Below are positions 1 to 64,000 of a stretch of DNA of 64,000 nucleotides, in pieces (the stretch's first letter is position 1; each line of letters starts with the position of its first letter). The notes beneath the pieces are model-generated. The model searched no databases and was not told the origin of the DNA. It saw nothing but the letters and a program-made list of their open reading frames with translations. A program made the translations under genes and the position numbers. Source of the stretch: Procambarus clarkii (Eukaryota > Arthropoda > Malacostraca > Decapoda > Cambaridae). The stretch lies in the NCBI RefSeq assembly GCF_040958095.1, contig NC_091215.1, forward strand, positions 31,994,432 through 32,058,431, written 5' to 3'.

Positions 1-140
1 AAAGAGGGGAGGAAGGAAGGGAGGACGAGAGGGTGGAGGCAGGATAATGTCTTTTGACTTCAATCCAGCAGCAAGTAATGGTGTCCCTGGCAGAAATTTA
101 CGATCTATCTCGGCATGGTGACCATATGATGGGTGGGGGG

Positions 141-390
141 GGGTGATGTGGCGCAGTAGGGGGTGATGTGGAGCAGTAAGGAGTGATGTGGCGCAGAGTG
201 GGGGGGATGTGGCGCAGTAGGACGGTGATGTGGAGCAGTAGAGGGGGATGTGGAGCGGTAGCGAGTGATGTGGAACATTAACGAGTGATGTGGAACATTA
301 ACGAGTGATGTGGAGCAGTAGAGGGGGATGTGGAGCGGTAGCGAGTGATGTGGAACATTAACGAGTGATGTGGAGCAGTAAGGAGTGATG
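141..390. repeat. 18-bp minisatellite, ~14 units
   Basis: Units GAGTGATGTGGAGCAGTA, GGGGGATGTGGAGCGGTA and GAGTGATGTGGAACATTA alternate in a higher-order pattern. The flanks 1-140 show nothing else. Confidence 0.9.
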
Positions 391-1735
391 CATAAAACAG
401 AATGAGGATATTTTGCTTGCTGCAAGAAGTGTATGGGGAATGCTGTCTCCCACACAACTCATCCTCTCAACTAATATGTCACATTTTATACTCAGGTTCC
501 CCAACGTACACAACGCAGAGTACAATAACACGTAGCGATTCACAAACCTCAACGATTTGTAGAGGTTTGTGAATCTCCATACCTCAAGCTAATCATCTCA
601 AGATAACCTCAAGAAGCCTCAACATACCCTCCTTGTGTGTCAAGACTCTTCACGCTAACTTTATGATCCGCACGGTTACTCGGGTTATAAAGTAACTCCT
701 ATAGTTAATATAGTCTACAGTAGCCGTATAGACGCCCTTGTACTATATTATGTTAAATGAAAGGTGTGCTACCTGCTCCTCCCATGACGGAGCCAACCCG
801 TCATAGCATGATACACTGTGTTTTCAGGTCAAAATCCTCAACGGACAAATAAAGGCGTACTATAAATCATAGCGGCTCACAAACATTCAAGCTCTCCATA
901 CGTGGTCAATATAATAAGACAGGATAGGATGGGGTGATTCGATTGTTTCTGTAAACTATTTTTTTTTTCTTTTTTATTGATAAAGTACAATAAATACAAT
1001 AAAACAGTCGGCCAAAAACAGTAAAAGCAGTGATCCGAGGAAAGCACAAAGGAAAAACATGAGGACAACAGAGAAAGGAAACACAAAACAAGCACATAAC
1101 AGGAAACACTGAAATAACACGGAAATGATACTGTCACATAATGACAATTACACACATATATAAACAGAACTAACCCGCAGCAAAGAAGCACGGGAAAAGA
1201 ACACAATACAACATTAGGGAGAAACCAGCCTGAAGGACCACATGGGAAGGACAAGGAGTTAACACAGACAGTAACGCATAACCGCAACACGCAGGGACCG
1301 GGGAAAAAACAAATGAAATAACACCCACACATTCAAACAAAAACAAACACTGGAACACAGTAAACCATTCTCTGGTCGTTGCGGCAACTGGAGAGGCCGG
1401 GCTGACCCATCAACATAGTAGTGGTACTTAGAGCAATTATTTGCTCAAACGCACTAATATTTACTCTTGTACTCCCAAAAGTTTACGTTTTGTATTACTT
1501 AACTAGTCCAAATGTCATTCTAGAAAATGGTAACTTATAGAACCTAACCTGAGCTGTCCAAGTAATACACGCTATTTCTAGCCTAATGTAATACATATAT
1601 ATGTTCTATACTAAGCCCATGAATGTTTAAGTCCATAGTTTTTTCTCAAACTATAAAATTCGTGGTATAAAATGAACTTGGTCCAACAGTAAATATTGTT
1701 ATATTCGACTAAATAGTGTAAGTACACTGGTGTTA
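391..1735. other. AT-rich DNA, no gene recognised
   Basis: No protein family is recognisable. On the minus strand an AATAAA followed by an A-rich run (958-978) could be the polyadenylated 3' end of a transcript or retrocopy; a 151-codon open frame on that strand (877-1332) looks like low-complexity chance. Confidence 0.4.
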
Positions 1736-2752
1736 GGAGGGCGGTGTGTAGCACCGGAGTGCGCCGGAGAGCACCCTTCACACTTGCCCTGGGAGCCTAA
1801 CTGAATTTGATAATGGTGGTGTGAGGGCCCCGAGCTATAAGGACAGAGTGGAGGGCGCCCATGAGGATAACTGAGAGAGGTGGCGCCTCGCTTGTCTCCG
1901 ACACAGCACCAATTAACAAAGTGTCGTGAATGACCTCATTAGTCGGCGTTGAACTTCGGAATTAGTTCTCCGGATGACTGCTTGCAAGACCCACTCTGAT
2001 ATCTTTATGCTCTCTCTTGGTGTTCCCTTGTAAGCCTCTCTCTCTCTCTCCCTCTCTCACTATAGCGTTATAGTCACTTAATCTCTCCTTCATTTTCCTA
2101 TTACCTCTTACTGTCTCTTCCTTCTTCAGGTCTTCCCTCAGTCACTACCATTTCACTTCTCACTATATTCCCATCACTGTCATTCATCTCTTCAATTGTT
2201 GATTATCTTTATTATCTTTACTATACATTATCTTTACAATTGTAATTATCAATACATTGTAATTATCAATACATTATCTTTACAATTGTTTCAGTTTTTC
2301 CTCATCTTACTCCAAACATTTCCTTCGTCTCGCCTTTCCAACTTTTATCACAGATACACTCATTCCCTCCTCCAATCTTCTCTCCCACCCCCTTCCCAGA
2401 CATCCTTCTCCTATACATACATTTTAATTTGACAACAAGGATTAAGGTTCAATGCGACTATTATTGATGGCCCTAAATTAATATTACAAATCAAGACCAG
2501 CTATCCTACAACAACTTATTTAAATCGATACCCCAGATACATATGTAACTTTAATGGTTAGTATTATTTCTTATTATGAATAAATGTCATTATATTGAAT
2601 TTTCAATTATGTTAGACGGTGACGCTGGAGTTGTGGGTGCCAGAACGTTCACACGGTCAGTTGACAGTTGCACAACTATTTGTTAACAGAATGATCCAAA
2701 TGCGGGTCAGCTGAGGGATGATCGCTGATGGAGTCATGGTTTGGCAGAGCCA
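1736..2752. other. Unique DNA; GC-rich block then CT- and AT-rich
   Basis: 1736-2000 is GC-rich with no frame I trust. The remainder is CT- and AT-rich, with small direct repeats of TACATTGTAATTATCAA near 2250. Confidence 0.4.
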
Positions 2753-2863
2753 GCATGTTGGTCTTGATGGCTGAGCATGTTGGTCTTGATGGCTGAGCAT
2801 GTTGGTCTTGATGGCTGAGCATGTTGGTCTTGATGGCTGAGCATGTTGGTCTTGATGGCTGAG
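2753..2863. repeat. 22-bp minisatellite, ~5 units
   Basis: The unit contains GCATGTTGGTCTTGATGGCT. Confidence 0.95.
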
Positions 2864-3650
2864 CCACTTGTGTTAGTCCCTCAGCCACTGAGATAGGTGA
2901 GGAACCTTCAGAACATCGACCTTCCTTAGAACAGGAAGACCGACGATATCTCATGTATTCAAAGCTGAGATATACTGTCACATCCAGTCAGGATGTGTCA
3001 ATACTTGCTAAAAGGTCGTCTTGCAGGGTTCTCAACCTTGTCTGGAAAATGAAGGACGGGGCAGTCAACCAGGAGAGCGTTGCACACACAAGATGAGAGC
3101 GCACTTGAGATTCATATAAGGTTCTGCAACGACTGCAATCACACAGGTAAGAGTTGACAATCACACGCTTTAAGTTTCTTACTAGGATCACCATATATCT
3201 CTCTATGAACACTGACAAGTCAAACTTTAACCAAGATATCAACTTCATCGCTTAGCAGTAAGCCTATATAATTCATCTGTATGCTAGTTACAGCTGCAAT
3301 AACCCGCTGTCAACACTGATAGCGGGTTACTGCACTTACCAATACTGCCGGAGTCTTCAACATTGCCGGGTTTTCTCAACCGAAAACGTATCCTGCCATC
3401 GTCAACCCCATGCGCTCTTCCACCATATTTCAACATTAATAATTTTACACATTCTATCACATCACTACTCACAATCTTCCCCATTATTTTCTCACACACT
3501 TCCCTATTCTCCCGTCTCATTCCTATCCATCTTACCATCGTTCCCCCGTTTCTCTCTCAGTACTATCGACCTCTCTCGCCGTCGATGTCTCTCCACACAC
3601 ACTCACTCTAACAACCTCGTAGAGTGAGTACTGACAGTACTTAGCAGCTA
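2864..3650. other. No gene recognised
   Basis: Only a small inverted repeat, TAACCCGCTG with GATAGCGGGTTA, at about 3299-3328. Confidence 0.4.
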
Positions 3651-4240
3651 CCACGGGCTAGTAAGGTCTAACTTTCATGCCCCGCCTGGCAGCCTTATGC
3701 ACGTTGTGTTAAGATTTAACTATTCTGACGTTAAAATTCTTCCTCAAATTTGGCTATTAAAATTTGAGAATGGAGGTGGCTTCCACAACTTCGTTTAGTA
3801 CATTCCACGTGTTGACCACCTGTACAGGGTACGAATATTTCCTTACATTTCTTTGACTCATTTGTATTTCCAGCTTTCACTTATTTGGAGCCGGTCGGCC
3901 GAGCGGACAGCACACTGGACTTGTGATCCTGTGGTCCTGGGTTCGATCACGGGCGCCGGCGAGAAACAATGGGCAGAGTTTCTTTCACCATATGCCCCTG
4001 TACCTAGCAGTAAAAAAGGTACCTGGGTGTTAGTCAGCTGTCACGGGCTGCTTCCTGGGGGTGGAGGCCTGGTCGAGGACCGCGCCGCGGGGACACTAAA
4101 GCCCCGAAATCATCTCAAGATAACCTCAAGATATGTCCTCTCGTCCTACCTTCTCTCAAGTTAAAGAGACATGTCTTTGGCCACCATGTCTATTCCCCCT
4201 AAGTATCTTGTATATTGTGATTATATCTCTGTTTCTTCTT
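3651..4240 (-). mobile_element. LINE 3' fragment split by a SINE
   Basis: On the minus strand this is the C-terminal/3' region of a CR1/Jockey-like LINE: the segment GGAGGTGGCTTCCACAAC, a CATTCCACGTGTTGACCACC block, and TTTCTTTGACTCATTTG. LINE-like sequence resumes after the SINE (4134-4240, TCTTGTATATTGTGATTATA). Confidence 0.6.
3887..4133 (+). mobile_element. tRNA-derived SINE, family 1
   Basis: The tRNA-like head has GGCCGAGCGGACAGCACACT (A box) and GGGTTCGATCAC (B box). A conserved body (GAGAAACAATGGGCAGAGTT, GGTGGAGGCCTGGTCGAGGA) ends CATCTCAAGATAACCTC. It is inserted in a LINE remnant. Confidence 0.9.
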
Positions 4241-5039
4241 TATCTGAAATTCCAATATCGTAAGATAACCTTAATAATTCTAAAACGGTCCGACAAAACT
4301 ATATCGTTATTATTCCATTCCAAAAACCAGTTCGAACTTTTAATATTAAAATCAATGAATTTTCAAGATTAAAAGTTGCCCCTGTGAAGTTTGGACGATA
4401 AAAATGCGCCATTCAAATTTATATTTCCGATTAAATCGGAAATTCGTGTGATTATCAATTATCAATCTACGCAATATTAAAACAGTATCGAGCTTAGGAG
4501 AAAATATAAATTTTTGAATTTCCGACTCTTGCGTCGCAAGCTAATTATCAACGGCATGTTAGCAGTCGAGACTTCAACATTAAAACCAATATTGCATCAA
4601 AGGTCCCCCTAAAATAGGCACTGCAATATGTTGCAGCCTACAGTGTGCTGGAGAGCCTGGAGCACCGAACACACTCCACCAACATATTTACGTTTCATGA
4701 TATGTTAAAATACAACTCAAATTCCATTAATTTTTTTAGAATTGTGTTCAAGCCACGTTCATTAAACATTAGCTCCAGTTTGTATTGGTAAGGATATGAA
4801 GAAGGGAGAATAAGTAGTAGCAATGACCTGTCTCTCCGGTGAACTCTTCTAATATTTGTTAAGTTTAGTTAATTATAAACACAGATAAACATCATTTATT
4901 ACTTCATTACTACAAAAATCTTCAAATTAACTCATTTTAAATACAAAGTATATTTTGACAAAGGCTAGTGTACTGTACTTATCAAATGATCTTGAAGGCC
5001 ACCAGTGACCTCTCTCTCTCTGCCCCCTTCACTGTAGTG
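4241..5039. other. AT-rich DNA, nothing recognised
   Basis: No open frame of interest and no repeat structure beyond base composition. Confidence 0.4.
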
Positions 5040-5735
5040 TACGCACCGAGTTGTGCTTACAGGGGTTGAGCTCCGGCTCCTTGGTCCCGTCTCTCAACTG
5101 TCAAACAACTGGTGTACAAGTTCATGGTTCTCATGGTTCTTAGTTCTCGGACTAGTCTAGTTGTATACCTTCAAACTTTTTCTAGTTTCGTCTTGTGCTT
5201 GACATGGTAAGGACTCCATGCTGGAGCCGCATATTCCAGGATTGGTCTGGCATATGTGGTATACAAGGTTCTGAATGATTCCTTTCACAAGTTTCTGAAG
5301 GCAGTTCTGATGTTAGCCAGCCTTGCATACGCAACTGATGAAATTCTTTTGATGTGGGTTTCATAAGACAGGTTTGATGTCATATCAACTCCTAGATCTT
5401 TCACTCTGTCCATTTCGTGGAGGTCTTCGTCTCCCATTCCGTATTCTATGTCTGCCTCCTATTCCTTTTGCCTAGTTTCATTACCTTACATATACTTGGG
5501 TTGAACTTTAGCAGCCATTTGTTGGAGCATTCCTTCAGTTTAGGTTATCTTGTAGCATCTTACAATCTTCCTCGGCCTAAATCCTCCTCATAATTTTTGC
5601 ATAATCAGCAAACACCGTGAGGAACAAGTCTGGGAGATCACCTCTGGGGGATCGTTTACATATATCAGAAACAGGATGGGGTCCAAGTACAGAGTCCTGT
5701 AGGACTCCGCTGGTGACATCTCGCCCTTCAGTTCC
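5040..5735 (-). mobile_element. LINE fragment, reverse transcriptase C-terminus to 3' end
   Basis: On the minus strand it encodes DVTSGVLQDSVLGP, FADYAKIMRRI, LLKFNPSICK and LYTTYARPILEYAAPAW-like blocks, i.e. the last third of a CR1/Jockey-like reverse transcriptase. The 3' UTR has the family's GGTTGAGCTCCGGCTC motif in reverse. It contains several frame breaks. Confidence 0.75.
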
Positions 5736-6020
5736 CCCCCCCCCCTCGCCTCGGGTCTCGTCTGGAACACGTGGCAGAGAAGGCTGCTGGAGAACGTGGT
5801 GGTGAAAATAAATATACCTGTAGCATACCTGAAGTCCGAAGCAAGGTTTATCAAAGCCCGGCCAGGTACCAGGCTTGTGTGGTAGTAAGTTAATGATGCT
5901 TAGAGCCACTAGCAGGTCCTAATATCCACTACAGCCTGGGTGATCCGGCAATTCTTGTAGGAACTTGTCCCACTGCCTCTCTACAACATTGTCGTGATCA
6001 CTGGGAAGCGATAAATTTGA

Positions 6021-6112
6021 GCTAGTTGCTCTCAGAGGGGATAATGCCAGCTTTAGTTGCCTCTCAGAGGGGATAATGCCAGCTTTAGTTGCCTCTCAGA
6101 GGAGCAACTTGA
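6021..6112. repeat. 34-bp repeat, ~2.7 units
   Basis: The unit contains CTCTCAGAGGGGATAATGCC and AGCTTTAGTTGC. The preceding 5736-6020 shows nothing firm. Confidence 0.9.
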
Positions 6113-6556
6113 GGTACTGACACACTCACGGGATAATACTAAGTGTTCCGGACCTGGACACCATCGTCTGCTAGAAGCCGTCACAGATATCAATAAAGAT
6201 GTCAGCAACAAATGGGAATGATATCAGACGGATCCCTATTATCAACTGCTTTGAGACTATTGTCTCATTTCTCTGCGACCATTTCAGAACAGTAAACAAA
6301 ATACCCTTTTAAGTCAATGCATATAAATAATTGATAGGTTTTTCAAATATTTTTTCACATTAAATAAAAAGATATTTTTTTAACGAATGGAAGTATTCAG
6401 TAACAAATCAACTAAATTATTAATTATGACTTTTTGACGCATTTTAACTTGTATAAAATCCACTGAAAGTAGAAAAATTCTTTAGAACATATATAAAATA
6501 TCAGGAGCATTGACACACCTGATATTATCTGGCTGTGCTGGCACTGAGGCTGACTG

Positions 6557-6678
6557 AGTGCGGCAGGTGTTCAAGGTGGCCCTGCCTGGCAGTGTTGACA
6601 AGTGCCGCAGGTGTTCAAGGTGGCCCTGCCTGGCAGTGTTGACAAGTGCCGCAGGTGTTCAAGGTGGCCCTGCCTGGC
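6557..6678. repeat. 44-bp repeat, ~2.8 units
   Basis: The unit contains GCAGGTGTTCAAGGTGGCCC and TGCCTGGCAGTGTTGACA. Between 6113 and 6556 only AT-rich DNA is seen. Confidence 0.95.
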
Positions 6679-7625
6679 CAGGTACCGGCCGTGATGGTAC
6701 TTCAACAGTGTAAAATGTCCAAACAATTTTTTGTCAAACATGTAATCTTGAATCTATTAACATTTGTCTCCGTCAATTGTTCATCTTTCTGTTGCTCTCC
6801 CTGGCTCCTTCCCTCTCACCTTAGTGCTAGTATAACTGACAGTTTAATAAATTAGTTTCACTTCAGCGTAGTCAATTTATTTTTAATCTCATCTCTGCTC
6901 TGCTTCCCCATACGCCTGTCTTTTCCACTCTCCATTTCCTCTCTCCTTCCCCTGCCTCTTCCTCTACTATTCTTCTTGCCTCGGGAGGATGTCCCCTGTG
7001 ATCCATTAGCAGTCTTGCTCCACCTTCTGTTCCAGGACCACAGCCTTGTGGAGCCCCCACTCAGCCAGTCCTCCCTCGTCCTGGGACGCCCAGTCAGCCT
7101 CTGCCACCTGGATGAACATTTTCGTTAGACTTGAGGCGTAAACTTCTCAGGAGAGGGAAAGTGTTGGAGAGACCAATCCATGATTGAAGATAATAATGGA
7201 GAGAGAGAGAGAACGAACAAACGTGTGTGAGCGAAAGCAAGATAATGTGAGAGAGAAAACATGTATGTGTGTGTGTGAGAGAGAGAGAGAGAGGAAGGGA
7301 GTGTGAGACAGGGAGAGGAAGTGAGTGAGAGAAAGAGTGTAAGGGGGAGGGAAGAGATATAGCCGGGGAACAGGCAGGTTCAGAACCATTTCACACGCCT
7401 ATTATATATCTTAATTGGACTGGGGTCGCCCTCCTTGAGCGAACATCCAGACTTTAATGTCGGCCTGACAATAGTGTTCAGCTCCCGGGAAATCTGCCAG
7501 GATATTCTCCTCGTCTTTGTGTTACCAGCACTGACTCCTCTCTCTCTCATACTTGACCACTCTCTGTTTCTCTAAAGGCTTTCGTCGGGGTACAATTTAT
7601 TGTGTGAGCAATAAATTATTAATAT
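6679..7625. other. No gene recognised; GA/GT-rich patch
   Basis: 7198-7345 is GA- and GT-rich simple sequence. The rest is unassigned. Confidence 0.4.
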
Positions 7626-7722
7626 AATAATAATTGTACTATTATTATAATAATAATTGTACTATTATTATAATAATAATTGTACTATTATTATAATAAT
7701 AATAATTATAATAATAATTGTG
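7626..7722. repeat. 23-bp AT-rich minisatellite, ~4 units
   Basis: The unit contains TTGTACTATTATTATAATAA, largely self-complementary. Confidence 0.9.
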
Positions 7723-8350
7723 CCATTTAATATTTATCACTCTTCCTTCTGCTGGGTCATGAAGGAAGCGGGCCTCGGGTGAAAGAGGGCTGTGACGATC
7801 TCTGTCAGGAACCCGTAGGTGCGGTACCGGGACGTCCACCTCCTGGGGCTCGTGCGGCCCCCCAGGCTCTGCTTCAGGAGGCTGGGGTCGTTCTTGCCCT
7901 TGCTGGGGTGGTTCTTCTCCGGCCCCGACCACGGCGGTCTCCGGGTTTGGAGTCCCTGTGCTTTCATTCGCCAACTTCGAGGTCAACTCCGGAGTTGGAG
8001 CCCGTAGGGCAGTTCTTTGTTGCCTTCAACCTCGTTCTGACAGTTTATGCGACGCTGCCGGAACCAATCATATTGGCGTTTGTCTTTCCATTGAAGAATT
8101 TCGGCGCCGTGGGAAGGGGGGGACCTTCTGCTTGGGTAACAGCTTCTCCTCCATAACAACCTACCCAGACCGACAACTAGAGTGCAACTCCATAGTCTCC
8201 TGGGACTCATGGATGCCTACTACTAATGAGAACAATAAATTATGCAGTAACAACATTAAGGAACTATCGCGCTTGTTTGGGTGTCTCATTTGTAGCTCAG
8301 TCTCTTCCCCGCAGGTGTTTTGTGTTCGTCTCAGACGGTGACTCTTACTG
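7723..8350 (-). other. GC-rich island, possible exon remnants
   Basis: The composition changes to GC-rich, and the minus strand has two moderate frames in different phases: 7645-7986, with PPEAEPGGPHEPQEVDVPV, and 7983-8210, with KRQYDWFRQRRINCQNEVEG. I recognise neither. They could be exons of a diverged gene or chance frames. Confidence 0.2.
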
Positions 8351-8668
8351 ATATTGTCATAAACCGTGATTAAAGAAGTCTTTTACCATTATTCTTGCGA
8401 CCATTCTCTACTTGAGGAGACCGAGTCACAGTAACCCAAGGAGCAAGGAGCCCCAGACACATGAAGACAAAGTGAACCCCTCAAAGTTTTGATATAACCT
8501 TTAAAATACATTAGTTTGTACACTAAAATTTGTCTGCTGTTCAATTACATATGATTATCAATAATCGGGATGGGTATGGGGTGCATAATGAATCAATGCT
8601 GTTCATGTTAAGTGCCTCGCCTTGTTCACCTCAGCCCGACACACTAATGAATGATCACAACGCTAAGG

Positions 8669-8724
<56 letters not shown>
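8669..8724. repeat. (TA)n tract, first spacer of the palindrome cluster
   Basis: Pure TA dinucleotide repeat that opens a cluster of inverted repeats running to 11078. Confidence 0.95.
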
Positions 8725-8726
<2 letters not shown>

Positions 8727-8829
8727 CAATGTCAGACCACGGAGGAAAAATGAAACAGGAAATTTCCTTTTTTAAGGAAATTTTAAGGAAATTTCCTGTT
8801 TCATTTTTCCTCCGTGGTCTGACATTGTC
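8725..8829. repeat. Short palindrome, arms ~45 bp
   Basis: The left arm starts GACAATGTCAGACCACGG and the right arm ends with its exact complement; the centre is AT-rich. It resembles a leader piece of a crustacean retroelement, but this is not certain. It is followed by a unique bridge to 8868. Confidence 0.85.
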
Positions 8830-8862
8830 ACATTCTTAATCACGTGTTTATTTTCGTGATAT

Positions 8863-8868
<6 letters not shown>

Positions 8869-8938
<70 letters not shown>
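8869..8938. repeat. (AT)n tract
   Basis: Pure AT dinucleotides joined at their right edge to the inverted Penelope-like fragment, at the point where the encoded peptide would read LLPKYTNI on the minus strand. Confidence 0.95.
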
Positions 8939-8941
<3 letters not shown>

Positions 8942-9098
8942 TATATTTTGGTAGCAGTCTTTCCTGTAGACATATTATTAAATATGACGGAAAAAGTAAG
9001 ATTAATAATTCTAACACGAATTTTCTCAATCTTTTGTACATTTCTTTTCACTGTTGGAGGTAATTCAAAAATCAATTCTCCAAAATTCATTTTTATTT

Positions 9099-9157
9099 CT
9101 AGTCTGACGCGACACGAGCGCGTTTCGCAAAACTTATTACATTTTCAAAGACTTTAG
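9099..9157 (-). ncRNA. Hammerhead-ribozyme-like fold, copy 1 left arm
   Basis: On the minus strand the leader can form three helices in the order of a type I hammerhead around GAAAC and a GTC before the expected cleavage site. Helix II pairs GTAA with TTGC through a G-U pair. The strand that should read CTGANGA reads TTGAAAAT, so activity is doubtful. Confidence 0.35.
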
Positions 9158-9482
9158 TTTACAAATACACAACTGAATAGAACTTACGCATCTCCGATTT
9201 CGTTTATATCTACATTTGAGTGAGGTGGATGGGGTGAGGTGGCATTAATAGGGTATTAATTTCATCAACACAAGACAGAACAAGAGGTGGCATTAATAGG
9301 GTATTAATTTCATCAACACAAGACAGAACACGAAACAATGGGTATTGAATTGTTTCGTGTTCTGTCTTGTGTTGATGAAATTAATACCCTATTAATGCCA
9401 CCTCACCCCATCCACCTCACTCAAATGTAGATATAAACGAAATCGGAGATGCGTAAGTTCTATTCAGTTGTGTATTTGTAAA

Positions 9483-9541
9483 CTAAAGTCTTTGAAAATG
9501 TAATAAGTTTTACGAAACGCGCTCGTGTCGCGTCAGACTAG
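9483..9541 (+). ncRNA. Hammerhead-ribozyme-like fold, copy 1 right arm
   Basis: Helix I pairs AGTCT (9487-9491) with AGACT (9535-9539). Helix II is GTAA (9500-9503) with TTAC (9510-9513). GAA (9514-9516) follows. Helix III is ACGCG (9517-9521) with CGCGT (9529-9533), and C at 9534 would be the cleavage nucleotide. The connecting strand 9492-9499 is TTGAAAAT instead of CTGANGA. The fold was drawn by eye. Confidence 0.4.
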
Positions 9542-9660
9542 AAATAAAAATGAATTTTGGAGAATTGATTTTTGAATTACCTCCAACAGTGAAAAGAAAT
9601 GTACGAAAGATTGAGAAAATTCGCGTTAGAATTATTAATCTTACTTTTTCGGTCATATTT

Positions 9661-9664
<4 letters not shown>

Positions 9665-9710
<46 letters not shown>
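9665..9710. repeat. (TA)n tract
   Basis: TA repeat joining palindrome copy 1 to the next, shorter palindrome. The junction falls at TAATAT in the retroelement fragment. Confidence 0.95.
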
Positions 9711-9712
<2 letters not shown>

Positions 9713-9886
9713 CCGCATATTCTGTATTTATTATTTTCTGGTTTAGGGCTTCTATCCCTCTAACTATTTTCTTAGCATCAGGGCTTAATTTTCAATTAAA
9801 AAATTTTCAATTAAGCCCTGATGCTAAGAAAATAGTTAGAGGGATAGAAGCCCTAAACCAGAAAATAATAAATACAGAATATGCGG

Positions 9887-9888
<2 letters not shown>
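9711..9888. mobile_element. Second-family palindrome (Penelope-like N-terminal fragment)
   Basis: Perfect ~75-bp arms flank an asymmetric AT-rich centre. The right arm encodes SPDAKKIVRGIEALNQKI and then INTEYAVI, alignable with [19 protein letters not shown] of the neighbouring family, so both are probably related leader-proximal coding pieces. It is a fossil fragment. Confidence 0.6.

Positions 9889-9960
<72 letters not shown>
9889..9960. repeat. (TA)n tract
   Basis: TA repeat between two palindromes. Confidence 0.95.
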
Positions 9961-9964
<4 letters not shown>

Positions 9965-10083
9965 AAATATGACGGAAAAAGTAAGATTAATAATTCTAAC
10001 ACGAATTTTCTCAATCTTTTGTACATTTCTTTTCACTGTTGGAGGTAATTCAAAAATCAATTCTCCAAAATTCATTTTTATTT

Positions 10084-10142
10084 CTAGTCTGACGCGACAC
10101 GAGCGCGTTTCGCAAAACTTATTACATTTTCAAAGACTTTAG
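10084..10142 (-). ncRNA. Hammerhead-ribozyme-like fold, copy 2 left arm
   Basis: Same potential fold and same non-canonical connecting strand as in copy 1, on the minus strand. Confidence 0.35.
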
Positions 10143-10515
10143 TTTACAAATACACAACTGAATAGAACTTACGCATCTCCGATTTCGTTTATATCTACAT
10201 TTGAGTGAGGTGGATGGGGTGAGGTGGCATTAATAGGGTATTAATTTCATCAACACAAGACAGAACAAGAGGTGGCATTAATAGGGTATTAATTTCATCA
10301 ACACAAGACAGAACACGAAACAATGGGTATTGAATTGTTTCGTGTTCTGTCTTGTGTTGATGAAATTAATACCCTATTAATGCCACCTCTTGTTCTGTCT
10401 TGTGTTGATGAAATTAATACCCTATTAATGCCACCTCACCCCATCCACCTCACTCAAATGTAGATATAAACGAAATCGGAGATGCGTAAGTTCTATTCAG
10501 TTGTGTATTTGTAAA

Positions 10516-10574
10516 CTAAAGTCTTTGAAAATGTAATAAGTTTTACGAAACGCGCTCGTGTCGCGTCAGACTAG
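10516..10574 (+). ncRNA. Hammerhead-ribozyme-like fold, copy 2 right arm
   Basis: Same potential fold as at 9483-9541, on the plus strand. Confidence 0.35.
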
Positions 10575-10692
10575 AAATAAAAATGAATTTTGGAGAATTG
10601 ATTTTGAATTACCTCCAACAGTGAAAAGAAATGTACGAAAGATTGAGAAAATTCGCGTTAGAATTATTAATCTTACTTTTTCGGTCATATTT

Positions 10693-10696
<4 letters not shown>

Positions 10697-10774
<78 letters not shown>
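10697..10774. repeat. (TA)n tract
   Basis: TA repeat between two palindromes. Confidence 0.95.
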
Positions 10775-10776
<2 letters not shown>

Positions 10777-10998
10777 CCGCATATTCTGTATTTATTATTT
10801 TCTGGTTTAGGGCTTCTATCCCTCTAACTATTTTCTTAGCATCAGGGCTTAATTGAAAATTTTTTAATTGAAAATTAAGCCCTGATGCTAAGAAAATAGT
10901 TAGAGGGATAGAAGCCCTAAACCAGAAAATAATAAATACAGAATATGCGGTCATATTCAATGAAACATGTTTGAAAGAAAACCTGCTGCCAGTATACA

Positions 10999-11003
<5 letters not shown>
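10775..11003. mobile_element. Second-family palindrome, flipped copy, plus coding tail
   Basis: The arms match 9711-9888, but the asymmetric centre is its reverse complement, so this copy is inverted. The right side reads on past the palindrome to encode IFNETCLKENLLPVYTNI and stops at the next TA tract. It is a fossil fragment. Confidence 0.6.

Positions 11004-11078
<75 letters not shown>
11002..11078. repeat. (TA)n tract
   Basis: TA repeat that begins immediately after the codons for YTNI. Confidence 0.95.
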
Positions 11079-11079
<1 letters not shown>

Positions 11080-11310
11080 CTGAAAACTCACACCCCAGAA
11101 GTGACTCGAACCCATACTCCCAGAAGCAACGCAACTGGTATGTACAAGACGCCTTAATCCACTTGACCATCACGACCGGACATAATGAGGTGATAGCCGA
11201 GGCTATTTGAACCACCCCACCGCCGGCACTCGGATAGTTATCTTGGGCATAGCATTTTACCAAATCACCTCATTCTTAGGGGCACACGTGAGGAACACAA
11301 ATGCGAACAA
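11079..11310 (-). mobile_element. tRNA-headed SINE-like repeat
   Basis: Read on the minus strand it contains an A-box-like TGGTCAAGTGG and a B-box-like GGGTTCGAGTC in the right order and spacing, preceded by a ~110-bp block with CCGGCGGTGGGGTGG. One end abuts (TA)n; the other ends in the 22-bp palindrome 11301-11322. Confidence 0.6.
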
Positions 11311-11513
11311 ATTTGTTCGCATATATATATATATATATATATAATTTGTCGTATTTATCTGAAACTGAACACATTAATAATTATTAATTTCTGTTACTTT
11401 GTGGATAGTGATTCTCAGTGACTTTATTTTAATTTTTTTTTATGTTTTTTCAGAGTTGGAAAACATGATCATAGCATCTACGACTGCACAGAGTTTAATT
11501 ATTGAGGATAAAA

Positions 11514-11815
11514 CACATTCACTCCAGGGGCAAACTCTGTGAGCAGGACCTCGTTCATGATCTCCCGCACTACATCACCGAATGCCCAGTTATTAGACCT
11601 TTCAGACCCGCTGGCTTGAGGTACCTGGAGCTTTGCAATTACTTTATTACTCGTGTTCTTAAATCATATGGCCCTGTATGACTAACCATCCTCTGTGATG
11701 GGGACTTTTTAGCATCACGTAGCTATTGTTTCACACAATTTGTACTCCCCTTCCTGTGGTCTTGGGCAGCTACACAAATACAGGTGTACATAAATATGTT
11801 AACAAAAAATATTCA
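11514..11815 (+). mobile_element. I-like LINE 3' end fragment
   Basis: The C-terminal coding end (CEQDLVHDLPHYITECPVI) is followed by a 3' UTR with CCATCCTCTGTGATGGGGAC and TTTTTAGCATCACGTAGCTA. It shares the UTR with 22385-22985 (minus) and 47900-48172 (plus). It is 5' truncated, as is usual for LINEs. Confidence 0.75.
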
Positions 11816-12033
11816 TAGAAATCCTCTCACCACCACAAACCTCCCTACTACCAACTCTCTATCCTCCCTACCCACCACACACCCACACCGCTCACATGCC
11901 AACATACCTCCCGTACGAACCTCAGCCACCACATCTTCACCCTCCTCTCTCCTCATCCAACCCCACCATCTCATCCTTAACAACAAAATTGTTTGCCATC
12001 AAGATTTCTTCCACCACCATCACTTCCACGAGG

Positions 12034-12160
12034 TGTGGAGCTGGGGTCCCCCTCACGGGTCGGTCCTGGGGGAGTTGTCACACCAGTTTTGCCGATAATG
12101 TGAAGGTAATGAGGCGTAAAAATCGTGAGGACTGCAGGAGGACCTTGAACAGATAATTTT
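12034..12160 (+). mobile_element. LINE reverse transcriptase fragment (CR1/Jockey-like)
   Basis: Translation gives WSWGPPHGSVLGELS and then FADNVKVMRRKNREDC, matching the PQGSVLGP and FADD motifs of LINE reverse transcriptase. It is a short, decayed fragment. Confidence 0.65.
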
Positions 12161-13218
12161 AACTGTTATGAGTTACGACGCGCGTCCCCCTTTTCTTGGC
12201 GCCACTGCCACAAAGTGGGGACCCCAGTCACAAGCACACCTTCCCCCCCCTCCCCGCCCCCTGTGGAGTGGGGGTGAAGCCACAAGACTCAGTAACGGCC
12301 TCTTCCCTCTCAGGATTGTGTACAGCCTCGCCCATAAGTTCCTCTCTGCTTTCGATATATAAATGAATTTGTGACACTGCTGACTGGGTGTCTATGTAGT
12401 AGTAGTAGGCATCCATCCATCCATCATCCATTAGGAATTACATTTTATATTCCATGGAATGTGCACAGAATATGCTGAGAATATAATATTGGATTATAGA
12501 TATTTGAATTATATTTATGTAGTAAACAATATGTTCCACAATACGTCATATTTACTTTTTATTTACCTTACCAGGGAACGAATGGCAAGAAACCAATTTT
12601 TGTGTATAACAGTGAATGACGTCAATTATGAATGAATGATAGTAAATGTTTCAAACATTTTCATTGGTCAAAAAGTTGCTACATTATGTTTTCTGATTTA
12701 TGCTTTATTTGATTTAGTAATTTTTGTTGGTTTCATTATACATCTGTATCGATGTTTATACACACACACACTAATATGTTCGTGTATTATTTGTAGGCAA
12801 AAATGCCTTTGAGTTTCCAAGTGGTCAATAAATCACACTACAAAAGTCAACTCTATACCTAATTTGTTAGGTTTATTCTATTGAAAGTTGTCATTTCCCT
12901 TTTTTTTTATTATTGTTTCATAGAGTTTTATGAAAACGAAAACTGTTCCTCCCCTTTAAATGTTCAGAGTTGGAAGACTTAAGTGTTCAGCCTTCTCTGG
13001 ACATTTGTGTCTTAAAATTATATATTAAACCTCAATAATAATTTTACCTAAAAATATGGGAAAAGTTGTATTTTCTTCCCTCTGGCATACACCCTTCCCC
13101 CCCCCCCCTCCACTACTCATGCAAGTCCAACGGTGACTCAGGGTCTTCCGTCCATGTATTGGGGTCCCTTTGGTAAAGGAAAAAAAAAATAGGCACGCTT
13201 GACGCGAGAGACTACGAG
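12161..13218. other. No gene recognised apart from the 115-bp repeat
   Basis: AT-rich DNA with the dispersed repeat at 12978-13095 and C and A homopolymer runs near 13100 and 13180. On the minus strand TTTATT near 12870 could supply a poly(A) signal for the 668-codon gene. Confidence 0.3.
12978..13095. repeat. Dispersed ~115-bp repeat, copy 1
   Basis: Direct copy of 18231-18352. Here the terminal CCCTCTGGCATACACCC occurs once and has not been amplified. Confidence 0.85.
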
Positions 13219-15225
13219 CTACTCGGCAGGCGGTCCAGCTACCGATAGCAGCAGGTCTGCGATTGTCTCCATTACCATATTGGCAATTTCGTCAGCGGCA
13301 CAACTACGCCCGTTAAGGTCAGTTAAACCAAGTGTTAACTGATTAAAGAACTGATCTTTGTCGGCAATAAGTCTGACTACCGAGTCCAGGTCTCTCAGGT
13401 GAAGAGGCTTTGTTGGTTCAGAGTTGAAGTTCACCTCACTACACTTATCGAGGTCGAGGGTCTCGTGACACATTTCTATGACCAACCCTGAGACCAGACT
13501 GTCATTGTTGGCGTGACTTAGGTCTAGAGACGACACAGACCAGGATAGTTCTTCCTCAAGCGAGTGCTCAACATCCCGAGAAGAAGATTCGTCACGGACG
13601 ATAGTAGGTCCAGCGCTGACGGCAGGCGGTCCAAAACTTACGTCATCGCGGACGACGGATGGTCCAGCACTGACATCGTTGCAGACGACAGAAGTTCTAG
13701 CGCTGACGTTCTTCGTGACAGCTGGTCCTACGCTAAGGTCATCGCAGACGGCAGCTGGTCCTGCGCTAAGGTCATCGCAGACGGCAGCTGGTCCTGCGCT
13801 AAGGTCATCGCAGACGGCAGCTGGTCCTGCGCTAAGGTCGTCGCAGACGGCAGCTGGTCCTGCGCTAAGATCATCGCAGACGGCAGCTGGTCCTGCGCTA
13901 AGGTCATCGCAGACGGCAGCTGGTCCTGCGCTAAGGTCGTCGCAGACGGCAGCTGGTCCTGCGCTAAGATCATCGCAGACGGCAGCTGGTCCAATTGCCG
14001 ATAGCAGCAGGTGTGTGATTGTCTCCATTACCATATTGGCAATTTCGTCAGCGGCACAACTACGCCCGTTAAGATCAGTTAACCCAAGCGTGTGTGTTAA
14101 CTGACTACAGAACTGATCTTTGTCGGCAAGAAGTCTGACTACCGAGTCCAGATCTCTCAAGTGACCTGGACTTGAGAGATCTGGTGTTGTGGGGTCAAGG
14201 ATGAAGTTTACCGCACTACAGATGTTCATGTCGAGGCTCTCGTGACGTATTTCTATGGCCAACCCTGAGACCAGACTGTCCTTGGTGTGACGGAGGTTCA
14301 GAGACGTAACAGACCAGGGTTGTATTTCCATACACGAACGCACAACGTCAAGGGAGGGATGCTCGTCACAGTCGGCGGGTCCAGTGGCATCGTCGTCGCG
14401 GACAACAACGGGCCCAGCGCTGACATCGACGCAAGCGACATCTGGTTCAGCACTGACGTCATCGCAGACGACAGGTGGTCCAGTGCTGACGTCGTCGCAG
14501 ACGACAGGTGGTCCAGTGATGACGTCGAAGACGACAAGTGGTCCAGTGATGACGTCGTCGCAGACGACAGGTGGTCCAGCGATGACGTTGTCGCAGACTG
14601 CAGGCGGTCCAGTGCTAATGTCGTCGCAGACGGCAGGCGGTCCAGCGGTGAGAGCGTGGCGGGCTACAAGTGGTCCAGTGTTATCGCTCGTCTGGGACAG
14701 TTCTTGCCAGCTGAGGACACAGACTATGAGGGCCAGCGGCAGGTAGTCCCCGTACTCGCTTCCGGTCAATGGCCTGGCGTGGTGATCTCCAGGCCACTGT
14801 AGTGATCTAATATTATTAACCCTGTTGATGACCATCAGTACCTGAAGGAGAGTGCCTAGGACTGGCCCCCTCGTCCGGAGCATCAAGTCCCTGAGAATCC
14901 AGTCCCTGAGGATGGAGTGCCTAAGACCATCGAGGTCCAGACAGGAAAAGACCCACTCCAGCAGGAGCAAGGACACTAGCCTCCTGAAGGAGTTGGTCAG
15001 CCTCAGGAGCCCCAAAAGGTTCCACGCCTTCTGCCTGAGGATGGCCTCCTTCAAGGCGCAGGAGAAGGATGATAGTCTCTCAACGAGGTCTCGGCCCGTC
15101 AGGTGTCCCTGGAGGAGTTCCTCGACCACCCTCAGGATGACGCAGCACACCTGGAGGGTCAGCCACATTACAAGTGCCTGCTTCACTGTGTGACTGTGAT
15201 ATCCATCACGTTTTATGCTTAACAT
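13219..15225 (-). CDS. Unrecognised repeat-containing protein, 668 codons, probably host
   Basis: I do not recognise this family. The frame runs from ATG at 15223-15225 (A at -3, in-frame stop ten codons upstream) to TAG at 13219. Residues 1-180 are leucine-rich and probably helical; residues 16-35 are hydrophobic enough for a membrane anchor. Residues 193-290 hold nine or so copies of an 11-residue repeat of the form GPPVVCDDVST. Residues 291-410 form module A. Residues 411-548 hold a second array, with eight nearly identical AGPAAVCDDLS units. Residues 549-661 form module B, a copy of A sharing SLVSGL, HLRDLDSVVRL, ADKDQF and LTDLNGRSCAADEIANMVME. Units are 33 bp and all array indels are whole codons. 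In LGLTDLNGRSC...METI the two modules differ only at two silent sites. These points favour a real coding sequence. It could be one exon of a longer gene; introns were not resolved. A TATAAAG on the minus strand at 15254-15260 is a weak promoter candidate. Confidence 0.6.
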   Translation of the reverse strand: MLSIKRDGYHSHTVKQALVMWLTLQVCCVILRVVEELLQGHLTGRDLVERLSSFSCALKEAILRQKAWNLLGLLRLTNSFRRLVSLLLLEWVFSCLDLDGLRHSILRDWILRDLMLRTRGPVLGTLLQVLMVINRVNNIRSLQWPGDHHARPLTGSEYGDYLPLALIVCVLSWQELSQTSDNTGPLVARHALTAGPPAVCDDISTGPPAVCDNVIAGPPVVCDDVITGPLVVFDVITGPPVVCDDVSTGPPVVCDDVSAEPDVACVDVSAGPVVVRDDDATGPADCDEHPSLDVVRSCMEIQPWSVTSLNLRHTKDSLVSGLAIEIRHESLDMNICSAVNFILDPTTPDLSSPGHLRDLDSVVRLLADKDQFCSQLTHTLGLTDLNGRSCAADEIANMVMETITHLLLSAIGPAAVCDDLSAGPAAVCDDLSAGPAAVCDDLSAGPAAVCDDLSAGPAAVCDDLSAGPAAVCDDLSAGPAAVCDDLSAGPAAVCDDLSVGPAVTKNVSARTSVVCNDVSAGPSVVRDDVSFGPPAVSAGPTIVRDESSSRDVEHSLEEELSWSVSSLDLSHANNDSLVSGLVIEMCHETLDLDKCSEVNFNSEPTKPLHLRDLDSVVRLIADKDQFFNQLTLGLTDLNGRSCAADEIANMVMETIADLLLSVAGPPAE
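13732..13995 (-). repeat. In-frame 33-bp coding minisatellite, 8 near-identical units
   Basis: Eight units encode AGPAAVCDDLS. They differ only at a few positions, such as gtcatc versus gtcgtc, most of them silent. More diverged units of the same repeat extend to 13582 and a second array lies at 14356-14649 in the same reading frame. Confidence 0.9.
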
Positions 15226-15321
15226 GCTGTATATTGTCTCAGATCTGTTGCTTTATAATAAAACTATTTAGTATTGTATTGTATGTGTTTGCAGGTGTTG
15301 ATTACAACAACACAAACGGGG

Positions 15322-15322
<1 letters not shown>

Positions 15323-15394
<72 letters not shown>
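15323..15394. repeat. (GT)n tract
   Basis: Pure GT repeat about 100 bp upstream of the 668-codon gene. Confidence 0.95.
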
Positions 15395-15397
<3 letters not shown>

Positions 15398-15480
15398 AAA
15401 GTTGATTGAATACCTGAAAAAAGTGTATGTATACTGCTTTCCATGTGTGTGTAGTGCATCCCATGGTGTCTCTCCATTTA

Positions 15481-15580
15481 CTGCTAGGTGAACAAAGACA
15501 TCAGGTGAAAAGAAACGTCGCCCAAACGCTTCTGCTGCAGAGATCCTCGTGATCCAGTATTTAGAGTAGAGTTGTCTAAT
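15481..15580 (+). mobile_element. SINE tail fragment, family 3
   Basis: Contains CTGCTAGGTGAACAAAGACA, then AAACGTCGCCCAAACGCTTC and a tRNA-like stretch. The same family is seen at 34031-34190. Partial. Confidence 0.4.
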
Positions 15581-15584
15581 GCAA

Positions 15585-15715
15585 TGACTCGTATCTTATT
15601 TGTCTATCATATATACTTTCTGACATTACGAATGGAGTTCGCTTCTACAATCTCCTCATGTAGTGCATTCCATGTGTCTCCGTCTCTTGCTCTAAAGTAT
15701 AACTTTTAGACTGAA
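15585..15715 (-). mobile_element. LINE 3' end fragment
   Basis: On the plus strand GGAGTTCGCTTCTACAATCT and AGTGCATTCCATGTGTCTCC are the reverse of the conserved C-terminal codons of the CR1/Jockey-like LINE family seen at 20627 and 17345. Confidence 0.55.
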
Positions 15716-15775
15716 CGAGAAGCAGGGAAGCGATGAGAGATTATCATTCACTTCCATCCTGTACGGTATGTCAGT

Positions 15776-15795
15776 CTCTCTCTCTCACACACACA

Positions 15796-15886
<91 letters not shown>

Positions 15887-15906
15887 ACACACACACACAC
15901 ACACAC
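15776..15906. repeat. (CT)n/(CA)n tract
   Basis: Short CT then ~120 bp of CA with two TC interruptions. Confidence 0.95.
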
Positions 15907-16077
15907 CTCCCCATCCTAACATGCACCCAAACACACCCCATTTTATGCCTATCATCCCCATGCTTTCACCCGCTCTACGAGGCTCTATTGTGCTAACCCT
16001 CCACATTTGTTCATTATTATGGGGTCTCTATTTTTGGGTTCAGTTATCGAAAATCGAAATTTTTGTTATGCTGGGCA

Positions 16078-16392
16078 CCCTCACCCTGGAACTTTCTTAC
16101 CCTCACCCTGGAACTTTCTTACCCTCACCCTGGAACTTTCTTACCCTCACCCTGGAACTTTCTTACCCTCACCCTAGAACTTTCTTACCCTCACCCTGGA
16201 ACTTTCTTACCCTCACCCTGGAACTTTCTTACCCTCACCCTGGAACTTTCTTACCCTCACCCTGCAACTTTCTTACCCTCACCCTGCAACTTTCTTACCC
16301 TCACCCTGCAACTTTCTTACCCTCACCCTGGAACTTTCTTACCCCTTACCCTGGAACTTTCTTACCCTCACCCTAGAACTTTCTTACCCTCA
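16078..16392. repeat. 22-bp minisatellite, ~14 units
   Basis: The unit contains ACCCTCACCCTGGAACTTTC plus TT, with GCAAC and AGAAC variants clustered. Confidence 0.95.
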
Positions 16393-17344
16393 TTCAAAGC
16401 CTATTTATATGCTTTTATCCTAGGCCCTCGGCCAAGTGCCTCAGTCCGGTGGCTGGGGGCCGAGGGCTTCAGCCTGGTGGTCTTGGGCCGAGGGGCCGAG
16501 GGGTCGAGGGGCCGAGGGGCCGAGGGCCTCTTGTCACTGTCAGCGAGTGAAGTAGGCTCCTCAAAGCCTCGTTTGACTGACTTCTCCAAAAGAAAAGAAA
16601 ATGTTTTTATAATTTGTTGTTATATGTGAACCTTTGAAGTTGTGGTGTTGGCGGTAACTCTCTGCAGTGTTGTGTGGCTGGAGGACTTGTTGCCTCCACA
16701 CCCTTTAGTGCTCCTCCTATGTTATTCATACGTTATTTATACCAAATACGTTATTTATATTATGTATATGTATACTGTATATCTTTAAGTATGTTTATTT
16801 GTCGTAGTTGTCAGATATGGTGACGGTGATGCATACACTGAGTTGCAATCGCTGAAATAAAAATCCGGTTCTTAGAAAATAAAGAATAAAAAAATGTGGT
16901 TCTTAGCACCTATTAATTAGAAACTGGCTATATAGCTTTAGATATTATACGCCAATTGATTCTATTGCTGGCCAATGAATAAAAATATTATACAATACAA
17001 TGAACAAATCCACAAGGGCCGTGAATTTGTTCATTTGATAAATCACGCTTTTGTGATTTGTGTGTGTATATAATACAATAACCTGGACACAGGGCAGGTG
17101 AAGAATGACCTCCAATGACCTAGCAAATGTTACCTGGAGCAGGCACAGCACCTGCCACTAACGATCAGAACGATCACAGAGTACAGAGCGATTACAATGG
17201 TAATCAGGGTTATTACATCCTCACACTGAGTGGTCACACTGTATATTTTATCTAGCCAGGCCAGACTATCAGATACTGATAAATCATAATGAACATTATA
17301 ATTATATATTTACTAACACAGTGGAAATAATAATAAATCAAATT
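16393..17344. other. Intergenic; G-rich repeat patch
   Basis: 16480-16530 holds GGGGCCGAGGGGCCGAGGG repeats. The rest is unassigned AT-rich DNA. Confidence 0.4.
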
Positions 17345-17830
17345 ATATTACGTGCGTGTGTACTCACCTATTTGTTTTCTCTTATTTGTGCCAGCAGGAT
17401 TGAGCTTTAGTTCTTGGACCCCGCTTTTCTAGCTACCGGTTGCATAATGCATGACTCTTGACCTATTTCCCTATCATATCTACTTTTAAAATTATGAAAG
17501 GAGTTCGCCTTTACAACCTGATATTATAGTTCACACCATTTTTCCACTTATCTTATGCTAAAGATAACTTTCTAGCATCTCTATGGCTCATTTGTTTCTC
17601 AAGCTTCCACCTGTATGCCTCTTGCTCTATTGATATTCATTGTGAACATTTCCAAATTTCCCACTCAGTCAATTTCCCTAAATACTTTATATGTCTGTAT
17701 CATATCTCCCCTCTCCCTCCCCTTTTTCTAGTGACGTCAGGTGTAGGACTTTTTCTTTCCTCATACCCCATCACTCGCAAATTTGGGACGAGTTTTCTGA
17801 ACCTTTTCGAGTTTTTTTTTAACGTGGTAT
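17345..17830 (-). mobile_element. LINE 3' fragment, diverged
   Basis: It begins next to a GT tract with the ACTCACCTATTTG 3' terminus and continues with blocks homologous to LINE C-terminal coding (GGAGTTCGCCTTTACAACCT, CTCTATGGCTCATTTG, TATGTCTGTATCATATCTCC). It is old and broken. Confidence 0.6.
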
Positions 17831-18230
17831 CTATGATGGGTCGGTGAACTAGATTTTGTATCATTTAGGCGGTTTATAGAGATCTAAATACTGTACCTCT
17901 TATTTAAGGTTCCTGAATGATGTTTTGACTTTTGCTATTGTGATGTTATCTGATGCTGATGTTATCCTGTTCATGTGTTATGTTCGCTCACAGGTCCTTT
18001 TCTATTGCCACTACAGGGATGTAGTTTCCCTTCACTGTGTACCGGCTTTATGTTTTGTTTTTGTTAGTTTAGTTCATTTATTATGCACCCCATACCCATC
18101 ATGTGGGCGGTAGTGGAAAGGGTTACAGAGGCACATAATGGGCTCAGGGACTGAACCCCACAATTCATTTAGCTAAGCAAGTTACAATCTTTTTGGTTTC
18201 CTGCCACTTTCTTTATTTTTAAGTGTTCAG
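17831..18230. other. Unassigned, with a diverged copy of the CACCCCATACTCATCC module
   Basis: 18076-18114 contains TTATTATGCACCCCATACCC and CATCATGTGGGCGGTAG, a diverged copy. Nothing else is recognised. Confidence 0.5.
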
Positions 18231-18352
18231 ATTTAAGTGTTCAGACTTCTCTGGATATTTGTGTCTTAAAATTGTTCATTAAACCCCAATAATAATTTTA
18301 CCTAAAAATATGGGAAAAGTTGTATTTTCTTCCCTCTGGCATACACTCTACC
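18231..18352. repeat. Dispersed ~115-bp repeat, copy 2
   Basis: Matches 12978-13095 at about 94% by eye, sharing CTCTGGA.ATTTGTGTCTTAA, AATAATTTTACCTAAAAATA and TTCCCTCTGGCATACAC. Its last ~18 bp are the start of the minisatellite that follows. Confidence 0.85.
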
Positions 18353-18893
18353 CCTCTGGCAGTACACCCCACACTCCCCTCTGGCAGTACACCCCACTCA
18401 CCCCTCTGGCAGTACACCACACTCTCCCCTCTGGCAGTACACCACACTCTTCCCTCTGGCAGTACACCACACTCTCCCCTCTGGCAGTACACCACACTCT
18501 CCCCCTCTGGCAGTACACCACACTCTCCCCCTCTGGCAGTACACCACACTCTCCCCTCTGGCAGTACACCACACTCTCCCCTCTGGCAGTACACCACACT
18601 CTCCCCTCTGGCAGTACACCCCACACTCCCCTCTGGCAGTACACCACACACTCCCCTCTGGCAGTACACCACACTCTCCCCTCTGGCAGTACACCACACT
18701 CTTCCCTCTGGCAGTACACCACACTCTCCCCCTCTGGCAGAACACCCCACACTCCCCTCTGGCAGTACACCACACTCTCCCCTCTGGCAGTACACCACAC
18801 ACTCCCCTCTGGCAGTACACCCCACACTCCCCTCTGGCAGTACACCACACTCTCCCCTCTGGCAGTACAGCACACACTCCCCTCTGGCAGTTC
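18331..18893. repeat. ~24-bp minisatellite, ~23 units
   Basis: The unit core is CCCCTCTGGCAGTACACCAC with ACTCT- or ACT-type endings. Both strands stay open in several frames, which produces long meaningless translations. Confidence 0.95.
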
Positions 18894-19121
18894 ATCGTGT
18901 AATAATCCCGATAATCGCCGATTATATGAGGGGATCAACGAATCATTTTTCATCACGGTAAATTGGGACAAAAAATGTTTGGACAGATATTTTATAATAA
19001 TTTGGTCCCACTTGGGTTATATTTTTCACGGAAATTCAGATAATTATTGACTTGAACGGTTGGGCGTCCGGGGTTAATGGCGGACAACATGGGCGAGGAG
19101 ATACGAGTATAATTTAGTGAT

Positions 19122-19378
19122 GGAAGGTGGATAGGGATAGAAGGTGGATAGGGAGGGAAGAAGGTGGATAGGGAGGGAAGAAGGTGGATAGGGAGGGAAG
19201 AAGGTGGATAGGGAGGGAAGAAGGTGGATAGGGAGGGAAGAAGGTGGATAGGGAGGGAAGAAGGTGGATAAGGAGGGAAGAAGGTGGATAGGGAGGGAAG
19301 AAGGTGGATAGGGAGGGAAGAAGGTGGATAAGGAGGGAAGAAGGTGGATAAGGAGGGAAGAAGGTGGATAGGGAGGTG
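19122..19378. repeat. 20-bp minisatellite, ~13 units
   Basis: Unit AAGGTGGATAGGGAGGGAAG, with occasional GATAAGG variants. Confidence 0.95.
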
Positions 19379-19761
19379 GGGAAGACGAAAACAAAAGAAG
19401 CTATGCAACTGGCATGAACTGATCAACTAACAAGCAGATACAATGTGCAAAAACTAAGAACAAAATTAACTCAGGTTGATCAAGTATTTGCGAAATAAAC
19501 CAAGGTGTAATAACTATTTCCGACATATGTTCGTGGTAGATCAAAGTTAACAAGATAAAGTTGCATGGACCTTTTTTTTATTAAGAATTCATGAATTAGT
19601 AATGAACCGATAAAATCAGGATTGAACGCTCGTGCTGAAGCAGTAATGACACACGTTCACTAACACCTCCACGAAGCCACGGTGAGGACTGTGGAACACA
19701 ACTGTGCAGGAACAGAGAACAGTCAGTCCCAGACCATAATACCTTATGTCCCAGTATTCAT

Positions 19762-20054
19762 ATGATAAATATCCTGGGTTCATCGGCACTCAAATGGAGG
19801 ATAAATACAATGGAAGACTGCATGAAACTACAAGAGTATATATACAGAATGAAAGTGTTTTTTTTTAAGTGGCTACTTGAGTTCAACTGTGGCAAGTGGA
19901 AAGTAATGAAGCTGGGCACGGGGATTCGGAGGCCGGACATAAGGTATCACATGAGAGAGGAAATCCTATTGGAATTGGACAGAGAAAAAGTCTTGAAGGG
20001 GGTTGATTTTGCCCCAACCTGCCAACCTGTCACCAGACGCCCACATACACCTGT

Positions 20055-20057
<3 letters not shown>
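19762..20057 (+). mobile_element. LINE reverse transcriptase fragment
   Basis: Encodes NTMEDCMKLQEYIYR, KWLLEFNCGKWKVMK and RRPDIRYHMREEILLELDRE, the region just after the FADD motif in the CR1/Jockey-like family. It ends abruptly at the GA tract. Confidence 0.75.
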
Positions 20058-20615
<558 letters not shown>

Positions 20616-20626
20616 GTGTGTGTGTG

Positions 20627-20831
20627 TACTCACCTAGTTGTGTTTGCGGGGGTTGAGCTCTGGCTCTTTGGTCCCGCCTCTCAACCGTCAATCAACAGGT
20701 GTACAGATTCCTGAGCCTATCGGGCTCTGTCATATCTACATTTGAAACTGTGTATGGAGTCAGCCTCCACCACATCACTTCCTAATGCATTCCATTTGTC
20801 AACCACTCTGACACTAAAAAAGTTCTTTCTA

Positions 20832-20832
<1 letters not shown>
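20627..20832 (-). mobile_element. LINE 3' end fragment abutting microsatellites
   Basis: The minus strand encodes RKNFFSVRVVDKWNALGSDV and VEADSIHSFKCRYDRA, the C-terminus of the CR1/Jockey-like family, then the 3' UTR ending AACTAGGTGAGTACACAC. A GT tract lies at each end. Confidence 0.85.
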
Positions 20833-20906
<74 letters not shown>

Positions 20907-20944
20907 TGAGAGAGAGAGAGAAAGAGAGAGTGGGGGGGGGGGGG
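20833..20944. repeat. (GT)n, (GA)n and G run
   Basis: About 70 bp of GT, then GA, then a G run at 20931-20944. Confidence 0.95.
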
Positions 20945-21504
20945 AGAGGTGACAACAGATTCCAGTACAGGATAAGGCCTGACAGGCAGCCTTGTGTCGT
21001 TCTCTGTTAAGTGAATTGATAGTTCACTTGGGGTGACTTGTGTTGCACCGCTCCAGGTGCTCCAGAGCCCTGAGGAACTGGGCGGGGGGAAGAGGGAAGA
21101 CGGGGGGAAGAGGGAAGACTGGAGGGAGAGGGTTAGTGTGGAGGGAAGAAGGAAGGGAGGGAAAGTGTGGACAATAAAGAAGGGCCAACACAACTGAAAT
21201 AAGGTGAAAGATTTATATATCTGTAAATAAGAAATGAGGAAACGTTAAGTGAAAAGAAGGACTAGAGGAGAAAGGGGGAGAGAGAGAGAAGGGCCAGAGT
21301 GACAGGCACACACAATCACTTCTCCCCTCTCAACCCTCTAGCAACCTCAGCATATATTGAGTGCAAGACTGAGGGAATAATGCCAGAAACAAACGACTTT
21401 GCTTTCACATCGTGTTCGAAATGACAGGCACCACAGCAGACTAACTTGGCCGCGGGCAATCGTCGCACCAACACAATATTCAGCCATCTCCTGACATTAA
21501 ACAC
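20945..21504. other. No gene recognised
   Basis: G-rich GGGGGAAGAGGGAAGAC repeats at 21085-21130; otherwise nothing. Confidence 0.4.
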
Positions 21505-21712
21505 AAGTTGTTGTTTTTTCTACCACAGACGTGGCCACACATTTACAATGCTAATCAGAATATATACATTTTCTTCTGTCCTCCTATGGACAGGGTTAGA
21601 GATGTGTTAAACATATAGTTTAGGGCTTTATTGAACAATCAACCACAGAAGGTGATTCGTTGCTTTTAAAAGGCTAAGCTAACCTACATACGTAAATACA
21701 TAGATACACAGC
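21505..21712 (-). mobile_element. LINE 3' UTR fragment, family C
   Basis: The reverse complement matches 44035-44230: GTGTGGCCACGTCTGTGGTA, AGGACAGAAGAAAATGTATA and the poly-A-like end. Only the 3' part is present. Confidence 0.6.
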
Positions 21713-22384
21713 TTTACGTATGCCCTACATAAAGTGTTCGATGTGTCTTTTACATAGTGTCATTAATGTGCATTTACAAAGGTGAAATGTAATTTTGATC
21801 AGCTTCCATATATACTTTATACACATACATATACATACACACACACATATACGTACATATACATATATACATACAAATTAAACACAAGGTACCGGAGCCG
21901 TCGCGTGCGTACGCCAAGACGCTCTCCCTACACACCTTCTCCAGCCTCTCCTTCAACAGTGATACAGCCTACAGCTACTCTGGAAGCATTGCACAAAACA
22001 AGGCTGTTGTGCCCATGAAAGTTGACGTGTTGTACTTCTGAAGGATATCAAAAAAAGTGAAACAGAATAACCATGAATCTAAACGAAGTCCTAGGCTTAA
22101 CATACGCATTATTATGCCTATATACAATTAATAATACAAAATGTGGTTTTCATTTTTGTGCAACAATACATACTTTGTAGTGCCATACCTTGTAGCTACA
22201 GGAACTGATATTTTTGGATGAAAGGTTGACTTTGTAGTTGAACTGTACGACAGATTTGTACGACAATTCTTTCGTAGTTGAGCGACACACAACATCCGAT
22301 TCTCTCAATAAACTTATAAACGCCACCAGTGAGTTTATTGAGTTAAAAGAACAGCACTAGAAGTTTCTTTTTATTATTAACACA
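21713..22384. other. No gene recognised
   Basis: A TACA-type simple repeat at 21815-21872; otherwise nothing. Confidence 0.4.
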
Positions 22385-22985
22385 TTTAGGTACATTTGCA
22401 TTTGTGTAGCTGCCCTAAACTATATGAAGGTTTTTTGACACAGTGTGTCAAAAAACTAGCAACGTGATGCTAAAAGTCTCTATCTCGCAGGATGGTTTTA
22501 GTCATTCAGTGTCATATGTTCAATAACCTGCACTGGCAAATTTTGGGTGCATTGTGAGGATATCTTCAAGAATACGAGAGTGAATAAAGCAATTGCAAAG
22601 CGCCAGGTACCTCATGCCAACGGGTCTGATTGGTCAAATAACTGAGCATTCAGTGATGTAGTGTGGGAGATCATGCCGCAGTTCCTGCTCACAGAGTTTG
22701 CACCTGGGGCGCTCAGGATTGGGAGATCCGTCACCTGTAGCCACCTGCCACAGGTAATGATAACCCAATCTGATCCTTGCATTCACTGTGTCGCACAGTC
22801 TGGTGGACGTTTTGTGCTGCCCATAAACATAGGTTTCAAAACTGAACAAATCATACCTTTTTATACTGGCGCTTTCTGGTCGTTGGGAGTTAGTAATTTC
22901 TCTCCAATCAGACCTGAGTGTGCGGCTCGCGAAATTGACATTCTGCTCCGTTTTCTGTTTTGGGTCCTCTGTAGGTTAGGATAGG
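22385..22985 (-). mobile_element. I-like LINE C-terminus and 3' UTR
   Basis: The minus strand encodes TVNARIRLGYHYLWQV and CKLCEQELRHDLPHYITECS, homologous to the end of ORF2 in the complete LINE (VIARIRLGYKYPW, CRICGESDGHRLDHYLREC). The UTR matches 11514-11815. Confidence 0.8.
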
Positions 22986-23484
22986 GGATTTTAGTACGAC
23001 AGTTTCTTGACGTTGGGAAATCTTTGGAGAATGATCTGCTTTAGCGTACTCTCTACTCACCTGTAACGTACCAAGACATGTTCCCTGAGCAACATGCATT
23101 TATTGCAAATTTACAATGCCTATCACCAAATATACAACACCATCTTCCTAGCTCAATATTAACTAATATATACATTGAATTTGCTTTGTATGAAAAAGTA
23201 GTGAAATGTTGGGAAGTTCTCTGGGAGAGGGATACCTAACTTACAATAACATGAGAGTACTGAGTCGTGTGACATTGTCTTCCGAGAGGAATGTTTAATC
23301 AAAGCCTCGGTGCGTCTTAACCGACCGCTACCCACAACAAATTCACACAAATTCCGACGAATTTTCCTGACATCTTGTATGTGTAGAGGAGTATGCTGGG
23401 TAGGTTGGTCGATGAAAATTAGAGACCAACTTGTTCTTTACCTGTGTGGTTTTCTTTTCAAGAGAAGCACTGAAACTTGATTTG

Positions 23485-24110
23485 TTGAGTATTTTACCAG
23501 GCAGAAACCAAGATCACATGAGGCTGCTATTGATCAACAAAACCGCTTTCGACACAACTAACAGGGAACTACTTTTAAAACAACTAGCCTTGTTTGGCGT
23601 TAAGGGAAGACTGTTGACATGGATCAGGGAAATACCTGAGTAACAGAATGGTCTCAGTCTTTAAAAAGAGGTTAAAATTTATAACTGCCCCCCAAGGAGC
23701 CGGTCGGCCGAGCGGACAGCACGCTGGGCTTGTGATCCTGTGGTCCTGGGTTCGATCCCAGGCGCCGGCGAGAAACAATGGGCAGAGTTTCTTTCACCCT
23801 ATGCCCCTGTTACCTAGCAGTAAAATAGGTACCTGGTGTTAGTCAGCTGTCACGGGCTGCTTCCTGGGGGTGGAGGCCTGGTCGAGGACCGGGCCGCGGG
23901 GACACTAAAAAGCCCTGAAATCATCTCAAGATAACCCATTAAGTTAATAGTGAAGCCCGACACTTTTCAGTGTTTTCACGCACAAATTTATATTTAACAT
24001 ACCCACACTAGCTGGCGAAGCTGTCGTCCACTATGCAGATATATAAACACTGTACCTTACCAAATACATAATTCGATTCGACATAACTTGAATCACTGAC
24101 TATAAAAACA
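23485..24110 (+). mobile_element. I-like LINE reverse transcriptase fragment split by a SINE
   Basis: Before the SINE it encodes NKTAFDTTNRELLLKQLALF and GVKGRLLTWIRE; after it, SPTLFSVFTHKFIFN and VVHYADI. These are successive reverse transcriptase motifs A, B and C. The SINE at 23696-23936 sits at the PQG motif. The fragment has frame breaks. Confidence 0.8.
23696..23936 (+). mobile_element. tRNA-derived SINE, family 1
   Basis: Same head, body and CATCTCAAGATAAC end as at 3887. Well preserved A and B boxes (GGCCGAGCGGACAGC, GGTTCGATCCC). Confidence 0.95.
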
Positions 24111-24164
24111 ACGTTGAATCTGGTCTCATCATCTCGGTAACAAAACCACAAAACCTCTGCAACC

Positions 24165-24365
24165 TTAAACCCAACCACTTGGGCTAGGCGGTAGAGCGAC
24201 GGTCTCGCTTCATGCAGGTCGGCGTTCAATCCCCGACCGTCCAAGTGGTTGGGCACTATCCCACCCCCTCTCCCCACCTAATACATCCCTAATCCTTATC
24301 CTGACCTCTTCCAAGTGCTATATAGTCTATTGGCTTGGCGCTTTCTCCCTGATAGTTCCCTTCTG
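24165..24365 (+). mobile_element. tRNA-derived SINE, family 2
   Basis: The head has GGCGGTAGAGCGACGGTCTC and GTTCAATCCCCGACC; the body has CTAATCCTTATCCTGACC and ends ATTGGCTTGGCGCTTTC plus a TGATAGTTCC tail. Other pieces lie at 51205, 55600 and 56176 (minus). Confidence 0.8.
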
Positions 24366-24505
24366 CAACCTTAAGGTAAAAATGACCCAGTTCTCAGAGT
24401 CAACAGTCAAAACACACAAAGATCTGAAAGCATTTGCTTGTTGGAATATTGTGTCCGTGTTAATCCTTGACTATTTTACAGATCCAAAATAAGTGTAAAC
24501 AGGTG

Positions 24506-24606
24506 CGCCAGCACCACAACAACGGCTGCGCCACACAGCTGCACCACAACAACGGCTGCGCCACACAGCTGCACCACAACTACGGCTGCGCCACACAGCT
24601 GCACTA
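24506..24606. repeat. 30-bp minisatellite, ~3.4 units
   Basis: The unit contains CACCACAACAACGGCTGCGC followed by CACACAGCTG. Confidence 0.9.
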
Positions 24607-25755
24607 TCACTATAACATCTGCACACTCCAGCACAGGAGGAGGCGGGAACATATTGGCACGGCCGGCTGGTATTATAGAAACAACTTGTCAACTATTGAT
24701 CTGTTGCTTGACGTTCCATCCCGCTTCGTCATGGGAGCCCTTCCTCCCACCCTCTCTCCACTCCCACCCTCCCACGCCAACGTCCCCACCACCACTCTTC
24801 TTGCCTACACTATTTCCTCTCCCTTCCTATTCCCCTTCCCGCCCCCTTCCCATCAGGTCCCTTCCCCCATCCGAGTCTCTCCCCAGGTCTCACTCCCCAC
24901 CATTTCCTGTCACCTGTCGATCACAAATTGGTATGAATGAAGTGGTTTGTGTTCCTGGCCCGCCATGAACTTCCTTTCCCAGACAAATTCTCTGCCTCTC
25001 ACATATATTTTGGATCCTGCAGTTCCTCGAGGACTATTCATCAGGAACAGTGATCCACTAAACTGTTGAACTCCCCCTTTCCAAAGAGTTATTACACATT
25101 CATTTATGCAGATTTAATCTCTCTTTCCTTTCCAACACAGTTCAATTTTGTTCTCGTACTCTCTCTCTCGGTATGTGTTTACGTCCTTTAGATCTCGCTT
25201 ATATTTACGATTCGCAATTCAGTAACATTTTGTGAACGACCAAATTCGTGAAATTTCCACCGGATTAGAATGTGTGATCTTCCCAGAGCCTGGCTCTCTC
25301 TCTCTCTCCTGGCTGCCTGATCTCCACACTTCTCGACGACTGTGTTGTGTTGTGGTGCGCCTCTTCCCTCCTCCGTGCCACAGCACTCCCTGCCGGCAAC
25401 ACATTTACAAGATTGATTGATTGATGAAGGTTAAGCCACCCAAGAGGTGGCACGGGCATGAATAGCCCGTATAACATTTACAAGGATAATAATGGAATTA
25501 TATCTGTAGACTGCGACAGTTCTATAAGGTTAAGTCAGGTGAAAGTTGGAGCAGAATTTAAGTGACTGTTAAGTGAAGTTGGTTTGTAAAGATTAGTGTA
25601 AGTTTGGATACATTGGGGAGTGAGCCAGTTTCTCCCAACACAACTGTGGTTTAAGTGCTGTTGTCAAATACGTAAATCATTTCATGATTTAGTTTTATAA
25701 TATAATAGTGATGTATTGGATATATCAACACCCCACCTGCTTCAACCCTCCCCTT
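24607..25755. other. No gene recognised
   Basis: A C-rich, protein-like-biased stretch 24720-24900 has no recognisable domain. The dispersed repeat at 25412 is listed separately. Confidence 0.4.
25412..25473 (+). repeat. Short dispersed repeat, GATTGATGAAGG type
   Basis: Contains AAGCCACCCAAGAGGTGGCA and CGGGCATGAATAGCCCGTAT, each with a small hairpin. It resembles a dispersed decapod repeat; the family is not identified. Confidence 0.4.
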
Positions 25756-25857
25756 CCTCGCCCTTCTCGCCCCCCCCCCAGCCTTCTCGCCCCCCTCTCC
25801 CAGCCTTCTCGCCCCCCCAGCCTTCTCGCCCCCCCCAGCCTTCTCGCCCCCCCCAGT
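25756..25857. repeat. C-rich minisatellite, 5' flank of the LINE
   Basis: About five copies of a ~17-bp unit, AGCCTTCTCGCCCCCC with a variable C run. The same unit resumes after the LINE at 32264. Confidence 0.9.
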
Positions 25858-26379
25858 TGTCCTCAAGCTAGAGGAGGAGCAGGCAGGATGTATCCATCCT
25901 CCTGTTTGACATAGGCCTAGGCCTAAGGTCTAGTCTTCAGTGCGCCAAGTAGATCAGCTACAGAGGCACTAAGTGTGCACCGCCCCTCCTACCAACTGTG
26001 GTAGGCCCTAGACGTGTGGATTGGCCAGAAATTAAGGCAGCAATTGTTAATGTGGCAATATCGAGGCCTGCTGAGGGGAAGTTGTGAGGTAGGAGTTCTG
26101 ACGTAGGTTGGGTCGCCTCGCGGTACCTGAAGCCTGGGGCCCCACGCGCGTGAAAAATAGCCTTTGTGCCCTCCCTACCCAAGGTCGTGGTCTGTGTGCG
26201 CGACTAGTGTGTTTACACAAGCGACTGCCAGGGCACACCATAGAGTACCCCTACGCTACGTGTGAGTGTAAACCTTGTGCCTTGTAGGTGTATATATGTA
26301 CATGTGTGCGTACGTAGGGCAGAGTGCAGTGTTGAAGACATACCACCCAACAACACATGAAGTGAGCCGCAGCAAATAG
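25858..26379 (+). promoter_or_regulatory. LINE 5' leader, presumed internal promoter
   Basis: This stretch runs from the minisatellite junction to the first ORF1 ATG. LINEs of this group carry an internal RNA polymerase II promoter at the 5' end; I see no TATA box, so the role is inferred from position only. It is GC-richer than the surrounding DNA. Confidence 0.4.
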
Positions 26380-26662
26380 ATGGTTGCTGACACGAGAAGT
26401 AAGACTTCTAAGAGACAACAACAACAAGTGACCATGGCTGGTGTACCCGGGAACCATAACGACCCCCATCCCCGCCAGGGGCCCCTGGGTGATGGTCCAC
26501 ACCCGGGGCCCTCCGGTCGGGATCCCAGCCCTGGGCCCTCCAACAGTACTGATACAGGAGACTCTACAATAGACGATGAAGGTTTCCAAGTAGTCCAAGG
26601 TAGAAGAGGCAGGAAACGGGATAAGTCACGGCGACAGGATGAGCAGCAACAGCAACCTCAGC

Positions 26663-26703
<41 letters not shown>

Positions 26704-28260
26704 CGACGACGACACGACGAAGACAGTGAGTGGCACACCCTAATCTTTCCTGCAGGGGTAATGACAGCATCAGAGAAGTTTAGATGGATTATTGAGGCCG
26801 CCCGCGCCCACAGAGGAAATTATTGTATAGAGAGCAGGTGTGTAGGTGGCAATGTTAGTGCACGGGTGCAGGGTTACAGTGCCCTGAAGTACTTCACAGA
26901 GACCAGTCTCGAGTATCTTGGTAAGAATGTCAAATTATTAGAAGCAAACCCACAGACAAGACAAACTAAAATTATAATTAAGAACTATAGCATTCATGTT
27001 GACGTGGAATATCTCAAGGACTATACCGAGATTGTTTGGGTCGAGCGCAACACCGGACCAGGGGGACTGCCCAAAAATCAAGCAATTGCTATGTGGAAGG
27101 GAGAGCTGCCCCAAGTCATTAAAATACCAGGCATGAGGGCGTGCAAAGTGGAGAGGTATATTGGCAGTCCGTCCTTGTGTGGCAACTGTCAACGGTGGGA
27201 TCACAGAACGTGGCAATGTGATCGCCCAATTAGGTGTGGGTGTTGCAGTGGCTCTCACGACACCAAGCAGTGTCTGGACAAGCTTAAACAGGGTGGGGGT
27301 AGCGGGGTAATACCTAAATGTGTCAACTGCAAGCAGGACCACCATGCCTGGAACAGATATTGCAGCAGGAGGCCTGACTGGCAGGGCTTGAGAAGGACGC
27401 CGACGCAGACGCAGACAGCAGGTGGACCAGTAAACAGGGGCGGGAATGGCTCCGTGAACAGTACCACAGCAAGCCAGGGTCCAGCCTCCAGTAGGCAGAC
27501 ACCAGCCTGGGGTAGTGGTGGAGTGACCCACCACCACCCCGCACAGGCCCAACCAGACCCCATTTCTCTCACAAACCCACTTACCTCAACCCCGCTCACT
27601 AACCCCAACCTCATCTCCCTCACTAACCCCAACCCTACCCCAACCAACAACCCCATTCCTGCCTCATCACCCATACCCCCTAACGCCTCCCAGTCAACCA
27701 GCCCTTCCGCCTCTCAGGCGACCCTCCCTTTCCCCCACCCTACCACTCCCCCGCCTCACTCACCAGTCAACACCTCACTGGGTCCAGATAAAACAATGCC
27801 GCCCGGTATGGAAGCAATGATTACCCACATGATAAAAAATCACCCACTCATGCAAGAACTAATAAGCAAGCAAAATAAACTTGAGAATACCCTATGTACA
27901 ATCCAGAAGACCCAGGAGGACATACTTCACATTCTGCAGGGCCTGAAGTTGCCTCAGGCGAGTTCAGCAGGTTGCAACTTGGTGCATGGGGATGCAACAC
28001 GAGCCACGGCACATAACAGCAGACTCAGTGCTACCCAAGTGAACTCAGTGCGACCCAGTGAACACACCACCACCAGTGAACACAACAGCACCACCAGTGA
28101 ACACAACACCACCAGTGAACACAACACCACCAACAGCACCACCAGTGAACGCAACACCACCAGTGAAGACAACAGCACCACCAGTGAACACAACGACACT
28201 AGTGTACACAACACCACTGACCACTGGCACTGGCATACAAACAGTACCACCAGCACATGA
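26380..28260 (+). CDS. LINE ORF1, Gag-like nucleic-acid-binding protein
   Basis: The 626-codon frame encodes the RNA-binding ORF1 protein that coats LINE RNA. Residues 1-88 are low complexity and charged. Residues 89-108 are almost all glutamine, coded by a CAA-rich tract. Residues ~115-225 form the conserved globular part typical of I-group ORF1. Residues 267-328 carry three zinc knuckles, CX2CX4HX4C, CX2CX3HX4C and CX2CX3HX6C, the usual arthropod LINE order. The C-terminal third is rich in proline, serine and threonine and ends in a degenerate repeat around SEHNTT. Translation may start at 26380 or, in a better context (ACCATGG), at 26434, residue 19. The frame is unbroken. ORF2 follows in another frame. 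Confidence 0.85.
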
Positions 28261-28330
28261 CGGTGGTGCAACACCACATACAACACCACCAGTGAACACA
28301 CTCTCACCAGCAACAACACCACACACAGTA
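28060..28330 (+). repeat. Degenerate ACC-rich minisatellite across the ORF1/ORF2 junction
   Basis: Loose repeats of ACCACCAGTGAACACAAC are read as SEHNTT in ORF1 and PPVNTT in the frame leading to ORF2. The array has few stops in either frame, so both frames stay open across the overlap. Confidence 0.75.
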
Positions 28331-28354
28331 CATCTGATGACCAACACCTCCACA

Positions 28355-31300
28355 ATGGATAACCACGCTGAAGAAAGTCTCACTATCCTACAATGGAACT
28401 GCAATGGCGTTCGCAATAGAATTAATGACATCATACAATACGCTCGTGAACACCAAACTGACGTCATAGTGCTACAGGAGACAATGGTAGGTGATGACTT
28501 CAACCCAAGGTTCAGCGGTTATCGCAAGTTCTCCCTGCCACATGGGGAAAGAAAACGGGGTCTCATCACTTATGTAAATAACAACATTCCCGCACAGATT
28601 ATTGATGACCTGCAAATGGGGGATGAGTTTGAATCACTGGGAGTAACCCTTTACTTAAACAATAATGCTCTACATATAATCAACCTATATGTGCCACAGA
28701 GTAAACTTGACCTTGACGCACTGCCTGAGTTTGTTAATGAAGAACCTACCCTGCTGGTTGGTGACCTGAATGCCAGACACCCACACTTTGGTGCCAACTG
28801 TCATCAGCCCAATGTCAATGGACGGAAACTGTCACTCTTTGTCAGGGGAAGTGAAAACCTTAGGGTCCTGGGTGATGAACAGCCAACTCACCTCAGAGGA
28901 GGAAGATTAGATTATGCTCTCCTGCTGAATGCACAGGACACGGATGCCAGTACACACATTGTGCACAGTTTATGTAGTGACCATTGGGCACTGATTACCA
29001 CCGTCGACATGAGCAAGAGAAGGAAAGAGACAAATAAAAGAAAAAGGTTATCACTCGGACCAGATATGAGGCCGCACTTCATAAACAGGATGAGTGACTG
29101 GTTCACGGAATACCAAATCCCAGAAGACATTAACACATTTGTTGATGACCTTAACCACCAAATTGAGAGCTGTCTAAGAGTTCCGCGCCGTACGCCTGGG
29201 CGAAGTAACCCTCAGAGGAAGAAAATAAAATGGTATGAGAATGATTACATAAAGATGCTTAACGCAAATGTGCGAGACATGAGTAGAGAGTACCGGAGAC
29301 ATCCCACTGAAAGTAACCAAGAGTTGTTTAAGACAGTGTGTCAAGTAGCCAGGGAAGAGAAGATTAAAGAGCGGGAAAGACAATGGCTTGAGTTCACTAG
29401 CTCTATTGGACGGGAAACATCTGCAAGACAAGTGTGGGCAAAAATTCAGATAGCTAAGGGGGGCAGAGCCCGGCCTGCGGCTCACAAAGACCCCCAGGGT
29501 AAGGCTGAGGAACTAATTCACAAGTGGAGTGATGCAGCATCCTCCTCCTCCCTCCCTGCAGAAATCAGCAGGGAACAGCTCCTGCGACATGATGACAGAA
29601 GAATTAGGATAACAAGAGCACTGTCTAGTGATGACGAGTATGGGGAACCAATCACAGCCCAAGAAGTAAGGGGCGCTATGAAAAAGGGTAAAAGTACAGC
29701 ACCTGGTGAAGATGGCGTCACCTACGACATACTCAATGCACTGTGTGCAGTGTCTGGGAATCCACTACTCCACCTGTTTAACAAGTCATTCCTAAGTGGA
29801 GTGTTGCCCACACAATGGAAACACGCAATAATTATTCCCATACCGAAGCCTAATGACCCTGGTAATTACAGACCTATCAGCCTCGTGTCATGCACTTGCA
29901 AGATGCTTGAAAGGATCATCCTAAACCGACTGTTGCACAAAATAGGCAGGTTAGGGGAGGGGGTCAATGGATTTGTTAAAGGACGGAGCACAGCAAATTG
30001 TATAGTTAATTACTTGGTTAATGACACGGCTAGGTACTCTGTATTTGTTGACATCAAAGGAGCCTTCGACAAAGCACAGGGGATTGCGATCCTGGACGAG
30101 CTTGCATGCATGGGTGTCAAGGGGAGACTCATGAAATGGGTTGAAGACTACCTCACAGGAAGGGAAGCCAAGGTTTGCTTCAATGGAGCAGTCTCCAGAA
30201 CAATGAGTATGGAACTCGGGACCCCCCAAGGCGGAGTCTTAAGCCCTACACTATTCAATGTACTTATGAACGCCATTGCAAATATTGATTTTCCGGAAGG
30301 AACACAACAAGTGGGATATGCAGATGATGTCCTAATACAAGCTCCCACCTTGGGAAAAATTGAACAGTCCATTGAACTCCTCGGAAGGAAATGTATTGAG
30401 CTCGGTTTCACTCTCTCCACAAACAAGACGAAGGCATACTCCCATCACAAGCGGAGAGCAAATGAAGAACTGCAAATTAATGGTGTAACACTTGAATGGG
30501 TTGACCACTACCGGTACCTTGGCGTCACTGTCGGCTCTAACAAGGGAAAGAAAGAGGAGCTCAATCAACTCATAGGAACATGCAAAAGTCGACTCAAGGC
30601 ACTGAAAGCTATGACCTGGAATGGACATGGAGCCTCAATTGCCGTGCTCAAAATGATGTACACAGCCTATGTGCGCTCCGTCATAGACTATGCCGCACCA
30701 GTACTGTGCACCTACTCCCAAACCGATATGAAAAGGCTTGAAAGCATTCAAAATGAAGCCATGACAATCATTCTTGGAGTCCCAAGAACTGCCAAAACGT
30801 CTAATCTACGAGAGGAGTTGTCCCTTCCCAGTATTAAAAACAGAATTCAGGAGCTGAATGCTAAGCTTGCAATTAGGATAGCCAGAGATCCCCATTACAA
30901 TGATATTGCCAAGAAAAAACTGAGCTCTGTGCTACTTTCAGGGGGAAACAGGAGAAGCAAAAAATGGCATCACAGAGCAGTCTGCTACCTTGAAGAGCTT
31001 CACCTGCTTGAGCAAGCCCGTGAGCTCCTGCCTGTAGAGAGGTTACCTCCCTGGGAGGATGACTCATGCAAGATCATCATCAATGAAATGGCAATGAAAA
31101 AATCCAACATGATACCACAAGAAATGAGGCACAAGTATCTCGAGGACATTTATAAAGAAGCCGGAGATGAACTAGATCAAATCTACACTGACGGGTCATC
31201 TAATCCTATCAATGGCAGGGCTGGTGCAGCATACACGGTAATCAAGGATAATACCTTCCAACGCAGAAATGAAGAAAAAGCACGTATTGAGAACTATGCC

Positions 31301-32031
31301 TCTTCAACGCAAGCAGAGCTAACTGCCATTGTTATGGCGTTAAGGTTTCTTGAACGGAACACTAATGGTGCAGTGATTTGCACCGATTCAAAAGCAGCAC
31401 TGCAAAGCCTAAGTAAAAATCAGGCAGAAAATCTTGCAATAGTCGCTGAATCAAGAGAGCTGTGAGAGTACTTACCAATCAGGGAAGAGTCATCAAGTTT
31501 CTGTGGATCCCCTCCCATGTTGGAATATGTGGGAATGAACGAGCAGATGTGCTGGCTGCTGAAGGCGCTGAAGGAGACCATATTGAATACTTCATACCCA
31601 AGACTCAACTACAAATTAGAGGTATTATCAGGCAACATCACCGTGACAAGGTAACTGAGGAAAGGAGGATAGAAGCACAAACCAGTGAATCTGTACGATG
31701 GTACAACATGGTTGCAGCTGGCAATCCCAATCAGTATGGCCGAAGAGGAGGACGACGAGTGAGAGAATCTGTAATAGCGAGAATCCGTCTTGGATACAAA
31801 TATCCATGGAGATTTGGAATGGAAACAACAGTTGATCAGCGAAGTTGCAGAATCTGTGGTGAGAGTGATGGACACCGCCTTGACCACTATTTACGTGAAT
31901 GTGAACACCTGAGAGACATTAGGAATAACTGTAGAATAATAAACCCCACATTGTTTGAGTTAGGAAAACACTATTTGTCAAATATTGATACTGTTCTTAA
32001 AAGATTTCCCCATTTTGCACCCGCAAGATAA
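28355..32031 (+). pseudogene. LINE ORF2: endonuclease, reverse transcriptase, RNase H (one frameshift)
   Basis: This is the enzyme for target-primed reverse transcription. Counting from ATG 28355 (alternative ATG 28337), residues 9-235 are an APE-like endonuclease with WNCNG, QET, NLYVP, GDLNARH and SDHWA (208-212). The reverse transcriptase spans about residues 440-760, with FVDIKGAFD around D566, GTPQGGVLSP and the catalytic YADD at 655-658. RNase H begins near residue 943, with YTDGSS (D946), the glutamate in AELTAI and D1011 in TDSKAAL. At about 31460-31463 the frame shifts by one base: the upstream frame stops at 31463-31465, and the last RNase H motif (SHVGICGNERADVLA) plus a CX2CX9HX4C zinc motif (from 31846) lie in the next frame to 32031. 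The open frame also extends upstream to 28058 without an ATG, overlapping the end of ORF1. The whole would be about 1,226 residues, normal for the group. Confidence 0.85.
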
Positions 32032-32263
32032 CGTAAGCTTTTAAGGGTTGATAAATGTTAATCTTCTTGTTTGAGGAGCTGTTCACTTGAGACAGTTAAG
32101 CAAGTCCCAGCTGTGTCTGGGTACAAGTGACAGGATGAACAACCCAGCGGGTTTTCTTCCTATTGGGGAGTGTTGTACATTCTGCTATGGCGGTATGTTC
32201 ACTCACAAGATGAGTGGCGCTGCCCAATAAACTCGCCCCTCGGGGCAAAATTTAAATTTAAAT
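32032..32263 (+). other. LINE 3' UTR and AT-rich tail
   Basis: The segment holds a copy of a short dispersed module (32199-32236, TCACTCACAAGATGAGTGGC) just before the terminal AAATTTAAATTTAAA. No AATAAA plus poly(A) is present; the tail is the AT repeat, as in several I-group LINEs. Confidence 0.6.
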
Positions 32264-32718
32264 TCTCGCCCCCCTTCCCCAGCCTTCTCGCCCCCTTCCC
32301 CAGCCTTCTCGCCCCCCCCCAGCCTTCTCGCCCCCCCAGCCTTCTCGCCCCCCCTCCCCCAGCCTTCTCGTCCCCCCCCAGCCTTCTCGCCCCCCCAGCC
32401 TTCTCACCCCCCTCCCCCTGCCTTCTCGTCCCCCCCCTGCCTTCTCGCCCCCTCAGCCTTCTCCCCCCCCCCAGCCTTCTCGCCCCCCCCAGCCTTCTCG
32501 TCCCCCCCAGCCTTCTCGTTCCCCTCCCCAGCCTTCTCGTCCCCCCCCTGCCTTCTCGCCCCCTCAGCCTTCTCCCCCCCAGCCTTCTCGCCCCCCCCCC
32601 CCAGCCTTCTCGCCCCCCCCCAGCCTTCTCACCCCCCCAGCCTTCTCGCCCCCCCCAGCCTTCTCGCCCCCCCCCCCAGCCTTCTCACCCCCCCCAGCCT
32701 TCTCGCCCCCCCCCCAGC
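32264..32718. repeat. C-rich minisatellite, 3' flank of the LINE
   Basis: About 25 copies of AGCCTTCTCGCCCCCC with C runs of 5-13. Identical in unit to the array at 25756-25857, so the two were probably one array before the LINE inserted. Confidence 0.95.
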
Positions 32719-33370
32719 CATCACTCTACCACCGAGCCTTAAGAGTGCAATCTGGTATAATTAGCTTTTCGTTTCCTCTAACTTGTCAATTTTCTCTACG
32801 TTTACTCTTTCATGTTAAGGAAGCAAAAAACATGGAAACATGGAAAAGTTACTTGAAAAATAAAACGGGTGAGAATGGAGAGGAGAGGAGAACCAGGCAT
32901 GAATATGTGCACGAAAGAGTAAGAAACAGGATGAGAACGACACAGCCACTCAAGTTAAGGACCAAACAAGAGTAACACACAGTCATACATGGAGGAAAAC
33001 TCCAATAAACAATCAGTTGGTGAGGACTGTCATGCTAAGTGGAGCGTTAACATCAAGTGATAGAATATATAACACTGTGCAAGGCATTTTAAGCCAAGCG
33101 AGACCTCCTTATTATACCAAAACAAACCTGCTATGTCTGACCTACACTTGAAACACTCCAACATTTCCCAGTGTATTATGTTACCCGTTAATCTGCTCCA
33201 TTAGCAACCCACATCCAAACCAATATTCACTTAGGTCTCCTTTGAATGTCAAATTATCCATATGAAAAGTTCCAAGAGACCTGTACAATGTTACAAGGAC
33301 AGTTTTCTGTATGACAAAGAATGCGTTGCAACTCTTAAGAACTAAAAACACGCTAGAGAGAGAAGAGCGT
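32719..33370. other. No gene recognised
   Basis: Nothing identified before the minisatellite at 33371. Confidence 0.4.
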
Positions 33371-33606
33371 CTGTGTCCAGCCAAGAGCGACTGTGTTCAG
33401 CCAAGAGCGACTGTGTCCAGCCAAGAGCGTCTGTGTCCAGCCAAGAGCGTCTGTGTCCAGCCAAGAGCGACTGTGTCCAGCCAAGAGCGACTGTGTCCAG
33501 CCAAGAGCGACTGTGTTCAGCCAAGAGCGACTGTGTCCAGCCAAGAGCGACTGTGTCCAGCCAAGAGCGACTGTGTTCAGCCAAGAGCGACTGTGTCCAG
33601 CCAAGA
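33371..33606. repeat. 20-bp minisatellite, ~12 units
   Basis: Unit GCGACTGTGTCCAGCCAAGA, with GTCTG and GTTCA variants. Confidence 0.95.
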
Positions 33607-33979
33607 TATCCTCAAGTGTGCTGAAGGAAGGGGCTGTCGCCTGAGCAGGAGTGAACCAGGACCACACGTCACGCACTACACCACGAGATATGTATTGAAA
33701 GAAACGCAAATGTATTGAAAGAAACACTTGAGAGTGATATTAGTGAGAAAGTAGAAGACATCAATAGAAGTATAGAGAAGAACTTCTAATACAATTTTAC
33801 ATGTAGAGATGACAACAACAACAATGGTCTAATGTCGAGAGACAAAAGCAGATTATTGTTAAGAGGCAGAACCCAGGAGCTAGAGCTCATTTCACACAAA
33901 GCCATACAGACAAATAAATATGAGCACGCACGAAGGCATGACTATATTCATAAAGATGTGGGCTACGAGGCCAGGATAT

Positions 33980-34190
33980 GCCTGGTCGGGAACCGGGCCG
34001 CGGTGACGTTGAGCCCCGAAATCACCGCAAGGTACGTTACTGGCTACCAACCCAAGATCCATGGTTTGATCCCTGTCGTAGGACAGAAGCGTTTGGGTAA
34101 TGTTTCCTTTCTCCTGATGACTCTTTTTATCTAACAGTAAAATACATATTTACGAGTTAGGCAGCTGTTGTGGGACGCATCCTGGGGAGG
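33980..34190 (+). mobile_element. SINE family 1 tail joined to SINE family 3
   Basis: 33980-34030 matches the end of family 1 (GGGAACCGGGCCGCGGTGAC, GCCCCGAAATCACC). 34031-34190 has a tRNA-like part (GGTTTGATCCC) and the body ACAGTAAAATACATATTTAC shared with other SINEs. Confidence 0.5.
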
Positions 34191-34320
34191 GTCAGTAGTT
34201 GGCCAAGTAGATATGACACGGAAAATAGGTCGGGAGTTATTCCATTATGCAACTGGCAATTAGAAAGACAGGATCCAAGAACTACAAGCTCGATCTACCA
34301 GGCACAAACTGGTGAACTCA

Positions 34321-34372
<52 letters not shown>
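34321..34372. repeat. (CA)n tract
   Basis: Pure CA repeat immediately 5' of a LINE fragment. Confidence 0.95.
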
Positions 34373-34374
<2 letters not shown>

Positions 34375-34870
34375 CCATATCTAGTTAAACACATGACAAA
34401 GTTAGAGAAGATTCAGCGGAATGCCACCAGACTTGTCCCGGAACTGAGAGGTATGAGCTACGAGGAAAGGCTGAAGAAGATGAATCTCACATCCCTGAAA
34501 AAAAACAGAAGAGAAAGAGGAGACATGATAACCACCTACAAAATTCTCAGGGGAATTGACAGGGTGGACAAAGACAAACTCTTCAGCACGGGTGGAACAC
34601 GAACAAGGGGACACAGATGGAAGCTTAGTACCCAAATGAGCCACAGAGACATCAGAAAAAAATTTCAGTGTCAGAGTAGTTACTAAATGGAATGCACTAG
34701 GAAGTGATGTGGTGGAGGCTGACTCCATATACAGTTTCAAATGTAGATATGATAGAGCCCAGTAGGCTCAGGAATCTGTACACCAGTTGATTGACAGTTG
34801 AGAGACGGAACCAAAGAACCAGAGCTCAACCCCCACAAGCACAACTAGGTTAGTTCAATTAGGTGAGTAC
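34373..34870 (+). mobile_element. LINE 3' fragment with reverse transcriptase C-terminus
   Basis: Encodes TKLEKIQRNATRLVPELRGM, SYEERLKKMNLTSLKK, RGIDRVDKDKLFS and HRWKLSTQMSHRDIRKKF; then in another frame the VVTKWNALGSDVVEADSIYS block, a 3' UTR with AGAGCTCAACCCCCAC, and the terminus AGGTGAGTAC. CR1/Jockey-like family. One frame change is visible near 34665. Confidence 0.85.
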
Positions 34871-35202
34871 GCACACACAATAAATCAGGCTGCAAGCATT
34901 CCTCACTTTCATAACAAATTACTTTTTTCTTCGTTGTCTTTGTTGTCATTTTTTTGTCTGTCTTAATTGGAATTTTTTTACGGACTCGCTTCGAGATCAA
35001 ACGGCTGAGTCTGTTCCTCAGGCAATTGCTTTATATGGCGTCTTTTGCATAGGTGACAGTGTTGTCGGGCCTCGCCTCACTGTGCCATGCCCCAGCCTGC
35101 TGGCACACCTGGCCACCACATATGTAAACACACAACTACACAAATGAAAACACAACTACACTTCTTGTCGGTATAATGTGTTGTGCGACTTACCATCCGG
35201 GT

Positions 35203-35695
35203 AGAACGGCTGGTCTGATGGCTGGTCACTTGAGCAGCTGGTCTGATGGCTGGTCACTTGAGCAGCTGGTCTGATGGCTGGTGACTTGAGCAGCTGGTCT
35301 GATGGCTGGTCACTTGAGCAGCTGGTCTGATGGCTGGTCACTTGAGCAGCTGGTCTGATGGCTGGTCACTTGAGCAGCTGGTCTGATGGCTGGTCACTTG
35401 AGCAGCTGGTCTGATGGCTGGTCACTTGAGCAGCTGGTCTGATGGCTGGTCACTTGAGCAGCTGGTTTGATGGCTGGTCACTTGAGCAGCTGGTCTGATG
35501 GCTGGTCACTTGAGCAGCTGGTCTGATGGCTGGTCACTTGAGCAGCTGGTCTGATGGCTGGTCACTTGAGCAGCTGGTCTGATGGCTGGTCACTTGAGCA
35601 GCTGGTCTGATGGCTGGTCACTTGAGCAGCTGGTCTGATGGCTGGTCACTTGAGCAGCTGGTCTGATGGCTGGTCACTTGAGCAGCTGGTCTGAC
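35203..35695. repeat. 28-bp minisatellite, ~17 units
   Basis: The unit contains GCAGCTGGTCTGATGGCTGG then TCACTTGA. Units are nearly identical. Confidence 0.95.
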
Positions 35696-36784
35696 AGCAT
35701 GTTAAGCACGGTAGAAAGCAGAGCAGGTTCCAAATATGTTGGAAATATTGACAAGTTTTGGAGAAGTCCTAAAGATTACGTGACACCGAGAAGCGCCCAG
35801 TAAGACTGGAAGATTGACTGATGGGAGTGACTTGATCATTCAACACCAACAGTGGGACTCACCTTTACTATGTTCCCCCTCCATCACACTCTCCACCTTC
35901 TCCCTCCCTCCCTTCCTCCCTCACTCTCCCTCTTCCAAAGTTTCCCTCATCTCACCAAATCCTCTTACAGTTCTCGCTGGCGATGCCGGAAATTAAAACT
36001 TTTAAAAACTATCATAAGACGCCAAAGTTTCCAGTTATCACTCCTGCTGCTGGTTATCCATCACGAGTTACTGGTGGTAATGACAGGCAGGGAGAGCCTG
36101 GAGGGCCATGGAACACAGGTCCAGAAGAAAATGGGAGATGGAAGGGATTGACTGGGTTAGAAACAAGGGGTGATTGAGGAAATAAGGATGATGAATTAAA
36201 GAGTTGGGAGAGGCCAAGAAGAGCGAGATGAAAGGAGAAGAGGGCGGTTGATGAGAGGGAATTAGTAGATATGCGAGAATAGGAGAGTATTTGAAAAGAG
36301 AAGATATTAATAAGTAAAATGCAACATGTAACTAAAGTAAGGGGAGGGGAAACGGGGGAAACTTAAGAAATTGAGATAAACAATGGCAGGAGAAAACACG
36401 CAACAAGAGACTACAAGAGTCAGTAGTACGGAACTACAGATATAATGTTTGACCTCCGTTAAAGTAAAACATAAAGTTAATATTCAAAATTGCATTTATT
36501 GCAGAAAAAATAGCGTTAGTAAAAACATAATTGTGAAACAACTTCCACATTAAAAAAATCCACATCAAAGCAATAAGAAAACACCATAAAAAGCCTATTT
36601 TTTTTATCATATAATTTTGTAATGAAAACACAGCACAAATAAACTGCAGAAAGCCAGCTGGCGGATGCGAGGCAGCTTCAATTTATACACAACCAAATTC
36701 ATGCAAATCTGGGCACCTTCAGCTTAAAACAACCCAACGATCCCACGTCCTTTGTTACAAAATAATTAGTTTCACTAATCAACA
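35696..36784. other. No gene recognised
   Basis: A purine-rich stretch 36130-36420 is the only structure seen. Confidence 0.4.
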
Positions 36785-38050
36785 GCCCTTTTTCAAGACC
36801 TTTATTTACCCAGGTCTCTTCTGAATTTATATTTATCCAATATGTATACCTTATTTCGTGTTGCATTTCATATATATTTATGTAACGCCTTACTAAACAT
36901 GAATATACTTTTCATCCAGTTACATATTTAAATCATATAACCTCCTAGTCATTGCCTTGCTGAAAAATATATATTAAGTGTTCCTAACTTCTCGGCATGA
37001 GGGAGTTTCTAATACCTGGGATTATCATTGTCACCGTACACCGTATTAATGTCTATACCACACTACCAAGACCAAAATTGAATTGCACATTGTAAATGGG
37101 GGCTAACAAGGGGAATATATAGGTGAATACTACCATTAGATGTCGTAACGCTAACGCTTCTAGATATAAATACCAACATCCTATTTGGCGTATAATATTA
37201 ATATATATGTATTGATATTTCAGCTTACGATCCCTACTAATTATGACTCCCAGACTTTTTCCTCATTGTGCCGCTGATGTCTGCTGCTCGTCATCATTAC
37301 CGAGGCTCATAACTCCACATTTATGAGCATTATACTCCAACTGCTAATTTGCAGTCCATTTTAAAAGTCAATCTAAAGCCCATTGAAGCAATTTCGAGTT
37401 TTCTGAATATATTTTCCGCCGTATTCTTGCATAAACTGCAAATTTACCAATGTTGCTGTTCAGTCATGTGTCCAAAATTACTTATAACAACAAATATCAC
37501 GCGCCCTTACTATTCTAGTAACTTATTTTTCTAGTTACTGACGAGTTTTTCGTCAGGCGTAGTATCAAAGGCTTTGCTAAAGTAAAGGTATATAAATGTC
37601 GAACTCCTTCGTACTATCAAATGATTCAAATCTGGTGGAAAATAGTGAGAATAAATTTGATGTGTACGAGCACCCATTAGTAAAACCATGTTGTAAACTC
37701 CTCTTAAACAATGGTTTTCAAAATGAAAGAGAATAGTTTATATGATTATATATTCAAGTAATTTTCCATCAATTAGGAAAGAGGATTGGACGATAGTTCG
37801 ACGGAAGTTATCGATCTCCCGTTTTAAACCTGAACATCACATTGACAATCCTCCGTGATCCTGGTACACTGCTCGACTACCCTGACTTCTTGTTGTTGTT
37901 TAAGATTTGCTACCTGAAACAAAAAGTTCCAAGTAGCACGGGCTATAGTGAGCCCGTAGTACACTGACTTGTTAAATATACAAGACAATGGCTCACTAAG
38001 GTCATTCTTTAAGAACGAAGGCAAAATCTTCTACTGGGGACTTGATGCGA
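36785..38050 (-). mobile_element. Old LINE fragment, reverse transcriptase (family D)
   Basis: The minus strand gives TFIYLYFSKAFDTTP at about 37555-37600, which is reverse transcriptase motif A (YLDFSKAFDT in intact relatives). Blocks before and after it have the spacing of a LINE reverse transcriptase. A short dispersed repeat interrupts it near 37905-37975. Highly decayed. Confidence 0.55.
37863..37975 (-). repeat. Short dispersed hairpin repeat
   Basis: The core AGCACGGGCTATAGTGAGCC is an imperfect inverted repeat. Plus-strand copies lie at 55858-55945 and 63828-63925. Confidence 0.7.
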
Positions 38051-38351
38051 TTAATTTGTTATGTATATAACATTCTATCTGTTAAGCATTTAACTAGTCA
38101 ATAAAACACGTCTGACCTGACAAATTTAAATGGCCAATGGCGTTAAAAAGTCACAAAATTAAGCGACTTAACTTATAAAAGATTTTTTTTTTTTTAGTTA
38201 AAAGACTTCCGCCTTGCTTGTTAGTAAAGTGTAAGTTTATTTTCTTCCTTCGTGAGCATGAAGTTACCTACTGGCTGGAGGGGAAGAAGGGAGGGAGGAA
38301 GGGCAGCCAGGATGAAATGACGGAGGGAAAGTGAGCAGGAAAAAGAGAGCA

Positions 38352-38748
38352 GAAACAGAGTAAGTGATGTAGAGAGTGATGGAGAGAGTGATGGAGAGAG
38401 TGATGTAGAGAGTGATGGAGAGAGTGATGTAGAGAGTGATGTAGAGAGTGATGGAGAGAGTGATGTAGAGAGTGATGGAGAGAGTGATGGAGAGAGTGAT
38501 GTAGAGAGTGATGGAGAGAGTGATGGAGAGAGTGATGTAGAGAGTGATGGAGAGAGTGATGTAGAGAGTGATGTAGAGAGTGATGGAGAGAGTGATGGAG
38601 AGAGTGATGTAGAGAGTGATGGAGAGAGTGATGGAGAGAGTGATGGAGAGAGTGATGTAGAGAGTGATGGAGAGAGTGATGGAGAGAGTGATGGAGAGAG
38701 TGATGGAGAGTGATGGAGAGAGTGATGGAGAGAGTGATGGAGAGAGTA
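38352..38748. repeat. 12-bp minisatellite, ~33 units
   Basis: Unit GATGGAGAGAGT, with GATGTAGAGAGT as the alternative. All frames are open, giving long histidine/serine-rich artefact translations. Confidence 0.95.
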
Positions 38749-39013
38749 TGATGAGTGTATAAGCTGTGAATGGTGTAGACCACAAACAATAACTGTTCTA
38801 TTACCCTGTAAATTTAAAATTATTTTATGAATTAACAAAAGACTCTCCTGCAATGCATAATATATTGTAAATTCAGAGTTGCTGCAATGCAAAAAGTTGG
38901 TTGCTAGCTGTCACTATAATTATAAGACGAGTAAATTAAGTGAAATTTGAGTATAAAAATACCCGCTGACGTCTGATTAAGCCCTTCAGTGCCTTTTATA
39001 ATTCTTTTTGCGC

Positions 39014-39050
39014 TACCGCTCACAGGATGAGTATGGGGTGCACAATACAC
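39014..39050 (-). repeat. Copy of the CACCCCATACTCATCC module
   Basis: Reverse copy GCTCACAGGATGAGTATGGG followed by GTGCACAATA. See the finding on this module. Confidence 0.8.
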
Positions 39051-39231
39051 CACCTGCCTCCGGAGGCAACAGTCAAAATGATGGGGAGAAGGAAGGTTGA
39101 AGAGGGAGAGAGGGGAGGGAGGAAGAGGTGTTTGGTGAGGGAACGTGGGAAGAAGTTGTTGGTAAAGATAGAGAATATGAATCAAAGCAAGGGATTGGGA
39201 TGGAATTAGGAAGTAGAAAGATGTAGGCAAG

Positions 39232-39547
39232 AGGTGGAGGGATGGGGTTTAGAGAGAACACAAGGGGTGGAGGGATGGGGTTTAGAGAGAACACAAGGGG
39301 TGGAGGGATGGGGTTTAGAGAGAACACAAGGGGTGGAGGGATGGGGTTTAGAGAGAACACAAGGGGTGGAGGGATGGGGTTTAGAGAGAACACAAGGGGT
39401 GGAGGGATGGGGTTTAGAGAGAACACAAGGGGTGGAGGGATGGGGTTTAGAGAGAACACAAGGGGTGGAGGGATGGGGTTTAGAGAGAACACAAGGGGTG
39501 GAGGGATGGGGTTTAGAGAGAACACAAGGGGTGGAGGGATGGGGTTC
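39232..39547. repeat. 32-bp minisatellite, ~10 units
   Basis: The unit contains GGTGGAGGGATGGGGTTTAG and AGAGAACACAAG. Units are almost identical, so recent. Confidence 0.95.
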
Positions 39548-39746
39548 GAACGCAAGGATGCAATTAGAGAGGACTTAGATGAAAGGAGATCAGAAAAAAG
39601 GATACAAAAAATGAGTATAAACAATAGGAGGTGAAAGAGAACTTTAAATATAAATCAAGGATAAAACCCTGGTGATAACATTGTTAAGTGAGCAAGATAA
39701 CTGAGCAGTCAGGCAGTAAAGAACAAACTCGGCAGAAGAGACGCAA

Positions 39747-39749
<3 letters not shown>

Positions 39750-39835
<86 letters not shown>
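39750..39835. repeat. (TA)n tract
   Basis: TA repeat opening the second Penelope-like block. Confidence 0.95.
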
Positions 39836-39838
<3 letters not shown>

Positions 39839-39984
39839 TTTTGGAGAATTGATTTTTGAATTACCATCAACAGTGAAAACAAACGTAAGAAAGATCGAGA
39901 AAATTCGTGTTAGAATTATTAATCTTACTTTTTCGGTCATATTTAATAATATATGTCTACAGGAAAGACTGCTACCAAAATATA

Positions 39985-39990
<6 letters not shown>
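39836..39990 (+). mobile_element. Penelope-like N-terminal coding fragment
   Basis: An uninterrupted frame starts [17 protein letters not shown] and ends [13 protein letters not shown] where the next TA tract begins. It resembles the conserved region before the reverse transcriptase of Penelope-like elements. Fossil fragment. Confidence 0.65.

Positions 39991-40070
<80 letters not shown>
39989..40070. repeat. (TA)n tract
   Basis: TA repeat between a plus-strand and a minus-strand fragment of related elements. Confidence 0.95.
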
Positions 40071-40076
<6 letters not shown>

Positions 40077-40095
40077 CATACACATATACATGTAG

Positions 40096-40290
40096 AACAT
40101 GACCGAAAGGGTAAGATTAATGATTCTAACACGAATCTTCTCAATATTACTTACGTTTTTCTTCACTGTCGAGGGAAGTTGAAAAATTAACACTCCAAAG
40201 TTCACTTTCACACTTTATTATGGTCTGACGCCTAGGGTTGCGTTTCGCAAGGTACTCCTTACATTCTCAAAAACAAGTTTACCGTGTTTA
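40096..40290 (-). mobile_element. Diverged Penelope-like 5' fragment, inverted
   Basis: The minus strand encodes [17 protein letters not shown] and [17 protein letters not shown], a diverged copy of the family at 8939. It points toward the TA tract, opposite to 39836-39990. Fossil fragment. Confidence 0.65.
40221..40280 (-). ncRNA. Hammerhead-ribozyme-like fold, diverged copy
   Basis: On the minus strand: TGTTT, TTGAGAAT, a 6-bp helix II GTAAGG/CCTTGC with loop AGTA, GAA, helix III ACGC/GCGT with an 8-nt loop, then C before AGACCA. Helices II and III keep pairing although their sequences differ from the copies at 9483 and 10516. Confidence 0.4.
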
Positions 40291-40375
40291 GCACCGGATT
40301 ATATTCTCTTCAAGAGAATATAATCTAAGATAATTTTAAAGAATATAATCCGGTTCTAAACACGGTAGACTCAAA
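40281..40375. repeat. Inverted repeat with AT-rich centre
   Basis: ACCGTGTTTAGCACCGGATT on the left is matched by the complement of AATCCGGTTCTAAACACGGT on the right. It lies at the end of the inverted Penelope-like leader, analogous to the loop of the giant palindromes. Confidence 0.8.
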
Positions 40376-41740
40376 TGCATTGTTTCTTCTTCACGTAAGA
40401 CAGTATAATCATTCAACTGCCTGGACTAATTCATGCAAAAATGTTGATTGCACATCTGTTTAGTGGTAGAAAAATTATTGAATATTCATGTATAAAAAGT
40501 AGTGAATTTTATATTGTTAATTTAAGTCCTGGACTGTATAAATAATTTTTTTATTTGGTAAGATACGTGATAGGTATATAATTATGTAAATAATGGATTT
40601 ACATGCAGGCGATGAGTCACAATAACGTGGCTAAAGTATGATGACCAGACCACACACTAGAATGTGAATGGGAATGGATTTACATTCCATTCCCTGTATG
40701 AATAAGCCTTACAGAGGGATTATTCCAAGAAACTGCATTCTGTTAGGAGGGAACTGCACTGAGCCTATTCTCATCGTGTTACTTCCTTTACTGGATATTA
40801 TGTTTGTTTCTTAATGTACTCAAGTATGGGGGATCATGTAAGACCACGCCCTCTATGTTATCTCTCTACTATATCTCTTAAAACTGTGTTATATCAAGAC
40901 ATTATTTTAATTTTATTTCACGTATGTGCATACTTACGCATACCTGTATCACGTGTTGTTGTGATTATTGTTGCACACATATGTTGAGGAACATCAGAGT
41001 CTGTAATACGATTGCAGACTGGTGGTCACCCGTAGTCACTCGTGGTCACCTGTATGCAATTCCCCACACCAGGGGGTGAGCAAGGGCCACCATCATGACC
41101 ACATACACATTAACACAACAGTTTGTGCACAATCTCCGACGCTGACGTGTGTAAAATAAACAGAATTTATTTTACGTGTGTAAAATAAACAGTAACATGA
41201 GCAAAATAAACAACCACGAAAACGTACAGTGTGTGTGTGGTTAAAATACTTTAAAATAAAATACAAGAGAGGAGCGCGAGTGGAAATACAACCAGCAGAG
41301 CGCTGTATAAATAGCAGTACACTGACCACCACTCCTGGGCAACAACACTCCTCCTCCCTCTACTCTAATACAACATCTGAATTTCAAATTTCCCTCAACA
41401 AACACGGTTTCGTATATGTTGATTTTTCATATTTCTGTTTTTTTTTTTTGTGCAATTTGTGGTTATTTTTGTGCATATTTGATTGTTTTTGTCCATTTCT
41501 GTTTTTTTGATATGTCTGATAATTCACTTTTAAAACAGATCAGCTGGTTATTGTTACATTAAAATATATTCATAAATTCATAAAAGTTTTTATTTTATGT
41601 TAATATGTTGGCGGCGGAGTAAGGGGGAAATGTTTTTGTGGGAAGGATTAAGAGGAAAGGGAGAAGAGGAGAAGATAACAATGGGAGTGATAAGAGTAAG
41701 AATGAATGGGATTAAAAGTGGAGAGACGGAGGGGCCCACG
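40376..41740. other. AT-rich DNA, no gene recognised
   Basis: Contains the weak TATA candidate at 41306 and small TAAAATAAACA repeats at 41150-41215. Nothing coding. Confidence 0.4.
41306..41313 (+). promoter_or_regulatory. Possible TATA box
   Basis: TATAAATA lies about 30 bp before a pyrimidine-rich start-like region at 41336-41345. No convincing coding frame follows, so this is a weak candidate. Confidence 0.2.
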
Positions 41741-41747
41741 AGAGAGC

Positions 41748-41815
<68 letters not shown>
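41741..41815. repeat. (GA)n tract
   Basis: GA repeat with two GAGCGA interruptions. Confidence 0.95.
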
Positions 41816-41817
<2 letters not shown>

Positions 41818-42883
41818 TGTACTCCACGGAGTCCATGTTATCCTCTATTCCTGGTTGCCTCAACCTTCTCCCCTTTATGGTTTGCATTTTGATTATGGGG
41901 GAGTTGGGCTGAGGGGAAAAAGGGGAGTCGTCTGTCGGGGAGGGGGTTGAGAGGGGGAGGGGATTGAGTGGGGGAGGGGGTGGCAGTTGAGAGGGGGAGG
42001 GGGGGTTTGAGTGGGAAAGATGAGTTCTTGTAAGCCGATATCCCAGCTAACCTAACCAAAAAATACCAAAATCAGTACAGAAACATTACAAATCTTCGAC
42101 GCAAACATTAAAGCTCCGAGGCAAGACAGATCATTGCTCTTACTCCACCTTAAAACACGTGAACTTGAGCCTAAACACAAGAGGCGCCAAGGGTCACAGA
42201 GTGTCCTGGTGACGTCGGCTGCAGGTGGCCGTCACGCCTCATAATGACCCAGTCTGTGCAGCCTTTGTTAATCTCTGACACTTGCTCTTCACAATTAATT
42301 GACACGTGTATCTTTTTCATGGTATCTAAACATCGGATGTCGCCTGACAATGGCCATTGTTTGGGTCTGGCTGGAGCCAATTCAATAGTGCTTTTTCGAC
42401 GCGTGAAAAAGTACACCATTACTTTGTTGCAAATTTGTTAATTGTTAATTATAACAGTTTTAGGAAAAAGTGAGAACTGCGACACTGGACAACATTTTGT
42501 TGTTCTATCATGCGCACTAATATGGCCGAGTGTTATATATTAATTGAATTACTGTTAATAAGCAGATTTAAAGCAGCGTAAATGATATCTGAGAGCGTCA
42601 CTTCATATTCTGATTCTGGAAAAATGATAAAAGAACATTATGCTGTACAAATCTTGAAACATTTCCGGAAAATACGCAGCTTCCGCCAAGGGGAATTATC
42701 TCTTCATTTTACTAATTCTGCTTAAGACGACTTGTATAATGATTGTATACGTATAGCTTTCATGTATACACCGAGTTGTATGTTCACCATACTTGCCAGC
42801 GTGGATCCAGTCGACTGTTGAGACATCTCCCGCGTTATCTGTTTCAGCCTTGACAGTGGGATTAGCCTCAGTGTGTGTGTACT
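41816..42883. other. No gene recognised
   Basis: A G-rich patch (GGGGAGGGGGTTGAGAGGGG type) lies at 41930-42015. Confidence 0.4.
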
Positions 42884-43038
42884 AAGTTGTACAGTCTTAC
42901 TGTACAAACAGTTGTACAGTCTTACTGTACAAACAGTTGTACAGTCTTACTGTACAAACAGTTGTACAGTCTTACTGTACAAACAGTTGTACAGTCTTAC
43001 TGTACAAACAGTTGTACAGTCTTACTGTACAAACACAC
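42884..43038. repeat. 25-bp palindromic minisatellite, ~6 units
   Basis: The unit contains TTGTACAGTCTTACTGTACA, itself an inverted repeat (TGTACAGT/ACTGTACA), so each unit can form a hairpin. Confidence 0.95.
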
Positions 43039-43246
43039 TTGACGCCGAGTGTGTTATTCATCTCGACACTTCCTCTGTACTCTCACAAATTATATGAATA
43101 CGATGTAATTCACTTTTTTGTTGCTATTCGTTTTACACTGGTCATAGTTGACTATCCAGGCCTCTAGTCCCTGGCATAGTCACGCGCCTTCCGTTCCTTC
43201 CTTCCTTCCTTCAGTTCCTCTCGCCTTCATTACAAGACACAATAAA

Positions 43247-43330
43247 CGTGGAGATAACATTTCATTCACTTGCACCATCAGAGCCTCAAACTCCCGACCA
43301 CAGGAGTAGAAGGCAGGAACTCTACCGACC
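43247..43330 (-). mobile_element. SINE-like fragment sharing AAACGTGGAG block
   Basis: ACGTGGAGATAACATTTCAT recurs at 49371 as ACGTGGAGAATAACATTTCA, and both copies continue with a reversed tRNA-like stretch. Partial. Confidence 0.45.
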
Positions 43331-43569
43331 TTGCTACGAATACCTACAATAAGAGAGGCTCTTAGAGAGTGTCACCACAGGTATCTAACTGGGACTTGGA
43401 TACCTGTGGTGTATCTCTGTTTTAGGTAATTGCATTCAAATAAACTCCGCTCAACTTTATTTCGAAAAAGATATCTCGCCCCCCAGTCATTTATCAATAC
43501 CCGGGCCATGACTGTGACACCTGATCTATCCTGGAAGTCTCAGGTGTCAGTGATTGCCTGGAGTGGACT

Positions 43570-44230
43570 TTAAAAACGTTGGGCGGCCTTTTTACGATGA
43601 AACAATATTTCACTTCTCAGTTACTTCTGCTCTACAAAAGCCTTATTGTTGCTTTCCTGGAATTCTGCTCTCATATGTCAGGAAACTTTTACCTGAATTT
43701 ACTAATGCAGTTCAAAAGCAAATCTGTTCGTATGATCAGTTATTTGACCTCCCATTTATGCTTGAGTCATGAACTTCCTGGCGCTATGTTGCTTCTCTCT
43801 CTGACGTCGAACTCACAGCCTGGTTGATCAGAGTCCTGCAGGTCTTTCAAGTATGTTTGAGTAATATTGATATTGCAGCATCTTCATTCTCACGTTGTGT
43901 CTTTCGCTAATCCAAGAACTGAAATCTTATCAGAAATGTTGTCCATTCCCGGCCATCTTGTGTGCTGGAGCCCCTCCCGCGTCTCCGACACCTTCCACCT
44001 TCACTTACATTTCACCATTATAAATTCACATTAATGCATTCATAAATCTATGTATCAATGTATTTACGTATGTAGCTTAGCCTAACATTTTAAAAGCACA
44101 ACGATCACCTTCTGTAGTTGCTTAATAAATCTCTGTACTGTATATTTGACAAATCTCTCACCCTATCCATGGAGGACAGAAGAAAATGTATATATGCTGC
44201 TTAGCATTGTAAATGTGTGGCCACGTCTGT
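43570..44230 (+). mobile_element. LINE C-terminal fragment and 3' UTR (family C)
   Basis: Encodes QLLLLYKSLIVAFLEFCSHM and LTSHLCLSHELPGAMLLLSL, like the LYKSLVRPHLEYCSHVW and LSHRRAVASLSL blocks of LINE reverse transcriptases. The 3' UTR after 44035 is shared with 21505-21712 (minus). Confidence 0.65.
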
Positions 44231-45048
44231 GGTAGAAAAAAACTTCCCTTTCGGAAAAAAAAGTTTGTGGATCACTTCTTGACCGTTTGGATCATGTTCT
44301 GTGGCTCAAGAGTTTATACTTTGATGGGGCAGTTTTTAGCTTTGTATAAAAGTATTCTTAAAGCTAGCACGGATATATGGGAGCACTATATGGAGAAATA
44401 AATTATACAGAAGACAGTCATTGAAAAGTAAAAAAATATATATATATTCAAAATACCTAACTATTCACAATATTTTACAAGCTAACAATTTCGGGTACAA
44501 TCACAATAAAACATCTACATTACCTCGTTACTTAACGTTACTCGGTATAAATTGCTTCAAAATTGATAAACTATTCGGTATACTAACAATTCACACTAAG
44601 CTTATACGGATGTGAACTATGGGGCTTACAAAATGCTAACCTTGGTGAGCTTAACTGTGAATGGAGGAGACGAACCTTGGGATCCATACTCGCACCCATT
44701 GCTCTCTCATGCCCGGCCTCACCTCCACATCTGCACTTTAAGAAATAATTCAGAACGAATAATATCTCGCTTGTCTGAAGGCACTCACACCCATCCACCA
44801 AACTCAATTATTTTTTCAGGCGTTCACCTCTCGCTGGCCACTCCAACTTTTCCAGAAATATCAACTAGCTGACAGGAAATGCAACTTAAGAATGAGTGAT
44901 TGTTACGAACCTGACTCCATCGTCGGAGTATGGAGTAGCGACGTCAACGCCATCTGTGAGTCTGCTCCCTAAACCCCCACTAAATGGGCGACGCCATCTG
45001 GTGGTGGCAGTATGATACCTGCAAGAGACGCTAGATTCCTGCCCTGGG
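44231..45048. other. No gene recognised
   Basis: AT-rich DNA with no firm repeat or frame. Confidence 0.4.
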
Positions 45049-45309
45049 GCCAGATTCACGAAACCACTTACGCAAACACTTACGAACGTGTCCATCTTTC
45101 CTCAATCTTTGACGGCTTTGGTTACATTTATTAAACAGTTTACAAGCATGAAAACTTACCAATCAACTGTTGTTGTTGTTATAAACAGCCTCCTGGGGCT
45201 TCCGAGCTCATTAACTGTTTAATAATTGTAAACAAAGCCGCCAAAGATTGAGAAAAAATGTACAGGTTCGTAAGTGCTTGTGTAACTGCTTTCGTGAATC
45301 TGGCTCCTG
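45049..45309. mobile_element. MITE-like element with ~90-bp terminal inverted repeats
   Basis: The left end GCCAGATTCACGAAACCACT, continuing ACGCAAACACTTACGAAC, CTCAATCTTTG, CGGCTTTG and ATTAAACAGTTTA, is matched in inverse at the right end. No coding capacity is seen, so it would be non-autonomous. A target-site duplication is not obvious. Confidence 0.75.
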
Positions 45310-45525
45310 GTCACCCCGAAGAGTCGCTGTTGCTGACCTCTGGTGAGGTGGCGCCTAGAAAATCAACGCCATCTATTGTAAGAGGAGTTGTATATTAATG
45401 TCAGAGTCCGTAAGTGGTATTTCCTCGTGTCCCCAGTACTTGCCAGTTTACTGATGACGTGGTCACTCGTGTTCACCCGTGGTCACTCGTGTTCATCCGT
45501 GTTCACGACCAGCTGCGGCTAGTTT

Positions 45526-45550
45526 ATTGTGCACCCCATACTCATCCTGT
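45526..45550 (+). repeat. Copy of the CACCCCATACTCATCC module
   Basis: GTTTATTGTGCACCCCATAC followed by TCATCCTGTGAGC. Confidence 0.8.
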
Positions 45551-45689
45551 GAGCTGCTAAAGATACTTGTTTGTAAGTCGTAATCGAGTTGTGACATCTG
45601 TCAGTCTACCTAATTTTTGTACTTGTCTCATACAATCTTTTTAACACATGAAAATGACCTTGGGAGGCCTACTCATACATAAACTACGG

Positions 45690-46200
45690 TATACATAAAC
45701 TCACATTAAAAACTACGGTATGCTGGACAGGACAGTTTTTAAGAACCTATACAAGGACGCTTTTAATAACTTATATAGAGCATATGTCAGACCAACGGTC
45801 GAGTATGCAGTACCAGCATGAAGTCCCAAAATTTGAGGTGTACTAAACGAAAAACGACAAGTAGAGAAGTTTGTAACAAGAATATTTACAGAATTGAAGG
45901 AATCGAACTTCAGATTGATCAGATTGAAAGAGCTGAAATTTAAAGGGTGTGAGGACATGACCAACATATACAAAATACGTAGGTGTGTATATAAGAGCTA
46001 ATAAACTATGTTTAGGTTGATCGTAACAAGAGGATGTGAAGAAACACTAAACCCGCAAGTTGAAGAGGTGCCCGCCATCCATAGATTTACAAGACAAAAA
46101 AACAGATGTTTGAAGTCATTGCATTAAACGACTGACGGTTGGTAAGGCAGGGCCCGGGAGCTGAAGCACTCTCCTGCAAACGGCTGCCATACGTAAGAGC
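45690..46200 (+). mobile_element. LINE C-terminal fragment and 3' end
   Basis: Encodes NLYRAYVRPTVEYAVPA, VEKFVTRIFTELKESNF, LRLKELKFKGCEDMTNIYKI, matching the end of LINE reverse transcriptase. It is followed by a 3' UTR with GGGCCCGGGAGCTGAAGC. Several breaks. Confidence 0.7.
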
Positions 46201-46542
46201 AGAGAGCAGGGTGCGCCTTAATAAAAGCCGCTGCACTAAAGGTTAATGTAGTGCAAGATCTCTGCAGTGTTTCCTTGCTACACAATAAAACCCTTCATAC
46301 AAGAGTCATAATCTCGCCATACTAACGCGATCACAAAGCTGCAGCACTTACAGTGTTAAGGGTGTCGCCGCCTCACACCAAGAGTGAGGACACCGCCGTC
46401 GTGCGCCTCTATAACACTAAGATGGCCCCAGTGTTCTAAGATCATAACACCAGGCTCCTTCTGATGGTACCATGTCCCTTAGCAGGAGATCTTCCCCTTA
46501 GTGTGATGTTTGTCAAGTTAGCACCACTGTGTTCTGCCTCAC

Positions 46543-47393
46543 AGGACCACATCGTCACAAGACCACATCGTCACAGGACCACATCGTCACAGGACCACAT
46601 CGTCACAGGACCACATCGTCACAGGACCACATCGTCACAGGACCACATCGTCACAGGACCACATCGTCACAGGACCACAAAGTCAGAGGACCACAAAGTC
46701 AGAGGACCACATCGTCACAGGACCACATCGTCACAGGACCACAAAGTCAGAGGACCACATCGTCACAGGACCACATCGTCACAGGACCACAAAGTCAGAG
46801 GACCACATCGTCACAGGACCACATCGTCACAGGACCACATCGTCACAGGACCACATCGTCACAGGACCACATCGTCGCAGGACCACATCGTCACAGGACC
46901 ACACAGTCACAAGACCACATCGTCGCAGGACCACATCGTCACAGGACCACATCGTCACAGAAGCACATCGTCACAGGACCACATCGTCACAGAACCACAT
47001 CGTCACAGGACCACATCGTCACAGAACCACATCGTCACAGGACCACATCGTCACAGGACATCGTCACAGGACATCGTCACAGGACATCGTCACAGGACCA
47101 CATCGTCACAGGACCACATCGTCACAGGACCACATCGTCACAGAAGCACATCGTCACAGGACCACATCGTCACAGAACCACATCGTCACAGGACCACATC
47201 GTCACAGGACATCGTCACAGGACATCGTCACAGGACCACATCGTCACAGAACCACATCGTCACAGGACATCGTCACAGGACCACATCGTCACAGGACATC
47301 GTCACAGGACATCGTCACAGGACATCGTCACAGGACATCGTCACAGGACCACATCGTCACAGGACATCGTCACAGGACCACATCGTCGCAGTG
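46543..47393. repeat. 16-bp minisatellite with 13-bp variant, ~53 units
   Basis: Units GGACCACATCGTCACA and the shortened GGACATCGTCACA; an AAAGTCAGA variant is clustered at 46675-46800. Confidence 0.95.
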
Positions 47394-47899
47394 TAATCCA
47401 CAATCCAAGCCAGAAAAGTTATTGTGAGGGGAGAGCGGTAAGCTGCAGTATTATATATAACACTTGGGGTGGGCATGAGGGCGGCGGCAGGGACGGCCAG
47501 GAAACATCCAGAGCATCAACGTACTACAAGAAACCACACGAACATTTTTCGCCGTTAAAAACCCCCCACAAAACTGCTGAAATAAATTAGGATAGCAGAG
47601 GCTTATAACTCGAATGGGTATAATTAATTACTGATAAACATGTCAGGACTGTGTGAATAATCCATTAACGGTAATGAAGGAGATACTCGGGTTGGGTGGA
47701 TTAATTGCAGTTAAAAACGGGTAAAATAATCACACTGGTGGACGTCTTTATCATGAGCCTAATGAGGTGAAGTGAGGCCAGCCACCCTTAGGGCTGGAAG
47801 CACCCAACTTTGCAGGGTGAATGGGATGGAGTACGGTACGGACACAGGCTGATGGTGTCGGTCTTATTGGTCCTATTAACAAGGGTTTGGGTCAAATAA

Positions 47900-48172
47900 T
47901 GCCCCCCTCCCCACTCCCACACACAACTGGTGAAATGTGGCTTGCCGATTCCCTAGATTCCAATCTTGTGTTGATGATATCCTCAAAATGCATCCGGAGT
48001 CTGCCAGTGCAGACTGCCTATCACATGCCTCTGTATAACTAACCATCCTGTGTGATGGGGATTTTTTTAGCATCACCTAGTTAGCTTTTATGACACACTG
48101 TACTCCACTTCATATAGTCTAGGGGAGCTGCACTAATGCAGATGTACCTCGTGTATTAATAAAAAAAAAACG
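47900..48172 (+). mobile_element. I-like LINE 3' end fragment
   Basis: TATAACTAACCATCCTGTGT, ATGGGGATTTTTTTAGCATC, then an A run. Homologous to the UTR at 11514-11815 and 22385-22985. Confidence 0.65.
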
Positions 48173-49144
48173 AATTCAGTAATGCATTTTCTGAGACAGA
48201 GAAATAGGGAGAAGGGGAGATAGAGGAAGGAGAGTGATGATTGTGGAGAGAGGAAAGAGAGAGGGGAAATTTCCCCTTTATCATCATAAAGGGGAAATGG
48301 AAGGAGAGAGGGGGAGATAGGTGGAAAGGAAAGATGCGGTGGAGAGAGGGGAAGACGTGAGAGAAAGGAGGGGAGGGGAGGAGGAAATGAGAGCAGAGGG
48401 TAAAAATGTGTGAGAGGGGAGACTCAGAGAGAGGGAAAGAGAGGGGGGGGAGAGTAGAAGGATGGAGAAAGGGTAGAGGTATGGAGAGATGGAGAATGGG
48501 AGAGGGAAGGAGCGGGGGATCTTGGGGATAAAGATGCAGAGAGGGGAGATGGGGAGAGACAGGTGAGAGATTGGGAGGGAGAGGAGTGGGAAAGGGTGGG
48601 ACACCCGGGAAGAGCCGGAAATCCCCCCAGTAATAGAATAATATGAAGAGTGAGAAAGCAAGTCAGGGGAGGAGGTGAAGGGAAGAGAGGGGAGGAGGTG
48701 CAGGGGGAAAGAGAGGGGAGGGGGGTGCAGAGGAGAGAGGGTTGGGACAGAGAAGAAGTTAAGACAATAAGGATAATAAGAGGAAGATAATAAGAAGCAA
48801 GAGAGAGAGAGAGAGACTGAGAAGGGCATAAGAAAGACATGGACAGTTGAGAGCGAAAGACAGAATATACTGGCGTCTCCACCGAGGGCATCTTGACGCC
48901 AGAGTGGAAAAAATCTGGGTTGACATAGGGTTGAGGATCGAGGCAGCTGCTGCAGTGGGGAAGAGTAGAGGGGAAAGTGTGCGGGGAAGACGGGAAGGTG
49001 AGGGGGGGGGGGCAAGAAGGACGGGGAGGAAGAGGGGGAGGGAAGAGACCAAGATAACTGCAATGAGAAAAGGTTTGGATGCTGAGTCCCAAAAGACAGT
49101 CTGAGGGTTAAGAAAGCCGGGGCGTGCAGCGGAAGGAGAGGTTA

Positions 49145-49149
<5 letters not shown>
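48173..49149. other. Purine-rich ~900-bp tract
   Basis: One strand is mostly G and A from 48180 to 49080, with a short inverted repeat TTCCCCTTTA / TAAAGGGGAA at 48270-48297. Long frames on the minus strand are serine/proline-rich artefacts. Confidence 0.6.

Positions 49150-49238
<89 letters not shown>
49150..49238. repeat. (TA)n tract
   Basis: Pure TA repeat. Confidence 0.95.
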
Positions 49239-49240
<2 letters not shown>

Positions 49241-49355
49241 ACTTGGTATTTTAACTGACAAATTAACTGATAATTCATAAAATATATTAAAATATCCTAG
49301 TGATTTTCTTTTATTCTTTATGTATGACGTCTTTTGGGACACCCTGTACACACAT
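49239..49355. mobile_element. Possible mariner-type end fragment
   Basis: TTTTGGGACACCCTGTA resembles the terminal inverted repeat of some Tc1/mariner elements (ACAGGGTGTCCCAAAA). No matching second end was found, so this is tentative. Confidence 0.25.
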
Positions 49356-49370
49356 ATATTGCTGACTACA

Positions 49371-49450
49371 GTAAACGTGGAGAATAACATTTCATTCACT
49401 TGAACCTTTGGAACCTCGATCCACAGACTACCAGAGCGATGGCCCGTAGC
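49371..49450 (-). mobile_element. SINE-like fragment sharing AAACGTGGAG block
   Basis: Second copy of the repeat at 43247-43330, with CATTTCATTCACTTGAACC and a reversed tRNA-like stretch. Confidence 0.45.
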
Positions 49451-49471
49451 CTCAACCCTCTCGTTGTCTTA

Positions 49472-49505
49472 GGCATGGGTATGACTACCAGTCATACCCA
49501 TGCCT
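49472..49505. repeat. 16-bp-arm perfect palindrome
   Basis: AGGCATGGGTATGACT, a 2-3-bp centre, then AGTCATACCCATGCCT. It lies inside the SINE-like repeat. Confidence 0.9.
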
Positions 49506-49615
49506 CGTGGCCCACACGTGTGGTTGTTGACGTTCCTCAGATGTTGGGGGGAAATTATTGTGTGGCATGTGATCCCTCTCGTACACAGGTGCACGCAATC
49601 AAGCATATGCGGGCG

Positions 49616-49712
49616 TCCTCCCACGCCACACACACACCCTCCCACGCCACACACACGCCCTCCCACGCCACACACAGAAACCCACACACACCCACAAACA
49701 TACACACACACA
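49616..49712. repeat. CA-rich minisatellite
   Basis: Repeats of CTCCCACGCCACACACACAC followed by CA-rich degenerate sequence. Confidence 0.85.
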
Positions 49713-50098
49713 GTAGCTAGGAGGCAGGCATCTAAAAATTCGATAATTCGTACAGATGGTGGCAGACGATAATTTGTTTGGGAAAATGAATAGAAGACTT
49801 GTTTTGTCCCCCGAGATAGTGATTACTTAAGTGATGATGATGGTGGCGGTGATGATGGTGATGGACAACTCGAGGAAAAAACTCAATTGAAAAAATAAAC
49901 TGCTCCCTTACAATGAAATTCCTGTTCCGTGAATGAGGAAACAAAGTTTATAAATTTTAATGAAATGAACTGAAAACTTGGTAAAGAAAACTAATTTTGA
50001 AACCCAAATTTTGGAGCTCGAATTGCGGAGGAACTTTAACTGCGAGTCGTAATTAACTTTAGTATACCGTATACCTTTAGTATAACTTTAGTATATAA

Positions 50099-50346
50099 GG
50101 CGCCTGACAGCTGAGTGGACAGCGCTTCGGATTCGTGGTTCTGGCGTTCCGGGTTCGATCCCCGGTGGAGGCGGAGAAAAATGGGCAAAAAGTTTCTTTC
50201 CCCCTTATGCTCCTGTTACCTAGCAGGGAGTTAGACAGCTGCTTCAGGCTGCTTCCTGGGGGTGTGTATAAAAAAGGAGGCCTGGTCGAGGACCGGGCCA
50301 CGGGAACGCTAAGCCCCGAAATGATCTCAAGATAACCTCAAGATAA
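50099..50346 (+). mobile_element. tRNA-derived SINE, family 1 variant
   Basis: A different tRNA-like head (GCTGAGTGGACAGCGCTTCG and GGGTTCGATCCCCGG) is joined to the family 1 body, ending ATGATCTCAAGATAACCTC. A short stretch of the body is missing or rearranged. Confidence 0.9.
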
Positions 50347-51204
50347 CCGACAAGAGATGTTGATCCTTCTGTCAAGTCACAAATCTCGGTGACAAATTAT
50401 ATATATTTGTTTGAATTTTGAAAGCTAAAAATATGGTTGAGCTCAATGACGTTACGACTGAATGAGTGTACCTGTCTGGAGATCTATCTGCTTGCCTGCT
50501 TGTCTATCTGACAATCTATCAACTGGTATGTATCTGCTGGCCTATATATCTGCGTGCACAATATTCACCCACGGTTCCTGCATGTTTTCAATTTAATCTT
50601 AAATATGGTTTTGATGAACATGAATGATATTAACACTCTAATTCTAATTATGTATCTCTTTGCTTTATGTAATATAGCAAAATTCAGAGGGGGTCGCTTC
50701 TGTGTTTTCCTTTGATAGTTCTTAAGAATATGGAGAAGTTGGTAGTCAAGAAGTCACACCTACCTTCTCAACAGACCGTGGTCGTCCGAGGTACATAGAA
50801 AGTAGAGGTTCTTACCTGAAAAGAAAGTACATTATGAACATATGGTTCCAGAGTTGATTTTTGTTTTTATTCAAAGAAACTACATACACTCTAATCAGAA
50901 ACGATCTAAAATGAATATAATTGTATTTTTTTAGTTTTTCATGGTAGCAAAATAATGACTTAGACGAGCCAATCCGTAGAGCCACAGTGAGGGTTGGACG
51001 CTGAGGGTTCCAGCCACACGCGCTCATCATGGCTCCGACGGCTGTGCTCACCATGCATCACGATAGTGTCATTACTCTGTAATTACTTACACCAACGTTG
51101 GTACAAAAGTACAAATACACAGTAGCGCAGAATATAATGTTAAGAAACAATGTAAAATATGTTTGAGATGAGCAGCTGAGGAGCCTTGCCTCCTGCGCCC
51201 CCCC
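50347..51204. other. No gene recognised
   Basis: AT-rich DNA; CTGTCTATCTG-like motifs near 50480 only. Confidence 0.4.
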
Positions 51205-51293
51205 CCCCGTCCCTTCCCTAATCCTTATCCTGATTTCTATTAAGTGCTATATAGTCTAATGGCTTGGCGCTTTCCCTCTGATAGTTCCCTGCA
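51205..51293 (+). mobile_element. SINE family 2 tail fragment
   Basis: CCCTAATCCTTATCCTGATT and TAATGGCTTGGCGCTTTCCC match the 3' part of the copy at 24165. Confidence 0.7.
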
Positions 51294-51469
51294 TTTCGCC
51301 TCCTGCTGTGCCAGCACTCTCAACCAGTCACACAACTGCTAGTATTCATTCACTGATAAATCTAATTCCCAGGGAAGTCTTTCACAGAGAACAATGATAA
51401 ATACAGTGTAAATGTGGATGGTTCTTGCCATCCGTAAGTAACCAAGAGGAGGGAGTCCGTCGGTGGAGG

Positions 51470-51535
51470 TCTCTTATGGGTCAATAAGTTGGAGAAGCGG
51501 GGCCCAGAAGCTGAAGCTCGGTCTTGCGAACTCTG
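51470..51535 (+). mobile_element. LINE 3' UTR scrap
   Basis: AGCGGGGCCCAGAAGCTGAA followed by GCTCGGTCTTGCG matches the 3' UTR of the CR1/Jockey-like family. Confidence 0.5.
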
Positions 51536-52127
51536 ATAGTAAAGTACCCTCACGTGGAAAACAAAAAAATACACCAAACAGGTCCGAGCAAAACTCTCGC
51601 TCGAACTATCGAGGAAACGAATTGGGAGGAAGAGAAATCAAGATACAGCATAGGGAAAGCACGAGGAGAAGGAATAAATGGGAAGGATTGGAGAGTGAAG
51701 GAATGACTGGAGAGGGAGAAGGGGGGGAGGGAAGGGAAAGGTCACTAACGAGCAAGAAAGCGTCGCCGCCGACCAGATAATGCAGACATCCACGTCAGGA
51801 AGTTAGAGCCGGGCCGCCGGGGACCCGGGTGGACCTGCACCTCGGGGTATCGACTACGTGTCGGGACGCCCCACCCGTCAAGCAGATGGACGACCCCCTC
51901 AGCGAGTATGGACATCGTAAGAGCGCTCCGGTATGGACGTTGGCAGTGGGTAGGGGACGACGCAGAGACCAGTGAGGAATGAGGAGCGAAGGAGGATGGA
52001 GAGAGGGTGAGGTACGAACACAGGGAGAGATGAATTATGAGGGGCCAGTGAGAGGGTCGGGGAAGGTAAAACTCTAGCAAGGGTGAGGCGCTATTGATAG
52101 CCAAGGAAGGGTTGGGGTAAGGTAAGA
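51536..52127. other. No gene recognised
   Basis: 51745-51960 is GC-rich and open on the minus strand, in frame with the downstream minisatellite, but I recognise no domain. Confidence 0.3.
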
Positions 52128-52920
52128 GGGGTGAGTGGAGGGGTGAGGACTGTGTGGAGAGGGTGAGGACTGTGTGGGGAGGGTGAGGACTGTGTGGGGA
52201 GGGTGAGGACTGTGTGGGGAGGGTGAGGACTGTGTGGGGAGGGTGAGGACTGTGTGGGGAGGGTGAGGACTGTGTGGGGAGGGTGAGGACTGTGTGGAGA
52301 GGGGTGAGGACTGTGTGGGGAGGGTGAGGACTGTGTGGGGAGGGTGAGGACTGTGTGGGGAGGGTGAGGACTGTGTGGGGAGGGTGAGGACTGTGTGGGG
52401 AGGGTGAGGACTGTGTGGGGAGGGTGAGGACTGTGTGGGGAGGGTGAGGACTGTGTGGGGAGGGTGAGGACTGTGTGGGGAGGGTGAGGACTGTGTGGGG
52501 AGGGGTGAGGACTGTGTGGGGAGGGGTGAGGACTGTGTGGGGAGGGGTAAGGACTGTGTGGGGAGGGTGAGGACTGTGTGGGGAGGGTGAGGACTGTGTG
52601 GGGAGGGTGAGGACTGTGTGGGGAGGGGTGAGGACTGTGTGGGGAGGGGTAAGGACTGTGTGGGGAGGGTGAGGACTGTGTGGGGAGGGTGAGGACTGTG
52701 TGGGGAGGGTGAGGACTGTGTGGGGAGGGTGAGGACTGTGTGGGGAGGGTGAGGACTGTGTGGGGAGGGTGAGGACTGTGTGGGGAGGGGTGAGGACTGT
52801 GTGGGGAGGGGTAAGGACTGTGTGGGGAGGGTGAGGACTGTGTGGGGAGGGTGAGGACTGTGTGGGGAGGGGTGAGGACTGTGTGGGGAGGGGTAAGGAC
52901 TGTGTGGGGAGGGTGAGGAC
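52128..52920. repeat. 20-bp minisatellite, ~39 units
   Basis: Unit GGGAGGGTGAGGACTGTGTG, with a 21-bp GGGGTGAGG or GGGGTAAGG variant. The 21-bp variants recur in pairs around 52500, 52630, 52790 and 52870, indicating higher-order duplication. Confidence 0.95.
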
Positions 52921-53009
52921 ATTCTGGGTAAAATGTGTTCCTCTTATGTTTTGGTGTCTTAATAAACACACCGACGAGAATGGTCTTGTTAGATATGATG
53001 TGTGTAGTC

Positions 53010-53056
53010 TACGACCGGTTTATTGTGCACCCCATACTCATTCTGGGAGCGGTGGC
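53010..53056 (+). repeat. Copy of the CACCCCATACTCATCC module
   Basis: GGTTTATTGTGCACCCCATA followed by CTCATTCTGGGAGCGGTGG. Confidence 0.8.
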
Positions 53057-53057
53057 A

Positions 53058-53640
53058 TAGTGCACACCAAAGGGTGCCAGCTGTGTCACCATCTGTAGCC
53101 AGGACGTGCACGAGCTGTGTCACCATCTGTAGCCAGGACGTGCACGAGCTGTGTCACCATCTGTAGCCAGGACGTGCACCAGCTGTGTCATCATCTGTAG
53201 CCAGGACGTACACCATCTGTGTCACCATCTGTAGCCAGGACGTGCACCAGCTGTGTCATCATCTGTAGCCAGGACGTGCACGAGCTGTGTCACCATCTGT
53301 AGCCAGGACGTGCACGAGCTGTGTCACCATCTGTAGCCAGGACGTGCACCAGCTGTGTCATCATCTGTAGCCAGGACGTGCACGAGCTGTGTCACCATCT
53401 GTAGCCAGGACGTGCACGAGCTGTGTCACCATCTGTAGCCAGGACGTGCACCAGCTGTGTCATCATCTGTAGCCAGGACGTACACCATCTGTGTCACCAC
53501 CTGTAGCCAGGACGTGCACGAGCTGTGTCACCATCTGTAGCCAGGACGTGCACCAGCTGTGTCATCATCTGTAGCCAGGACGTACACCATCTGTGTCACC
53601 ACCTGTAGCCAGGACGTGAACCAACTGTGTCACCATCTGT
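53058..53640. repeat. 34-bp minisatellite, ~17 units
   Basis: The unit contains CTGTGTCACCATCTGTAGCC and AGGACGTGCACGAG, with CACCAG and TACACCAT variants that alternate. Confidence 0.95.
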
Positions 53641-53689
53641 CAGCATACTGTTTTAGGTCTCCTGCTCAATACAAAGGCTTTGTTTGACA

Positions 53690-54270
53690 AATTTCATGGT
53701 GATAAACAATGGATCTTCTAGTTCCTATTTGAACTATTATACTTTCTTGAAATTCATCTAGTAGGTCTAGTGACACTTCTATTTACTAGCTCAAGATAAC
53801 GTTCCACATTGTCTTCATGTATTGCGAGCCTAGCAAGGGTGTCAACATTATGGTGCTCCTGGAGTCCAGTGTGAGGGAGGAACCACAACAGTTTGACGCT
53901 GACAACATTATTAATTATTAATTAATTAATTAATTCTGTGTGACTTCAGTGGCAAGAATGTTCAAATTTCATTATAAGTTATTTAACCTTAGTGATGAGG
54001 AAAGGGAATATGAAATAATTAAGCTGTCTAGTGCAGTATTTACAATAATTTTGAGTGTCACAATGACAGCCAACAGTTCAACTGGCAAGGTGGATGCCCA
54101 ATTACTGACCCTTACAGTCATTTCAGTTGTGCTGGCGTCATCTTGGTGAACAATGGCCGCCTTCCCAGCCCTCTCTGTAGCTAAATTGAGTGATTCATCA
54201 GTGTACTGTATACGGTCTGAGTGATGCTACTTCCAGTTTGTAGATTGAATATGATGGACATGCGGACATC
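53690..54270 (-). mobile_element. LINE RNase H domain fragment
   Basis: The minus strand encodes NWASTLPVELLAVIVTLKI and then LWFLPHTGLQEHHNVDTLAR in the order of an RNase H domain (AELxAIxxAL, IPSHVGxxGNExxDxLA). It is decayed, with stops. Family close to the I group. Confidence 0.6.
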
Positions 54271-54283
54271 CTGGTTATACGTG

Positions 54284-54389
54284 TAATTACTTTATATTTA
54301 CTATTTGTGCCTGCAGGATCGAGCTGCTAGCTCTTGGACTCCCCCTTTCTAATAGATGGTTGTCTAATGTATTGACTCCCGACATATTT

Positions 54390-54392
<3 letters not shown>
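54284..54392 (-). mobile_element. LINE 3' end fragment
   Basis: TTTGTGCCTGCAGGATCGAG, GCTCTTGGACTCCCCC and TCTAATGTATTGACTC are the reversed 3' UTR of the CR1/Jockey-like family. It ends at a CT tract. Confidence 0.55.
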
Positions 54393-54746
<354 letters not shown>

Positions 54747-54796
54747 ATATACAAATATACAGTAGATAGAGAAAGTAGGTCGACAGTCTGTATATA

Positions 54797-54875
54797 AGAC
54801 AGCTTACGGGTTAGAAAGCCAGGGTCCAAAAGCAAGCAGCTCAATCCTGCAGGTACAAATAGGTGAATATAAATA
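54797..54875 (+). mobile_element. LINE 3' end fragment
   Basis: AGCCAGGGTCCAAAAGCAAG, GCTCAATCCTGCAGGTAC and two copies of AAATAGGTGAATA precede an alternating ACGTGCGCACGTGTGCG stretch. Confidence 0.55.
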
Positions 54876-55599
54876 GGTGAATACACGTGCGCACGTGTGC
54901 GTGTACACACACGCACACTCAGACAACTAACCCCTAAGAAGCCGAGAGTATAACAATGAAAGGGACTTTTCCGGTGGAAATCACATCTGCAAAACTGATG
55001 AGAAAGAGTTCACAATCCATAGTGAAGGAAGTACCCATGAAAGCAGTCACTTCCCAGGGAGCAGCGAGGTGCACTAGTCAGCTGCTGGAGAGCACAGGCA
55101 ACCACACATAATATCAATTACAATTAATTCGCTTTTCTGAAAGCTCAAAACAACATTTACATTCAAATTACATCATTCGTGCTATTAATTTAATATTGAA
55201 ATATTGTGCAATCTTTTATGCCCTCAACATGACTGATGCCTTATAACATTATATATTTATATAACGAAACAATTCATTGCGTATTGACTTTAATCAGAAA
55301 ATTAATAATCGTATGCTAATTTCATTATCGTCAAAACTTGGGAAAAATTGTGCAGATGAGAAAGGTTGAAAAACAGGATAATTATTATTCTCAGTCTCAG
55401 ATATTTACATAATTAACTATCTCTTCCAGCCAACAGCGACTGATTCCAGTTTGCGTTTATCTCGAACGGGAAATATTGAACATGGAGATGAGCCCCTTAC
55501 TAGTATCACTGAGCCCGTATTTAGAGTCATCTCCAATAATCTCTACTACATTACGAGTTACAATTTGCAGAGCACTTACGTGTTCTCTTACGAGATCTG
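54876..55599. other. No gene recognised
   Basis: AT-rich DNA without visible repeats. Confidence 0.4.
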
Positions 55600-55860
55600 C
55601 ATCTCTTACGTTGATGAACCCAACCATTTGGACTATTTGATACAGCGACGGCGTCGTTTCTTGCAGGTTGGCGCTCAATCCCCGATGGTGCCACTCAGTG
55701 TGCACAATAGCCAAGTGTTACGTTGAACTAACGTTAATCTTGGATATTGTGCCCTCTGGGATGTGGTTGTGCCCTGTTCCTACCCTCCGTCCTATCCCAG
55801 CTCCTCGTCCTCCAATCCCTTCCTAGTGCTATATAATCATATTGGCTTAGTGTTCTCCTT
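55600..55860 (+). mobile_element. SINE family 2, diverged
   Basis: ACAGCGACGGCGTCGTTTCT and GCGCTCAATCCCCGATGG form the head; CCTAGTGCTATATAATCAT and TTGGCTTAGTG form the tail. Contains a foreign-looking stretch between 55690 and 55780. Confidence 0.6.
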
Positions 55861-55945
55861 AAAGCCCCGCTCCTGTGCCAGGTAAGTCCACTACGGGCTC
55901 ACCATAGCCCGTGCTACTTGGAACTTTTTGTTCCCAATAGCTGGA
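55858..55945 (+). repeat. Short dispersed hairpin repeat
   Basis: CCCCGCTCCTGTGCCAGGTA, ACGGGCTCACCATAGCCCGT and GCTACTTGGAACTTTTTGTT. Near-identical copy at 63828. Confidence 0.8.
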
Positions 55946-56175
55946 TCTCTAACAACAGTGTTCTCCTCTCATAATTGCCTTGTCTCTCACCGATGATGGC
56001 GGCTCAATCTGTGTTTGCTAAAACAGTTTGCGTGCTACCAAGCACTACAAAATAATCCTTAACCCAAGGTTATTCCGGTTATGGACGACCTCGTAGCGCT
56101 TCAGAGCTCGTAAACTGTTAACATTCGGATAAAACATACGGACTAAGCCGCTATGATCTAAGGGACGGGCAAGGA

Positions 56176-56265
56176 ATGGTGCCCAACCACTTGGACGGTT
56201 GGGGATTGAACCCCGACCTGCATGAAGCAAGACCGTCGCTCTACCGTCCAGGCCAGGACACAATG
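56176..56265 (-). mobile_element. SINE family 2 head fragment
   Basis: Reverse of the family 2 tRNA-like head: CAACCACTTGGACGGTTGGG and GAAGCAAGACCGTCGCTCTA. Confidence 0.75.
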
Positions 56266-56549
56266 GATGCAACTTATGTTTACTCCCAACCAAACTCCTC
56301 CATATGTATAACTTTCGTTTGAAACTATCCAGGGTTATTATGGTATTGTGTTCTATAATTCAACAATTCTATTTCGAAGGCAATATTTACCCAGACACTT
56401 CCGAATCAAAATTTGCAAAATTTTGATTCATTGTTTTATATTTTATTTTGAGTTAATATATTTACTATATTAATATCCACTTATTGTATATTTTCATCCA
56501 TGTGTATACTTCAAACAAGATATACGGCTTTAACAAACTGAAAACAACA

Positions 56550-59164
56550 GGGCAGCCATGCCAGAGGGCAGCCATGCCAGAAGGCAGCCATGCCAGAGGG
56601 CAGCCATGCCAGAGAGCAGCCATGCCAGAGGGCAGCCATGCCAGAAGGCAGCCATGCCAGAGGGCAGCCATGCCAGAGGGCAGCCATGCCAGAGAGCAGC
56701 CATGCCAGAAGGCAGCCATGCCAGAGGGCAGCCATGCCAGAAGGCAGCCATGCCAGAGGGCAGCCATGCCAGAGGGCAGCCATGCCAGAGGGCAGCCATG
56801 CCAGAGGGCAGCCATGCCAGAAGGCAGCCATGCCAGAGGGCAGCCATGCCAGAGAGCATCCATGCCAGAAGGCAGCCATGCCAGAAGGCAGCCATGCCAG
56901 AGGGCAGCCATGCCAGAGGGCAGCCATGCCAGAGGGCAGCCATGCCAGAAGGCAGCCATGCCAGAGGGCAGCCATGCCAGAGAGCAGCCATGCCAGAAGG
57001 CAGCCATGCCAGAGGGCAGCCATGCCAGAGGGCAGCCATGCCAGAAGGCAGCCATGCCAGAAGGCAGCCATGCCAGAGAGCAGCCATGCCAGAAGGCAGC
57101 CATGCCAGAGAGCAGCCATGCCAGAAGGCAGCCATGCCAGAGGGCAGCCATGCCAGAAGGCAGCCATGCCAGAGGGCAGCCATGCCAGAGGGCAGCCATG
57201 CCAGAGGGCAGCCATGCCAGAGGGCAGCCATGCCAGAGGGCAGCCATGCCAGAGAGCAGCCATGCCAGAGGGCAGCCATGCCAGAAGGCAGCCATGCCAG
57301 AGGGCAGCCATGCCAGAGGGCAGCCATGCCAGAGAGCAGCCATGCCAGAAGGCAGCCATGCCAGAGGGCAGCCATGCCAGAAGGCAGCCATGCCAGAGGG
57401 CAGCCATGCCAGAGGGCAGCCATGCCAGAGGGCAGCCATGCCAGAGGGCAGCCATGCCAGAAGGCAGCCATGCCAGAGGGCAGCCATGCCAGAGAGCAGC
57501 CATGCCAGAAGGCAGCCATGCCAGAAGGCAGCCATGCCAGAGGGCAGCCATGCCAGAGGGCAGCCATGCCAGAGGGCAGCCATGCCAGAAGGCAGCCATG
57601 CCAGAGGGCAGCCATGCCAGAGAGCAGCCATGCCAGAAGGCAGCCATGCCAGAGGGCAGCCATGCCAGAGGGCAGCCATGCCAGAAGGCAGCCATGCCAG
57701 AAGGCAGCCATGCCAGAGAGCAGCCATGCCAGAAGGCAGCCATGCCAGAGAGCAGCCATGCCAGAAGGCAGCCATGCCAGAGGGCAGCCATGCCAGAAGG
57801 CAGCCATGCCAGAGGGCAGCCATGCCAGAGGGCAGCCATGCCAGAGGGCAGCCATGCCAGAAGGCAGCCATGCCAGAGAGCAGCCATGCCAGAAGGCAGC
57901 CATGCCAGAGGGCAGCCATGCCAGAAGGCAGCCATGCCAGAAGGCAGCCATGCCAGAGAGCAGCCATGCCAGAAGGCAGCCATGCCAGAGGGTAGCCATG
58001 CCAGAGAGCAGCCATGCCAGAAGGCAGCCATGCCAGAAGGCAGCCATGCCAGAGAGCAGCCATGCCAGAGGGCAGCCATGCCAGAGAGCAGCCATGCCAG
58101 AAGGCAGCCATGCCAGAGAGCAGCCATGCCAGAGGGCAGCCATGCCAGAGGGTAGCCATGCCAGAGAGCAGCCATGCCAGAAGGCAGCCATGCCAGAGAG
58201 CAGCCATGCCAGAAGGCAGCCATGCCAGAGGGCAGCCATGCCAGAGAGCAGCCATGCCAGAAGGCAGCCATGCCAGAGAGCAGCCATGCCAGAGGGCAGC
58301 CATGCCAGAAGGCAGCCATGCCAGAAGGCAGCCATGCCAGAGGGCAGCCATGCCAGAGAGCAGCCATGCCAGAGGGCAGCCATGCCAGAAGGCAGCCATG
58401 CCAGAGGGCAGCCATGCCAGAAGGCAGCCATGCCAGAAGGCAGCCATGCCAGAGGGCAGCCATGCCAGAGAGCAGCCATGCCAGAGAGCAGCCATGCCAG
58501 AGAGCAGCCATGCCAGAAGGCAGCCATGCCAGAGGGCAGCCATGCCAGAGGGCAGCCATGCCAGAGAGCAGCCATGCCAGAAGACAGCCATGCCAGAGGG
58601 CAGCCATGCCAGAGGGCAGCCATGCCAGAAGGCAGCCATGCCAGAGAGCAGCCATGCCAGAGGGCAGCCATGCCAGAGGGCAGCCATGCCAGAAGGCAGC
58701 CATGCCAGAGAGCAGCCATGCCAGAGGGCAGCCATGCCAGAGGGCAGCCATGCCAGAGGGCAGCCATGCCAGAGGGCAGCCATGCCAGAGGGCAGCTATG
58801 CCAGAAGGCAGCCATGCCAGAGAGCAGCCATGCCAGAAGGCAGCCATGCCAGAGGGCAGCCATGCCAGAAGGCAGCCATGCCAGAGAGCAGCCATGCCAG
58901 AGGGCAGCCATGCCAGAGGGCAGCCATGCCAGAAGGCAGCCATGCCAGAGAGCAGCCATGCCAGAAGGCAGCCATGCCAGAGGGCAGCCATGCCAGAGGG
59001 CAGCCATGCCAGAAGGCAGCCATGCCAGAGAGCAGCCATGCCAGAGGGCAGCCATGCCAGAAGGCAGCCATGCCAGAGAGCAGCCATGCCAGAGGGCAGC
59101 CATGCCAGAGGGCAGCCATGCCAGAAGGCAGCCATGCCAGAGGGCAGCCATGCCAGAAGGCACT
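56550..59164. repeat. 16-bp minisatellite, ~163 units, 2.6 kb
   Basis: Unit GCAGCCATGCCAGAGG, with AAGG and GAGA alternatives at two positions. Because 16 is not a multiple of three and the unit lacks stops, all frames stay open for hundreds of codons, e.g. MPEGSHARGQPCQRAA on the plus strand. Contains a 640-bp tandem duplication. Confidence 0.98.
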
Positions 59165-60056
59165 GTGATTGATACAGACGGTAAATATGTCAACAGCTAG
59201 ATAACGCCACACTTAATGGCTCAGTAAGTGTAGCAAAGCGTCTTCAAAGTGCACACCGCTACTCAAAGACAATCATCTTTATGCAGTAAGCTGCCGCGAC
59301 TCTTGGAGATAGACACACCGACAGACTCCAGTAATTCGCCTTCCACATAACTTGGTAATATTAATGGCCAGAGCTCAACAGCTGTCCTCGAGTGACGTTT
59401 CTTGCACCTTACACTAAAAGCATTTTATGGTGGATTACTTCATATTCCGCCCAACCTGGCCACCGCTCGGGTGAAGCCAGCGAGGGCCCGCCACACGCTA
59501 CAGCCTAGCGCAGGAATATCAATCAAGAAAAATTACTTAAAATACTGATTACATTTTATAAAATCGGTGTTTAAATTTTGCATAAATATTATATGAAAAC
59601 GCTGAAATTTTTTATCTAAAGCATCTATATATAGACTGGCATTGGAAATAGTGAATACAATATATATACAATTCAGCACAAAATATATATTGTAAGTTTT
59701 TTTACTTATATTACACCACATGTCATTATCGTGAAATTTACCCATATAAAGTGACACACACACGGGTCACCAATGGCGCTTCAGCAAAACACTTCACAAT
59801 ATGTATAACACCGAGTGGCAATTTACTCAAAATTAATATCAAAATATGCAAGAATCTCCAAACCAAAATGTGACATTTAAACATTATGACAAAACACTTC
59901 CCTTAATGAAGAGCGAACAAAACGATGACAATATTGCAACAACACGACACTTGCCGCTCGTGACCATCAAGTCAAATGGCCCTTGTCATCATCACAAATG
60001 TTGAAGGTCTTAAATCTTAAGTCTCCCTTACGTTACAAAGGTGACTGTATGGCTCG
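59165..60056. other. No gene recognised
   Basis: AT-rich DNA between the 16-bp array and a SINE. Confidence 0.4.
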
Positions 60057-60303
60057 GGAGCCGGTCGGCCGAGCGGACAGCACGCTGGACTTGTGATTCT
60101 GTGGTCCAGGGTTCGATCCCGGGCGCCGGCGAGAAACAATGGGCAAAGTTTCTTTCACCCTATGCCCCTGTTACCTAGCAGTAAATAGGTACCTGGGTGT
60201 TAGTCAGCTGTCACGGGCTGCTTCCTGGGGTTGGAGGCCTGGTCGAGGACCGGGCCGCGGGGACACTAAAGTCCCGAAATCATCTCAAGATAACCTCAAG
60301 AAG
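60057..60303 (+). mobile_element. tRNA-derived SINE, family 1
   Basis: Complete head and body with GGCCGAGCGGACAGCACGCT, GGGTTCGATCCCGGG and the CATCTCAAGATAACCTCAAG end. Confidence 0.95.
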
Positions 60304-60689
60304 ATGGCACTCTCCTCCGTCCACTGGGGCGTGATGACCCAGCCTCCACAATGTTACAGTATAGTGGTTGTTACAGTAGCCTACAGTCTTGTAACGAATC
60401 AGTGTGCAGGTATTAAGCTTCTTTGAAAATCCTACAGAAAATTATTCTTCGCCATACTTAATAAATCTAAGACCACAAATATATTTATTTGTTGTTTGAA
60501 GTAGATTGATTAACTTTTCACATCTGGACCAATCACAGCTCACTTTAACGTCACCTGTACTCGTTAGCGTAGGTCACGTGATGCAGTGACGGAGGTGATC
60601 TCCAAGTTACGATTAAAACAGGAATTTCCTTAAGTATTATTACTCCTTAACATTATTAAATTTGTTAACTAATTCAATAGAATTGATCA

Positions 60690-60935
60690 ATTCTACTGAA
60701 CAAATTAAATAATGTTCCAATCAATCCTGATGTCAAATTAATCAGTTTTGACGTTTGTTCTTTGTTTACTAAGGTTCCAGTTAATGATATTCTTGATTAC
60801 CTTGCTCATGAATTAATGAGCCTGCTCTGCCTGCTGATATTATTGTCAATCTTCGTAAGCTGTGTATAACAGAAAGTAAATTTACTTTTAATGAGTATTA
60901 TTTACATGCGATGGGAAACTCTTGCTGGGCCAGAG
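60690..60935 (+). mobile_element. Penelope-like reverse transcriptase fragment
   Basis: Encodes LISFDVCSLFTKVPVNDILD (motif A) and, in other frames, VNLRKLCITESKFTFNEYY and AMGNSCW near the end, the order expected for a Penelope-like reverse transcriptase. It is a broken fossil that runs straight into the minisatellite at 60945. Confidence 0.75.
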
Positions 60936-60944
60936 GCTCCAGCA

Positions 60945-62685
60945 ACAACAGCCACAGCCCCAACAACAGCCACAGCCCCAACAACAGCCACAGCCCCAAC
61001 AACAGCCACAGCCCCCAACAACAGCCACAGCCCCCAACAACAGCCACAGCCCCAACAACAGCCACAGTCCCCCATCAACAGCCACAGCCCCCTCCAACAG
61101 CCACAGCCCCCAACAACAGCCACAGCCCCCAACAACAGCCACAGCCCCCAACAACAGCCACAGCCCCCCAACAACAGCCACAGCCCCCAACAACAGCCAC
61201 AGCCCCCAACAACAGCCACAGTCCCCAACAACAGCCACAGCCCCCAACAACAGCCACAGCCCCAACAACAGCTACAGCCCCCAACAACAGCCACAGCCCC
61301 CAACAACAGCCACAGCCCCAACAACAGCCACAGCCCCCTACAACAGCTCAGCCCCCAACAACAGCCACAGCCCCAACAACAGCCACAGCCCCCAACAACA
61401 GCCACAGCCCCCAACAACAGCCACAGCCCCCAACAACAGCCACAGCCCCCAACAACAGTCACAGCCCCCAACAACAGCCACAGCCCCCAACAACAGCCAC
61501 AGCCCCCAACAACAGCCACAGCCCCAACAACAGCCACAGCCCCCTACAACAGCCACAGCCCCAACAACAGCCACAGCCCCCAACAACAGCCACAGCCCCA
61601 ACAACAGCCACAGTCCCCAACAACAGCCACAGCCCCCAACAACAGGCAGAGCCCCAACAACAGCCACAGCTCCCCATCAACAGCCACAGCCCCCAACAAC
61701 AGTCACAGCCCCCAACAACAGCCACAGCCCCCAACAACAGCCACAGCCCCCAGCAGCAGCCACAGCCCCAACAACAGCCACAGCCCCCTACAACAGCCAC
61801 AGCCCCCAACAACAGCCACAGCCCCCAGCAACAGCCACAGCCCCAACAACAGCCACAGCCCCCTACAACAGCCACAGCCCCCAACAACAGCCACAGTCCC
61901 CAACAACAGCCACAGCCCCCAACAACAGCCACAGCCCCAACAACAGCTACAGCCCCCAACAACAGCCACAGCCCCCAACAACAGCCACAGCCCCAACAAC
62001 AGCCACAGCCCCCTACAACAGCTCAGCCCCCAACAACAGCCACAGCCCCAACAACAGCCACAGCCCCCAACAACAGCCACAGCCCCCAACAACAGCCACA
62101 GCCCCCAACAACAGCCACAGCCCCCAACAACAGTCACAGCCCCCAACAACAGCCACAGCCCCCAACAACAGCCACAGCCCCCAACAACAGCCACAGCCCC
62201 AACAACAGCCACAGCCCCCTACAACAGCCACAGCCCCAACAACAGCCACAGCCCCCAACAACAGCCACAGCCCCAACAACAGCCACAGTCCCCAACAACA
62301 GCCACAGCCCCCAACAACAGGCAGAGCCCCAACAACAGCCACAGCTCCCCATCAACAGCCACAGCCCCCAACAACAGTCACAGCCCCCAACAACAGCCAC
62401 AGCCCCCAACAACAGCCACAGCCCCCAGCAGCAGCCACAGCCCCAACAACAGCCACAGCCCCCTACAACAGCCACAGCCCCCAACAACAGCCACAGCCCC
62501 CAGCAACAGCCACAGCCCCAACAACAGCCACAGCCCCCTACAACAGCCACAGCCCCAACAACAGCCACAGCCCCCAGCAACAGCCACAGCCCCAACAACA
62601 GCCACAGCCCCCTACAACAGCCACAGCCCCCTACAACAGCCACAGCCCCAACAACAGCCACAGCCCCAGCAACAGCCTCATCAGC
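60945..62685. repeat. ~18-bp minisatellite, ~94 units, 1.7 kb
   Basis: Unit AGCCACAGCCCCCAACAAC, 18 or 19 bp by loss or gain of a C. The unit lacks stops in all frames. Contains a 675-bp tandem duplication. Confidence 0.98.
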
Positions 62686-63177
62686 AGTAACGACCAGCTA
62701 CACCCTCGTGTAGCTGGTGTCTCCTGGCAGGTATGATGAGGACACATGTAGTGACGGAGATCATCCCTGTTGATACTAAAGCTGCACCGCCAACACACAC
62801 CCACGCCCACCACGCCCTCCACGCCCACCACGCCCATCACGGCCATCACGCCCACATGGGCGGGGACGGGCGGAATAGAGCATGCTGAACGCAGGCAGGC
62901 AGACAGGAAGGAAGGTGGGGATGGAGGAGCAAAGTGAGAAAAAGATACAGGACAAGAAAATAAAAAGTGAAGAGAGGGAAGGATAGAAAGAGAGAAGATA
63001 TGAATATTTGGAGGAGACCATGGCAGAAGAAGAGATAGGAAGATATGGGTTGAAAGAGATGGGATGGGACAGGGCCAAGAGATAGAGATAATGCTATATG
63101 AAGTTGATAGTGAGGGATAGATTGAGTTGACTTTATAGAAAAGCTTAAATAGGAGAGGGATGAGATGTAATTAATGA
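62686..63177. other. No gene recognised
   Basis: Contains the 10-bp repeat at 62797 and purine-rich DNA at 62900-63080. Confidence 0.4.
62797..62856. repeat. 10-bp minisatellite
   Basis: CACGCCCACC-type units, degenerate. Confidence 0.75.
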
Positions 63178-63352
63178 CACGTGTCATGGGAGGCCTGTGC
63201 CACGACACGTGTCATGGGAGGCCGTGCCACAACACGTGTCACGGGAGGCCGTGCTACGACACGTGTCATGGGAGGCCGTGCCACGACACGTGTCATGGGA
63301 GGCCGTGCCACGACACGTGTCATGGGAGGCCGTGCCACGACACGTGTCATAG
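63178..63352. repeat. 27-bp minisatellite, ~6 units
   Basis: The unit contains CACGACACGTGTCATGGGAG plus GCCGTGC; ACACGTGT is a perfect palindrome in each unit. Confidence 0.95.
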
Positions 63353-63449
63353 AACGTGCCATACAGCGCCGTGACACGGTAAACAACTACAGGAAGCAAC
63401 CCTTGACACAAACAACTGACACTTGTCCTGAGGAGGAGACAGGGGAGCC

Positions 63450-63452
<3 letters not shown>

Positions 63453-63522
<70 letters not shown>
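63453..63522. repeat. (CA)n tract
   Basis: Pure CA repeat next to a LINE 3' end. Confidence 0.95.
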
Positions 63523-63523
<1 letters not shown>

Positions 63524-63612
63524 GATTGATCAGTTGAGAGGCGGGACCAAAGAGCCAAAGCTCAACCCCCGCAAACACAAATAGGTGAGTACAAATAGGT
63601 GAGTACACACAC
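63523..63612 (+). mobile_element. LINE 3' terminus scrap
   Basis: GTTGAGAGGCGGGACCAAAG, AGCTCAACCCCCGCAAACAC, then AAATAGGTGAGTAC twice and a second CA tract. Only the last ~90 bp of the CR1/Jockey-like family. Confidence 0.75.
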
Positions 63613-63827
63613 ACACACCTGAGCTCAGGAGAAACTGAAGTGTAAATTATTCATAAATGTTTGTACATTTACAGTTGGGTTACACAAATTTACTCTTAAC
63701 TATTTATCTAAAATGTAATATCTGTAATTCTGAACTGCATGCTCCAGATTTAGATTTAGAAGGTACATTACAGTTGTCAAATTCACTACCAGAAAATAGA
63801 CAGCAACCAAGATTACACGCTTGATAC

Positions 63828-63925
63828 AGCCCCGCTCCTGTGCCAGGAAAGTCCACTACGGGCTCACCATAGCCCGTGCTACTTGCAACTTTTTGTTCAG
63901 AGTAGCTGAATCTAAAACAACAACA
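63828..63925 (+). repeat. Short dispersed hairpin repeat
   Basis: Near-identical to 55858-55945, with ACGGGCTCACCATAGCCCGT at its centre. Confidence 0.8.
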
Positions 63926-64000
63926 AACAACTACACGCTTGTAGAAAATCAGGGGTAAAAAAAAGTACTCTACTGTCCCCTCACCTGTTATATAGTCAAC

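Follow-up and report, generated by a model that had tools for sequence, protein, structure and literature searches.

The locus described here lies in a 64,000-nucleotide stretch of DNA from the crayfish Procambarus clarkii (the window, C66:31994432-32058431), part of a genome of 4,027,284,227 bases in 2308 contigs, which are cited below by C number; for this species, PMC12842422 gives a 4.03 Gb chromosome-level assembly and 2n = 188. On the minus strand, one frame is open from 15252 to 13219, stop to stop, with its first Met at 15225. An earlier note, made from the letters of the window, had reported a 668-codon frame with two arrays and two modules at this place, and it is found as claimed; the whole-codon insertions and deletions that the note described, a 10-residue unit (GPLVVFDVIT) and a 4-residue loss (GPPAVSA), are both visible in the translation. 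In the genome, the frame matches itself at C66:32007653-32009656 (100%), where the open frame is 677 aa long. The earlier note lacked a third part: residues 1-185 make up a conserved N-terminal domain (N-domain). The features, in window coordinates, are:

13219-15225, minus strand: whole coding frame, 668 codons plus stop, one open frame
14671-15225, minus strand: N-domain, residues 1-185 (alignment to the C22, C66 and C32 paralogues; genome matches; hydropathy)
15124-15180, minus strand: first hydrophobic segment, residues 16-34 (mean Kyte-Doolittle 1.91)
14320-14670, minus strand: array 1, diverged 11-residue units, one of 10; a non-repeat junction precedes module A (translation and repeat detection)
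13987-14319, minus strand: module A (paralogue alignment; genome matches)
13546-13986, minus strand: array 2, GPAAVCDDLSA 11-residue units, then diverged units and a junction, followed by module B (translation and repeat detection)
13231-13545, minus strand: module B, 75% identical to A (paralogue alignment)
15226-15330, minus strand: 5' flank resembling the C22 and C66a flanks (shuffle-tested alignment)
7744-7958, plus strand: dead N-domain fragment (aa 53-127 of the C66 copy) within a dispersed repeat at about 7647-8225, outside the gene (genome search)

Elsewhere in the window (26380-32031, plus strand) lies a LINE-like element with endonuclease, reverse transcriptase and RNase H domains, ahead of which stands a 626-aa frame that matches nothing in Pfam.

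In the N-domain, the hydrophobic segment is followed by a region aligned to the LPxxG/VPxxGTL motif of the relatives. Hydropathy places a hydrophobic segment near the N-terminus in six of eight N-domains with a full N-terminus, and another past the motif region in seven of nine tested; at the threshold used, the window and C22 copies are without the second segment, and C3 and C9 without the first. Each trimmed to its first Met, a step that makes the alignment at column 1 partly one of construction, the N-domains align throughout their length. Their hydropathy suggests that they are probably membrane-anchoring. AlphaFold models, built from window sequences only, are too poor to reveal a fold (pLDDT 46 and 53).

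Does this protein belong to anything already described? The earlier note had raised the possibility of an undescribed family, and database searches agree. In Pfam, nothing above chance matches the window protein, the window-type N-domains, the modules or the diverged N-domains introduced below; in the PDB, the best row for the window protein stands at 0.9 and that for the module profile at 0.92, and the window-type N-domain profile has none, leaving no credible match. Chance-level rows were set aside, both in Pfam (DUF6771, E 0.2; CMV_UL148C, 0.46; PTPLA, 0.054; S1FA, 0.28; La, 0.22; OAS1_C, 0.064; PreAtp-grasp, 0.12; RasGEF_N_2, 0.054) and in the PDB (interferon gamma and KRIT1, with the module profile). 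A profile of the diverged N-domain (A5) drew 26 rows of all kinds in hmmsearch (best E 3.9e-7, over 37 columns), and a likeness to algal light-harvesting polyproteins (PDB 9vfj) was rejected as spurious: a short Trp/Pro-rich stretch is summed there over the repeats of chloroplast proteins. Among IMG/VR viral contigs, no relative of window module A or of the C102 N-domain was found by scans that reach close relatives only, and the literature searched, at abstract level and with subscription papers mostly outside, holds no description of this family.

Relatives were found in the same genome; the queries from the window were the full-length protein, the N-domain and module A, later joined by N-domains from C32 and C66 and a module from C32. 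The search scores only the best candidates, so all paralogue counts are lower bounds; with module A, 13 of the 22 candidates scored are matches. Besides the window gene, seven or more intact paralogues of 860-2514 aa, each in a single frame, run in the order N-domain, array, module:

C22: one intact paralogue, 1172 aa, two modules
C66, at 20.36, 20.70 and 21.28 Mb: intact paralogues of 2514, 1000 and 1343 aa
C32, at 12.80, 14.12 and 14.50 Mb: intact paralogues of 860, 890 and 890 aa
C66 at 20.613 Mb, C66 at 32.168 Mb, C64 at 0.92 Mb: broken or partial copies

The window gene, too, has the N-domain first, a whole-codon array in frame and a module after the array; this order, with a module of about 105 residues, is present in eight intact frames of one genome. 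The earlier note had counted a lack of homologues against its reading; within this genome, to which the search was confined, paralogues exist. There are not many genes of the window type, and most of them form clusters on C66 and C32. Those on C66 and C32 have a single module each, which on C66 is followed by a second array, and a relative on C3 (20.46 Mb) joins an N-domain to an array of 8- and 10-residue units, without a module.

A more distant branch came to light because the C32 module query also matched six stretches on C9 (E 0.003) and one on C38 (E 0.02). The C9 frame, 1079 aa long, has a hydrophobic start, the motif SLPVVG..WTWVPIVGS, a hydrophobic region, an array of 11-residue units (SDPGNVDASLE) and the module last; a 604-aa frame on C83 has the N-domain first, the module last and a short Arg-rich SPRRAP repeat in between. 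Judged by its translated frames, this diverged branch keeps the same order of parts. Used in turn as a query, the C9 module recovers the C66, C22 and C32 modules at E 1e-5 to 3e-3, and profile comparison by hhalign joins the diverged and window-type forms of both the N-domain (94.7%, E 5.9e-8, score 54) and the module (96.5%, E 9e-10, score 56); column-shuffled profiles (50 each) peak at 14.5 and 17.5, reversed ones give 11.5 and 11.0, and N-domain versus module cross controls stay below 13. The C9 N-domain matched 81 of 112 scored stretches (E up to 0.1), 79 of them stop-free, but several of these rows are pieces of single loci, so the loci are fewer than the rows. Many sit in frames of 700-1900 aa and one in a frame of 4779 aa; sequence was read for C9, C83 and C39 and for short pieces on C102 and C73, the C102 piece consisting of the motif, a hydrophobic segment and an array of 8-residue units (GVQDDDTA). 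Window-type N-domains are absent from the 81 rows, and the tie between the branches is made by the profile comparison and by the modules of C9 and C83. On C68, six N-domain matches (E 2.5e-4 to 0.04) are spread over 17.29-17.38 Mb, one of them within the 4779-aa open frame.

In one relative, the part after the N-domain is of another kind. A 427-aa frame on C70 (18.448 Mb; L044:1974-3257, minus strand) ends in a tail, in place of array and module, that resembles an Ulp1-like cysteine protease: it matches Pfam Peptidase_C48/Ulp1 (PF02902) at E 0.027, below the Pfam cut-off, and has HW, YDS and SCG in order, as in the Peptidase_C48/Ulp1 motif. With the tail as a query, 417 candidates gave 150 scored matches, of which 21 (itself included) have E < 0.001 and the others are weak. 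Since neither C3 nor C70 has a module, the module is not a constant of the wider family; nor is the acidity of the array, because the C83 repeat is Arg-rich.

Is the protein what selection sees? A script written for the purpose estimated pairwise omega by maximum likelihood (F3x4). For modules compared across the four subfamilies, omega is 0.15-0.45, and omega = 1 is rejected in each of the 37 pairs (2dlnL 8.6-31.9); for N-domains it is rejected in 17 of 22. These tests overlap in sequences and are not mutually independent. Over the trees, omega is 0.38 for the module (2dlnL 43.9) and 0.51 for the N-domain (2dlnL 25.7), both rejecting 1; module and N-domain are under purifying selection across the family. 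On the window branch alone, omega rises to 0.70 (module) and 0.77 (N-domain), neither distinguishable from 1, and in the module tree the window differs from the rest (0.70 versus 0.29, 2dlnL 5.8); for the N-domain this contrast is not significant (2dlnL 1.3). The selection on protein proposed in the earlier note thus stands for the family, in modules and N-domains alike, but the window lineage by itself is not separable from neutral. Yet the window frame has stayed open. When neutral change was simulated at one substitution per codon, the age of the window lineage as estimated from dS, stops were absent from the C66a N-domain in about 2% of runs and from one module in about 8%. Because an open frame is this improbable under simulated neutrality, constraint would have lasted for most of the window lineage; a recent relaxation is possible.

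In the LGLTDLNGRSC...METI block of the two modules within the window gene, A and B differ by two silent and no replacement changes over 23 codons (alignment columns 79-101), as had been noted earlier, but the dN/dS test between the two modules that the note proposed gave 0.82, not significantly different from 1. Synonymous divergence (dS) is 0.19 between the window modules and 0.03 between the two C22 modules, compared with 0.80-0.87 between window and C22 modules; these low values within genes imply that the two-module form arose, or was homogenized, separately in the window gene and in C22. The composite duplication is local to the window gene; C22 has a module pair of its own. Codons that differ between A and B number 24 of 46 in the first half and 14 of 58 in the second (Fisher p 0.004), and the lower divergence in the second half would fit partial gene conversion.

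As to the arrays, the earlier note held that nearly every other minisatellite in the window ignores codon phase. This proved incorrect: among window arrays with a period of at least 10, 18 of 47 others have periods divisible by 3, and among those with at least five copies 4 of 17 do, including another 33-bp array at 39228-39546. With this share close to the one third expected by chance, the argument from codon phase is weak. In the gene itself, the 33-bp unit recurs 8.3 times at 13719-13992 (96% match) and 8.0 times at 14391-14651 (78% match; also detected as 66-bp units up to 14680), and unit length varies by branch: 11 residues in the window gene, 8 and 11 in C22, 7 and 11 in C66, 10 in C32. 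Inside frames, none of 295 steps between anchored units breaks codon phase, a count that partly restates the open frames; it takes in only exact V-x-[DE]-D anchors and steps of up to 60 bp, excluding most of the C66a array (18 steps there). Its informative part is the contrast with array sequence beyond a stop. In C66b and C66c, where the frame ends by a frame shift within the last array and the same array continues past the stop codon, 5 of 44 steps beyond the stop are not multiples of 3, against 0 of 56 in frame (one-sided exact p 0.014). Twelve 11-residue units of the window gene give an omega of 0.39 in frame, as against 0.99 and 2.35 when read in the two remaining frames; the main C66a array gives 0.42, while several others give 0.7-1.0 or are without silent changes. 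The signal of selection within arrays varies from gene to gene and is not the main evidence. Across the eight intact frames, in which the arrays are Asp-rich, net charge ranges from -54 to -609. Further 33-bp arrays in the genome (C30:32.57-32.58 Mb and others) read GPSVVCDDTTL or GPLCDDVSVRP, resembling the unit of the gene, with no module match and with breaks in some frames; such array-only matches (C30, C69, C49, C20, C67 and others) were set aside, no module match lying on those contigs and several frames being broken.

Where does the coding sequence begin? In the four subfamilies, the first Met has an in-frame stop 18 to 60 bases on its 5' side; in C22 this stop is the TAG of an acceptor-like site, so an upstream coding exon is possible there. 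The 105 bases before the Met are alike in the window gene, C22 and C66a: of 1000 shuffles, one matches the score for window and C22, one for window and C66a, and none for the remaining pair. The C32a flank is unlike those of C22 and C66a, with scores equalled in 692 and 528 of 1000 shuffles; its score with the window flank is equalled in none of 1000, and CA repeats may account for it. C22 and C66a have in common a pyrimidine tract ending in CTCTAG, where the window has GTTGTAA (about 15302-15303). By inference, CTCTAG is an acceptor site that follows a 5' untranslated exon, a site that the window copy may have lost.

These observations are best accommodated, with a probability of roughly 55%, if the window frame is a member, under relaxed constraint, of a multigene family of single-open-frame genes whose products would each form a membrane-tethered acidic brush holding a binding module. 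In the mechanism proposed, hydrophobic helices flanking the motif region, with its two LPxxG/VPxxG-like turns, would anchor the protein in a membrane; the array would serve as a disordered, usually acidic spacer, free to vary in length by gain and loss of units; and the module would be the specific binding part. On which side of the membrane would the spacer lie? Ulp1-like proteases act in the cytosol or nucleus, and the C70 tail takes the place of array and module, so these parts probably face the cytosol, a topology drawn from one relative whose protease match lies below the Pfam cut-off.

How far do other explanations go? That the frame is a pair of non-coding minisatellites open by accident might be suggested by array composition, which leaves several frames open, and by a window full of minisatellites; it is refuted at the level of the family, where the non-repetitive N-domain and the modules are conserved as protein among paralogues with omega below 1, and for the window frame it is exceedingly improbable. 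Another rival treats the window copy as an incipient pseudogene: the family would be real, but this member, its frame still kept, would have lost its splice acceptor and its constraint. The window-branch omega for the module, raised above that of the rest and not below 1, the ratio of 0.82 between modules A and B, the change of the acceptor-like TAG to TAA, and the existence of broken or partial family copies (C66 at 32.168 and 20.613 Mb, C64) all point this way. Against it stand 668 codons without stop or frameshift, the neutral simulations, which seldom leave an N-domain or a module open, and the low omega of the window array units in their own frame as opposed to the other two; such decay is a real possibility, at somewhat worse than even odds.

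Two further alternatives concern the family as a whole. Its proteins could be the products of a mobile element, active or domesticated, with the few window-type genes as survivors. Part of the N-domain does occur in a dispersed repeat. Queried with the C66 N-domain, 150 scored stretches match of 1698 candidates, mostly over aa 47-149 of the query, and 482 bases of the window repeat (7744-8225) match at 40 of 40 scored places, of 4431 candidates, at 82-100%. C102-type N-domains occupy 40 places at 90% identity or more on 24 contigs (11 places on C102), in open frames of 159-1880 aa, a branch that seems recently spread or amplified; the many weaker matches of the C70 protease tail across the genome, beyond its 21 stronger rows, can be counted on the same side. 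However, 139 of the 150 C66 N-domain matches contain stops, so that what the repeat has is a dead fragment, not the source gene. This fragment is nearest to the C66 type, and because protein-level conservation of the N-domain extends to far more distant genes, the repeat is read as having captured the domain rather than the reverse. Pfam scans of four whole frames (window, C3, C39 and C70; other paralogues were scanned as N-domain or module only) show no transposase, integrase or reverse transcriptase, and the scarcity and clustering of window-type genes also speak against a mobile origin, which is judged unlikely. Membership in a known transposon, which the earlier note had listed as evidence against its reading, is not established, but the repeat does hold a dead piece of the N-domain and the C102 type looks dispersed. 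Alternatively, the proteins might be secreted into the mineral matrix of cuticle or gastrolith, with the array extracellular. Crayfish store calcium, the Asp-rich arrays carry extreme negative charge, and most N-domains start with a signal-like segment (6 of 8); on the other side, 7 of 9 have the further hydrophobic segment past the motif region, and C70 has its Ulp1-like tail there. This function appears even less probable than a mobile origin.

If the family is expressed, it would be a large protein family with two domains undescribed in the libraries searched, located in sequence that repeat masking would probably discard. In this minisatellite-rich genome, some minisatellites lie within long selected genes, and related ends joined by arrays of 7, 8, 10 or 11 residues offer a natural set-up for telling constraint on sequence from constraint on length and charge in repeat proteins. 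As a speculation that goes well beyond the main reading and is unlikely, several dozen membrane-anchored, length-variable repeat proteins could form a crayfish superfamily, a hypervariable modular system of the surface or endomembranes, with new arrays arising in every branch around the two constant domains, modules being duplicated, a protease swapped into one branch and another branch dispersing through the genome. Such a system may be opposed to viruses or mobile elements, and would parallel the variable multigene families already known.

Comparison with known systems yields partial likenesses. Crustaceans have acidic calcification proteins such as GAMP and crustocalcin, which by description share an acidic, repetitive character with the family described here but differ from it in that this family has a further hydrophobic segment. 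The C70 tail resembles Peptidase_C48/Ulp1, whereas the window gene and those array-bearing relatives whose sequence was read have no such tail, and the Pfam scan found no Peptidase_C48 domain in the window protein. The Sp185/333 (SpTransformer) genes of sea urchins, small two-exon genes according to the abstract of PMC5491942, are likewise a clustered multigene family with internal repeats, a likeness drawn from their description rather than from sequence comparison.
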